From an uncultured Elusimicrobiales bacterium (GTDB taxonomy: Bacteria; Elusimicrobiota; Elusimicrobia; Elusimicrobiales; Elusimicrobiaceae), in assembly GCA_944324685.1 (NCBI GenBank), contig CALUXG010000025.1, forward strand, positions 1 to 41,288: 41,288 bases of DNA, written 5' to 3'. Below, piece by piece: positions 1 to 41,288 of this stretch. The position numbers and the translations under genes are program-made. The notes under the pieces are model-generated. The model ran no database searches. It was not told where the DNA came from and worked only from the letters and a program-made list of their open reading frames with translations. Within the stretch, counting starts at the first letter, position 1. The number at the start of each line of letters is the position of its first letter.

Positions 1-56
1 GCTGTGATGGATTGATACGGAAATTGAACGATTTTGCAAAATTAACGGAGGGTTTT

Positions 57-1466
57 ATGGCCGCTGACATTAAATTCGGCACGGATGGTTGGAGAGGCGT
101 TATCGCGTGGGACTACACTTATGAAAATGTACGCCGGCTGGCGCAGGCGATGGCGGATTATATTAATGAGAACGCACCGTCGGACGAAAATGGCAAAATG
201 GCTAAAGTGTTTGTGGGGTATGACCGCCGTTTTATGTCGGATTTGTTCGCGGCGGATATTGCCAGTATTTTGCGTTCCAATAAAATAGACGTTACTTTGT
301 CGGACAGACCCGTTCCGACGCCGATGGTCAGTATGCTTACAACGAAAAAGTTTTGGCTGGGTATTGCCGTAACGGCCAGCCATAATCCCGCTCAGTATAA
401 CGGCGTAAAAGTGAAATGGGCCGGTTGTTCCGCTCCTACGCGGGAAACGCGGGAAATTGAACAATTGATAGACGTAAACCCCGTATTGTTTTTATATGGC
501 CAACGGGCAGAACAAAAAGATTTGACGGATGTATACCGCAAGTATTTGGCGGCTTCGGCCAATCTGAAAAAAATAGAGGGCCTGAAAGGCGCTATCGTGG
601 TGGATTATATGTATGGCGCGGCGGCCGGTTGGATGGAAACGCTGTTGCCCAAAAATAAAATCATCGCTCTGCACGAAGAACATGACCCGACGTTCCGCTC
701 TCTGCAGCCGGATCCGTCTCCGAAAAATTTAGCGGAACTTAAAAAAGCCGTGGTGGCCAAAAAAGCCATTGCCGGTTTTGCCTTTGACGGAGACGGGGAC
801 CGTTTTGGTCTGGTAGATGAAAAAGGCAATTTTATTACGCCGTGCCTGTTGGCGGGGGTATTGCTGGATTACTTGATTAAAAACAAAAAGCTCAAAGGAA
901 AAGTGGTACAGACCGTTTCCATGGGATATTTGCCCAAACGCATTGCCCGCGCGCACGGACTTCCGTATGAGGAAGTGCCGGTTGGTTTTAAGAATGTAGC
1001 GGAAAGAATGGCCTTGGAAGAAGTGGCTTTTGGTGTGGAGGAAGCCGGAGGCTATGCATGGCAGGGCGGTGCGCCAGACAGAGACGGTTTGGCGGTGGCT
1101 TTGACGTGGCTGGAAATGATGGCAGTTTCCAAAAAGAAAGTTTCCCAGCTGTGCGATGAGATCGTCAAGCAATACGGTTCTTCCGTATACCAGCGCCGTG
1201 ATTTGCCGGTGGTCAAAGCGGTGGACAAGGCTTCTTTTGTGGAAAAATTGCGTAAAAAATTGCCCAAGAAAATCGGCAATTTTAAGGTGGCCGAGATTGG
1301 CACATTAGACGGACTGAAGATTTATTTTGAAAATGACGAGTGGCTGCTTGTGCGTCCTTCCGGTACAGAGCCGTTGGTGCGCGTATATGCCGAAACAGCC
1401 ACCAAAAAAGATACGCAGGTTTTGTTGGATTTTGGCGAAAAGCTGGTCAGCCAATATATTAAATAG
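57..1466 (+). CDS. Phosphoglucomutase/phosphomannomutase family enzyme
   Basis: A 469-residue alpha-D-phosphohexomutase, which interconverts hexose 1- and 6-phosphates for glycolysis and sugar-nucleotide synthesis in the cytoplasm. All four family landmarks are present in order: an N-terminal GTDGWRG, the phosphoserine loop TASHNP, the metal loop DGDGDR and the C-terminal phosphate-binding RPSGTEP. The sugar-specificity loop reads GVEEAGG where many relatives have GEESGG. I chose the ATG at 57 because GGAGGG lies just upstream; an in-frame TTG at 12 has no such site. A TGA at 13-15 may end an upstream gene cut by the window edge. The response regulator follows after 8 bases, so the two are probably co-transcribed. 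Substrate preference (glucose or mannose) cannot be read from sequence. Confidence 0.93.
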   Translation: MAADIKFGTDGWRGVIAWDYTYENVRRLAQAMADYINENAPSDENGKMAKVFVGYDRRFMSDLFAADIASILRSNKIDVTLSDRPVPTPMVSMLTTKKFWLGIAVTASHNPAQYNGVKVKWAGCSAPTRETREIEQLIDVNPVLFLYGQRAEQKDLTDVYRKYLAASANLKKIEGLKGAIVVDYMYGAAAGWMETLLPKNKIIALHEEHDPTFRSLQPDPSPKNLAELKKAVVAKKAIAGFAFDGDGDRFGLVDEKGNFITPCLLAGVLLDYLIKNKKLKGKVVQTVSMGYLPKRIARAHGLPYEEVPVGFKNVAERMALEEVAFGVEEAGGYAWQGGAPDRDGLAVALTWLEMMAVSKKKVSQLCDEIVKQYGSSVYQRRDLPVVKAVDKASFVEKLRKKLPKKIGNFKVAEIGTLDGLKIYFENDEWLLVRPSGTEPLVRVYAETATKKDTQVLLDFGEKLVSQYIK

Positions 1467-1474
1467 GGGAGTAT

Positions 1475-1834
1475 ATGCTACAGATAGGTTTGGTGGATGA
1501 TTCCGTCATTTTGCGTTCAGCTATTAAAAACGTATTGGAATCGTCCGGATATGAAGTCGTTTTAGAAGCAGGAGGCTCCAAAGAGTTGTTTGAAAAACTG
1601 GAAAAAACAAAGCCGTCTTTGATGTTGCTGGATGTTTTTTTCCCGACTGAAAATGGATTGGATATGTTGGCTCGGCTTAAAAAACAGTATCCAAAAATCA
1701 AAACGCTGATGGTAACGGGCCTGAAACAGGAAACTATCGCGGAAGAAGCGCGCCGTTTGGGTGCAGACGGCGTATTGTACAAACCGTTCGATACGGACGA
1801 TTTGCTCAATTCCATTCGGCAAGTGGCGGGATAA
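1475..1834 (+). CDS. Receiver-only (CheY-like) response regulator
   Basis: A 119-residue protein that is a single receiver domain with no output domain. The acidic pair D8-D9, phospho-acceptor D53, switch threonine T81 and K103 (in YKPF) are all in place, so it should accept phosphate from a histidine kinase. With no DNA-binding part it must act by protein contact, as CheY or Spo0F do, or as a phosphorelay intermediate. GGGGAG ends 3 bases before the ATG, which is close but usable. It sits 8 bases after the phosphohexomutase gene and ends in a strong terminator. No kinase is adjacent; the only one in the window is the orphan at 30714. Its target is unknown. Confidence 0.9.
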   Translation: MLQIGLVDDSVILRSAIKNVLESSGYEVVLEAGGSKELFEKLEKTKPSLMLLDVFFPTENGLDMLARLKKQYPKIKTLMVTGLKQETIAEEARRLGADGVLYKPFDTDDLLNSIRQVAG

Positions 1835-1854
1835 AGGTTTGCTGTTTTTTCTTT

Positions 1855-1888
1855 GCCGCGTATACAGAAACGTATGCGCGGCTTTTTT
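1855..1888 (+). terminator. Rho-independent terminator after the response regulator
   Basis: Arms GCCGCGTATAC and GTATGCGCGGC form an 11-bp stem with one G-T pair and a 6-base loop, followed directly by six T. It closes the phosphohexomutase/response-regulator unit. Confidence 0.88.
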
Positions 1889-1918
1889 ATGTGGCGGTGT
1901 TGGGGGAACGGGACGGAA

Positions 1919-1944
1919 TAAAAAACCCCCGCTTGCTGCGGGGG
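1919..1944 (-). terminator. Rho-independent terminator of the ispA-dxs-LOG operon
   Basis: On the minus strand CCCCCGC and GCGGGGG pair around AGCAA, then a T run follows. It lies just beyond the stop of the LOG-family gene, back to back with the plus-strand terminator. Confidence 0.85.
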
Positions 1945-1949
1945 TGGAT

Positions 1950-2780
1950 TTATTTTATTTTATAGAATTTGGCGATAATGTCCCATGCTTCTTGAGCCGT
2001 GTCCACAATATGGCAGGTGCGGGCTTCCTCATTGTCTATGACGCCGTATGAAGCCAGCGCATTAAAGTTGACTACGGAGTTCCAAAATTCTTTGCCCACT
2101 AGAATAATGGGAATGTCTTCTTTTTTGCCCGTTTTGACCAAAGTCAGAATTTCAAAAAGTTCATCAAATGTGCCGAATCCTCCGGGCAGGACGACAAAAG
2201 CGCGCGAACGCATGACCAAATGCAGTTTGCGAATGGCAAAGTAATGAAACAGGAAAGCCAGATTTTTCGTGATATACGGATTCGGATGTTGTTCATGCGG
2301 AAGCGTGATGTTAAAGCCCACGCTTTTCCCGCCGTTTTCAAAAGCGCCTCGGTTGGCCGATTCCATCAGCCCGGGGCCGCCACCTGTTACCACAGCAAAA
2401 CGGTTTTTGCCTTTTTTGACGACCAGTTTGGCAAATTCCCGTCCGATTTCATAATACTTGGACAAAGACAAAAGTCCTTGCGTCTCGCTTAGACGTTCCT
2501 GCAATTTTTTGCTTTTAGGGTTTTTTGCCAAATCTTTTTTTGCCTGCGCCACCAAAGCTTTTGCTTCTTTTTCGGGGCGCACGCGGGCGGAACCAAAACA
2601 GACGATGCTTTGCGTAATGTTTAATTTTTGCAAATACAGTTCCGGCTTCATCACTTCCAGCTCAATGCGTACGGGACGCATAACCGGTGTATTTAACAAT
2701 TCAATATCCTCGTATGCGCGGATATACGAGCTTTCATGTTCAATGCTGGCAATGCGGTGTTTTTTCGGATTTTTTTTCAT
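1950..2780 (-). CDS. LOG-family (TIGR00730-type) Rossmann-fold protein
   Basis: A 276-residue member of the LOG / 'lysine decarboxylase-like' family. The diagnostic motifs GGGPGLMESANRGA and PGGFGTFDELFE are intact; they form the nucleotide-monophosphate pocket. Characterised relatives are phosphoribohydrolases that release a base from a nucleoside monophosphate; the old lysine decarboxylase label is not supported. The N-terminal ~50 residues precede the fold and resemble the longer bacterial subgroup. The start at 2780 overlaps the end of dxs by 41 bases; I keep it because GGAG lies 8 bases upstream. It is the last gene of the ispA-dxs operon, but a role in isoprenoid metabolism would be a guess. 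Confidence 0.85.
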   Translation of the reverse strand: MKKNPKKHRIASIEHESSYIRAYEDIELLNTPVMRPVRIELEVMKPELYLQKLNITQSIVCFGSARVRPEKEAKALVAQAKKDLAKNPKSKKLQERLSETQGLLSLSKYYEIGREFAKLVVKKGKNRFAVVTGGGPGLMESANRGAFENGGKSVGFNITLPHEQHPNPYITKNLAFLFHYFAIRKLHLVMRSRAFVVLPGGFGTFDELFEILTLVKTGKKEDIPIILVGKEFWNSVVNFNALASYGVIDNEEARTCHIVDTAQEAWDIIAKFYKIK

Positions 2781-4635
2781 AAACGTTGCTCCATTGGAGT
2801 ATTTTTTCGGCCATGGTCTGCGCTGTCAGGCCCAGTTGTTCATATAACTGGCCGACTTTGCCGTGTTCCACAAATTCATCGGGCAATCCCAGTCTCAGCA
2901 GGCGGAAAGAATCATTTTTGTCCGTCAGATATTCCGCCACCGCTGAGCCGAAACCGCCGCACAAAGCATTGTCTTCCACGGTAACCAAACGTGGAGAGAC
3001 GGCCAGCGCCTCTTCTAAAATGGCGGTATCTAAGGGCTTTACGAAACGCGCATTAATGACGCCTGCATCGATTCCTTTTTCTTTCAGCAGTTGAGCCGCT
3101 TCCAAAGCGGGATGTACGCGGTTGCCTATGGCCACAATGGTCAAATCTTTGCCTTTTTTCAGCCAAACGCCTTTGCCTATGGGCAGAGAGTGCAATTCTT
3201 CTTCCACAGGTATGTCAAAGCCCGCCCCGCGCGGATAACGCAGAACAAAGGGTTTGCCGCAGTCCAGCCCCGTTTTAAGCATATGGCCCAATTCATTTTC
3301 ATCCGCCGGTGCGGCGATGATTAAATTCGGCGTGCTTCGCAAGAAACTTAAATCAAACATGCCGTGATGGGTGGGGCCGTCTTCGCCGACCAGACCGGCG
3401 CGGTCCAATGCAAATACGACGGGCAAATCCTGCAGGGCTATATCATGTACAATTTGGTCATAGCATCGCTGGGCGAAAGAAGAATATACCGCCACGACGG
3501 GTTTTAATCCCTCGGCGGCCATGCCGGCGGCAAAAGTCGCCGCGTGTTCTTCGGCTATGCCTACGTCAAAAAAACGTTGGGGGAAAGTCTGGCGGAATTC
3601 GTCCAGTCCCGTACCTTCGGGCATGGCGGCGGTGATGGCGTTTATTTTTTTGTCCGCCTTGGCCAGCTTGACGATGGCGTCCGAAAAAGCTTTGGTAAAC
3701 GTAATGCGTCCGGCATTGCCGATGGTGTCTCCGGTATCGGCGTCAAACATGCCTATTCCGTGGAATTTGGTGGGCTTTTCTTCGGCGGGGGCAAATCCTT
3801 TTCCTTTTTTTGTTACCACATGCAGCAAGACGGGGCCTTTTACGTTTTTTATATTTTCCAGCACGTCTATCATCGCTTCCACATCGTTGCCGTTAACAGG
3901 GCCAAAATAACGGAAGCCCATTTCTTCAAAAATGGTTCCCGGAAACAAAATGGCGCGGGCTTTTTTAGCCAATTTGGCGGCGTTGTTGCCCAGTTCGTCA
4001 AAATGCTGCAAAAAATTGGTGGCTTTTTCTTCGGCCAACTGCACGTATTTTTTTGTCAGCAGTTTGGTCAAGAAACGGCCCAGCGCTCCCACGCGTTTGG
4101 AAATAAACATTTGGTTGTCGTTTAAGATGACCAGCATATCCGTAGCCAGAAGGCCCGCATTCTGCATGGCCTCATAAGCCATGCCTCCGGTCAGCGCGCC
4201 GTCGGCCACCAAGGCTACCACTTTTTCTTTGCTGTTTTTTTGGTCGCGCGCCATGGCCATGCCCAAAGCCGCAGAAAGCGCCGTACTGGCATGTCCGACG
4301 CCGAACTCGTCGTATTTGCTTTCACTTCTTTTTGGAAAACCGCTCAGCCCCCCTTTGGTGCGTATGGTATGAAATTTGCCTTGCCGGCCGGTTAAAAGTT
4401 TATGCGCATAGGCTTGGTGGCCGGTGTCAAACAGCAGTTTGTCTTTGGGGGTATTAAACACATAATGCAGCGCGACGATAATTTCCACCGCGCCCAAGCT
4501 GGATCCCAGATGGCCTCCGTTCTTGCTGGTGGTTTTAATGATTTCATCTCGGATTTCTTGGCATAACTGCGGCAGCAGTTCGCGTTTGATGTTGCGCAAA
4601 TCGGCGGGGGTTTTAACGGTAGGCAAAACTTTCAT
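2740..4635 (-). CDS. dxs: 1-deoxy-D-xylulose-5-phosphate synthase
   Basis: A 631-residue thiamine-diphosphate enzyme that condenses pyruvate and glyceraldehyde 3-phosphate in the first step of the MEP isoprenoid pathway. Full family length. Visible landmarks: GGHLGSSLGAVE (40-51), DTGHQAYAHK, the TPP motif ending NDN (172-174), IAEEHAATFAAGMA with the catalytic glutamate, and DRAGLVGEDGPTHHG. An oddity is that the usual GDG of the TPP site reads ADG at 144-146. AAGGAG precedes the ATG and overlaps the end of ispA, so the two are translationally linked. The operon supplies both the precursor pathway entry and the prenyl chain synthase. Confidence 0.96.
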   Translation of the reverse strand: MKVLPTVKTPADLRNIKRELLPQLCQEIRDEIIKTTSKNGGHLGSSLGAVEIIVALHYVFNTPKDKLLFDTGHQAYAHKLLTGRQGKFHTIRTKGGLSGFPKRSESKYDEFGVGHASTALSAALGMAMARDQKNSKEKVVALVADGALTGGMAYEAMQNAGLLATDMLVILNDNQMFISKRVGALGRFLTKLLTKKYVQLAEEKATNFLQHFDELGNNAAKLAKKARAILFPGTIFEEMGFRYFGPVNGNDVEAMIDVLENIKNVKGPVLLHVVTKKGKGFAPAEEKPTKFHGIGMFDADTGDTIGNAGRITFTKAFSDAIVKLAKADKKINAITAAMPEGTGLDEFRQTFPQRFFDVGIAEEHAATFAAGMAAEGLKPVVAVYSSFAQRCYDQIVHDIALQDLPVVFALDRAGLVGEDGPTHHGMFDLSFLRSTPNLIIAAPADENELGHMLKTGLDCGKPFVLRYPRGAGFDIPVEEELHSLPIGKGVWLKKGKDLTIVAIGNRVHPALEAAQLLKEKGIDAGVINARFVKPLDTAILEEALAVSPRLVTVEDNALCGGFGSAVAEYLTDKNDSFRLLRLGLPDEFVEHGKVGQLYEQLGLTAQTMAEKILQWSNVYEKKSEKTPHCQH

Positions 4636-4644
4636 GCGGTCTCC

Positions 4645-5700
4645 TTAATATGTGCGGGTTTTGAAAAATTCAGCCATGCCGTACAACGGTGCAAGGTTTT
4701 TACGTTTGACGTTTTTCAGCGAATCCAATGCTTTTTGCGCTTTGGCAATTAACAGCTGTGCGTGTTTGCGGCTGCCTTCCAAACCGAACAGGCTGACGAA
4801 CGTTAATTTGCCGTTTTGTTCATCACTGTTGGATTTTCCCAGTTGTTTGGCTGTGGCGGTAACATCTAAAATATCGTCCACTATTTGGAATACCAGCCCG
4901 ATGCAGTCGGCGTATTGTTGAATGTGTTTCAAATCGGCGCCGCGCGCACCGGCGAGCAATGCGCCGGTTTCCACACTGGCGCGTATCAGTGCGCCCGTTT
5001 TGTTTGCGTGAATATAGCGCAGCACATTTTCCGGCGTGGTTTCTTTAACGGCAGGAGGCAGAAGGAAATAATGCAGGTTTTTGCCGGCCAGTTTTTTGGA
5101 AATCTTTTTGATTTTTTCCGCGCGTACGCTGGCGGCGTCCTGTGTGCCCATCCCTTCTGCATATACGTCGGCCGTTTGGCCTCCGACCATGCCGGAGGCG
5201 CCGGCGCGATGTGCAAAATTTTGCAAAGAAGCCAAGGTGTTTTCCGCCCCTATATTTTTCACTTTTCCGTTTTGGGCGAAAACTTCAAAAACATACGTAA
5301 GCAAGGCGTCGCCGGCCAGCAGGGCCAAATCTTCTCCGAATACTTTATGATTGGTGGGTTTGCCGCGGCGCAGGTCGTCATTGTCCATACAAGGCAAATC
5401 GTCATGAATTAAAGAATACGTGTGCAGCATTTCCAAAGCGCAAGCGGCGGGCAGTACGTCTGTCGCTTTTTTCCCGAAAGCTTCCGCCGCGGCTATGACC
5501 AATACGGGCCGCACGCGTTTGCCGCCGGCTTGGAGCGAGTAGTCCATGGCGTCTGTTAGAATTTTAGGAGCATTTGGAATTTTATTGATAAATTTGGAAA
5601 GATTTTTTTCCACCAGTGCGGCGCGGTTTTTGAGATATGCGTCAAAATCAAAGGCGGAATGGTTTTTCAAGGTCTTGTTTTTACGGCTGACTTTAGTCAT
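4645..5700 (-). CDS. ispA: Farnesyl/geranyl diphosphate synthase
   Basis: A 351-residue short-chain trans-prenyl diphosphate synthase that adds isopentenyl diphosphate to allylic substrates. The first aspartate-rich motif is DDLPCMD (100-106), of the two-residue-longer type seen in bacterial FPP synthases; the second is DDILD (275-279). GGKRVRP (59-65) binds diphosphate. It is longer than the usual ~300 residues because ~40 lysine-rich residues (about 183-225) are inserted between the AEG helix and HANKTGALI. The start at 5700 follows AGAGGT; an in-frame upstream ATG would add 31 residues that resemble nothing. First gene of the ispA-dxs-LOG operon. Confidence 0.92.
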   Translation of the reverse strand: MTKVSRKNKTLKNHSAFDFDAYLKNRAALVEKNLSKFINKIPNAPKILTDAMDYSLQAGGKRVRPVLVIAAAEAFGKKATDVLPAACALEMLHTYSLIHDDLPCMDNDDLRRGKPTNHKVFGEDLALLAGDALLTYVFEVFAQNGKVKNIGAENTLASLQNFAHRAGASGMVGGQTADVYAEGMGTQDAASVRAEKIKKISKKLAGKNLHYFLLPPAVKETTPENVLRYIHANKTGALIRASVETGALLAGARGADLKHIQQYADCIGLVFQIVDDILDVTATAKQLGKSNSDEQNGKLTFVSLFGLEGSRKHAQLLIAKAQKALDSLKNVKRKNLAPLYGMAEFFKTRTY

Positions 5701-5727
5701 AGCTACCTCTAAAGGAATGTTTCTTTT

Positions 5728-5740
5728 ATTATACATTATA
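5728..5740 (-). promoter_or_regulatory. Twin -10 elements for the ispA operon
   Basis: On the minus strand two TATAAT hexamers stand one base apart (5735-5740 and 5728-5733), 27 bases before the ispA ATG. No good -35 is visible. The stretch 5701-6065 contains this promoter, an unassigned middle part, and the pilin leader at its right end; I see no gene in it. Confidence 0.6.
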
Positions 5741-5974
5741 TACAAAAATGAAACGAACATGGGGCAGGTTCGGATGTTCCGATTTTTATTCATAGCGGCA
5801 GTCTCCGTTACTGTGTTTTAACCCTGCCAACCCTAATCAGACAACTGACGCTGTGGCGCGCAGATGTCCGAAGCGATATTTTTGCATAATAAGCAGAACG
5901 GGCTTTTGTGATATGCTTGTTTTGGCATTATGGGGTGTCTTTTGTTTGCCGAAAACCGTCCAAGCCTTGACTCG

Positions 5975-6065
5975 TTTTTTTTTTTTGATACCCTATACAT
6001 GGCGAAAAATCAAACGCCGCTGAGACGTGTTTTTGAACGTTTAGACGCCATTATAGGGAGGAAAA
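5975..6065 (+). promoter_or_regulatory. Pilin leader, copy 1, with T12 tract
   Basis: Twelve T (5975-5986) are followed by GATACCCTATACATGGCG and then a leader reaching the pilin ATG. From 5987 to 6065 it aligns without gaps to 14077-14155 upstream of the second pilin, with 9 mismatches in 79 by my count. TATACA at 5994-5999 could be a -10 element; TTGACT at 5967 is too far (21 bases) to be a normal -35. The block looks like a shared promoter and 5' leader carried with the pilin gene. Confidence 0.65.
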
Positions 6066-6542
6066 ATGAGAAAAGGTTTTACGCTGATTGAACTTTTGGT
6101 AGTCGTGCTGATTATCGGCATTTTGTCCGCCATTGCTTTGCCACAGTATGAAAAAACGGTGGAACGCGCCCGCGCGGCGGAAGGGTTACAAATGGTGGCC
6201 TCCATTGCGCGTGCCAATGAAGTATATAAACTTTCCACCGGCAGTTATGCGACAGATATTTCCATGCTGGATATAGATATCCCCGGCTCCAATATCATAA
6301 CTACTCCAGCCAAAGATCCCCGAAAAGAGACGAAACTGTTCCAATACGGCACGCGGGCCTATAGTTATTTGAATTCTTCCAAAGCCATTGCACATCGTCT
6401 TCCACAGGAAGAAAAATATTCTTTGGTGGTATTAACGGATAACACAATTATTTGTTATCCTCATACACCGGAATATCAAGATTTTTGCCGCAGTCTGGGG
6501 TCCGGCAAAAAATACGATTCCGACGCTTACATTGTCAACTAA
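6066..6542 (+). CDS. Type IV pilin-like protein (prepilin)
   Basis: A 158-residue prepilin. The leader is only MRKG, cut by prepilin peptidase before F5, with the conserved glutamate at mature position 5 and a hydrophobic helix to about residue 27 that anchors and polymerises the protein. C130 and C141 near the C-terminus are placed to form the disulphide loop typical of pilin D-regions. GGGAGG gives a strong ribosome-binding site. No assembly gene is nearby, so it stands alone and would depend on machinery elsewhere. It shares its leader and first ~27 residues with the pilin at 14156 but the rest has diverged. Pilus subunit versus type II secretion-like pseudopilin cannot be decided. Confidence 0.9.
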   Translation: MRKGFTLIELLVVVLIIGILSAIALPQYEKTVERARAAEGLQMVASIARANEVYKLSTGSYATDISMLDIDIPGSNIITTPAKDPRKETKLFQYGTRAYSYLNSSKAIAHRLPQEEKYSLVVLTDNTIICYPHTPEYQDFCRSLGSGKKYDSDAYIVN

Positions 6543-6565
6543 GCAGGCAAGCCCGTACATTTTTA

Positions 6566-6571
6566 TATAAT
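6566..6571 (+). promoter_or_regulatory. -10 element abutting the hydF start
   Basis: Perfect TATAAT ending 6 bases before the hydF ATG, with no Shine-Dalgarno sequence. Transcription would begin at or next to the A of ATG. No -35 is recognisable at normal spacing. Confidence 0.6.
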
Positions 6572-6577
6572 AAGTAC

Positions 6578-7747
6578 ATGGTAAAACTGAATAAGCCGCA
6601 TATCGGCGTTTTCGGTCGGATGAATGTGGGCAAAAGTTCACTTATCAATGTGCTGACGGGGCAGGATACGGCCTTAGTGTCTTGCGTGGCGGGGACTACT
6701 ACCGATCCCGTCAAAAAGAATGTGGAAATCTTAGGCGTTGGCCCCGTAACGCTGATTGACACCGCAGGACTGGATGACGCCTCCGAACTGGGCGCGCAGC
6801 GCGTAGCTAAAACGCGGGAGATTTTGCAGCAGATCAATTTGGCTTTAATTGTTTTTTCCGAAACGTTTGGTCCTCAAGAGAAAGAACTGGCCACTCTATG
6901 CCGCGCGCGCGGAGTGCCGTTTTTCTTTGTACATAACAAAAGCGATGTATATCCCGCCGTCTCCGCAAAGCTGGAGGGAGCGGACGTAGTGGAATTTTCC
7001 TGTAAAACAGACGACGGTGCGGATATCCTTGCCGCCATTAGGGAACATTTGCCCAAAAGCGCCTATGCGCTGGACGATATCTTCGGCGGATTTATACGGG
7101 AAAATGATGAAGTCGTATTGATTATGCCTATAGACTCTTCCGCACCGCAGGGCAGACTGATTTTGCCGCAAGTGCATACATTGCGCGCTTTATTGGATTT
7201 GCGGGCCGTGGCGGTTGGTCTTCAGCCGGCTCAGTTGGCGGGCTGGCTCAAAACCCATCATCCCAAATTGGCGGTAACCGATTCGCAGGCTTTTGCGGCG
7301 GTGGCTTCCGTATTGCCTCTTTCCGTACCGCTGACGAGTTTCAGTATTTTGTTTTCGCGTTTGAAAGGAGATTTTGATTTGTTTTTGCACAGTACGCCGA
7401 AAATAGACGCTTTGCAAGAGGGAGACCGTGTGCTTATTTTGGAATCCTGTTCCCACAGCGTCAATAAATGCGATGACATTGGACGCGTCAAAATTCCCGC
7501 CGCATTGCAAAAAAAGACGGGTGTAAAACTGCATTTTGACGTGGTGGCGGGTTTGGACCCGCTTCCGGCGAATGTAACGGCATATAAACTGGCGGTGCAA
7601 TGCGGCGGTTGCATGGTAACGCGCGTACAAATTTTAAGCCGTATACGCCGTCTGGCGCAGGCGGGCGTACCCGTCAGCAATTACGGCATGACGCTGGCGT
7701 GGTGCGCCGGAATTTTTGAGCGCGTAACGGAAATTTTCCGCCGCTGA
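6578..7747 (+). CDS. hydF: [FeFe]-hydrogenase H-cluster maturation GTPase HydF
   Basis: A 389-residue scaffold/GTPase that carries the 2Fe precursor and delivers it to apo-[FeFe]-hydrogenase. The N-terminal GTPase domain has GRMNVGKSS, AGTTTDP, DTAG and HNKSD. The C-terminal cluster domain has C291-x-H293, then 47 residues, then Q341-C342-x-x-C345, matching the HydF pattern CxH...HCxxC except that the histidine before the second cysteine is glutamine. The three cysteine ligands are kept. Single GTPase domain plus CGGC excludes Der and MnmE. The ATG at 6578 fits the family start; the in-frame extension upstream overlaps the pilin. HydE, HydG and the hydrogenase are not in the window. Implies hydrogen metabolism. 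Confidence 0.93.
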   Translation: MVKLNKPHIGVFGRMNVGKSSLINVLTGQDTALVSCVAGTTTDPVKKNVEILGVGPVTLIDTAGLDDASELGAQRVAKTREILQQINLALIVFSETFGPQEKELATLCRARGVPFFFVHNKSDVYPAVSAKLEGADVVEFSCKTDDGADILAAIREHLPKSAYALDDIFGGFIRENDEVVLIMPIDSSAPQGRLILPQVHTLRALLDLRAVAVGLQPAQLAGWLKTHHPKLAVTDSQAFAAVASVLPLSVPLTSFSILFSRLKGDFDLFLHSTPKIDALQEGDRVLILESCSHSVNKCDDIGRVKIPAALQKKTGVKLHFDVVAGLDPLPANVTAYKLAVQCGGCMVTRVQILSRIRRLAQAGVPVSNYGMTLAWCAGIFERVTEIFRR

Positions 7748-7760
7748 ACGCGGCGTCTTC
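7739..7760 (+). terminator. Possible weak terminator at the hydF stop
   Basis: CGCCGC and GCGGCG pair around TGAAC, overlapping the stop codon, followed by TCTTCTT. The T run is poor, so termination may be partial. Confidence 0.35.
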
Positions 7761-7788
7761 TTGACAGAAAGCTCCAGAGCCTTATACT
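7761..7788 (+). promoter_or_regulatory. Sigma-70 promoter of the nonapeptide-repeat gene
   Basis: TTGACA, 16 bases, TATACT: one of the best housekeeping promoters in the window. The start site would be near 7795, giving a ~12-base leader that holds AGGGTGA. Confidence 0.8.
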
Positions 7789-7806
7789 ATTAGATAGGGT
7801 GAATAT

Positions 7807-8496
7807 ATGAAAAAAGTTTATCTGTTTTGTTTAGGCGTTGGATTAGGTGTACCGCTCTGGTCGGCGCCGACAACTTCCGCCACCGTAGACCGTCCGGTTA
7901 CGGCGTCTGCTTTCAACCGGCCCCAGACGGCGTCTTCCGTCGTGCGCCCCGCCACTTCGTCTTCGGCGTTTCGGCCGACTACGTTTTCCAGTGTGGTGCG
8001 GCCCGGCACGGCGGGGACCGTTCAGCGTCCCGAAACGACGGGAACTGTGCGGCGTCCCGGGGAAAAGCCGGTGTCTTTTGGGCCGGACGTGACGTCCGCA
8101 CGCAGTTTTTCTAAACCGAAGCCCGCTTCTGCGGCGCCGGAGGCTTCGCCTGCTGCTGCGCAAACGGCTTCTTCGTCGCAGGAAAGCAGTTACACCCCTT
8201 CCTATAAACAGGCAAAAGATTTGACGGCTTCCGCCGCCGCGCTTTCGGCGGCGCAGGCGGGCGCCTCTTCAGAAGCGGGGCTGGGTATGGGCGCCGCTTC
8301 TGCCGCTGCGCGCGAGTCGGAATTTGAACAGATTGCCTCGGAAAGTGCCCAGCGCAGTCAGGCGGCGGCTGATATGAAGAGTCAGATGATCAACCAGCAG
8401 ACGGCCGGTTTGCAGGAAGCAATGAAAAAAATGGGGTTGGAGGGGGGAAGTTCTTCTGACATACAGGAACAAATGAACAGCATACTCGGAAAATAA
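7807..8496 (+). CDS. Exported protein with nonapeptide Arg-Pro repeats
   Basis: A 229-residue protein I do not recognise. Residues 1-19 form a signal peptide (KK, then a hydrophobic stretch, cleavage near S19-A20). Residues 27-89 are seven tandem nine-residue units of the form x-x-R-P-x-T-x-S/T-x, with RP at 29, 38, 47, 56, 65, 74 and 83. A low-complexity Ala/Ser segment follows, and the C-terminal ~60 residues (ESEFEQIASESAQRS onward, Gln- and Met-rich) look helical. No catalytic motif and no cysteine in the mature part. It has its own strong promoter and a strong terminator, so it is monocistronic. Likely a periplasmic, surface or secreted structural protein; function unknown. Confidence 0.8.
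   Translation: MKKVYLFCLGVGLGVPLWSAPTTSATVDRPVTASAFNRPQTASSVVRPATSSSAFRPTTFSSVVRPGTAGTVQRPETTGTVRRPGEKPVSFGPDVTSARSFSKPKPASAAPEASPAAAQTASSSQESSYTPSYKQAKDLTASAAALSAAQAGASSEAGLGMGAASAAARESEFEQIASESAQRSQAAADMKSQMINQQTAGLQEAMKKMGLEGGSSSDIQEQMNSILGK
7885..8073 (+). repeat. Seven 27-bp coding repeats
   Basis: Seven consecutive in-frame units encode the 9-residue motif with invariant Arg-Pro. The DNA copies differ at many third positions, so the peptide rather than the DNA is being conserved. Confidence 0.8.
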
Positions 8497-8576
8497 ATTT
8501 TGCGTTTGGGAAAATATCTGTGATGTTTTTGCCGTAGTGAAGCCCATTTCCCGGCCTGCTGCCAGAAGCAAATACA

Positions 8577-8607
8577 AAAAATCCCCGCTCTAATGAGCGG
8601 GGATTTT
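8577..8607. terminator. Bidirectional terminator between the repeat gene and fba
   Basis: CCCCGCTC and GAGCGGGG pair around TAAT, flanked by A-rich left and T-rich right ends, so it can serve the convergent genes on both strands. Confidence 0.88.
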
Positions 8608-8622
8608 GCTTGTGCGTTAAAC

Positions 8623-9600
8623 TTATTTTACGCGGCCGGCGGAACCAAATACGTTTTGGTTCTTTTCGGCATACATTTTAATAAGTTCTTCGCGGGCCGG
8701 CCCCAAGTATTTGCGCAGGTCAAATTCGCTGGGTTTGGTGGCGAATACTTTGCGGATGGTGGCGGTCATCACCAGGCGGCCATCGGAATCCACGTTGATT
8801 TTGCACACGGCGGATTTGGCCGCTTTGCGCAGCTGTTCTTCGGGCACGCCGGCGGCGTCTTCAATTTTTCCACCGTATTCGTTGATCTGTTTGACGGCCC
8901 ACTGCGGTACGCTGGAAGAGCCGTGCAACACGATGGGGAAGCCGGGCAGGCGTTTGGACACTTCTTCCAAAATGTCAAAGCGCAGCTCGGGCAATTTTTC
9001 CCCGGGTTTCACCTTAAATTTATACGCGCCGTGGGAGGTGCCGATGGAAATGGCCAAAGAGTCCACTCCCGTGCGTTTGACAAAATCTTCCACTTGGGCG
9101 GGATCTGTGTAAGTGTGATGTTCGGCGGATACTTCATCTTCAATGCCGGCCAATACGCCCAGTTCTCCTTCCACCGTAACATCGTGCTGGTGGGCATAAT
9201 CCACCACTTTTTTGGTCAAAGCGACGTTTTCTTCATAGGGTAGATGAGAGCCGTCAATCATGACGGAAGAAAAACCGTTGTCAATGCAGTCTTTGCACAG
9301 TTCAAAGCTGTCGCCGTGATCCAAATGCAGGCACAGGGGAACGGGCTTGCCGATTTCTTTCATCATTTCCACCGCGCCGCGCGCCATCCAACGCAGCAGC
9401 GTGGAATTGGCATACTGCCGCGCGCCTTTGGAAACCTGCAAAATGACCGGAGATCCGGTTTGCACGCAGGCGGTAACAATGGCCTGCAGCTGCTCCATAT
9501 TGTTAAAGTTATAAGCCGGAATGGCGTAACCTCCCGCCATAGCGTCTTTAAACATTTCCCGGGTGTTAACCAGACCCAACTCTTTATAAGACACTGTCAT
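8623..9600 (-). CDS. fba: Class II fructose-bisphosphate aldolase
   Basis: A 325-residue metal-dependent aldolase that splits fructose 1,6-bisphosphate into dihydroxyacetone phosphate and glyceraldehyde 3-phosphate. Family features: the N-terminal AIPAYNFNNMEQ, CLHLDHGDSFE with metal/catalytic residues, EGELGVLAGIED, a histidine in SAEHHTYTDP, SIGTSHGAYK, the zinc histidine in PIVLHGSSSVP and the phosphate-binding KINVDSDGR. Length is normal for class II. AGGAGG lies 7 bases before the ATG. Monocistronic, with its own promoter (9636-9664) divergent from the M42 peptidase. Central glycolysis or gluconeogenesis; tagatose-bisphosphate specificity is a less likely alternative. Confidence 0.95.
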   Translation of the reverse strand: MTVSYKELGLVNTREMFKDAMAGGYAIPAYNFNNMEQLQAIVTACVQTGSPVILQVSKGARQYANSTLLRWMARGAVEMMKEIGKPVPLCLHLDHGDSFELCKDCIDNGFSSVMIDGSHLPYEENVALTKKVVDYAHQHDVTVEGELGVLAGIEDEVSAEHHTYTDPAQVEDFVKRTGVDSLAISIGTSHGAYKFKVKPGEKLPELRFDILEEVSKRLPGFPIVLHGSSSVPQWAVKQINEYGGKIEDAAGVPEEQLRKAAKSAVCKINVDSDGRLVMTATIRKVFATKPSEFDLRKYLGPAREELIKMYAEKNQNVFGSAGRVK

Positions 9601-9635
9601 AGAGCGTCCTCCTAAAAAATATACTTGTCTTCAGT

Positions 9636-9664
9636 ATTCTACTATTTTTCTTCGCTTGCGCCAA
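9636..9664 (-). promoter_or_regulatory. Sigma-70 promoter of fba
   Basis: On the minus strand TTGGCG, 17 bases, TAGAAT, about 35 bases upstream of the fba ATG. Confidence 0.6.
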
Positions 9665-9710
9665 ATCCGGGGTTTGTTTTTGGCATATAAAAGAAGCTTT
9701 TCGGCAGAAC

Positions 9711-9739
9711 TTGCCAAAGCGGGATATTGTGAGTATAAT
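9711..9739 (+). promoter_or_regulatory. Sigma-70 promoter of the M42 peptidase operon
   Basis: TTGCCA, 17 bases, TATAAT. The start site near 9746 leaves a ~28-base leader containing GGGGGA before the ATG at 9774. Confidence 0.8.
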
Positions 9740-9773
9740 GTAATGTGTTAATACGCGCGTGTACGGGGGAAAA

Positions 9774-10808
9774 ATGGATATAAGCAATTTGGAAAAATTA
9801 ACGCAACTGGACGGAGTGTCCGGCCGCGAAGATGCCGTGCGCGGTGAAATTGAGGCGCAGCTGCAGGCGTTGGGTTTGCAGACGCGTACGGACGCCTTGG
9901 GAAATTTGATCTCATATAAAGACGGTACGGGGCCGCATAAAATTATTTTGTGCGCCCATATGGATGAAGTGGGGCTGATGGTTAAATATATTTCCTCGGC
10001 CGGATTTTTGTCTTTTATTACCGTTGGCGGAATAGACCCCCGCACCTTGCTGGCCCAGCGTGTTACGGTGCATACCTCTTCCGGCCCGGTAACGGGCGTT
10101 ATCGGCACCAAACCGGCGCATATTACTCAAGAGACTGAACGCGGAAAAGCGGTTCCGCTGTCCGATTTGTTTATTGATATAGGCATGGACGGAGAAGAAG
10201 CGGCTCAAATTGTGTCGCCCGGGGATTTCGTTACGCTGCAAAGGCCTTTTGCGCGTTTGGGCGGCAGCCGTTTGTGTTCAAAAGCCTTTGACGACCGCGT
10301 GGGTTGTTTCTGTATATTGGAAGCGCTTAAACGCGTCAAAAAACCGCTCTTGGGCGTACATGCCGTATTTTCCGTTCAAGAGGAAGTGGGTTTGCGCGGG
10401 GCGGGGACGGCGGCTTTCGGTTTGCAGGCGGACGCCGCTTTTGCCGTAGACGCCACCGGCGCGGCGGATATTCCGTTGTGTCGCCCGCAGGACTATTTGG
10501 TGTGTTTGGGCGGCGGCGTAGGGGTCAGCGCCATAGACGCCGCTACGATTACGCCCAAATGGATGTTAGATGACATTATTTCCCTGTGCCGCGCGGAAAA
10601 TATCCGTTATCAGGTGCGCATTGCGCCGCGCGGCGGCAATGACGCCGGAGCCATTCACCGTTCTCGTACGGGGATCGCTTCCTGTGCTTTATCCATTCCC
10701 ACGCGCAATATTCATTCCAACGTGGAAGTAACAGACATCAATGACATACGGGCTGCGGTGGATTTGCTGTGTGCCGTTTTGGAAAAAGGTTTAAGAGGAT
10801 TGAAATAA
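9774..10808 (+). CDS. M42-family metallo-aminopeptidase
   Basis: A 344-residue cobalt/zinc aminopeptidase of the tetrahedral TET/FrvX/PepA(glutamyl) group, which trims peptides in the cytoplasm. Metal and catalytic residues are recognisable: H62 and D64 in AHMDEVG, D173/D174 in AFDDRVG, the EE pair (203-204) in QEEVGLRGA, D226 in AVDATGA, and a C-terminal histidine in PTRNIHSNVE. GGNDAGAIH also matches the family. I use the ATG at 9774 after GGGGGA rather than an in-frame GTG at 9759. It is followed after 3 bases by the transketolase-like gene. Peptide use fits a fermentative gut-type lifestyle; exact specificity is open. Confidence 0.92.
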   Translation: MDISNLEKLTQLDGVSGREDAVRGEIEAQLQALGLQTRTDALGNLISYKDGTGPHKIILCAHMDEVGLMVKYISSAGFLSFITVGGIDPRTLLAQRVTVHTSSGPVTGVIGTKPAHITQETERGKAVPLSDLFIDIGMDGEEAAQIVSPGDFVTLQRPFARLGGSRLCSKAFDDRVGCFCILEALKRVKKPLLGVHAVFSVQEEVGLRGAGTAAFGLQADAAFAVDATGAADIPLCRPQDYLVCLGGGVGVSAIDAATITPKWMLDDIISLCRAENIRYQVRIAPRGGNDAGAIHRSRTGIASCALSIPTRNIHSNVEVTDINDIRAAVDLLCAVLEKGLRGLK

Positions 10809-10811
10809 TTT

Positions 10812-13157
10812 ATGAAAAATTTTGAACCAGCCGCCAAACGTTCGGTATACGTTGACGTTACCGACTATTTGCAGGAGGAAAAATGCCGTTTGTCCGAAAC
10901 GGAAAAAAAACATTTGGAGAAATTGGACGCAGCTTACAGGGCTTTGGTGTCTGTTTTGTACAATTTTGTGCCTACGTCGGGGCATCCGGGAGGAAGCATT
11001 TCTTCCGGACGCATTGTGCAGACGCTGCTTTATGAAATTATGGCCTATGAGCTGGCCGCACCGCAGCGGCGGGATGCGGACATTTTATCTTATGCCGCCG
11101 GACACAAGGCGTTAGGTCTGTACGCCTTATGGGCTTTGCGCAACGAGTGTGTGCGTATTTCCCAGCCGTCATTGCTGCCCGCACAGGAAAAAGACCAATT
11201 GCGTTTGGAGGATTTGCTGGGTTTTAGGCATAACAAAGTGCAGGGGACGCCGTTGTTTGAAAAATTTAGAGCCAAACCCTTAGGGGGGCATCCGGAGCCG
11301 TTGACTCCCTTTGTGCTGACTTCCACCGGCGCCAGCGGCGTCGGGGACGCTTCCGCCGCCGGCTTGGCTTTTGCCGCCGCTGACACATACGGGGAAAACT
11401 GCCCCGTAGTCAATGTCTTGGAAGGAGAGGGCGGACTGACCGCCGGCCGTGTGGGGGAAACCTTGGCCGCCGTTTCTACGGCACAGCTCAAAAATATTGT
11501 TTTTCACATAGATTGGAATGAGGCTTCCATTGAAAGCGACCGCGTTACATTTGACGGGGCAAATGCGGGGGATTATGTGCAGTGGACGCCTGCGGAGCTT
11601 TTCCGCATTCATGACTGCAATGTCATTTTTGTGCCGGACGGGCATAGCTTTGAGCAAATTTTTGCGGCGCAAAGACTGGCGCTGTATCCGCCGAACCACC
11701 AGCCGACGGCCATCGTCTACCGTACGGTCAAAGGATGGCGCTATGGTATGGAAGGGCGGGCTTCTCACGGAGCGGGGCATAAGTTCTGTTCGACGCAGTT
11801 TTATCAGACATTGGAAGAATTTGAACGCATGTTTGGGGTTTCTTTCCCGTGTTTTGAGGGAGAAAGAACTCCGGAAAATATAGAGAAGAATTATTGGGAC
11901 GTTCTGCAGGTTTTCCGCAAAGCCTTGGAGCAGGAAAAAGAAACGGCCGCTTTTGCGGCGCAGCGTATACGAGCCCGCGCGGCGGACTTGCGTATGTTGG
12001 CGCGCGAAGAAAGAGCCGACTTGGGCAACGTGCAGAGAATTTACACGGATTTTGATCCGGCCCGTCCGCCCGAAAGTTTTCGTTTTAACGTCGGAGAAAG
12101 TTATACGACACGCAGCGTACTGGCGGACGCGCTGGCCTATTTGAACAAACAGACAAACGGCTGTATTTTGACGGGCTCCGCCGATCTGTACGGTTCCACC
12201 AATGCGGGTAAAATTGCCAAGGATTTTCCAAAAGGTTTTTTCAATGCGAGGCATAATCCTTACAGCAGAGAACTGTCCGTTGGCGGCATTTGTGAAGATG
12301 CGTTGGCGGGCATATGCAGCGGCATATCTTCTTTTGGCCGTCATATCGGCGTTTGGTCCTCTTATGCAGCGTTTTTGGCCTTTGCCCATGTTGCGGCGCG
12401 TTTGCACGCCATAGGATGTCAAGCCGCGCGCGAAGCAGGAGCCAATCCAAATACTTTGTTGCTTTTCTGCGGTCATGCGGGGTTGCCCACTGGAGAGGAT
12501 GGCCCGACACATGCCGACCCACAGGCTTTGCAGCTGGTACAGGATAATTTTCCTAAAGGCCAGTCTATTACGCTTACGCCGTTGGAAGTGGATGAAATTT
12601 GGCCTTTGCTGATTCGCGCTTTTCAGCTGAGGCCGGCGTTGCTCTGCCCGTTTGTGGTTCGTCCGTCGTATGCATATATGGACCGTGCCGCTCTGGGGCT
12701 GGAACCGGCGGTCAATGCGGCAAAAGGCGTATATTATTTTATGAAACCGCAAGGCGAGCCTGAAGGAGTGATATTTGTACAGGGGGCTGGAGCGGGACGT
12801 ATTTTTGCGCAGGAAGTGCTGCCGAAACTGAAAGAGCAGCATACTTCGCTGGCTGTGATTTATGTGGCCAGCAGAGAACTTTTTGAAGTGCTTCCGCAGC
12901 AAGAGCAGGACCGGTTGGTGCCGCCTTCTTGGAAGCAGATAGCCACCGGCATTACCGACTTTACGCTGCCTACGCTGGATGGCTGGCTGCACAGTGATAT
13001 GGGACGTGCTTGCGCATTGTGGCCTCATAAAAACGGCGGCTATTTAGGCAGCGGCGCCGCATCAAAAGTATATGAAGAAGCGGGCATGGATGCACAAGGT
13101 CAGTTGCGCGCCGTCAGAGAATATCTGGAGCTGCGTAAAAAAGGCTCATGGCGCTGA
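10812..13157 (+). CDS. Large transketolase-like thiamine-diphosphate enzyme
   Basis: A 781-residue protein built like a transketolase: an N-terminal PP domain with TSGHPGGSISSGR and a cofactor motif GEGG...DWNEAS (usually GDG...N), a Pyr domain beginning NVGESYTTRSVLADAL with LTGSADLYGSTN, then GLPTGEDGPTHADPQ, the loop that in transketolase holds the substrate-binding histidine, and a C-terminal domain. It is about 110 residues longer than a standard enzyme (~660). The aspartate that binds magnesium in GDG is glutamate here. It starts 3 bases after the M42 gene with only a weak ribosome site, suggesting coupling. Pentose phosphate transketolase is the likely role, but a relative with other ketose substrates is possible. 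Confidence 0.8.
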   Translation: MKNFEPAAKRSVYVDVTDYLQEEKCRLSETEKKHLEKLDAAYRALVSVLYNFVPTSGHPGGSISSGRIVQTLLYEIMAYELAAPQRRDADILSYAAGHKALGLYALWALRNECVRISQPSLLPAQEKDQLRLEDLLGFRHNKVQGTPLFEKFRAKPLGGHPEPLTPFVLTSTGASGVGDASAAGLAFAAADTYGENCPVVNVLEGEGGLTAGRVGETLAAVSTAQLKNIVFHIDWNEASIESDRVTFDGANAGDYVQWTPAELFRIHDCNVIFVPDGHSFEQIFAAQRLALYPPNHQPTAIVYRTVKGWRYGMEGRASHGAGHKFCSTQFYQTLEEFERMFGVSFPCFEGERTPENIEKNYWDVLQVFRKALEQEKETAAFAAQRIRARAADLRMLAREERADLGNVQRIYTDFDPARPPESFRFNVGESYTTRSVLADALAYLNKQTNGCILTGSADLYGSTNAGKIAKDFPKGFFNARHNPYSRELSVGGICEDALAGICSGISSFGRHIGVWSSYAAFLAFAHVAARLHAIGCQAAREAGANPNTLLLFCGHAGLPTGEDGPTHADPQALQLVQDNFPKGQSITLTPLEVDEIWPLLIRAFQLRPALLCPFVVRPSYAYMDRAALGLEPAVNAAKGVYYFMKPQGEPEGVIFVQGAGAGRIFAQEVLPKLKEQHTSLAVIYVASRELFEVLPQQEQDRLVPPSWKQIATGITDFTLPTLDGWLHSDMGRACALWPHKNGGYLGSGAASKVYEEAGMDAQGQLRAVREYLELRKKGSWR

Positions 13158-13177
13158 GGATATTCAAGGAGAAAAAA

Positions 13178-13606
13178 ATGGCAGAAGAAAAACCTTATTT
13201 AACTGGACGGACTTATCTTTTTAAGCTACCCAAAGGCAAAGATTTATTGGAGTCTTTGGCGGATTTTTGCCATGACAATCAAGTCAAATGCGGCATTGTT
13301 ACCGTCATAGGCGCCGTGGAAAACGCTACGCTGAGCGTTTTTGACCAAGCCAAAAAGAAATATGACAAAAAAGTCATTGCCGAACCAATGGAACTGCTGA
13401 ATCTTTCAGGCAATATCAGTATTCAGGATAATCGTCCTTGCGTGCATGCGCATGCCGTGCTGGCCAATAAAGATTATCAGGTAACCGGAGGTCATTTGCT
13501 CCCGGGAACAAAAATTTTTATTGCAGAAGCTTATATTCAGGAATTGGTGGGCGAACCCAAGGTGCGCCGTCTGGATAAAGTAACCAAAGTCCCGCTGTGG
13601 GGCTAA
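13178..13606 (+). CDS. PPC-domain (DUF296) protein
   Basis: A 142-residue single-domain protein of the 'plants and prokaryotes conserved' family. The characteristic HAHAVL (in CVHAHAVL) followed by GGHLLPG gives the three-histidine pattern that lines a metal-like site in solved trimeric family members. Bacterial members are stand-alone and of unknown function; in plants the domain is joined to AT-hooks, which are absent here. I use the ATG at 13178 after AAGGAG; an in-frame ATG at 13148 overlaps the preceding gene and lacks a site. Last gene of the M42-transketolase unit, with a strong terminator downstream. Confidence 0.85.
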   Translation: MAEEKPYLTGRTYLFKLPKGKDLLESLADFCHDNQVKCGIVTVIGAVENATLSVFDQAKKKYDKKVIAEPMELLNLSGNISIQDNRPCVHAHAVLANKDYQVTGGHLLPGTKIFIAEAYIQELVGEPKVRRLDKVTKVPLWG

Positions 13607-13624
13607 GTGTTTTTTGCTCTGTTG

Positions 13625-13656
13625 CCCCGCTTTTCTCCGGAAATGCGGGGTTTTTT
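13625..13656 (+). terminator. Terminator after the PPC-domain gene
   Basis: CCCCGC and GCGGGG pair around a 14-base loop, followed by six T. Confidence 0.85.
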
Positions 13657-13699
13657 ATGGCTATTGCCGAGTAGGTGTAAGGTTCGGCCGCTATTTTGT

Positions 13700-13766
13700 A
13701 AATTTCGCCCCGCATTTAACCCTATGCAGCGCTGCGGCATGGAGGCCAAACAGGCGGGGCAAATTT
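13700..13766. repeat. Long imperfect inverted repeat with inner palindrome
   Basis: AAATTTCGCCCCGC at 13700-13713 is mirrored by GCGGGGCAAATTT at 13754-13766 (one bulged base), and the loop holds the perfect palindrome GCAGCGCTGC at 13726-13735. The rest of the 13657-14063 interval has only short open frames without ribosome sites or family resemblance; I see no gene in it. The structure could be a small RNA, a cruciform or a remnant element. Confidence 0.5.
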
Positions 13767-14063
13767 ATGTCAAATATATCTGGGACAGACGACATAAAAG
13801 ACATAATTCATACCTAAAACAAAAAACACAAATCATTTTCAAACTCTTCATATCATTGTTTTCGAAAAAGTCCCTCGCCGTTTTCAAGAGTTGCAGCCGG
13901 CATCTTCGTCTTGTAAAAAGCAGAACAGATAGGTTCCGGAAGTCTTATGCCTTGACGGAAAAGGTTTTTGTGATAGGGTGGTTTTACCGTTGCATGGTTA
14001 TCACTGCCGTGGTTGTTATGCCGTTGCCTCTTGTTTGTTGAAAATTCGGTACAGCTTGATTTG

Positions 14064-14155
14064 TTTTTTTTTTTTTGATACCCTATACATGGCGAAAAAT
14101 TAAATGCCGCTGAGACGTGTTTTTGCACGATTAAACGCTGTTATAGGAAGAAAAA
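14064..14155 (+). promoter_or_regulatory. Pilin leader, copy 2, with T13 tract
   Basis: Thirteen T (14064-14076) then a 79-base leader with no gaps against copy 1. TTGTTT at 14061-14066 stands 17 bases before TATACA (14084-14089), a possible promoter; the T tract makes up most of the spacer, so its length would set the spacing. Confidence 0.65.
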
Positions 14156-14671
14156 ATGAAAAAAGGTTTTACATTAATTGAACTGTTGGTAGTCGTGCTG
14201 ATTATCGGTATATTGGCGGCCATTGCACTGCCGCAATATCAAGTGGCTGTATTAAAAGCCCGTTATATGCAGGCTGTTTCCTTGGGAAGTGCTTTGCGTC
14301 AAGCACAGGATATTTATTATATGGCTAACGGGAAATATTCAGTGGATTTGCGTAATTTGGATATATCTGTTCCTGTTCCGTCCGACTGTACAATATCCCC
14401 AACCGGCGCCTATATGGCATGTCCTGATTTTGCTTGTGTTGTGTATGATGAGTGGGAAAATGCGGAGAAATTTGGAACAGTATATTGTGCCTTAAGAAAA
14501 GAAGGGAGCCCTTATTTGTATTATGATGCCTCTCCAAGATGGAAAGAGAAGCGTTATTGTCAAGTGTCTTTAAGCGCACCAGAATATGAACTGGCTAAAA
14601 AAGTGTGTATCAGTTCGGGCGGCGTCTATGAAAAAACAATTTATAATTCAGAATATTATTTGTTGCCGTAA
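14156..14671 (+). CDS. Type IV pilin-like protein (prepilin)
   Basis: A 171-residue prepilin with the short leader MKKG cut before F5, mature glutamate at position 5, and a membrane/polymerisation helix to about residue 27. The globular part differs from the pilin at 6066: it has six cysteines (78, 89, 94, 111, 135, 151), enough for three disulphides, and a Tyr-rich C-terminus. The leader region and N-terminal helix match the other copy closely at the DNA level, so the two are recent paralogues with diverged heads. It stands alone, followed by a terminator. As before, pilus subunit and pseudopilin cannot be told apart. Confidence 0.88.
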   Translation: MKKGFTLIELLVVVLIIGILAAIALPQYQVAVLKARYMQAVSLGSALRQAQDIYYMANGKYSVDLRNLDISVPVPSDCTISPTGAYMACPDFACVVYDEWENAEKFGTVYCALRKEGSPYLYYDASPRWKEKRYCQVSLSAPEYELAKKVCISSGGVYEKTIYNSEYYLLP

Positions 14672-14826
14672 CATATGCTATATTTATTACGGCCGTTGCG
14701 TCCGGCAAGATGGGGGTTTTTCTGTGGTTTTGTAAATTTGGATGACTGCGCCGCCCCGCTGACAAAGCTTGGACATGACGCTGTGAATCAGAAAGAGAGA
14801 CGGAGAAAAAAAGAGAACAAAAACAC

Positions 14827-14851
14827 GCCTGCAGAAAACGCAGGCTTTTTT
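14827..14851 (+). terminator. Terminator downstream of the second pilin
   Basis: GCCTGC and GCAGGC pair around AGAAAAC, followed by six T. It lies ~155 bases after the stop; the interval between holds no convincing gene. Confidence 0.8.
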
Positions 14852-14868
14852 CGAATGGAAAATTTTAT

Positions 14869-14912
14869 ACCATAAAAAAGGTCCGCGTTTTATGCGCGGA
14901 CCTTTTTATGGT
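14869..14912. terminator. Strong bidirectional terminator
   Basis: GGTCCGCG and CGCGGACC pair around TTTTATG and the pairing continues outward through A5/T5 and CCAT/ATGG. It ends the minus-strand finger-protein gene and backs up the pilin terminator. Confidence 0.88.
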
Positions 14913-14924
14913 ACGGAAACGGAT

Positions 14925-15593
14925 TTAGAATTTATACGGCGGTTTGTGATTGTGTCCGTATTTGGCGATTTCTTCTACCGTGCGGCCGCAGTCGGGGCAG
15001 CGGGGCTGGCAGGTTTTTTCATATTTCGTTGCAGGACACAACTGGTGCATATCCACTACCGGCTCGCCGCAGACGCTGCAATGCGGCAACTGTTTGATTT
15101 CTTCAGGAGTCAGTTTGACGGTAATATTTTGGGAGCATCTTTCTTTGGTAACTTCACATTTGTAGTGCGGATCACCCGTATCTAAAATGTGTTTGCCGCA
15201 GCTGGCGCATTTGCCGTCATTTCTCATGCGGACAGTAACTTCAACGAGGCGATCGACATTTTGTACAACCCTATCCGCCGGATTGTAATTATATTCTGAA
15301 ACTTCGTTTTGCGCATAGGGCGTTTCAGAGCATTTTTTGCCTTGCTGGGCAGGGCAGCCTCTGTGCGGATCCCCCGTATTAATAATTTTATAGCCGCAAT
15401 AATAACAATAGCCTTTTCTGATTTTGTTATCCTCTTTGATTTTTTTGGCCGCTTGTTTTTGAATGGCTTTTTCAAGCTGGCGGGCAAAAGCGGTTTCTTT
15501 TTGTTTTTGAGCGCGGGACGGTTCAAAAGTCTGCGCGGGCAAAGCCGTAAAACATACCAGCAACATCACGGGCCAAATTACGTGTTTTAACAT
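14925..15593 (-). CDS. Exported protein with repeated Cys/His zinc-finger-like units
   Basis: A 222-residue protein I do not recognise. Residues 1-20 are a signal peptide (LKH, then a hydrophobic core, cleavage after LPA). A charged Lys/Gln helix follows (about 28-60). Then come metal-binding-type units: C63xxC66-x10-H77xxC80, C129xxC132-x10-H143xxC146, C172xxC175-x7-H183xxC186, and a last C199xxC202-x10-H213. Units 1 and 2 share TGDPH, and each of the first three has one more cysteine 7-9 residues on (88, 153, 195). Start chosen at 15593 after AAGGAG. Such cysteine density in an exported protein implies either bound metal or disulphides. Monocistronic; function unknown. Confidence 0.8.
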   Translation of the reverse strand: MLKHVIWPVMLLVCFTALPAQTFEPSRAQKQKETAFARQLEKAIQKQAAKKIKEDNKIRKGYCYYCGYKIINTGDPHRGCPAQQGKKCSETPYAQNEVSEYNYNPADRVVQNVDRLVEVTVRMRNDGKCASCGKHILDTGDPHYKCEVTKERCSQNITVKLTPEEIKQLPHCSVCGEPVVDMHQLCPATKYEKTCQPRCPDCGRTVEEIAKYGHNHKPPYKF

Positions 15594-15766
15594 GTTTTCT
15601 CCTTGTATTTTCAATTACGTGAAGTCGTAACGAAGCGTCTTGTAATCATATTAAACCAGTTTAAGGCTGTTGAATATAGGGTCTTTGGACCTAGACGGAA
15701 GGGTATTTTGGGCCTATTTTTCAAACGGGCCAAGCGTCGTTTTTGTACGCGCTGAGGCACCAATAT

Positions 15767-15775
15767 TGCTACAAT
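15767..15775 (+). promoter_or_regulatory. Extended -10 abutting the TPR gene start
   Basis: TGCTACAAT (extended -10) ends 7 bases before the ATG and there is no Shine-Dalgarno sequence, so the transcript would be leaderless. The interval 15594-15766 otherwise contains only short inverted repeats. Confidence 0.55.
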
Positions 15776-15782
15776 AACATAC

Positions 15783-17465
15783 ATGCAGAGAGTTATTTTT
15801 TCCCTTGTTTTTTTGATTTTGGCGGTGGGTCCGGCACGGGCGTTTTTTCCTTTTTCTTGGGGGAAACAGGAGTTAAAAACCGATTATTCCCAGACGGTGT
15901 GGGACCGTATTATGCTGGATCAATCCGTCTCCGATATGCGCCGAGGAATGGGGGAAATGTCATCGGCCCGTTACACAGACGCCTCCAATTCTTTTGCCAA
16001 AGCCATTATTAAAAATCCCTCCGATCCGCTGCCGCATCTGCTGTATGGGGCTTCCTTATATTGGAGCGGACGGGTGGATGACGCCATGACCGAATACCGC
16101 GAAGCGCTGCGTCTGGACCCTTCCAATGCTATGGGTTATCAGCTATTGGGCATTGCATGGGGCTGGAAAGGAAACATAGCGCAGGCGCAGGATAATTTTT
16201 TGAAAGCGGAACGCCTAAATCCGTATAAGGCGGATACGCAGATGAATTTGGGCTCTACATACGTCGCACAGAAAAAATTTGACCGCGCTTTGGATCATTA
16301 CCGCCGTGCGGTACAATTGGCTCCGCGCGAAGCGCTGTATCATTTTCAGTTGGGTTCCTTGTTTGATTTTATGGGGCGCGATGCACAGGCAGAGGCTTCC
16401 TATAAAAAAGCCCTGAAATTCTTTTATCGTTATGAAGACGCACAGCTTGCATTGGCGGCTTTGTATGAAAAGCGGGATAATACTAAAGACGCGCTAAAGT
16501 ATTATAAAAAAGCCGTTAAAACCAAATCCGGCGATTTTGTGGCCCGATTGCGCTATGGATATTTGCTTATGCGTTTGGGGCAAATCAAAGAAGCCCGAGA
16601 GGTGATGGAGGGGGCTTTTTCCATTGTGGCGTTTGATGATGACGGCTTGGCTTTGAACGCCGTATACCGCGCCAGCGGACAAAACGGCGAAACCTTTCGC
16701 AAACAAATAGAAAAATTTAAGGAGAATTTGCTTCAAGTCCCTTCCGCCAAAGATGTACAGGTGGAGGTTTCTCTGAATTATAATCCCGTTGTTTCTGCCC
16801 AGCCGCCGGAACAGGAAAACAACCGCTTTGCCGAGGCCTATCAAACGCTGTACGGTGCGCAAAATCCTTTGTCTGCCGCACAGAGCGCCGGTACCATGTC
16901 TTTCCAGCGCAGTTTCGTGTTGAACGCCGCAACGGAATTGGAACGAGAAACCCAAGTCAAAGAATTGGTGGCTGAATTGGAACGCGCCGTCAATGCGGCG
17001 GCCGACAAGTATGACGTCAGCATGACATTGCAGGGACGAACGATGGATTATGCGTCTCCGTCTGCGCTGACCCAAAGCCGTTCCGCCCCGCCCAAAGCGG
17101 TATATGACCCCCGCATCGTGGGCAATGATATGGGGCTGTGGGTGATGGGAAAAACATGGCTGCGCTATGTAGATGAAATAGAGGCAGATTTGAATGAGCG
17201 TGTTTTGCAAACGCCGTCGGCGGAATATTATATTTTGCAGGGCTTGGCCTCGCTGCTGGCGGGGAATGCGTCCGCCGCGGTAAAAGCATTTGAAGCGGCG
17301 CGCAGCTTAAACGCCTCCGACGTTTTGCCTCTGCTGGGTTTAGGTACGGCGGCCGTTATGGCAGGGGACGACTCTTCCGCCGCCGCGTATTACCGCTTGG
17401 CTTTGGAAAAAGATTCCAAAAACAAAACCGCCAGACGCAACCTAAAAGTGTTGGAGGAGGAATGA
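15783..17465 (+). CDS. Exported tetratricopeptide-repeat protein
   Basis: A 560-residue protein with an N-terminal signal peptide (about 1-20, ending GPARA) and at least five TPR units between roughly residues 55 and 270, with typical spacing such as AMGYQLLGIAWGWKGN and ADTQMNLGSTYVAQKKF. A central part (~290-440) has no repeats, and two more TPR-like units occupy the last ~90 residues. TPR proteins are scaffolds for envelope complexes such as outer-membrane assembly or pilus biogenesis, but no partner is identifiable here. Its stop overlaps the rsmA start (ATGA) and GGAGGA at its 3' end serves rsmA, so the two are translationally coupled. Confidence 0.85.
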   Translation: MQRVIFSLVFLILAVGPARAFFPFSWGKQELKTDYSQTVWDRIMLDQSVSDMRRGMGEMSSARYTDASNSFAKAIIKNPSDPLPHLLYGASLYWSGRVDDAMTEYREALRLDPSNAMGYQLLGIAWGWKGNIAQAQDNFLKAERLNPYKADTQMNLGSTYVAQKKFDRALDHYRRAVQLAPREALYHFQLGSLFDFMGRDAQAEASYKKALKFFYRYEDAQLALAALYEKRDNTKDALKYYKKAVKTKSGDFVARLRYGYLLMRLGQIKEAREVMEGAFSIVAFDDDGLALNAVYRASGQNGETFRKQIEKFKENLLQVPSAKDVQVEVSLNYNPVVSAQPPEQENNRFAEAYQTLYGAQNPLSAAQSAGTMSFQRSFVLNAATELERETQVKELVAELERAVNAAADKYDVSMTLQGRTMDYASPSALTQSRSAPPKAVYDPRIVGNDMGLWVMGKTWLRYVDEIEADLNERVLQTPSAEYYILQGLASLLAGNASAAVKAFEAARSLNASDVLPLLGLGTAAVMAGDDSSAAAYYRLALEKDSKNKTARRNLKVLEEE

Positions 17466-18226
17466 GAAAATACGGCCAGCATTTTCTAGTAAACGAACGC
17501 GTCATAGATTCTATCGTAGGGGCCGTCGCGTCGGAAGGGCGGCATTTGGTGGAAATAGGCCCCGGGCGAGGCGCTTTGACGGAAAAACTGTTGCTAAAAC
17601 CGTGTCTTTCTTTTACGCTGATTGAAATTGATCCGCTTATGCGGGATTTTCTTATGCGGCGGTTTGATGCGCTTAAAGATAAGATTATATTATCTGATTT
17701 TTTGAAATTTGATTTGAATGCATTGCCGCGGGGGCCCGTTTTTTTTGTCAGCAATTTGCCGTATATTGACGCGGCGGACATTTTGGACAAAGTTTTGTCT
17801 TATGCGCATTTTGCCGGAGCGGTGTTCATGTTTCAAAAAGAACAGGCGCGGCGCATTTTATCCCGCGCAGGCCAAGCGGAATATGGGCCTTTGTCTGTTT
17901 TGACGCAGCTTCGTGCCGACGTGCAGCCATTGCTTCGCGTGGGCAGAGGTTGTTTTAATCCGCCTCCAAAAGTGGAAAGCGAAGTGCTTCAGTTTCGTCC
18001 GTGCCGCCGTGTTTTGGCGCCAGCTGATTTTGAACGGTTTAGGCGTTTGGTTAAGGACGCGTTTGCACATAAAAGAAAAACTTTGTTTAATTCGCTGTCG
18101 CTGTCGGGATATGATAAAACGCGTCTTAGCCGTGCGTTGGCGCAGGCGCATATATCGGCGTCGGAGCGCTCGCAGGAAATTTCTTTGCAGAATTTTTTGT
18201 TTCTTAATGATTTACTGAAAAATTAA
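17462..18226 (+). CDS. rsmA: 16S rRNA dimethyladenosine transferase
   Basis: A 254-residue KsgA/RsmA methyltransferase that dimethylates two adjacent adenines near the 3' end of 16S rRNA using S-adenosylmethionine, a late step of small-subunit assembly. Motifs: GQHFL at the N-terminus, EIGPGRGALT (SAM loop), EIDPLM, SNLPY (catalytic motif IV) and FNPPPKVESEV. The helical C-terminal domain AFAHKRKTLFNSL is complete. Its start overlaps the TPR gene by 4 bases and its end overlaps the convergent formiminotransferase gene by 23 bases, with no terminator between. Confidence 0.96.
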   Translation: MRKYGQHFLVNERVIDSIVGAVASEGRHLVEIGPGRGALTEKLLLKPCLSFTLIEIDPLMRDFLMRRFDALKDKIILSDFLKFDLNALPRGPVFFVSNLPYIDAADILDKVLSYAHFAGAVFMFQKEQARRILSRAGQAEYGPLSVLTQLRADVQPLLRVGRGCFNPPPKVESEVLQFRPCRRVLAPADFERFRRLVKDAFAHKRKTLFNSLSLSGYDKTRLSRALAQAHISASERSQEISLQNFLFLNDLLKN

Positions 18227-19181
18227 GTCCGGCCTTGTATTGCAGGATTTGTTCTTGGGGCAGGAAAGGCTTTACTTCCTGCAAATGCAATCCGCGCGCC
18301 GCCGCACCGATAAGCGCATGTTCATCGGTTTCTTCGGGGGCATAATACTTCCCCGCTTCTAGCAATGCCTCTTTGGGCGCCAATCCCACCAATTCGCATC
18401 CCGTAGCGTAAAGGCCCAGCGAGCAGGCTTTTCTTTGGCAAAACTCATATACGGCATGCAACGGCGCGGCGCGAAAATCCGTAATATTACATGAGACTTG
18501 CGCACGGGAGAAATTTTCCATATACCAACCGATGGCTTTGACGCCTTTCATGCCGCCGGAACTTTCGCGGATTTTGGAGGCGATGATTTTGGCCGGAGCG
18601 GGGTCTTGCGTGTTCAAGTTTACGTTAAAAGCAATCAAAACGGGTCTTGCGCCTATAATGCATGCGCCGCTTTTTGCCGCTGTTTCCGTCAATATGCGCG
18701 GCCCAAAATCCGCCGGCAGCAGACGCAGTTTGTCTGATAAATGTTCATATTCTCCTTTGCGCAAAAAAGCCAAATTTTTTCGTTGCAAAGAGCTGGCCGC
18801 CGCCTCATACAAATACACGGGTATGCCTAATTCTTCGCCGACGCGTCGGCCTAAGTTTTGCGCGGCTTGCGCGCATTGCTGCAATGTAATATCCGCCAAC
18901 GGCACCAGCGGACATACGTCCACGGCTCCCAGTCGGGGATGTGCGCCGTGTTGTGTGCGCATATCTATCAGATTGCAGGCCAATGCAATAAATTCAAACA
19001 GGGTTTTTGTTACAGCGTTCGGTTCTCCCAGCAACGTAAAGACGGTGCGGTTGGCGGAGGAATTGGCATCGGCGCCTAAGAAACGCACCTGCGGCGCCGC
19101 ACGCAAAAGCTCCGTCAGCCTGCGCTGTACGGAAAGATTGATTCCGTCGGATATGTTTGGTACGGCTTCGATTAGAGGCAT
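18204..19181 (-). CDS. Glutamate formiminotransferase (stand-alone FT domain)
   Basis: A 325-residue protein matching the formiminotransferase half of FTCD: IEAVPNISDG at the start, THGAHPRLGAVDVCPLVPL, an internal GARPVLIAFNVNL and KIRESSGGMKGVKAIGW. The cyclodeaminase half is absent. The enzyme moves a formimino group between formiminoglutamate and tetrahydrofolate; stand-alone bacterial relatives are also known to handle 5-formyltetrahydrofolate in place of the usual cycloligase. No histidine-degradation genes are near. The ATG at 19181 starts the conserved domain; a -10 hexamer ends 6 bases before it and there is no ribosome site, suggesting a leaderless message. The 3' end overlaps rsmA. 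Confidence 0.88.
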   Translation of the reverse strand: MPLIEAVPNISDGINLSVQRRLTELLRAAPQVRFLGADANSSANRTVFTLLGEPNAVTKTLFEFIALACNLIDMRTQHGAHPRLGAVDVCPLVPLADITLQQCAQAAQNLGRRVGEELGIPVYLYEAAASSLQRKNLAFLRKGEYEHLSDKLRLLPADFGPRILTETAAKSGACIIGARPVLIAFNVNLNTQDPAPAKIIASKIRESSGGMKGVKAIGWYMENFSRAQVSCNITDFRAAPLHAVYEFCQRKACSLGLYATGCELVGLAPKEALLEAGKYYAPEETDEHALIGAAARGLHLQEVKPFLPQEQILQYKAGLNFSVNH

Positions 19182-19187
19182 ATTTAT

Positions 19188-19193
19188 ATTATA
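19188..19193 (-). promoter_or_regulatory. -10 element abutting the formiminotransferase start
   Basis: TATAAT on the minus strand, ending 6 bases before the ATG at 19181; no Shine-Dalgarno sequence lies between. Confidence 0.6.
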
Positions 19194-19242
19194 GCGCAAA
19201 AAGCGGAATCGTACGGGAAAGAAAAAACGATGAAAAAATATT

Positions 19243-19269
19243 TTGATTTTTTATAAGTTATGCTATAAT
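19243..19269 (+). promoter_or_regulatory. Promoter of the cold-shock gene
   Basis: TGCTATAAT is an extended -10 (hexamer 19264-19269); TTGATT stands 15 bases upstream. The predicted start near 19276 gives a leader of about 55 bases. Confidence 0.7.
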
Positions 19270-19276
19270 ACATATA

Positions 19277-19299
19277 GATAGCTATTAAGTTTAGCTATC
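19277..19299 (+). promoter_or_regulatory. Hairpin at the 5' end of the cold-shock leader
   Basis: GATAGCTA and TAGCTATC form a perfect 8-bp stem with a 7-base loop, placed at the predicted 5' end of the mRNA. A 5' hairpin could stabilise the transcript or respond to temperature. Confidence 0.5.
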
Positions 19300-19330
19300 C
19301 GAAATATCAAACAAGGAAGTAAAAAGTAAA

Positions 19331-19534
19331 ATGGCAAACGGAAAAGTAAAGTGGTTTAACGACCAAAAAGGTTATGGTTTCATCACGCCCGAAGATGGTT
19401 CTAAAGATCTCTTTGTGCATTATCAGGAAATTCAGGGCGATGGTTTCAAAACCTTGGCCGAAGGTCAGGAAGTAGAATTCGAAATCGTCGAATCCGAAAA
19501 AGGCCCCAAAGCCGTGAAAGTCGTTAAAAAATAA
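19331..19534 (+). CDS. Cold-shock protein (CspA family)
   Basis: A 67-residue single-stranded nucleic-acid-binding protein, one OB-fold domain. RNP1 is KGYGFI and RNP2 is DLFVHY (commonly DVFVHF), with the N-terminal GKVKWFN intact. It acts as an RNA chaperone. AAGGAAG precedes the ATG. The leader carries a 5' hairpin and the gene ends in a UUCG-loop terminator, so it is transcribed alone. The gene may be constitutive as well as cold induced; sequence alone does not tell. Confidence 0.96.
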
Positions 19535-19556
19535 ATTTTTATTTTTTAGACTTTTC

Positions 19557-19585
19557 AAACCCGTGCCTTCGGGCACGGGTTTTTT
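19557..19585 (+). terminator. UUCG-tetraloop terminator of the cold-shock gene
   Basis: CCCGTGCC and GGCACGGG pair around TTCG, followed by six T. Confidence 0.93.
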
Positions 19586-19711
19586 CTGGATTCTCTTGTT
19601 ACGGAGTAAGAATATTTGTTCCGTTTGCCGGAGCAAAAAACAAGCCGTAACGCGGCGGCCGAGGGCCGGCGTGAAAACGAAAAAGATGCGCTATACCGGA
19701 GGTGGTATACT

Positions 19712-21085
19712 ATGGGTGTTCATAAAGCAACCGCGAAAGAGGCTCCTCTTTCCGAGTTGTGGTTGTTGTCTTATCCGCTGATTATTACAATGGCGGCGCA
19801 AGTGGTCATGCAGTTTGCGGACCGTATGTTTTTGGCGTGGTACAGTCATGAAGCTCTGGCGGCTTGTGTGCCGGCGGGTGCGTTGGCCATGACTTTTGCG
19901 GCTATGTTTATGGGGCTGGCCAGTTATACCGGCGTATTTATTTCCCAGTTTTACGCACAAAAAAAGTATGCTTCCGTTACCGTTTCTTTGTGGCAGGGGG
20001 TCTTGCTGGCGGTTTTGTCGGCTTGTTTGTTGGCGTCGCTTACGCCTCTTGGCAATGCGCTGATACGTTTCTTTGACCACGGGGTCCATGTTACGCCGCT
20101 TGAGTTGAAATATTTTGGTATTTTGAATTTATTTGGCGGTCTGTCCGTTATTAATAACGCCTTGGCCAGCTTTTTCAGCGGCAGGGGAAAAACCAAAATA
20201 CCCATGTATGTAACGATATTTGGAAATATCGTCAACATTGTTATGGATTATGTTATGATTTTCGGAAAACTCGGTTTTCCTGAAATGGGCATAGCCGGCG
20301 CGGCATGGGCCACGGTAATGGGTGTTGGCTCCATGACGCTGATTTACTGCGGGATTATTTTCGGCGGGCGCGTGCGCAAACGTTTTAAGGTGGCGCGTTT
20401 GGCGGGTTTTTACAAACCGGTTTTCTCGCGCATGCTGCGCTTTGGCGTACCCAACGGATTTGGATTTTTAATGGACACGGTGTCTTTTACGCTTTTTACG
20501 TTTATGGTGGGCAATATTGATGTGATTTCCCTGCAGGCCAGTAATGTGGTCATGTCTATGCAGCCGGTGGTGTTTACCGTGATTTTGGGCTTAGGGGTGG
20601 GCATACAGATTCTGGTCAGCAAATACCAAGGCTTAAACCGTCCCGATTTAAGCGTGCGCGTGCTTAAAAACGCCTGTGTTCTCGGTTATAGCTATGCCGG
20701 AGCGGTGGCTTTGGCTTTTTTCTTTGCGGCGCCGCTGTTTGTGGGACTGTTTATTCCGGCGTCATCAGCCGATGCTGCGGCCATTACGGCCAAAACATAT
20801 CCGCTGATGAAACTGGTCAGCTTGTTTGTGCTGTTTGACGCCACCTATCTCATTTTCGGGGAAACCATACGGGGGGCCGGGGATACGCGCTATTATATGA
20901 TAGTGATGCTGGCCTGCGCGTGGCTGCTGCTGATTCCGGGTACGTGGCTGATTGTGTATAAATTGCACGGCAGTGTATTTGCGGTATGGAGCTGGCTGAC
21001 GTTTTATGCCGGCTTGACGGCTGTATTTATGGCATGGCGGTTTTTTGTCGGCAAGTGGAAAAACATACGCGTTACCGTACAGTAA
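19712..21085 (+). CDS. MATE-family efflux transporter
   Basis: A 457-residue membrane protein with the length and roughly 12 hydrophobic spans of the multidrug and toxin extrusion family, in two related halves. The N-terminal half has PLIITMAAQVVMQFADRMFL, like the NorM/DinF signature around helix 1, and the equivalent in the second half is FGVPNGFGFLMDTVSFTLF. These exporters use sodium or proton gradients to expel cationic compounds. I start at 19712 because GGAGG lies 9 bases upstream; the longer in-frame extension is hydrophilic and unlike the family. Convergent with the macroglobulin gene; substrate unknown. Confidence 0.9.
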   Translation: MGVHKATAKEAPLSELWLLSYPLIITMAAQVVMQFADRMFLAWYSHEALAACVPAGALAMTFAAMFMGLASYTGVFISQFYAQKKYASVTVSLWQGVLLAVLSACLLASLTPLGNALIRFFDHGVHVTPLELKYFGILNLFGGLSVINNALASFFSGRGKTKIPMYVTIFGNIVNIVMDYVMIFGKLGFPEMGIAGAAWATVMGVGSMTLIYCGIIFGGRVRKRFKVARLAGFYKPVFSRMLRFGVPNGFGFLMDTVSFTLFTFMVGNIDVISLQASNVVMSMQPVVFTVILGLGVGIQILVSKYQGLNRPDLSVRVLKNACVLGYSYAGAVALAFFFAAPLFVGLFIPASSADAAAITAKTYPLMKLVSLFVLFDATYLIFGETIRGAGDTRYYMIVMLACAWLLLIPGTWLIVYKLHGSVFAVWSWLTFYAGLTAVFMAWRFFVGKWKNIRVTVQ

Positions 21086-21098
21086 TAAGTTTCATATG

Positions 21099-21132
21099 CA
21101 AACGCCCCGCTTTTATGAGCGGGGCGTTTTGC
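21099..21132. terminator. Bidirectional terminator between MATE and macroglobulin genes
   Basis: ACGCCCCGCT and AGCGGGGCGT pair around TTTATG (21111-ish), with A-rich left and T-rich right flanks that work on both strands. Confidence 0.88.
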
Positions 21133-21146
21133 AGGTGTATAATTCT

Positions 21147-24100
21147 CTACTTTTCCTGCGGCTGCACTTGCAGGCGTGCCGAATCCGTGTGGGCCGAAAA
21201 CTCCGGCGCATACATAGACTGCACCTGTGCGGGCAGGGCGTGATAGTCGCCGCCTAGCGTGGGGCGCAGGGTGTAGCGCAAGGTATAGGTGCCGGCCGGC
21301 ACGCGGTCAAAGAAGAAGTTGGTGGCCGCATCACGGTTTTCTCGGTAGAAACTAAGGCCGTCATAGTTCCAGCCGCTTAAGAGTTCCGTACTTTCAAAAC
21401 CGGCGGGTTTGGGATCCGTCAGCAGTATAAAATCAAAAGCGCTGTCTGCCGTCAGCGTCAGACGCACTTCCACTTCACCGCCTACGGCCAGAACTTCTCC
21501 TTCCTGCAAAGCGCGTACTTTTTCCCGTCCGTTTTCGGTATATCTAAGCAGGTATTCGCGTGTGACGTTCAGCACCCCTTTGGGAGAAGCTTTGGCATTT
21601 TCCGTCGTATATACGGCGTCCAGCGATACAAAACCCGTCAATCCGCCGCGTTTGGCCACGGAAGCCGTGTAGTATTTGTCGTTTACATTTTCGGATTCTT
21701 TGGTCCAAGCCAATTGCTCGCTCCATTCCAAAGGTTCAAAATGCAGTGTTTTCTTTTCGCCGCCCCATTGCAAAGTATATTCGGCGGGATCATCCAAAAG
21801 TCCGTTGCGTTTCATATAATCAAGCAGCGCATATATGGCCTCGGCCGTGGCGGCGGAAGAATCCCACGCCTGTGCTTTGCGGTTAAACAACAGCCATTTT
21901 ACCAAACCTTGTGCTTTATTGGATTCGGGGCGTATTTCCAACAGCGTGCGCAGCGTGGCCGTCTGTGTAGCCAAGGTGTCATTGTACCAAAGCCAGCTTT
22001 GCGCTTCAGGCGCAAAATAAGAGCCGGTAACCGGATCTGTACGCATCTGAGACAGCGCCACATCCAAGTAATTTTGTGCGGTGGTGTTTTTGCCTAAGCG
22101 GTAATAAGCCGCCGCGGCATAGCTTTGGCCCAAAGGCGTCATGTATACAGCGTGTTCTCCGGCATAATCCAGCCATTTTTGTACGGGAGCTTGTTTGATT
22201 TCTTTCCAATCCTGAGGGAAAGCCGTAAATACATAAGCCGCATATAAGGCATGCGCAACGGTGGAGGCGGAACCTGCAGCTTGTTTTAAGTTCTCCTCTA
22301 TGCGCGGCGCCAGCCACGCCAAAGCCTTTTTGGCCGCTTTTTGCGGTATTTGTCCGCCATAGCGCAAAGCTTCGGCATATGCCGCCAACAGCCGCAGGGT
22401 AATGTATTCGCTGGCAGTACCGTCCGGCATCCAGCTGTATCCGCCAGAAGCCGTTTGGTATTTGGCCAACTCTTTTTCCACTTTTGCCTGCGCTTTTTTC
22501 ACGGCGGCAGGATCAAACAAATCCGTCAGAAACGCTTTTTCCGTCCCTGATCCTCGCGCTTCCTGCAGCCAAGGCGTTTGGCTGAGCAAAAGCAAACGGG
22601 CGGGGTCCTGCTCGTCCCATACGGGGGTTTGCGTTTGGCGTTTGGGCAGGTTGTCCACGGCGTTTTGCAAGAGAGGATAGGTCTTATAAAAGCCGTTTAC
22701 AACGGCGAGCGGCACATAGCTGTCAGCCAAACTCAGCGCGTCTTGGTAACGCGGCTTTAGCAATTGCGGCATGGCGTTAAATACAGATAGCAGCAGGCCC
22801 GGATCTACGCGCAAGGTAACGGAGGAAACTTGTCGGCTGGCGTCCGGCACGAGCAAATTCTCCAGCTTTAGGCTTTGCGTACCGCTTTCCAAAGCCGCCG
22901 TTACACTATCCGTTAAGCGCTCTTTAGCGGGCAGAATGGGCAGCGTGCGGCTTTCGGCGTCGGTGTTTTGTTCGCTGCGCAGGGTGGCGGCAACGGTTAA
23001 TATGCCTACCCCTTGAGGCACACGAACGGGCCACACGACGTCCGTCGTGCCGCCAGCAGGTACGGAGAGCGTTTGTGTCGTTTTCTCTATGCCAAATGGC
23101 GAGGCCGCGTTTTTGCCATCTTGCGTCAAATCCAAGGTTACTTCAACGGTGCGTTTTTTGTCCGTTAAGTTGGTAACTTGCGCGACGATGTCGCTGCTAT
23201 CTCCTTCGCGCCAAAAACGCGGCAGGGACAGGCGTACCATCATGTCTTTTTGCGTAACGGTTTGGGCGGTATACGCTCCGAAGTCCGCTTCGCGCGTTAG
23301 CGCAAATGCCACCACATTCCATGCGGTCAGGCTTTCGGGCATGGTAAAGTTTAATGTGGCTTTCCCATTTTTCAGCGGCAGCATGGGATTAAAATAAGCG
23401 GTTTCCGAAAAGTCCGTGCGCGGAGCGGTTTGATCCGAGGTACCATTTTCCGCACTGCCTGCATCCGCCGTGGCGGAGGCGGATTCTTCTACAGCTATAT
23501 CCACTCCGTCACGCGCCGCCGAGTCCATGGCTATGGAGTTTTGTACGGAGGCCATAGGGACGGCGGCTTTAAGCATGACGCTTCCCGCAGCGGAACGCGC
23601 CATGGCGCCATATGCGCGGAAATACGGCTGCAAATTCAGCCTTGGCATAACGGGGGCGGCCAATATTTCCCTTTCGTCTTTTTGATTGAACAAAGACGTG
23701 GCATATACGCTAAAACCGCTGTCGCCCAGCCCCGCTCCAAATGAAGAAGAGGAATAGAGGCGATCCAAAGACAGAACGCTCTGCGCCGATGAAGCGTAAT
23801 AATCCAGCGACTTGTCATATACGCGCGCCGACAACTGTCCTTGGACGTTTTGTCCGGCGGCGTTTTTGAGTGAAACGTTCCATGCCGTTTTTTCGGCTGG
23901 TTTGACTGCGGCGGGAACGTCTATGTGCAAGGTCAATTCTTTATTGTCAAACGGTACGTCTATAAACGTTTGAGCCGTGTAGAAACGATAATCCGCCGCG
24001 CCAAACCAGCGCAGATGAACCCCTCCGCGCCAATCGTCTTGTATGGGCAGCGTATAAACGCCCACTCCGGCGCCGGTAATTTCGCGCAGGGCCAAAAATT

Positions 24101-27077
24101 CTCCGCTTTCGTACACTTCAATGCGTTTGGCTCCGTTTAGGGCCGCTGCGCCGATAAGCACTTTGGCTTGCGAATTCGGATAATAGGACGACTGTTGCGC
24201 GATGGCCACGGCCGGCAGGTTTAATTTGCTTTGTTTGTCCGCCACCAAAAAAACCAATTCTGTTTCGTCGGCATTCTTGCTTTGCAGTTTTAATTTATAA
24301 ATTCCTTCCGGCATGGCGGCTATGGACAGTTGCGTGCCGGCGCCGTCTTTTACGTTAAAAGATTCTTTCCATACGCGGCGCAGTTCTTGGTTTTTTCCGT
24401 ACAGTTTTTCCAGCGCTGCCTGAGCTTCTAAATAAGAAAGACCGTCATCTTGATTTTCCGTTTCAGGCAGTACGTTTTCCAGTTCGTAAATCTCCGCCGT
24501 AAATTTCCCGCTTGCGGGTTGACCGTTGACGTCGGTCAGTTTGACCAGCGCCAGCGGGCCGGCAGTCTGGGCGTCGTAAAAACCTTTGTCAAACGAGACT
24601 TGGAAAAACAGCGGCTTTTGACTGGCTTTGTAGGTGTGCTGCGTTTCAATGACGCGGCCGGAAGCGTCCATAATTTCGGCATGCACCGTAAATACGGAGG
24701 GGAACCCGCCGTCCTGTCCCGCTTCGGGCGTGAAATGAATTTCAAAATTTCCATTCTTGTCGGTCTGCGCCGTGCCTTCGGCGATAAATTCGCGCGCGGC
24801 AGGGACGTTGGCGGGACGCCACCACCAGAACGGCGGACGGAAATAAGTGCGGTGGACGGTGTACTGCACATCGGTTTTTTCCAAGGGCGCGCCAAAATAA
24901 TATTTTGCACTGCCGGATATGGAAGTTTCTTTGCCGTATTGCAGTTCGGCGGCGCCGGAAAGCGTGATTTCGTAATCCGGACGTTTGTATTCGTCTACGC
25001 GGAAATTGGCATACGCGTACACATCGCGTGTATTCCATTCATAAGAAACTTCCGCCGTGTAATGACCCAATAAACCCTCTTGCGGCAGTGTCCATTCGTC
25101 TTTGGCCGTTCCGTAGGCGTTGAGGGAAAGGGTTTTTTCATGGATTTTTTCATAGTTGGCGTCGCGCACGGTGAGAGTTACTTTCGTGTTTTCTGCCATG
25201 GTTTGCAGTCCGCGGCCGGTTTTTTCAAATCCATATACGGCCAGCTGCACTTTTTGGCCCGGACGGTAAATGGCGCGGTCCGTTTCGGCGTAAAGCGTAA
25301 ACGGTGAAGAAGCGTAATAATTAAAGTACAAAGTATTGTTCATAAACGCCGTACTGCCGTCTTTGAAAAGTTTGGGCAGAATAGAGTAATTGTTATCGCT
25401 TCCGGAGGTTTCTATTTTTCTGCTCAGCGTCAGGAGGCCGTTTTCATTGGTTTTGCCTGTTTGAGTGGAGCCTTGCCAGTCCGTGTAATAGACCACATCT
25501 GCATTCGCTACCGGTTCTCCGGTTTTAAGATTCAGCGCATAAATGCGGAAGATGTTGGGGGAAAAAGTCTTATTTTCTTTCGTGCGGTACGCTGCCGGAT
25601 CACCCTCAATGGCGGCGGAAGCAAACACAGCTAAATCGGTGCTGTTAAGCACAACGGCTTGAATGGGGGCGTTGTCGGGATTAAAATCTTTATCGTATGA
25701 GAACAAGGCGGCATAGAATCCGCGTTTGTCCGGCAAAGGCAGACGTATGTCTGTTTGTTTGAACGCGTGGGGTTTGTCATAAGTCAGCGCTTCATCCGTT
25801 TCGGCCACGGGTGTGCGCGCAAGCAGTTGGGCAATTTTAGAGGACGGTACAGTCGTCAAATAACGCCAAGAGTTAATGGTGGCGGAACGGTCTTCTTTAT
25901 ACCATTTTTTCAGTTCCGCTTCGCTGACGGAATAGATGCGTACGTAAACGCGTTCTATATTGCGCGCGCTGAACGACACGTTGGTATCGGCGGGACTTTG
26001 GCTGAAATCTGCCGAAGCCAGATCCAGCGTCGGTTTGCGAATATCTTCGGCAAATTGTACACAAAGCCGAGAATAATATCCGCCGGAAATTTCTTGTCCG
26101 CTCCAATCACACACGGCGGCGGCCTGTGCGTATTCCTGTGCGTCGTTTAGCAAATAGGCGGCCTGCAACGCGGCGTACGCTTTGCCATACGGCGCGCCGG
26201 CAGACAAGAGCGCTTGGCTGATTTTGGCCAGAAATCCTTTCTTCTCCGTGGAATATCCCGCCAGAGTTTGCAGCAGTTTTGCCGCTTCCAAACGCTGCGC
26301 GTCTTGATCTTCAAAACTAAACCACTGGCTGTATTCAAAAGGCAGCGTCAAACGCTGTGCCTGCCAAATAATGCGGGCGTCTGAGCGTCCTTTGCCGCCC
26401 AAGGAGGCCGCCTGCGCCAGCAGGGATACGGCTTTTTGTACGTCGTCTTTGGCTTTGGAGGGAATTTTATAGTCCAGCGTCAGTACGGAGGCTGCCCGAA
26501 GCGGGACAGGAACGGAGGCGGAAGAAAGCAGCCTTTCTTTCCACTTCAGCACCACAAAATCAAACAGCGTGGGAATGGCTTTTTGATCAGCCTCCTCCAG
26601 TTCCAGAATAAACGTTTCTTTGGCAATGGGAGCGTCAATTAAAGACGTACGCATTTGCCACAGCTGTTCATAACATTCGTCTATTTTTGCGTTCCATTGC
26701 TCTCGGCTCAGTTTCGGCAGGGAGGCGCCGTCTTCAGAAGCATCGGGCAGAATGGGCGCGTATAGGGTGCTGACGCGCTGCGCCGTTTGTGCGCGGTAGA
26801 GCAGGAAGCGTGCTTTCCATAAGGGGTCTGCTGGCAAATCAAAAGTAAATGCGCTGTCTGCAGCGGCTTGGTAACGGCCCAGCATATATTGGCTGGCAAT
26901 GACGCGCAATTGCGCTTCGTATAAGGCGCTGCCTTTAGCTGTTTCCAATTCCTGCTGATAATATGGAAGGGCTTGGGCAAAACGTCCTGCTTCAAACGCT
27001 TCATCTGCTGCTTGGCGGTTTTGGGCCTGCAATCCTACAGGCAGCAAACACGCCGCCAATAAAATAATTTTTTTCAT
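21147..27077 (-). CDS. Giant alpha-2-macroglobulin-like protein lacking the thioester motif
   Basis: A 1976-residue exported protein, the largest in the window. A signal peptide (cleavage near residue 18) precedes a helical TPR-like part; macroglobulin beta domains follow, with TDRAIYRPGQKVQL (MG2) near residue 600. An alpha-2-macroglobulin middle domain (KATLNFTMPESLTAWNVVAFA) lies near 1230 and an alpha/alpha-barrel thioester-type domain from about 1440. Where active members carry CxEQ this one reads RYQDALSLADSY, so no thioester can form. Bacterial relatives are thought to trap or inhibit proteases in the periplasm; this one would need another mode. GGGAGG precedes the ATG. The pbpC gene that often accompanies these proteins is absent. 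Length and style resemble Bacteroidetes members. Confidence 0.85.
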   Translation of the reverse strand: MKKIILLAACLLPVGLQAQNRQAADEAFEAGRFAQALPYYQQELETAKGSALYEAQLRVIASQYMLGRYQAAADSAFTFDLPADPLWKARFLLYRAQTAQRVSTLYAPILPDASEDGASLPKLSREQWNAKIDECYEQLWQMRTSLIDAPIAKETFILELEEADQKAIPTLFDFVVLKWKERLLSSASVPVPLRAASVLTLDYKIPSKAKDDVQKAVSLLAQAASLGGKGRSDARIIWQAQRLTLPFEYSQWFSFEDQDAQRLEAAKLLQTLAGYSTEKKGFLAKISQALLSAGAPYGKAYAALQAAYLLNDAQEYAQAAAVCDWSGQEISGGYYSRLCVQFAEDIRKPTLDLASADFSQSPADTNVSFSARNIERVYVRIYSVSEAELKKWYKEDRSATINSWRYLTTVPSSKIAQLLARTPVAETDEALTYDKPHAFKQTDIRLPLPDKRGFYAALFSYDKDFNPDNAPIQAVVLNSTDLAVFASAAIEGDPAAYRTKENKTFSPNIFRIYALNLKTGEPVANADVVYYTDWQGSTQTGKTNENGLLTLSRKIETSGSDNNYSILPKLFKDGSTAFMNNTLYFNYYASSPFTLYAETDRAIYRPGQKVQLAVYGFEKTGRGLQTMAENTKVTLTVRDANYEKIHEKTLSLNAYGTAKDEWTLPQEGLLGHYTAEVSYEWNTRDVYAYANFRVDEYKRPDYEITLSGAAELQYGKETSISGSAKYYFGAPLEKTDVQYTVHRTYFRPPFWWWRPANVPAAREFIAEGTAQTDKNGNFEIHFTPEAGQDGGFPSVFTVHAEIMDASGRVIETQHTYKASQKPLFFQVSFDKGFYDAQTAGPLALVKLTDVNGQPASGKFTAEIYELENVLPETENQDDGLSYLEAQAALEKLYGKNQELRRVWKESFNVKDGAGTQLSIAAMPEGIYKLKLQSKNADETELVFLVADKQSKLNLPAVAIAQQSSYYPNSQAKVLIGAAALNGAKRIEVYESGEFLALREITGAGVGVYTLPIQDDWRGGVHLRWFGAADYRFYTAQTFIDVPFDNKELTLHIDVPAAVKPAEKTAWNVSLKNAAGQNVQGQLSARVYDKSLDYYASSAQSVLSLDRLYSSSSFGAGLGDSGFSVYATSLFNQKDEREILAAPVMPRLNLQPYFRAYGAMARSAAGSVMLKAAVPMASVQNSIAMDSAARDGVDIAVEESASATADAGSAENGTSDQTAPRTDFSETAYFNPMLPLKNGKATLNFTMPESLTAWNVVAFALTREADFGAYTAQTVTQKDMMVRLSLPRFWREGDSSDIVAQVTNLTDKKRTVEVTLDLTQDGKNAASPFGIEKTTQTLSVPAGGTTDVVWPVRVPQGVGILTVAATLRSEQNTDAESRTLPILPAKERLTDSVTAALESGTQSLKLENLLVPDASRQVSSVTLRVDPGLLLSVFNAMPQLLKPRYQDALSLADSYVPLAVVNGFYKTYPLLQNAVDNLPKRQTQTPVWDEQDPARLLLLSQTPWLQEARGSGTEKAFLTDLFDPAAVKKAQAKVEKELAKYQTASGGYSWMPDGTASEYITLRLLAAYAEALRYGGQIPQKAAKKALAWLAPRIEENLKQAAGSASTVAHALYAAYVFTAFPQDWKEIKQAPVQKWLDYAGEHAVYMTPLGQSYAAAAYYRLGKNTTAQNYLDVALSQMRTDPVTGSYFAPEAQSWLWYNDTLATQTATLRTLLEIRPESNKAQGLVKWLLFNRKAQAWDSSAATAEAIYALLDYMKRNGLLDDPAEYTLQWGGEKKTLHFEPLEWSEQLAWTKESENVNDKYYTASVAKRGGLTGFVSLDAVYTTENAKASPKGVLNVTREYLLRYTENGREKVRALQEGEVLAVGGEVEVRLTLTADSAFDFILLTDPKPAGFESTELLSGWNYDGLSFYRENRDAATNFFFDRVPAGTYTLRYTLRPTLGGDYHALPAQVQSMYAPEFSAHTDSARLQVQPQEK

Positions 27078-27171
27078 GTTTCCTCCCTTTAAGACGGAAA
27101 AATCCCTTTTGCGTAAAGCAACGCCTAAGAGATTTCCCGTTTTCTGTCCGACTGTGCCATGGCGGACGCGC

Positions 27172-28764
27172 TTACATTTTTTCCGGTGCGCTTACGCCTA
27201 AAAATTCCAATCCTTTTTTAATTCGTTCCGCCACGCGCTGGCAAATAAGCAGGCGCGAGCGGGAAAGAGGCAAGTTGTTTTCGTCAATGACGCGGCACGT
27301 GTCATAAAACGAATGAAACAGCCCTGCCAGTTCCATCAAATAAGTGGTTAAATGGTGCGGGCTCAAATCCCGCAGACAATTCTGCAGTACGGGTTTGAAC
27401 CATATCAACTTTAAGAGCAATGCTCGTTCCTGCGGTGTGAGCGGAGAGAGAATTTCTCCCGTTTCCAGCCCTTTTTCCGCCGCGGACGCAAAAATGGAAT
27501 GAATGCGCGCATGTACATACTGTACGTAATAGACGGGATTTTCGTTGGATTGTTTTTTTGCCAATTCCACGTCAAAAGTCATTTGTGCATTGGGCGTGCG
27601 GCTGGCAAAAAAGAAACGGCAGGCGTCTGCCCCCACTTCGTCCACTAATTCGCGCAGCGTAATAAACTTGCCCGCGCGTTTGGACATTTTTATTTGTTCT
27701 CCGTTTTCCAAAAGATGTACCAGTTGATGAATGAGCGGTACGAAAGATTTTTCTTCTTTGCCCAGTGCGTGTACGGCCGCTTTCATGCGCGGAACATAAC
27801 CGTGATGATCCGCGCCCAATATATCCACCAGCGTGCTGTATCCGCGGTCGTATTTATTTTTATGGTAGGCGATATCGGCCAAAAAGTACGTTGGGCGTCC
27901 GTCCGCGCGAACGAGTACGCGGTCTTTGTCGTCTTTGGCTTCTTTGTCTTTGGTGGAGCCAAACCAAACGGCGCCGTCTTTTTTGTATGCGTAACCGTTT
28001 TTTTCCAAATTTTCCAATGCGCTTTGTACGGCGCCTTCTTTATGCAACTCGGACTCGCGGAACCAGCGCGTGAATTGTACGCGAAAAGCCGCCATGTCTT
28101 CTTGCTGCGTTTTAATGATGTATTCCATGGCCCAGCGTCCGTAATCTTCTTCTTTTAAGTCTTTAGGCGCTTTTTTTGCGATATCTATCAAATAAGAGCC
28201 GTGGTAGCCGTTTTCTGGCGGTTCTTTGCCTTCCAAGCGGGCTTTTAGGGACTCTGCCAACAACTGGGCTTGGTTTCCGGCATCATTGACGTAATACTCG
28301 CTGTCGCACAAATATCCCAAAGCGCGGTGAATGCGTACCAAACTGTCCCCCAGCGCGGCGCCGCGGCCGGAAGCCATGTGTACAGGCCCCGTGGGATTGG
28401 CCGACACGAATTCTATTAAAATCTTATTCTGGGCACCGTAACCCAAGCTGTTATCTTTAATGCGGCGGTCTTTGGCGGCGGCGATGATAAAAGCTTCGTC
28501 CAGTTTGATATTGATAAACCCGGGTGCGGCGGCGACGGCGTCGTCAATGCCGTTAACCTCCCGCAACAGTACGGCGGCTTGTTTGGCGATTTCCATGGGA
28601 TTTCGGCGCAGTACTTTTGCCGCAGCCATGGCCCAATTCAGCGATAAGTCCGCCCCCGTATGTTGCGGCGCGGGGGAAAATTCCGCGCGGGGTAAAGCGG
28701 CGCCGGCAAATACAGGCGCGCTGAAAAGTTTTAAGTCTACTTCTTTTTTTAATTGTTCAAACAT
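27172..28764 (-). CDS. argS: Arginyl-tRNA synthetase
   Basis: A 530-residue class I synthetase that charges tRNA-Arg. The N-terminal domain is short; the catalytic domain has EFVSANPTGPVHMASGRGAALGD, in which the HIGH signature reads HMAS (129-132), and KMSKRAGKF near residue 357. The C-terminal anticodon-binding domain (QYVHARIHSI... to the end) is complete. Slightly shorter than typical (~550-580). It begins 3 bases after the rsfS stop with only a weak AAGG site, so translation is probably coupled to rsfS. The HIGH variant keeps the first histidine but loses the second. It is the only argS in view, so I take it as functional. Confidence 0.94.
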   Translation of the reverse strand: MFEQLKKEVDLKLFSAPVFAGAALPRAEFSPAPQHTGADLSLNWAMAAAKVLRRNPMEIAKQAAVLLREVNGIDDAVAAAPGFINIKLDEAFIIAAAKDRRIKDNSLGYGAQNKILIEFVSANPTGPVHMASGRGAALGDSLVRIHRALGYLCDSEYYVNDAGNQAQLLAESLKARLEGKEPPENGYHGSYLIDIAKKAPKDLKEEDYGRWAMEYIIKTQQEDMAAFRVQFTRWFRESELHKEGAVQSALENLEKNGYAYKKDGAVWFGSTKDKEAKDDKDRVLVRADGRPTYFLADIAYHKNKYDRGYSTLVDILGADHHGYVPRMKAAVHALGKEEKSFVPLIHQLVHLLENGEQIKMSKRAGKFITLRELVDEVGADACRFFFASRTPNAQMTFDVELAKKQSNENPVYYVQYVHARIHSIFASAAEKGLETGEILSPLTPQERALLLKLIWFKPVLQNCLRDLSPHHLTTYLMELAGLFHSFYDTCRVIDENNLPLSRSRLLICQRVAERIKKGLEFLGVSAPEKM

Positions 28765-28767
28765 GAT

Positions 28768-29286
28768 TTATTTAGATACCTTTTTAAGAGATTTTTTAAC
28801 CGTTTTGGCGGTTTTTTTGGCGTTGGATTTTTTGGTGGTTTTTGAAGACGCGGTTTTTTTTGCGGCGGTCTTTGGAGCGGCTTTTTTGGAGGTCGTCTTT
28901 TTGGCCGCGGTTTTTTTCACCGTTGTTTTTTTGGTTGTTTTAGGTTTTTGGAATTTGACGGCAGTGGCAAAACTGAAAATTTTGTCCAAAGCGTAAAACT
29001 CGCGCGCTTGTTGCGTCATGATATGGACCAGAAAAGAACCATAATCGGATACGCGCCAGATCATGCTTTCTCCGCCGTCGCGGTTCAATTTGTAAACGCC
29101 TATTTTTTTAAGACGGGTGCTTATCTCGTCCTCCACGGCTTCCAAGTGGGGTTTGGACGTAACGGTGGCCAAAACGATATAGTCGCATAATGAAGAAAGG
29201 CCGTTTAAGTCCAGCAGTTTTACGTCTTCGGCTTTTTTCTCGTCTGCGCAGCGGGCCGCCAGTATGGCAATGTCTTTTTGTTGCAT
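28768..29286 (-). CDS. rsfS: Ribosomal silencing factor RsfS with a histone-H1-like tail
   Basis: A 172-residue protein. Residues 1-113 are a normal RsfS domain (DVKLLDLNGLSSLCDYIVLAT, GESMIWRVSDYGSFLVHIM, REFYALDKIF), which binds uL14 on the 50S subunit and blocks subunit joining when nutrients are scarce. Residues ~114-172 are an added tail made almost only of Lys, Thr, Ala and Ser in KKTAAKK-type repeats, similar in composition to bacterial H1-like proteins. Standard RsfS proteins end near residue 115. AGAGGT lies 4 bases before the ATG at 29286; a GTG two codons upstream is too close to it. First gene of rsfS-argS. Confidence 0.93.
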   Translation of the reverse strand: MQQKDIAILAARCADEKKAEDVKLLDLNGLSSLCDYIVLATVTSKPHLEAVEDEISTRLKKIGVYKLNRDGGESMIWRVSDYGSFLVHIMTQQAREFYALDKIFSFATAVKFQKPKTTKKTTVKKTAAKKTTSKKAAPKTAAKKTASSKTTKKSNAKKTAKTVKKSLKKVSK

Positions 29287-29374
29287 AAGCACCTCTGTTC
29301 AAATATATATACCAGCATAGCATTTTTAGGTTGCTTTTACTATACAAGCCGCCGCGCGTATGCGCTGAATTTTA

Positions 29375-29380
29375 TATACT
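29375..29380 (+). promoter_or_regulatory. -10 element abutting the rsmI start
   Basis: TATACT ends 6 bases before the rsmI ATG and no ribosome-binding site fits between. Divergent from rsfS. Confidence 0.55.
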
Positions 29381-29386
29381 AATGCT

Positions 29387-30091
29387 ATGTTATCCATAGT
29401 ACCCACCCCGCTGGGGAATTTGCAGGACATTACGCTGCGCGCACTGGAGACGCTGAAAGAGGCGGACTGTGTGCTTTGTGAAGATACGCGCCGTACGCAA
29501 ATTTTGCTGACACATTTTGGCATTTCCAAGCCGACTGTACGTTATAACGAGAACGACTCGGCGTCCGTGCGCCGTTGTCTGGAGCTTTTACGCCAAGGCA
29601 AACACTGTGCTTTGGTGTCCGACTGCGGTACGCCTTGCATTTCCGACCCCGGTTGGAAACTGGTGAAAGAGGCAGCCAGAGAAAATATCCCGCTGACGTC
29701 TTTGCCCGGTCCCAGCGCGGCGGCTTGTGCTTTAGCGGGGGCGGGATTTACGGGCGGCGCGTTTACGTTTTTGGGTTTTTTGCCGCGCAAACGCGGCAAA
29801 GCCTCCAAACTGCTGGCTGCGGCTTATGCCTTACAACATCCCGTTATCGTCTATGAATCTCCGTTCCGCGTAATTAAATTGTTGGAATTAATCAGCCAGA
29901 GCTTAGGCCCCGATACTCCCGTTGTGGCGGCAAGGGAAATTTCCAAAGTATATGAGGAGTGGCTGCGCGGTACGGCGGAAGAAACGGCGCAATTGCTTGC
30001 CAAGCGCAAAAAAGTGCAGGGAGAGTTTGTTGTCGTCATCGGCTTGCCTGAAGCGGAGCAGAAACATGAAGAGCCTTCTTTGCCCTATTGA
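29387..30091 (+). CDS. rsmI: 16S rRNA (cytidine-1402-2'-O)-methyltransferase
   Basis: A 234-residue SAM-dependent enzyme of the tetrapyrrole-methylase fold that 2'-O-methylates C1402 in the ribosomal decoding centre. Motifs: VPTPLGNLQDIT at the N-terminus, CEDTRRTQILL, SDCGTPCISDPG, LPGPSAAACALAGAGF and GFLPRKRGK. The family usually has SDAGTP; here the alanine is cysteine. Shorter than enzymes of ~280 residues because the small C-terminal domain is missing. Likely leaderless start. The following TsaC-type gene overlaps its end by 26 bases. Confidence 0.94.
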   Translation: MLSIVPTPLGNLQDITLRALETLKEADCVLCEDTRRTQILLTHFGISKPTVRYNENDSASVRRCLELLRQGKHCALVSDCGTPCISDPGWKLVKEAARENIPLTSLPGPSAAACALAGAGFTGGAFTFLGFLPRKRGKASKLLAAAYALQHPVIVYESPFRVIKLLELISQSLGPDTPVVAAREISKVYEEWLRGTAEETAQLLAKRKKVQGEFVVVIGLPEAEQKHEEPSLPY

Positions 30092-30698
30092 CGCTATGAC
30101 GCCTGCACAGCTGGCGCAAACCGCCGCCCGTATTGACGGCGGCGCCGTAGCCGTATATCCCACCGATACGGTGTACGGCATTGGCGCAAACGCTTTTGCG
30201 CAAACTTCCATACAACGTATTTATGAGATAAAACAAAGACCTCCGGATTCCGCCCTGCAGCTTTTGGTCGGATCGGCGGAACAGGCGCGCGCTATTACCC
30301 GATGGAGTGAAGACGCGGAAAAATTGGCCGCCGCCTTTTGGCCCGGGGCTCTGACGATGATTTTACCCGCCAACGAAAAAGGCGCGCCGTTGCTGCGCGG
30401 GTTTGCGGGGCTGGGTTTGCGCGTGCCGGCGCATGCGGCTTTGGCACGGTTGTTGGAAGCGGTAAAAGGTCCGTTGGCTTCCACCAGCGCCAATTTGCAC
30501 GGGCGGCCCGTATTTACTTCGGAAAGGGAAATAACGGATTTTTTTGAAGGAAAGGCGGATTTAATTTTGACCGGAGGCACATTGGGAAATCATGCCTCTT
30601 CCGTATTGGATTTAACCGGTCCCGAACCTTTGTTGCGCCGAGAGGGAGCCCTGTCCCGCCGGCAGCTGGAAAAAGTGCTGAATCGTCCCATAAAATAG
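30066..30698 (+). CDS. L-threonylcarbamoyladenylate synthase (TsaC/YrdC type)
   Basis: A 210-residue YrdC-domain protein that makes threonylcarbamoyl-AMP from threonine, bicarbonate and ATP for the t6A modification of tRNAs reading ANN codons. Motifs: VAVYPTDTVYGIGANAF, the KxR-type YEIKQRPPDSALQLLV, and the STSANLHG loop. There is no Sua5 C-terminal domain. The ATG at 30066 overlaps rsmI by 26 bases and has GGAG seven bases upstream; a later ATG at 30096 lacks a site. The pairing with rsmI makes a small RNA-modification operon. Confidence 0.9.
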   Translation: MKSLLCPIDAMTPAQLAQTAARIDGGAVAVYPTDTVYGIGANAFAQTSIQRIYEIKQRPPDSALQLLVGSAEQARAITRWSEDAEKLAAAFWPGALTMILPANEKGAPLLRGFAGLGLRVPAHAALARLLEAVKGPLASTSANLHGRPVFTSEREITDFFEGKADLILTGGTLGNHASSVLDLTGPEPLLRREGALSRRQLEKVLNRPIK

Positions 30699-30699
30699 A

Positions 30700-30705
30700 T
30701 ATAAT
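30700..30705 (+). promoter_or_regulatory. -10 element of the histidine kinase gene
   Basis: TATAAT lies between the TsaC-type stop and the kinase ATG, ending 8 bases before the start. AGGA at 30706-30709 could act as a weak ribosome site if transcription starts early; otherwise the message is leaderless. Confidence 0.55.
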
Positions 30706-30713
30706 AGGAAAAT

Positions 30714-31694
30714 ATGATGAGCTTGAATTTTTTTAGAGAAATGAGTTATCCCGTTTATTACACGGTGTTGACGTCTGCACTGTTGGTGTTGACCTATTGG
30801 ATAACGCGGCGTTTTGCGCTGCGCAAGATGAAACGCGTTGTCATGAAAGCCGAACATAACTACCAACAGCAAATAGCTTCTTTGCAAATGCAGCTGTCGG
30901 GCAAAGTCAGCATGTTGGAAAATATGGTGGAAAAGCTGAAACTTTCCAATCAGGAATTAAACCGGTTAAATGAAATCCGTTCCAAATTTATGTCCATTGT
31001 GGCGCATGATTTGCGTCAGCCGCTGACGTCCATTCAGGGCTTTACCTCCGTGCTGATGATGGATAATCCGCAAGGCGGGGGCAATAACGATCAACTGGCG
31101 TTGAACAATATCTTAAAAGCCACCGACAATATGAATCAGTTGATGGCGGACTTGATGGATATTTCCATGATAGAGTCCGGAAAATTTAAGATGGATTTCA
31201 AAAACTTTAACTTCAATCAGCTTCTAAATGACGTTTTTACCCTGCAGCAGGTAAATGCACAGAAAAAAGGTATTTTTTTGACCAAGTATGAATACCCCAC
31301 CGATGTCAGTGTATATGCCGACCGTTTCCGCATTTCGCAAGTGTTGAATAATTTGCTGGGTAATGCCATTAAGTTTTCTCCGCAGGGAGGACGCATTGAA
31401 ATCCGCTATTTTCTGCAGAAAGGATGGTTGGTGTGTTATGTGGGAGATGAGGGGCCGGGTATTGTATATAATGAGCAGAGCAAAATTTTTCAAAAATTCC
31501 ACCAGTCGGAAAATGACCGTTCCGGCCGTAAACAAGGCTGGGGATTGGGCTTGTCCATCGCACAGGAAATTATTAACGCGCATAATGGGGAAATCGGTGT
31601 GGAGAGTGCCGGTCTGGGCCAAGGCGCTGTGTTTTGGTTTAGGATTCCCGTGGATCCGGCGGAGTATAAGGATAGTAGTGGACTGAATGCTTGA
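30714..31694 (+). CDS. Membrane-anchored sensor histidine kinase (orphan)
   Basis: A 326-residue kinase. One transmembrane helix (about 12-30) is followed by a coiled coil (45-90) and no periplasmic or PAS sensor domain. The HisKA H-box is SIVAHDLRQPLTS with H98 as phospho-acceptor; the ATPase domain has the N-box NNLLGNAIKFS, G1 GDEGPGI, an F-box near QKFHQSE and G2 GWGLGLSIA. It can be expected to be active. No response regulator is next to it; the receiver-only protein at 1475 is the only candidate in the window and is far away. Two adjacent ATGs (30714 and 30717) are both possible starts. What it senses is not evident; the coiled coil may be the input. Confidence 0.92.
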   Translation: MMSLNFFREMSYPVYYTVLTSALLVLTYWITRRFALRKMKRVVMKAEHNYQQQIASLQMQLSGKVSMLENMVEKLKLSNQELNRLNEIRSKFMSIVAHDLRQPLTSIQGFTSVLMMDNPQGGGNNDQLALNNILKATDNMNQLMADLMDISMIESGKFKMDFKNFNFNQLLNDVFTLQQVNAQKKGIFLTKYEYPTDVSVYADRFRISQVLNNLLGNAIKFSPQGGRIEIRYFLQKGWLVCYVGDEGPGIVYNEQSKIFQKFHQSENDRSGRKQGWGLGLSIAQEIINAHNGEIGVESAGLGQGAVFWFRIPVDPAEYKDSSGLNA

Positions 31695-31904
31695 TATGTG
31701 CTGTTTATAACGGCAGTTTCAGCTGTGGCGCTTTAGTCCTGCCAACTATTTCGTAAATTTGGCTTATTTTGCGCCGACTCGGGGCTTATGTAGCTCCGCT
31801 ACACCATTTTCTTAATATAGCTTATTCCTCTCCTCTCTTTTTTCCCATTTTTTTGAAACTACATGTTTTATGTTGCTTGTTCTCTCGCGGGCGCACCTAT
31901 CTTT

Positions 31905-31933
31905 TTGCTATTTTAATTAAAGTGCAATAAAAT
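31905..31933 (+). promoter_or_regulatory. Promoter of the ECF sigma operon
   Basis: TTGCTA, 17 bases, TAAAAT: a housekeeping-type promoter with start near 31940 and a ~29-base leader. It does not look like an ECF (AAC...GTC) promoter. The rest of 31695-31904 is AT-rich, with one short hairpin (TGTAGC/GCTACA at 31789-31803) and no gene. Confidence 0.7.
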
Positions 31934-31968
31934 CCTGTTCTTTCGGGTTATGTAAACATGGAGCAGAA

Positions 31969-32529
31969 ATGAATGAACGCAGCGATGACGAATTGGTAGC
32001 CGGTTTTCAAGACGGCGATGAGACGTGTTTTAATGAATTGGTATACCGGTACAAAAATATGCTGTATCAATATATCAAAGCCATGGTGCGCGATGAAAGC
32101 GCGGCGGAAGATATTTTTCAGGAAGTGTTTTTAAGTTTTTACCGAAATATGAAACAATATCGCCCGCAAGGGAAATTCAAAAATTATTTATTTACCTCTG
32201 CGCGTAACCGTGTATTAAATTTTTTTAGGGACAAGAAAGAAATGTTTTCTTTGGATGATACGGATGAAAACGGCAATCCTTACCTGCATGAACAGTTGGA
32301 AAGCGGGGAGGCGCAGCCTTTGGAAACGATGGAGCTGGCGGAGTTGGGTCGTCGTATACGGCAGGCGTCATTGCGTTTATCGATCAAACAAAGGGAAATT
32401 CTGTATCTGAAGCAATATATGACGTTTCAGGAAGCGGCGCAGCTTTTGCAGCGGCCTTTAGGCAGTCTGTTGGCGGATCATCACCGCGCCGTGCAAAAAA
32501 TGCAAAAACTTTTACGAGAGGAGGCATAA
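31969..32529 (+). CDS. ECF-type RNA polymerase sigma factor
   Basis: A 186-residue group IV sigma factor. Region 2 (about 20-85) has the usual FNELVYRYKNMLYQYI, the core-binding DESAAEDIFQEVFLSFYRN and FKNYLFTSARNRVLNFFR. Region 4 (about 125-180) has LSIKQREILYLKQYMTFQEAAQLLQRPLGSLLADHHRAVQKMQ, the helix-turn-helix for -35 recognition. GGAG lies 5 bases before the ATG. It is followed 1 base later by a zinc-finger anti-sigma factor and then an exported protein, the standard layout of an envelope-stress regulon. The promoter it recognises cannot be read here. Confidence 0.93.
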   Translation: MNERSDDELVAGFQDGDETCFNELVYRYKNMLYQYIKAMVRDESAAEDIFQEVFLSFYRNMKQYRPQGKFKNYLFTSARNRVLNFFRDKKEMFSLDDTDENGNPYLHEQLESGEAQPLETMELAELGRRIRQASLRLSIKQREILYLKQYMTFQEAAQLLQRPLGSLLADHHRAVQKMQKLLREEA

Positions 32530-32530
32530 T

Positions 32531-32932
32531 ATGAACGAACAGTGCAAAGACGTAAGTTTGTATTTTTACGGCGAATTGGACGCTCAGCGTGCCGCCTCCT
32601 TTGAAAAACATCTCTCTTCCTGTCCGCAGTGCCGAAAAGATCTGGCTTTTTTGCGTCAGGTTCAAACGGCTTTGCTCCCTTCGGCGGCTCCAGAAAAAGC
32701 GGTGGAGCGCGTCTTGCGCAGGCCCGCTGTCGGTTGGTGGCGGCAGATGTGGAAGCCCGTTTTGTCGGCATGCTGTGCGGTGTTTTTGGTATGTGTTTTT
32801 TGGGCTTCTGTGTCTTCTCAGCGCGGTTTGACGGACGAGCGTGTGGAATGGGTGGCTTATGTTTCCGCCGAAGCAGATGCGGAATTTAACAGTTTTGCCG
32901 CGGATTTAGCGGTTTTTGAAGAAGAGTTCTAA
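32531..32932 (+). CDS. Zinc-finger anti-sigma factor, membrane-anchored
   Basis: A 133-residue partner of the ECF sigma factor. The N-terminal anti-sigma domain has the H27xxxC31xxC34 motif with an upstream C5. A single transmembrane helix spans about 76-96, and a short C-terminal acidic tail (~35 residues, ending EEEF) lies outside. It should hold the sigma factor at the inner membrane until a signal releases it. The ribosome site GAGGAGG lies inside the end of the sigma gene, so the two are co-translated in fixed ratio. The outer domain is too small for a typical sensor, hinting that another protein (perhaps the next gene product) does the sensing. Confidence 0.87.
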   Translation: MNEQCKDVSLYFYGELDAQRAASFEKHLSSCPQCRKDLAFLRQVQTALLPSAAPEKAVERVLRRPAVGWWRQMWKPVLSACCAVFLVCVFWASVSSQRGLTDERVEWVAYVSAEADAEFNSFAADLAVFEEEF

Positions 32933-32943
32933 AGGAGGAAAAC

Positions 32944-33552
32944 ATGAAACAATTCGTATTGCTGGCCGCACTGGTGGCGTTTTGCGCGCCGGTGTTTGCC
33001 GTTCCCCCGTGTGAGGGAGAGGATTGCCCCGTGAAAAAAGACGGCAAAGCCCGTCCGGAGCTGCGCCTGAAAAAAGGGCCGAAACATAATCCTGAAATAC
33101 AGGCGCGTCTGAAAGAGGCCAAAGCCGAACGCAAAGCGCGTCGCGCCGAGTTTAAGGCCAAAGAAGAAAAATTGGAGAAGCTCGTTAAAGATTATAAAAA
33201 AGCCAAAGACGGCAGCAAAAAACAGGCTGCTCTGCGTGAAGATATAAGCCAAGTGTTGTTGGAAGTGCGCGAGGAACAGCTGTCCGTGCGGGCAGAAAAA
33301 CTGCAGGAGTTTGAGCAACGGCTTAGCCGCATGAAAGAAGGTTTGGCCAAAGAACAGGAAGCCGAGGCTAAAAAAGCGTGGGCGGACCGGCTGACCGAAC
33401 GCGTGATTGCCGAAGACGGCGATTTGGCGGAAGCATTGCATGAACAAGGCCGCATAGGGCCGCGCCATGCTGGTCCGCGCGGACCGCAAGGACCGGCGGG
33501 ACAAGGCGGCGTTTTACCCCCTCCACCTCCTCCGCCGCCGGCAGAGGATTAA
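32944..33552 (+). CDS. Secreted coiled-coil protein with Gly-Pro and poly-Pro tail
   Basis: A 202-residue protein I do not recognise. Signal peptide 1-19 (cleavage after VFA), then a Cys pair C23/C28, a long highly charged Lys/Glu/Ala helix (about 45-155) probably forming a coiled coil, a short stretch of GPxG-type triplets (about 172-189) and eight prolines before the acidic end. The coiled-coil size and location behind a sigma/anti-sigma pair recall periplasmic stress sensors such as CpxP, Spy or CnrX-like proteins, but no signature motif is seen. GGAGG precedes the ATG. Third gene of the ECF operon. Confidence 0.78.
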   Translation: MKQFVLLAALVAFCAPVFAVPPCEGEDCPVKKDGKARPELRLKKGPKHNPEIQARLKEAKAERKARRAEFKAKEEKLEKLVKDYKKAKDGSKKQAALREDISQVLLEVREEQLSVRAEKLQEFEQRLSRMKEGLAKEQEAEAKKAWADRLTERVIAEDGDLAEALHEQGRIGPRHAGPRGPQGPAGQGGVLPPPPPPPPAED

Positions 33553-33575
33553 AAGGACGTTTGTTTCCGTATGGC

Positions 33576-33606
33576 AAAAACCCCGCCTTTTCGGCGGGGT
33601 TTTTTA
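33576..33606. terminator. Bidirectional terminator after the ECF operon
   Basis: CCCCGCC and GGCGGGG pair around TTTTC with five A to the left and six T to the right, serving the ECF operon on + and the lipoprotein on -. Confidence 0.9.
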
Positions 33607-33618
33607 TGTCAGATGATA

Positions 33619-33942
33619 TTAATTGCTCAGCGCGTCTTTCCACGCTTCTTTTTCGGCTTCCAGTTTGGCTTTGGTTTCGTCTATTTGATTTTGTATTTTT
33701 TGTTTGGCCAGTTCGGTGGAGAAGCTGGTATCGTTTTGCTGGCTGGCTTCGGCGGCGGCTTTGGCGTCTTGATAAGCCTGCTTGGCGTCCAAAAGTTTTT
33801 GGCGCGTTTCGGCCGATTTTTGCAAAGCCTCATCCAAGGTCATAGGCGTATTGGCCGAAGAAGCCGACGCGGCACCCGTGCTGGCGCAGCCGGCGGCCAG
33901 ACAGAAAGCGGAAAGAACGGATAAAGTAAGCAGTTTTTTCAT
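33619..33942 (-). CDS. Small alanine-rich helical lipoprotein
   Basis: A 107-residue protein with a lipoprotein signal: KK, a hydrophobic core and the lipobox AAGC with the acylated cysteine at 19. A Ser/Ala/Thr linker is followed by one long helix (about 35-105) rich in Ala, Lys, Gln and Glu with heptad-like spacing. It resembles in architecture small outer-membrane lipoproteins of the Lpp type, though no sequence motif confirms this. I start at 33942, the beginning of the signal peptide; the longer in-frame extension is not signal-like. It has its own promoter on the minus strand. Confidence 0.82.
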   Translation of the reverse strand: MKKLLTLSVLSAFCLAAGCASTGAASASSANTPMTLDEALQKSAETRQKLLDAKQAYQDAKAAAEASQQNDTSFSTELAKQKIQNQIDETKAKLEAEKEAWKDALSN

Positions 33943-33973
33943 ATGATTGCCCTCACTGTTAAGATATTTATAT

Positions 33974-34002
33974 TTTATAAAAAGTTTTTTGGAAAAGGAC
34001 AA
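33974..34002 (-). promoter_or_regulatory. Promoter of the lipoprotein gene
   Basis: On the minus strand TTGTCC, 17 bases, TATAAA, about 30 bases before the ATG, divergent from rmuC. Confidence 0.55.
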
Positions 34003-34060
34003 TATTTATTTTCAATGCGCTGCACACAAAAATTGTTATGATATAAAAACGGAGGAATTT

Positions 34061-35428
34061 ATGGAGGCTTTTTACATAGTGTTGTCCCTTGTTTTAGGTG
34101 CGGCGGCCGGTTTTTTGGCGGCGTGCGTGTGGCTTGTTCCCTCCGTAAAAACCGCGCGCATGCAAGCGCAGCAGGCGCAGCGGCTGCAACAGGAAGTCAA
34201 AGAACAACAGGACCGTTTGCTCCGTTTGGACGTGGACAATGCCCGCTTGCGCGAACAGGCCGCCTCTTTGGAAAAACAACGTGTTTTGGTGGAAAAAAAT
34301 TTTTCGGAGCTTTCCGCCACATACCGTGCGCAATTTGCGGATTTGGCTGCCAAAATTCTGGAAGAAAAGAGCAAGGGTTTGGAAAGCAAAACCACCGAAA
34401 CGCTGCGACCGCTTGCTTTGCAGCTGGAGACTTTTTTTAAGAAAGTAACGGACATGGAACGTTTGACGTCGGAAAAACAATCCCTGTTGGAAAAAGGCCT
34501 TGCCGACGTGATAAAATCCACGGAGAAAATAGATCAGAGCGCGCTGGATTTGACCGCCGCCATCAAGGGGCGGCCGGAAGTGCGCGGAAGCTGGGGCGAA
34601 GAAGCGCTGCGGCGCATTCTGGAAATCAGCGGACTAAAGCGCGGAGTGGACTATTTTGAACAGGTTTCGGACGGAGGCAAACGGCTGGACGTGCAGATTG
34701 CCTTGCCGGCGGGCCGCTGGATTGTGGTGGACTCCAAGACTATTTTTAATCATTACGCGCAGTATTATCAGGAAGAGAATCCCCAGAAAAAAGAAGCATT
34801 TTTGGCCGAACATGTCAAAGATATAAAAGCCACGATAAAAGACCTCTCTTCCAAAAAATATTATTTGCAATTTCAAAAAACGGGCGAAAAAATGCAGCCG
34901 GATTATACATTGATGTTTGTTTCTCCCGAGAGTGCGCTTTTTGCGGCGTTGTCCAAAGATCCTGATATTGTAAACGAAGCGTGGAAAAACGACGTTGCCC
35001 TTGTTTCTTCGTCTTCTTTAATCAACACGCTGAAAATGGTGGCTCGTTTGTGGAACATAGAACGGCAAAACGAATATATGGACGAGCTGAAAGAAGACGT
35101 GGTCAAGCTGATGGAGCGGTTTAATGAATTTTTGGTCAGCTTTGCCAAGACGGAGTCCGCCGTCGCCAACGCATACGGCGCCATAAAAACCGCGCGTACG
35201 CATATTGACGGCAATAACGGCGCTCTGCTGCCGACGGCCCAGCGCATTATAGACGTTTATGAAGCGCCCGTTACCAAAGACAATGCGCGGCTGTTAAAGC
35301 GCATGGGGTATGATTATAACGGCTCCAAACGCCGCGGCAAAGAGGCGGTTCTGCCGGAAGGCGCCGCGGCGGATCGTCAAGAGGCTCTTTCGGACTCCTC
35401 GGAAGCGGCGGACTCTTTGGGCCGGTAA
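34061..35428 (+). CDS. rmuC: RmuC-family DNA recombination protein
   Basis: A 455-residue RmuC homologue. An N-terminal membrane helix (about 2-25) is followed by a long coiled coil (30-170) and the conserved RmuC core, with GRPEVRGSWGEEALRRILE, DVQIALPAGRWIVVDSKT (a nuclease-like fold) and YTLMFVSPESA. In E. coli loss of rmuC raises inversion at short inverted repeats; the fold suggests a DNA nuclease. GGAGG lies 5 bases before the ATG at 34061. It ends 2 bases from the convergent restriction-modification gene, with no terminator between. Confidence 0.93.
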   Translation: MEAFYIVLSLVLGAAAGFLAACVWLVPSVKTARMQAQQAQRLQQEVKEQQDRLLRLDVDNARLREQAASLEKQRVLVEKNFSELSATYRAQFADLAAKILEEKSKGLESKTTETLRPLALQLETFFKKVTDMERLTSEKQSLLEKGLADVIKSTEKIDQSALDLTAAIKGRPEVRGSWGEEALRRILEISGLKRGVDYFEQVSDGGKRLDVQIALPAGRWIVVDSKTIFNHYAQYYQEENPQKKEAFLAEHVKDIKATIKDLSSKKYYLQFQKTGEKMQPDYTLMFVSPESALFAALSKDPDIVNEAWKNDVALVSSSSLINTLKMVARLWNIERQNEYMDELKEDVVKLMERFNEFLVSFAKTESAVANAYGAIKTARTHIDGNNGALLPTAQRIIDVYEAPVTKDNARLLKRMGYDYNGSKRRGKEAVLPEGAAADRQEALSDSSEAADSLGR

Positions 35429-35430
35429 TT

Positions 35431-38400
35431 TTATATATCTTTTATCCACGCGCCGCCCAGCGCTTCTATTTCTTGCATAATAGACATAGTCCGTTTAAGG
35501 ACCAGCAGCATGTTTTTTATGTGTATTAAGTCGTCCAATCCCAGCAAAACGGCGTCTTTTTTGCGGTACTTAAGCCATTTGTCCACAGGTGCATACGAAC
35601 CTATTTGGAACTGATACAGGGCGGGGGTTACCCCGTGGAAAGAGATTTCCTTGCCGTCGGTCATTTGCAATACAAGCCGCGGGCTGGACGCCGTGGGCGG
35701 CGTGATTTTGGCAATGACGAAATTGACGATTTCCCCCTCGTATTCTTCGCGTATGTCCGCGTCTTTGGGGATGTGGCGCATGGTATGCAGGGCAATCAGC
35801 TGTGCGCCTAAAGCGGCGTATTGGTCAAATATTTGGCGGTTGCGCGTGAAAGGTATGCGCGGAAAGTCCGTTTTGAGAAATTCTATATATCTCCGGCGGT
35901 ATATGGGGCAGTGCAGCACGCCGTAGATGTAGTTTAGTATGTCCGGAGGGGTATACTGCCCCCCCCCAATATAGTAATCCGCGCGGAAGCGGCCCGTAAA
36001 ATTGGGGATTTGAACCTCTTGACCCATTTCATTTTCGTAAAGAAATAACGGGGCGATGTAGGTATTATGATTGACGAAACATAAATCGGTTGCTTTATTG
36101 GTAATATAGACATTCGTGTAAGAATTTCCTTGCAAATCTCGTGTGAAGCATAAACCTAAATTTTTCTTCCCAATAAGATGGCGGCAGGTTTGATAGCGCG
36201 GATAGGCAATTATACCCTTTGTTATTCCCGTATAATTTGTGTAACGAATATCAAAAGGCCTATAATTAATTTTTTCTGTTAAAACAGGATTTTCTAAGAG
36301 GTCTTTTTTAGCTAAAAGAATTTGCCAGTCTCTGCCATTTTTTAATTTATATTTTTTTCCTAATTCTTCACAGGATAAGTGAATGAAATTGTTTCTGATA
36401 AGATTTTTTTCATTTTTGCTATATACAGCATTAATGGCATCATTCTTGCTTTGTATTCCGCTGTTGTAATTCTCAAACACATCCGTCAATTTCCAAAATT
36501 TCTCATATTCGCTTTGCAAAGATAAATCTTTGTCCGTAAACCAATAAAACGGCGTTTGCTGCGGCTGCAACTGTTTCCACGGCAGGGAAAGCAGGGTGTG
36601 ATTTTCCAGAAAATCCAATTTTTCGGCGCGGCTGATGATTCCGTTGTCTTTGGTGGAATAGTAAAATACTTTTTTCTCCGACGGCTTTTCCTGTGCGGGG
36701 CGCTTGATAAACAACGTAATACATACGCCGACCATAATGTCAAAAATATTCTGATCCTGTTCTTTTTTGCGGGTGTTTCCGTGCAAATTCAGCACATAAA
36801 TCTCATCAAACGTTTCCAACAGGTGCTTGCGCATTTGCCGGTGCGTAACGCCGTCCAAAAAGCTGTTATTGGTGATTAAGCCCGCCACGCCGGAGCCGGA
36901 TTTATTTATTTTCCATTCGGCAAAGCGAATAAACTTGATGTATAAATCATCCAAATTTATTTTCTTTTCGTTAAGTCCTGTTTTATAGTCTTGGGTAAAT
37001 TCGTCAATTTCCTTGCCGGCGGATTTGCTCTTTCCGTTAAAATACGGCGGATTGCCTACCACGGCCAGAATGTCGGTTTGCTGTTTTACTTTCAGGGCTT
37101 TTTCATGCTCTTGTTTCAAATAGGGCAGCAGCTGGCTGATGGCGTGCGGGGCCAAATCCAGTGTATTGGTCAAATACACCGGCAGACGCTGTTCGTGAGT
37201 GATGGCAATGCCGTTGTCTTTTAAGAACTTCGTCAGCACCGTATGCGCCACGATATAAGGCGTAAACAACAGCTCAAAACCGTAAATGTCTTGCAGGATT
37301 TTATTTTTTATTTGTTGTTTTTCCAGCGGGCCGGCGTTTTTGTTTATCAGCAGTTCATAAATGCTGTCCAGAAAAGTACCCGTTCCGCAGGCAAAATCCA
37401 ATACTTTTACGCCTCTGTCCAAAAAACCGTCTTCCCGCTTAAAAACCGTTTTAATGATTTCCTGTACGCTCCGCACGATAAAATGCGTGGCCTCTTTGGG
37501 CGTGTAATAAACGCCGCTTTCTTTGCGGTTTTCCGTACCTTTGAGTTTATCATATTCTTTAAGAAAATCTTCGTATAAATAGGCGGTGATGCTGCCTTTG
37601 CCTTGGCTTTGTTTTATAAATTCCTGATTAATGGAACCAATGTCCACTAAATTAATGTTTTTGGCGATATTGATCAGCGCCATGTGTATGGAAGCGGGCA
37701 AATAGCGCGGCGTATAACCGGTACTGAGGAATTCATACAGCAGTTTATATTCCAAGGGAATTTTATTAAGCCAGTCGGGATTGTCTTCGTGGAATTTGTC
37801 GTCTTTTTGGTTCTGTTCAAACATTTCCATGCGTGCCAAAAACAGCCCGTATACGAAGCTTTGCGCGTAAATGTCGCAAAAGTCCGTTATGTCGTAATCA
37901 TAATTTAAGGAGTGCTGAAAATCTTTGAACAGTTCATTGAATTTATAAAAGAAGTCTTGCTCATTGTTGGCCGGATTGCTGACATAATTGCGCAAAGCGG
38001 CCGAATAGTAGAAACTTTGACTGGCCAAAGCGCGCACCAGATTTTTTTTGGTTTTTATATACGGGTAATCATAGCCGTAAAAATCCAAAAGCAAATTGAT
38101 AAAATCCTGTTCTTTGGTCGGTACGATCGATTCCGACAGATCTGCATTAATCAAACTGGCGCGGGCTTTGATTTTGCCGTTTTGCAGCAGAATAAAATCA
38201 CGGTAATTGGTAATAATGATGTTGGCGGCGGTTTTAGCGTAACGGAGGATTTGCTCGCTGTGGACGATTTCCTCAATGTTGCGGCTGATTTTTTTGCATT
38301 CAATAAATCCGATTAAAGACTTAAAAAGCGGCACGGAAGCGTCATATACAAAAAAATCCGGCGTGCCGTCTACGTCCAGTTCCGCGCCTTTTACCTCTTG

Positions 38401-38553
38401 CTCGGCAACAATGTTTTTGCCTTTGAACGGCAGCTGGTTGATTAAGTTTTCCAACGGCGTACGGTAAGTATGTTCATTGGCTTGGCGCGCGTCAATGGCT
38501 CGCACGGCCTGAATGTATGTGCGGATAATGTCTTTGTGTTCGCTAAACGGCAT
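35431..38553 (-). CDS. Single-polypeptide restriction-modification enzyme (type IIG-like) with a poly-G tract
   Basis: A 1040-residue fused nuclease/methyltransferase. The N-terminal PD-(D/E)xK nuclease has D66 in GTPDFFVY and E85-C-K87 in GFIECKK. A helical linker leads to an N6-adenine methyltransferase with motif I VLDFACGTGTF (~385) and motif IV NPPY (~500). The C-terminal half should hold the target-recognition domain; EKINYRPFDIRYTNY is conserved in this family. No helicase motifs are seen, which favours type IIG over type ISP. Codons 863-865 are nine consecutive G (Gly-Gly-Gly), a probable slippage site, and residues ~690-835 come from markedly AT-rich DNA. AAGGAG precedes the ATG. No separate methylase or specificity gene is near. 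In frame as read. Confidence 0.88.
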   Translation of the reverse strand: MPFSEHKDIIRTYIQAVRAIDARQANEHTYRTPLENLINQLPFKGKNIVAEQEVKGAELDVDGTPDFFVYDASVPLFKSLIGFIECKKISRNIEEIVHSEQILRYAKTAANIIITNYRDFILLQNGKIKARASLINADLSESIVPTKEQDFINLLLDFYGYDYPYIKTKKNLVRALASQSFYYSAALRNYVSNPANNEQDFFYKFNELFKDFQHSLNYDYDITDFCDIYAQSFVYGLFLARMEMFEQNQKDDKFHEDNPDWLNKIPLEYKLLYEFLSTGYTPRYLPASIHMALINIAKNINLVDIGSINQEFIKQSQGKGSITAYLYEDFLKEYDKLKGTENRKESGVYYTPKEATHFIVRSVQEIIKTVFKREDGFLDRGVKVLDFACGTGTFLDSIYELLINKNAGPLEKQQIKNKILQDIYGFELLFTPYIVAHTVLTKFLKDNGIAITHEQRLPVYLTNTLDLAPHAISQLLPYLKQEHEKALKVKQQTDILAVVGNPPYFNGKSKSAGKEIDEFTQDYKTGLNEKKINLDDLYIKFIRFAEWKINKSGSGVAGLITNNSFLDGVTHRQMRKHLLETFDEIYVLNLHGNTRKKEQDQNIFDIMVGVCITLFIKRPAQEKPSEKKVFYYSTKDNGIISRAEKLDFLENHTLLSLPWKQLQPQQTPFYWFTDKDLSLQSEYEKFWKLTDVFENYNSGIQSKNDAINAVYSKNEKNLIRNNFIHLSCEELGKKYKLKNGRDWQILLAKKDLLENPVLTEKINYRPFDIRYTNYTGITKGIIAYPRYQTCRHLIGKKNLGLCFTRDLQGNSYTNVYITNKATDLCFVNHNTYIAPLFLYENEMGQEVQIPNFTGRFRADYYIGGGQYTPPDILNYIYGVLHCPIYRRRYIEFLKTDFPRIPFTRNRQIFDQYAALGAQLIALHTMRHIPKDADIREEYEGEIVNFVIAKITPPTASSPRLVLQMTDGKEISFHGVTPALYQFQIGSYAPVDKWLKYRKKDAVLLGLDDLIHIKNMLLVLKRTMSIMQEIEALGGAWIKDI
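35959..35967 (-). repeat. G9 homopolymer inside the restriction-modification gene
   Basis: Nine G on the coding strand, encoding Gly863-865. One base fewer brings a TAA about 8 codons later; one more brings a TGA some 45 codons later. Either removes most of the last 175 residues. Confidence 0.85.
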
Positions 38554-38627
38554 GTGTTTGTCTCCTTGCTTGCGGCGCTGCGCCCAGAGCGGTGCTTTTA
38601 TTTTATCATATCCGAGACGGACACCGA

Positions 38628-39383
38628 TTACACCTGCGGCGGTTTTTGTTTGCGTTTTTCAAATTTTTGTATTTCCTGCACAATGCCCGCTGTCAGCACC
38701 GCCGTCGTGATGGCAAAAAGCACCAATCCCATGGCCACCGTAATAACGGCTATCATGCGTCCAAAAAGCGTAATGGGATATTTGTCCCCATATCCCAGCG
38801 TCGTAAACGTTTCCGCCGACCACCATAGTGCGTCCAAAATATTGGCAAACACCTGCGGTTGCGCCGCATGTTCCACGCGGAAAATCATAAACGCGCTCCA
38901 TACCCACAGCATTAAAATAAACGCACCGCAGATCAGCAGTTCGGATTTTTTTTGCGCTACCACGGTGTTCATCAGCTGTATGGCGTCCGTGTAGCGCATA
39001 AGCATTAATATGCGGAATACGCGCAATGCGCGCAAATAACCCGCGCCCAAAATAAAAAACGGGGATATGGCCAATAAATCAATAATCATCAGCGGCGTGA
39101 ACATGTATTTTATGCGGCCTTTGAGCGGATGGGCGTATTGCGGGTCGGCCGTGCAGCTCCACAGACGAAGTACATATTCCAGCGCAAATACCGCACTCAT
39201 GAATAAATCCAAATGCAGCACGGCGCGCTGCAGACGCGGATCGGCATCGCCCAAGCTTTCAATAACGTCTACGGGAACGCTGAGCAGAATCAGCAAAATG
39301 ATAAACAGATTAATACACCACGTCAGTTTGCTGCGGTGATTAAACTGCAAGGTGTTGTAAACGGCGCGTTTGATGTTGGTCAT
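38628..39383 (-). CDS. Voltage-gated-type potassium channel
   Basis: A 251-residue six-helix ion channel subunit that would work as a tetramer. S4 is recognisable by regularly placed arginines (R118, R121, R124, R130) in YLRALRVFRILMLMR. The pore helix and selectivity filter read ETFTTLGYGDKYP (filter T195-L-G-Y-G-D200), with leucine where TVGYGD is common. A short cytoplasmic C-terminus follows S6 and there is no RCK domain. The ribosome-binding site GGAGG is part of a run of seven G that continues into the spacer. Lies between the radical-SAM gene and the restriction-modification gene on the same strand, possibly one transcript. Likely role: potassium permeability or membrane potential. Confidence 0.9.
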   Translation of the reverse strand: MTNIKRAVYNTLQFNHRSKLTWCINLFIILLILLSVPVDVIESLGDADPRLQRAVLHLDLFMSAVFALEYVLRLWSCTADPQYAHPLKGRIKYMFTPLMIIDLLAISPFFILGAGYLRALRVFRILMLMRYTDAIQLMNTVVAQKKSELLICGAFILMLWVWSAFMIFRVEHAAQPQVFANILDALWWSAETFTTLGYGDKYPITLFGRMIAVITVAMGLVLFAITTAVLTAGIVQEIQKFEKRKQKPPQV

Positions 39384-39386
39384 ATT

Positions 39387-39393
39387 CCCCCCC
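39387..39393 (-). repeat. G7 run in the channel gene's ribosome-binding site
   Basis: On the minus strand the Shine-Dalgarno GGAGG runs into five more G before AAT-ATG. Slippage would change the spacer (now 8 bases) rather than the reading frame. Confidence 0.6.
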
Positions 39394-39436
39394 TCCGTCA
39401 GAGTAGTAAATAAACGGCCGTCGGGGCAAGCAAAAA

Positions 39437-40264
39437 TCAGTGCCGGACGGGCAATTTTTCGGAAAAATGTACGGCGGCGGCCAATTTGCGTTCATTGCAG
39501 AAAGCCAAGATTTCTTTGCGCAGTCCGCGCCAATACGTCATGTCTTGCCGGCGAAAGATTTGTTCATAGGTTTGCCGCCATTGCGGGTGTCGGCGCGTTA
39601 TGTAGAGCAGTACCCGCGGCAAGGACGCGGCGCGCAGTTTGAGATTTTCAAAAGAAAAGCGGTTCGTAAAAGGCGCGGCAGTTTCCACGAGGGTTTTCCA
39701 ATCGGATAAATATGGAAAAATGGGCGAGACATGCACCCATGTGCGTATTCCTTTTTCGTGCAAGGTTTTCAGCGCGTAAAACCGCTCCGGCACGCTGGAG
39801 GCGGCGGGTTCTGTATCTTGGCGGAAAGCGTCGTCAGTCGTATTCATGGAAAAGCCTACCGTAACATCGGGCAGTTGTGCCAGAATATCCATGTCGCGCA
39901 GTACAAGAGCGGATTTGGTCAAAATAGTAATGCCCGCCCCGCTCTGGCGCATCTGCAGCAGCAGTTTGCGCGTCAGGCCGTATTTTTCTTCCAGCGGGTT
40001 GTAGCAGTCGGTTACGGAACTTAAAAATACGTTTTTCTCCTGTAAATCCAAAGGCCGGCTGGACGTACTGCGTATTTTTACGTCGGTAAACGTACCCCAA
40101 GGCTCGTCGTGGTTGGAAAAACGCTTCATAAATTCGGCGTAGCAATATATGCACCGGTGCGGACAGCCCACATAAGGATTAATGACGTAGTCCGCCCCGG
40201 GGAGTTTGGAAGGGTTTATATATCCGCGTGCAATGATTTCTTTTACCTTTAACGGGTTGTTCAT
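39437..40264 (-). CDS. Radical SAM protein of the SPL/Rv2578c-like family
   Basis: A 275-residue radical SAM enzyme. The cluster-binding motif CxxxCxxC is at C34, C38, C41 in VGCPHRCIYCYA. The following ITILTKSALVLRDMDIL and VGFSMNTTDD match the spore-photoproduct-lyase-like group, whose best studied member repairs spore thymine dimers. The organism shows no sporulation genes here, and most relatives of this kind are uncharacterised, so DNA repair is only a possibility. Start at 40264: -10 hexamers lie 12 and 17 bases upstream, overlapping the divergent sirtuin promoter. The next gene, the channel, follows after 53 bases. Confidence 0.85.
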   Translation of the reverse strand: MNNPLKVKEIIARGYINPSKLPGADYVINPYVGCPHRCIYCYAEFMKRFSNHDEPWGTFTDVKIRSTSSRPLDLQEKNVFLSSVTDCYNPLEEKYGLTRKLLLQMRQSGAGITILTKSALVLRDMDILAQLPDVTVGFSMNTTDDAFRQDTEPAASSVPERFYALKTLHEKGIRTWVHVSPIFPYLSDWKTLVETAAPFTNRFSFENLKLRAASLPRVLLYITRRHPQWRQTYEQIFRRQDMTYWRGLRKEILAFCNERKLAAAVHFSEKLPVRH

Positions 40265-40287
40265 AGCCGTTCCGATATTATATTATA
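40257..40287. promoter_or_regulatory. Overlapping divergent promoters of the sirtuin and radical-SAM genes
   Basis: On + TTGTTC, 18 bases, TATTAT ends 6 bases before the sirtuin ATG; its -35 overlaps the radical-SAM start codon. On - two overlapping TATAAT hexamers (40277-40282, 40282-40287) occupy the same AT run. The two polymerases would compete for one site. Confidence 0.55.
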
Positions 40288-40292
40288 GCAGT

Positions 40293-41009
40293 ATGCAAGC
40301 AATAAATTTAATTAAAAACGCCCGCCGCGGCGTGGCGTTTACGGGGGCGGGCGTGTCGGTGGAAAGCGGCATTCCCCCTTTTACGGGCCGAGGCGGCCTG
40401 TGGAATACCTATGACCCTAAATTCATAGAATTGGATTTTTTTTACGAAAATCCCAAACGAAGCTGGGAAGAAATGAAAAAAATCTTTTTTACTTGTATGA
40501 ATGAAGCTTTGCCCAATAAAGCCCATCAAATGATTGCCGCGTTGGAGACGCGGGGCGGTTTTGCCGGAGTGATTACGCAAAACATAGACGGATTGCACCA
40601 AAAAGCGGGAAGCAAAAATGTGCAGGAATTTCACGGTACAATTAAAAAAATGCACTGTATAAACTGCGGGCGCGTGTATCAAACAGACGACGTGAATTTG
40701 GATTCGCTCCCTCCCGTTTGTTCATGCGGAGGCGTGCTGAAGCCAGATTTTGTGTTTTATGGAGAAGGCATCCCTCCCGCCGCTTACCAAAACTCCGTGG
40801 AATTGGCCCAAAACGCCGATGTGGTGCTGGTGGTGGGCACGGCAGGGCAGGTGATGCCCGCGTGCAGCCTGCCGCTTTTAGCTAAACAGCACGGTGCAAA
40901 AATTATAGAGGTCAACACACAGCCCTCAGCCTATACGGACGGAGTGAGTGATTTTTTCTTCCGGCAGAAAGCGACGGAATTTTTTGCCGAACTGGAAAAA
41001 CATTTGTAA
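40293..41009 (+). CDS. Sir2-family NAD-dependent protein deacylase
   Basis: A 238-residue sirtuin that removes acyl groups from lysines, consuming NAD. Motifs: TGAGVSVESGIPPF (NAD loop), QNIDGLH, catalytic H114 in EFHG, four zinc cysteines C122, C125, C143, C145, and VVGTAGQVMPA. Sirtuins normally have FR after the GIP loop (GIPDFRS); here the arginine is threonine (FTGRGGLW). The Tyr/Arg pair that marks desuccinylases is not evident, so deacetylation is the default guess. The ATG at 40293 starts the conserved domain; a longer in-frame start would overlap the divergent gene. Likely leaderless. Ends in a strong terminator. Confidence 0.92.
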   Translation: MQAINLIKNARRGVAFTGAGVSVESGIPPFTGRGGLWNTYDPKFIELDFFYENPKRSWEEMKKIFFTCMNEALPNKAHQMIAALETRGGFAGVITQNIDGLHQKAGSKNVQEFHGTIKKMHCINCGRVYQTDDVNLDSLPPVCSCGGVLKPDFVFYGEGIPPAAYQNSVELAQNADVVLVVGTAGQVMPACSLPLLAKQHGAKIIEVNTQPSAYTDGVSDFFFRQKATEFFAELEKHL

Positions 41010-41024
41010 AGACTGTTACGGGCA

Positions 41025-41056
41025 AAACAAAACCCGCCTTCAGGCGGGTTTTGTTT
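41025..41056. terminator. Bidirectional terminator after the sirtuin
   Basis: AAACAAAACCCGCC and GGCGGGTTTTGTTT pair around TTCA; it ends the sirtuin on + and the DUF805 gene on -. Confidence 0.9.
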
Positions 41057-41064
41057 GGGGCGAA

Positions 41065-41288
41065 TTAAGACGGTAAGTCAGAGGATTTGTTTTCCTGCGG
41101 GGCCGGTTCCGCTGCGGGGAGCGGCGTCTGCAGGTCAAAGCGGTTTTTCCCTTTTTCGGGCGGCAGGAGCATGAGAATACACAAGGCCAGCGGCCCCAGA
41201 TACGGAATAAACCATATCAGCTGCCACCAGCCGCTCATTCCCGCGTCATGTAATCTTCGTGCGCGCGGGGCCGCCAAAAGTACAAAAT
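41065..41288 (-). CDS. DUF805 membrane protein, C-terminal part (cut by window edge)
   Basis: The reading frame stays open to the window edge, so this is the last ~73 residues of a longer protein. RARRLHDAGMSGWWQL, a hydrophobic span (FIPYLGPLALCILMLL) and the ending PPEKGKNRFDL match the end of the DUF805 family, small inner-membrane proteins with several helices and unknown function. A Pro/Ala/Glu-rich tail of ~25 residues follows. The start lies outside the window. Confidence 0.82.
   Translation of the reverse strand, partial: FVLLAAPRARRLHDAGMSGWWQLIWFIPYLGPLALCILMLLPPEKGKNRFDLQTPLPAAEPAPQENKSSDLPS

What the first reader, a model, noticed from the sequence alone, without database searches (positions are those of the whole stretch)
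35959..35967. Poly-G9 tract as a likely phase-variation switch in a one-polypeptide restriction-modification gene
The coding strand has nine consecutive G, exactly codons 863-865, in an otherwise intact 1040-residue nuclease/methyltransferase. I traced both shifted frames: minus one base stops after about 8 codons, plus one after about 45, in each case removing most of the last 175 residues next to the recognition region. Homopolymeric G tracts of this length are established contingency loci in restriction-modification genes of Campylobacter, Helicobacter and Neisseria. As it stands the gene is ON. A switch would turn methylation of all its genomic sites on or off and could control other genes (a phasevarion).
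Basis: partly seen in the sequence, partly recalled or inferred. Interest (0 to 1): 0.82.

Follow-up and report, generated by a model that had tools for sequence, protein, structure and literature searches.

The report
Poly-G run in a restriction-modification gene
A gut-type bacterium's DNA-cutting-and-marking gene does contain nine G's in a row that would break the gene if the run slipped, but such runs are no commoner here than chance predicts, so an evolved on/off switch is possible and unproven.

Summary
Nine G lie on the coding strand (window 35959-35967), exactly codons 863-865 of an intact 1040-aa ORF. One base less gives an 872-aa product, one more a 909-aa product; both lose the conserved YIYGVLHCPIYRRRYIEFLKTDFPRIP block and the rest of the specificity domain. 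The gene is a single-chain Type IIG-like enzyme (nuclease + N6-adenine methylase + Type_ISP_C domain) of an Elusimicrobiota MAG.

"Likely phase-variation switch" is not carried by the evidence. In 66 genomes of the genus, runs of G>=8 (5.7 per genome) and G>=9 (0.8) match a composition model (6.0 and 1.1); Campylobacter instead peaks at G9-G10. mutS and mutL are intact. The tract sits in a length-variable linker where no homologue has a G run; the closest (72% identical) reads Ala-Gln-Asn. In this genus, in-gene G>=10 runs fall mostly in glycan or pilin genes; G9 runs fall in the same mix of genes as G8 runs.

It is not refuted. Campylobacter's Type IIG gene cj0031 also switches at G9 and most homologues lack the tract; Neisseria tracts of 8 or more are often variable. 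Read-level data were unavailable. Best reading: an ordinary mobile Type IIG enzyme with an incidental, mildly mutable run.

The parts
35431..38553 (-). single-chain Type IIG-like restriction-modification gene, 1040 aa, open in this assembly
   Evidence: PADLOC REase_MTase_IIG E 3.9e-176; PF18135, PF07669, PF02384
35959..35967 (-). G9 tract, codons 863-865 (Gly-Gly-Gly), in a length-variable linker
38290..38361 (-). PD-(D/E)xK-type nuclease motif, residues 65-88 (PDFFVY...IECKK)
   Evidence: motif positions; residues D66, E85, K87 kept in the three aligned homologues; assignment as nuclease motif is inference
37372..37398 (-). methylase motif I, residues 386-394 (DFACGTGTF)
   Evidence: lies inside the N6_Mtase match
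37042..37053 (-). methylase catalytic motif NPPY, residues 501-504
35548..36483 (-). Type_ISP_C specificity domain, residues 691-1002; the tract lies inside it
   Evidence: PF18135, 183 bits
35851..35958 (-). conserved block just after the tract, residues 866-901 (QYTPPDILNYIYGVLHCPIYRRRYIEFLKTDFPRIP), lost in either shifted frame
   Evidence: also aligned to solved chains 7LO5 and 4XQK
34061..35428 (+). rmuC, left neighbour
   Evidence: PF02646
38628..39383 (-). ion channel gene, right neighbour; in relative G006 it lies directly next to rmuC with no RM gene between
   Evidence: PF00520

Best explanation
This is an intact, patchily distributed Type IIG-like restriction-modification gene whose G9 run is incidental. 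The run arose in a linker that tolerates almost any sequence and has no role of its own. Like any G9 it will gain or lose a G more often than an average site, and each slip makes an inactive enzyme missing the end of its specificity domain. With mismatch repair intact and no sign of tract maintenance, these slips are expected to be rare loss-of-function mutations, not an evolved switch. Shown: sequence, reading frames, domain content, homologue comparison, chance-level counts, presence of mutS and mutL. Inferred: slip rate, loss of activity, absence of selection for switching.
For: Counts in 66 genomes of the genus: 379 runs of G>=8 and 54 of G>=9, i.e. 5.74 and 0.82 per genome, against 5.98 and 1.12 expected from an order-2 model. 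Campylobacter tracts peak at 9 (53%) and 10 (26%) (PMC6321876). None of nine homologues has a G run at the site, and the linker varies in length and sequence. The nearest orthologue (72% identical, same rmuC neighbour) has GCG CAA AAT there. mutS (885 bits) and mutL (467 bits) are intact and adjacent on contig C38. Gene class: 7 of 10 in-gene runs of G>=10 are in glycan or pilin genes, against 3 of 21 for G9 and 6 of 30 for G8 (Fisher 0.006 for >=10 against 8 and 0.72 for 9 against 8). The whole gene, including the part after the tract, has dN far below dS against that orthologue (dS saturated), so the full-length form is being kept.
Against: Three GGG codons in a row are an unlikely choice at this one site (0.4% from codon usage). 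cj0031, a Type IIG gene with G9 at bp 2573 of 3732, is truly phase-variable although most homologues lack the tract (PMC4889913). In N. meningitidis, homopolymers of 8 or more are mostly variable in deep reads (PMC5084427). The genus does carry some G>=10 runs that sit at frame breaks in glycan genes, so tract slippage probably happens here. The class comparison was made after seeing the data.
Confidence: 0.63

Rival explanations
1. A true phase-variation switch: slippage at G9 turns restriction and methylation on and off together, as in cj0031 of Campylobacter jejuni.
For: Same enzyme class, same tract length, same ON length, tract inside the specificity region and before a conserved block. 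A single-chain enzyme can switch off both activities together without self-damage (argument made for cj0031 in PMC4889913). The genus has a minority of expanded tracts in surface genes, some frame-broken.
Against: Run count at chance level, mutSL intact, no homologue with the tract, G9 class not enriched for switch-type genes. No length variation has been seen, because only one genome of the species is available.
Confidence: 0.26
2. The assembled G9 is not the real or only length: a mixed population or a miscalled homopolymer was collapsed to one consensus.
For: The genome is a draft in 49 contigs. In Bifidobacterium the deposited tract length differed from the main lengths in the population (PMC9187656).
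Against: G9 keeps a long ORF open whose other parts are conserved; a random miscall would more often break the frame.
Confidence: 0.06
3. The three glycines are a selected flexible hinge and the GGG codons are neutral.
For: Gly-rich linker just before a conserved block.
Against: No homologue has a run of glycines there; the 72% orthologue has Ala-Gln-Asn.
Confidence: 0.05

Closest known systems
cj0031, phase-variable Type IIG enzyme of Campylobacter jejuni NCTC11168 (PMC4889913)
   Same: single-chain nuclease-methylase; G9 inside the gene with conserved domains on both sides; G9 is the open length; most homologues lack the tract
   Different: 1243 aa with the tract at 69% of the gene, here 1040 aa and 83%; its switching is shown by colony genotyping and methylation, here nothing is shown; Campylobacter genomes have many G tracts with a peak at G9-G10, this genus has not
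Type ISP enzymes LlaBIII (4XQK) and LlaGI (5FFJ)
   Same: methylase and Type_ISP_C specificity domain align over residues 308-926
   Different: no helicase domain found here and the chain is far shorter (1040 against 1578 and 1406 aa)
Plasmid-borne 'type ISP restriction/modification enzyme' genes of Borrelia
   Same: same layout over 98% of the length, 32-35% identity
   Different: no G run at the site (two checked)
CamA, orphan adenine methylase of Clostridioides difficile (7LO5; the name is own knowledge, the record says site-specific adenine methyltransferase)
   Same: methylase core and the block after the tract align
   Different: orphan methylase (own knowledge); here an N-terminal nuclease motif is present

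Membership tests
Type IIG restriction-modification enzyme | nuclease, methylase and specificity parts in one chain | tested here: met
   (nuclease by motif only)
Type IIG restriction-modification enzyme | cuts beside its site, stimulated by SAM | not testable with these tools
   needs purified enzyme
Type ISP restriction-modification enzyme | Type_ISP_C specificity domain | tested here: met
   PF18135, 183 bits
Type ISP restriction-modification enzyme | ATP-driven helicase/translocase domain in the same chain | tested here: not met
   no helicase family in Pfam at E 0.001; LlaBIII matches only over its C-terminal half
Simple-sequence contingency locus | homopolymer of a length known to slip (G>=8) that breaks the frame | tested here: met
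   length criterion from PMC6321876
Simple-sequence contingency locus | tract length varies between clones or strains | not testable with these tools
Simple-sequence contingency locus | tract kept or recurring among orthologues (supporting, not required) | tested here: not met
   none of nine homologues
Simple-sequence contingency locus | genome or lineage with more long G tracts than chance (supporting, not required) | tested here: not met
Phasevarion | switched methylation that changes expression of other genes | not testable with these tools
   needs methylome and transcriptome of both states

The most novel reading that the evidence does not exclude
A phase-variable Type IIG enzyme in Elusimicrobiota, to my knowledge the first slippage-switched methylase of this phylum, possibly driving a phasevarion in a bacterium with intact mismatch repair.
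Probability: 0.22. Interest if true: 0.45.

Novelty: new member of a known kind. Interest (0 to 1): 0.27.

Why it matters
If real, it would extend slippage-switched methylation to a little-studied phylum and give another Type IIG case beside cj0031. As it stands it is a useful caution: one long homopolymer in a restriction-modification gene is weak evidence unless the genome's own background of such runs is measured.

Tried and rejected
Search for another assembly of the species in genome contigs: only UBA1436, the same 72% homologue. Viral contigs: no relative. Elusimicrobiota phase variation in papers: nothing on point. The slip-rate paper for Campylobacter (PMC3401435) is not held. In one search homologue L048 was read on the wrong strand; corrected. 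Non-conservation as a refutation: rejected, since cj0031 homologues also lack the tract. No structure was predicted: the position in a variable linker follows from the alignment, and a model would not decide between the readings. The G8 control set comes only from the genomes listed before the output was cut; gene classes were judged by me from Pfam hits, a few from sequence (pilin L031) or NCBIfam (L039, CCA-type nucleotidyltransferase).

Full report
Observation. The + strand reads CTGCCCCCCCCCAATATA around 35957-35974, so the coding strand of ORF 35431-38553(-) has nine G at 35959-35967, in phase as codons 863-865. Removing one G ends the protein at 872 aa, adding one at 909 aa; three either way keeps the frame.

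The gene. P0001 (1040 aa) matches PADLOC Type IIG models (E 3.9e-176) and, in Pfam, N6_Mtase, Eco57I and Type_ISP_C. It carries an N-terminal PD...ECK motif, methylase motif DFACGTGTF and NPPY. No helicase domain was found, so it is not a Type ISP enzyme in spite of the Type_ISP_C domain; Type IIG-like is the better name. The tract lies within the specificity domain, directly before a block (TPPDILNYIYGVLHCPIYRRRYIEFLKTDFPRIP) kept in all homologues and aligned to LlaBIII and to chain 7LO5. Either shifted frame loses this block, so loss of function is a strong inference, not a result.

Where it lives. The window is contig 25 of a 1.40-Mb, 49-contig, 95% complete genome. Its closest named relative by this gene is Elusimicrobia bacterium UBA1436. 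The enzyme is patchy: 3 of 66 genomes in the genus, this one included, and 9 of 341 in the phylum have a relative. In G001 the 72% orthologue also sits beside rmuC; in G006, whose ion channel is 94% identical, rmuC and the channel are neighbours with no RM gene between. It is an insertion that comes and goes.

Is the run more than chance? The genome has five runs of G>=8 and two of G>=9. The 66 genomes have 379 and 54, i.e. 5.74 and 0.82 per genome. An order-2 Markov model of the window with the tract masked predicts 5.98 and 1.12 per 1.4 Mb; other orders range 2.7-34 and 0.3-8.7. Synonymous codon resampling predicts about 20 and 6. So long G runs are within or below expectation. In Campylobacter the length distribution peaks at 9 (53%) and 10 (26%), with 7-8 rarer (PMC6321876); here G8 outnumbers G9 about tenfold.

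What do such runs mark in this genus? I fetched every G>=9 run but one that lies at a contig end (G028:C34), and 58 G8 runs. The lengths are 9: 33, 10: 15, 11: 3, 12: 2. The flattening after 9 points to a small class of expanded tracts. Of in-gene runs of G>=10, 7 of 10 are in glycan or pilin genes (TupA-like ATP-grasp twice, glycosyltransferase, sugar dehydratase, pyruvyl transferase, epimerase-glycosyltransferase, pilin). For G9 it is 3 of 21 and for G8 6 of 30 (Fisher tests). Two glycan genes of genome G020 are broken in frame at the tract (L022, L083). So slippage-type loci probably exist in this genus, aimed at the surface, but the G9 class as a whole behaves like background. This split was made after looking and should be taken as a guide.

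Homologues. In nine homologues the linker differs in length and sequence; none has a run above six G or C anywhere in the gene. The orthologue in G001 has GCG CAA AAT. This does not refute switching: cj0031 homologues mostly lack the tract too (PMC4889913).

Mutability. mutS and mutL are intact and adjacent. In Vibrio, losing mutS raises single-base indels 330- to 470-fold (PMC5854121), so intact repair should keep a G9 fairly quiet; but in N. meningitidis runs of 8 or more are mostly variable in deep reads (PMC5084427). A modest slip rate is therefore expected and cannot be measured here.

Judgement. Most likely an ordinary mobile Type IIG enzyme with an incidental, mildly mutable run (0.63). 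A real switch keeps about one chance in four. Reads settle it.

A stronger lead of the same kind was found elsewhere in the window: the T12 and T13 runs at 5975 and 14064 lie in promoter-like sequences before pilin genes, a repeated family in this genus. See the noticed items.

Noticed in passing
window 5975-5986 (T12) and 14064-14076 (T13): Both runs lie in a repeated leader, cTTGACTcg-T(n)-GATACCCTATACATGGCGAAAAAT..., about 80 bases before pilin-like genes (PF07963) 6066-6542 and 14156-14671. The genome has 15 copies by one exact pattern and 29 by a looser one; relatives G045 and G062 have 21 and 18. Among 39 pilin-linked copies read, T12 is the mode (24) with a range of T7 to T14. If TTGACT and TACCCT are the -35 and -10 (my reading), the T run fills the spacer (16 bases at T12), so its length would set promoter strength: a candidate slippage-tuned pilin promoter family. 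No expression or read data.
   Followed up: partly
L018, L073-L078 (genome G009): Seven loci with C9 to C12 directly upstream of pilin-like sequences in near-identical surroundings (AAAGGAAAACTTTATTCATA[C9-12]GTCGGTGGGGAGGCC), tract length differing between copies: another homopolymer in a pilin leader, of other composition.
   Followed up: partly
L022/L094, L080, L081, L083, L084 (genome G020): Five runs of G or C9-11 in glycan-type genes of one genome (TupA-like ATP-grasp twice, sugar dehydratase, glycosyltransferase, acyltransferase); L022 and L083 are broken in frame at the run. Looks like a set of slippage contingency loci.
   Followed up: partly
L093 (G000 contig 32, 8606-8616): C11 near the 3' end of a fused epimerase-glycosyltransferase ORF of the window's own genome; the longest G/C run of this genome and a better contingency candidate than the G9.
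   Followed up: partly
window 39387-39393, and L029: G7 just upstream of the ATG of the ion channel gene here, and G9 just before a channel-like ORF in genome G031: G runs at the ribosome-binding site.
   Followed up: no
L034 (genome G041 contig 85): An EamA-type transporter split into two frames exactly at a G9 run.
   Followed up: no
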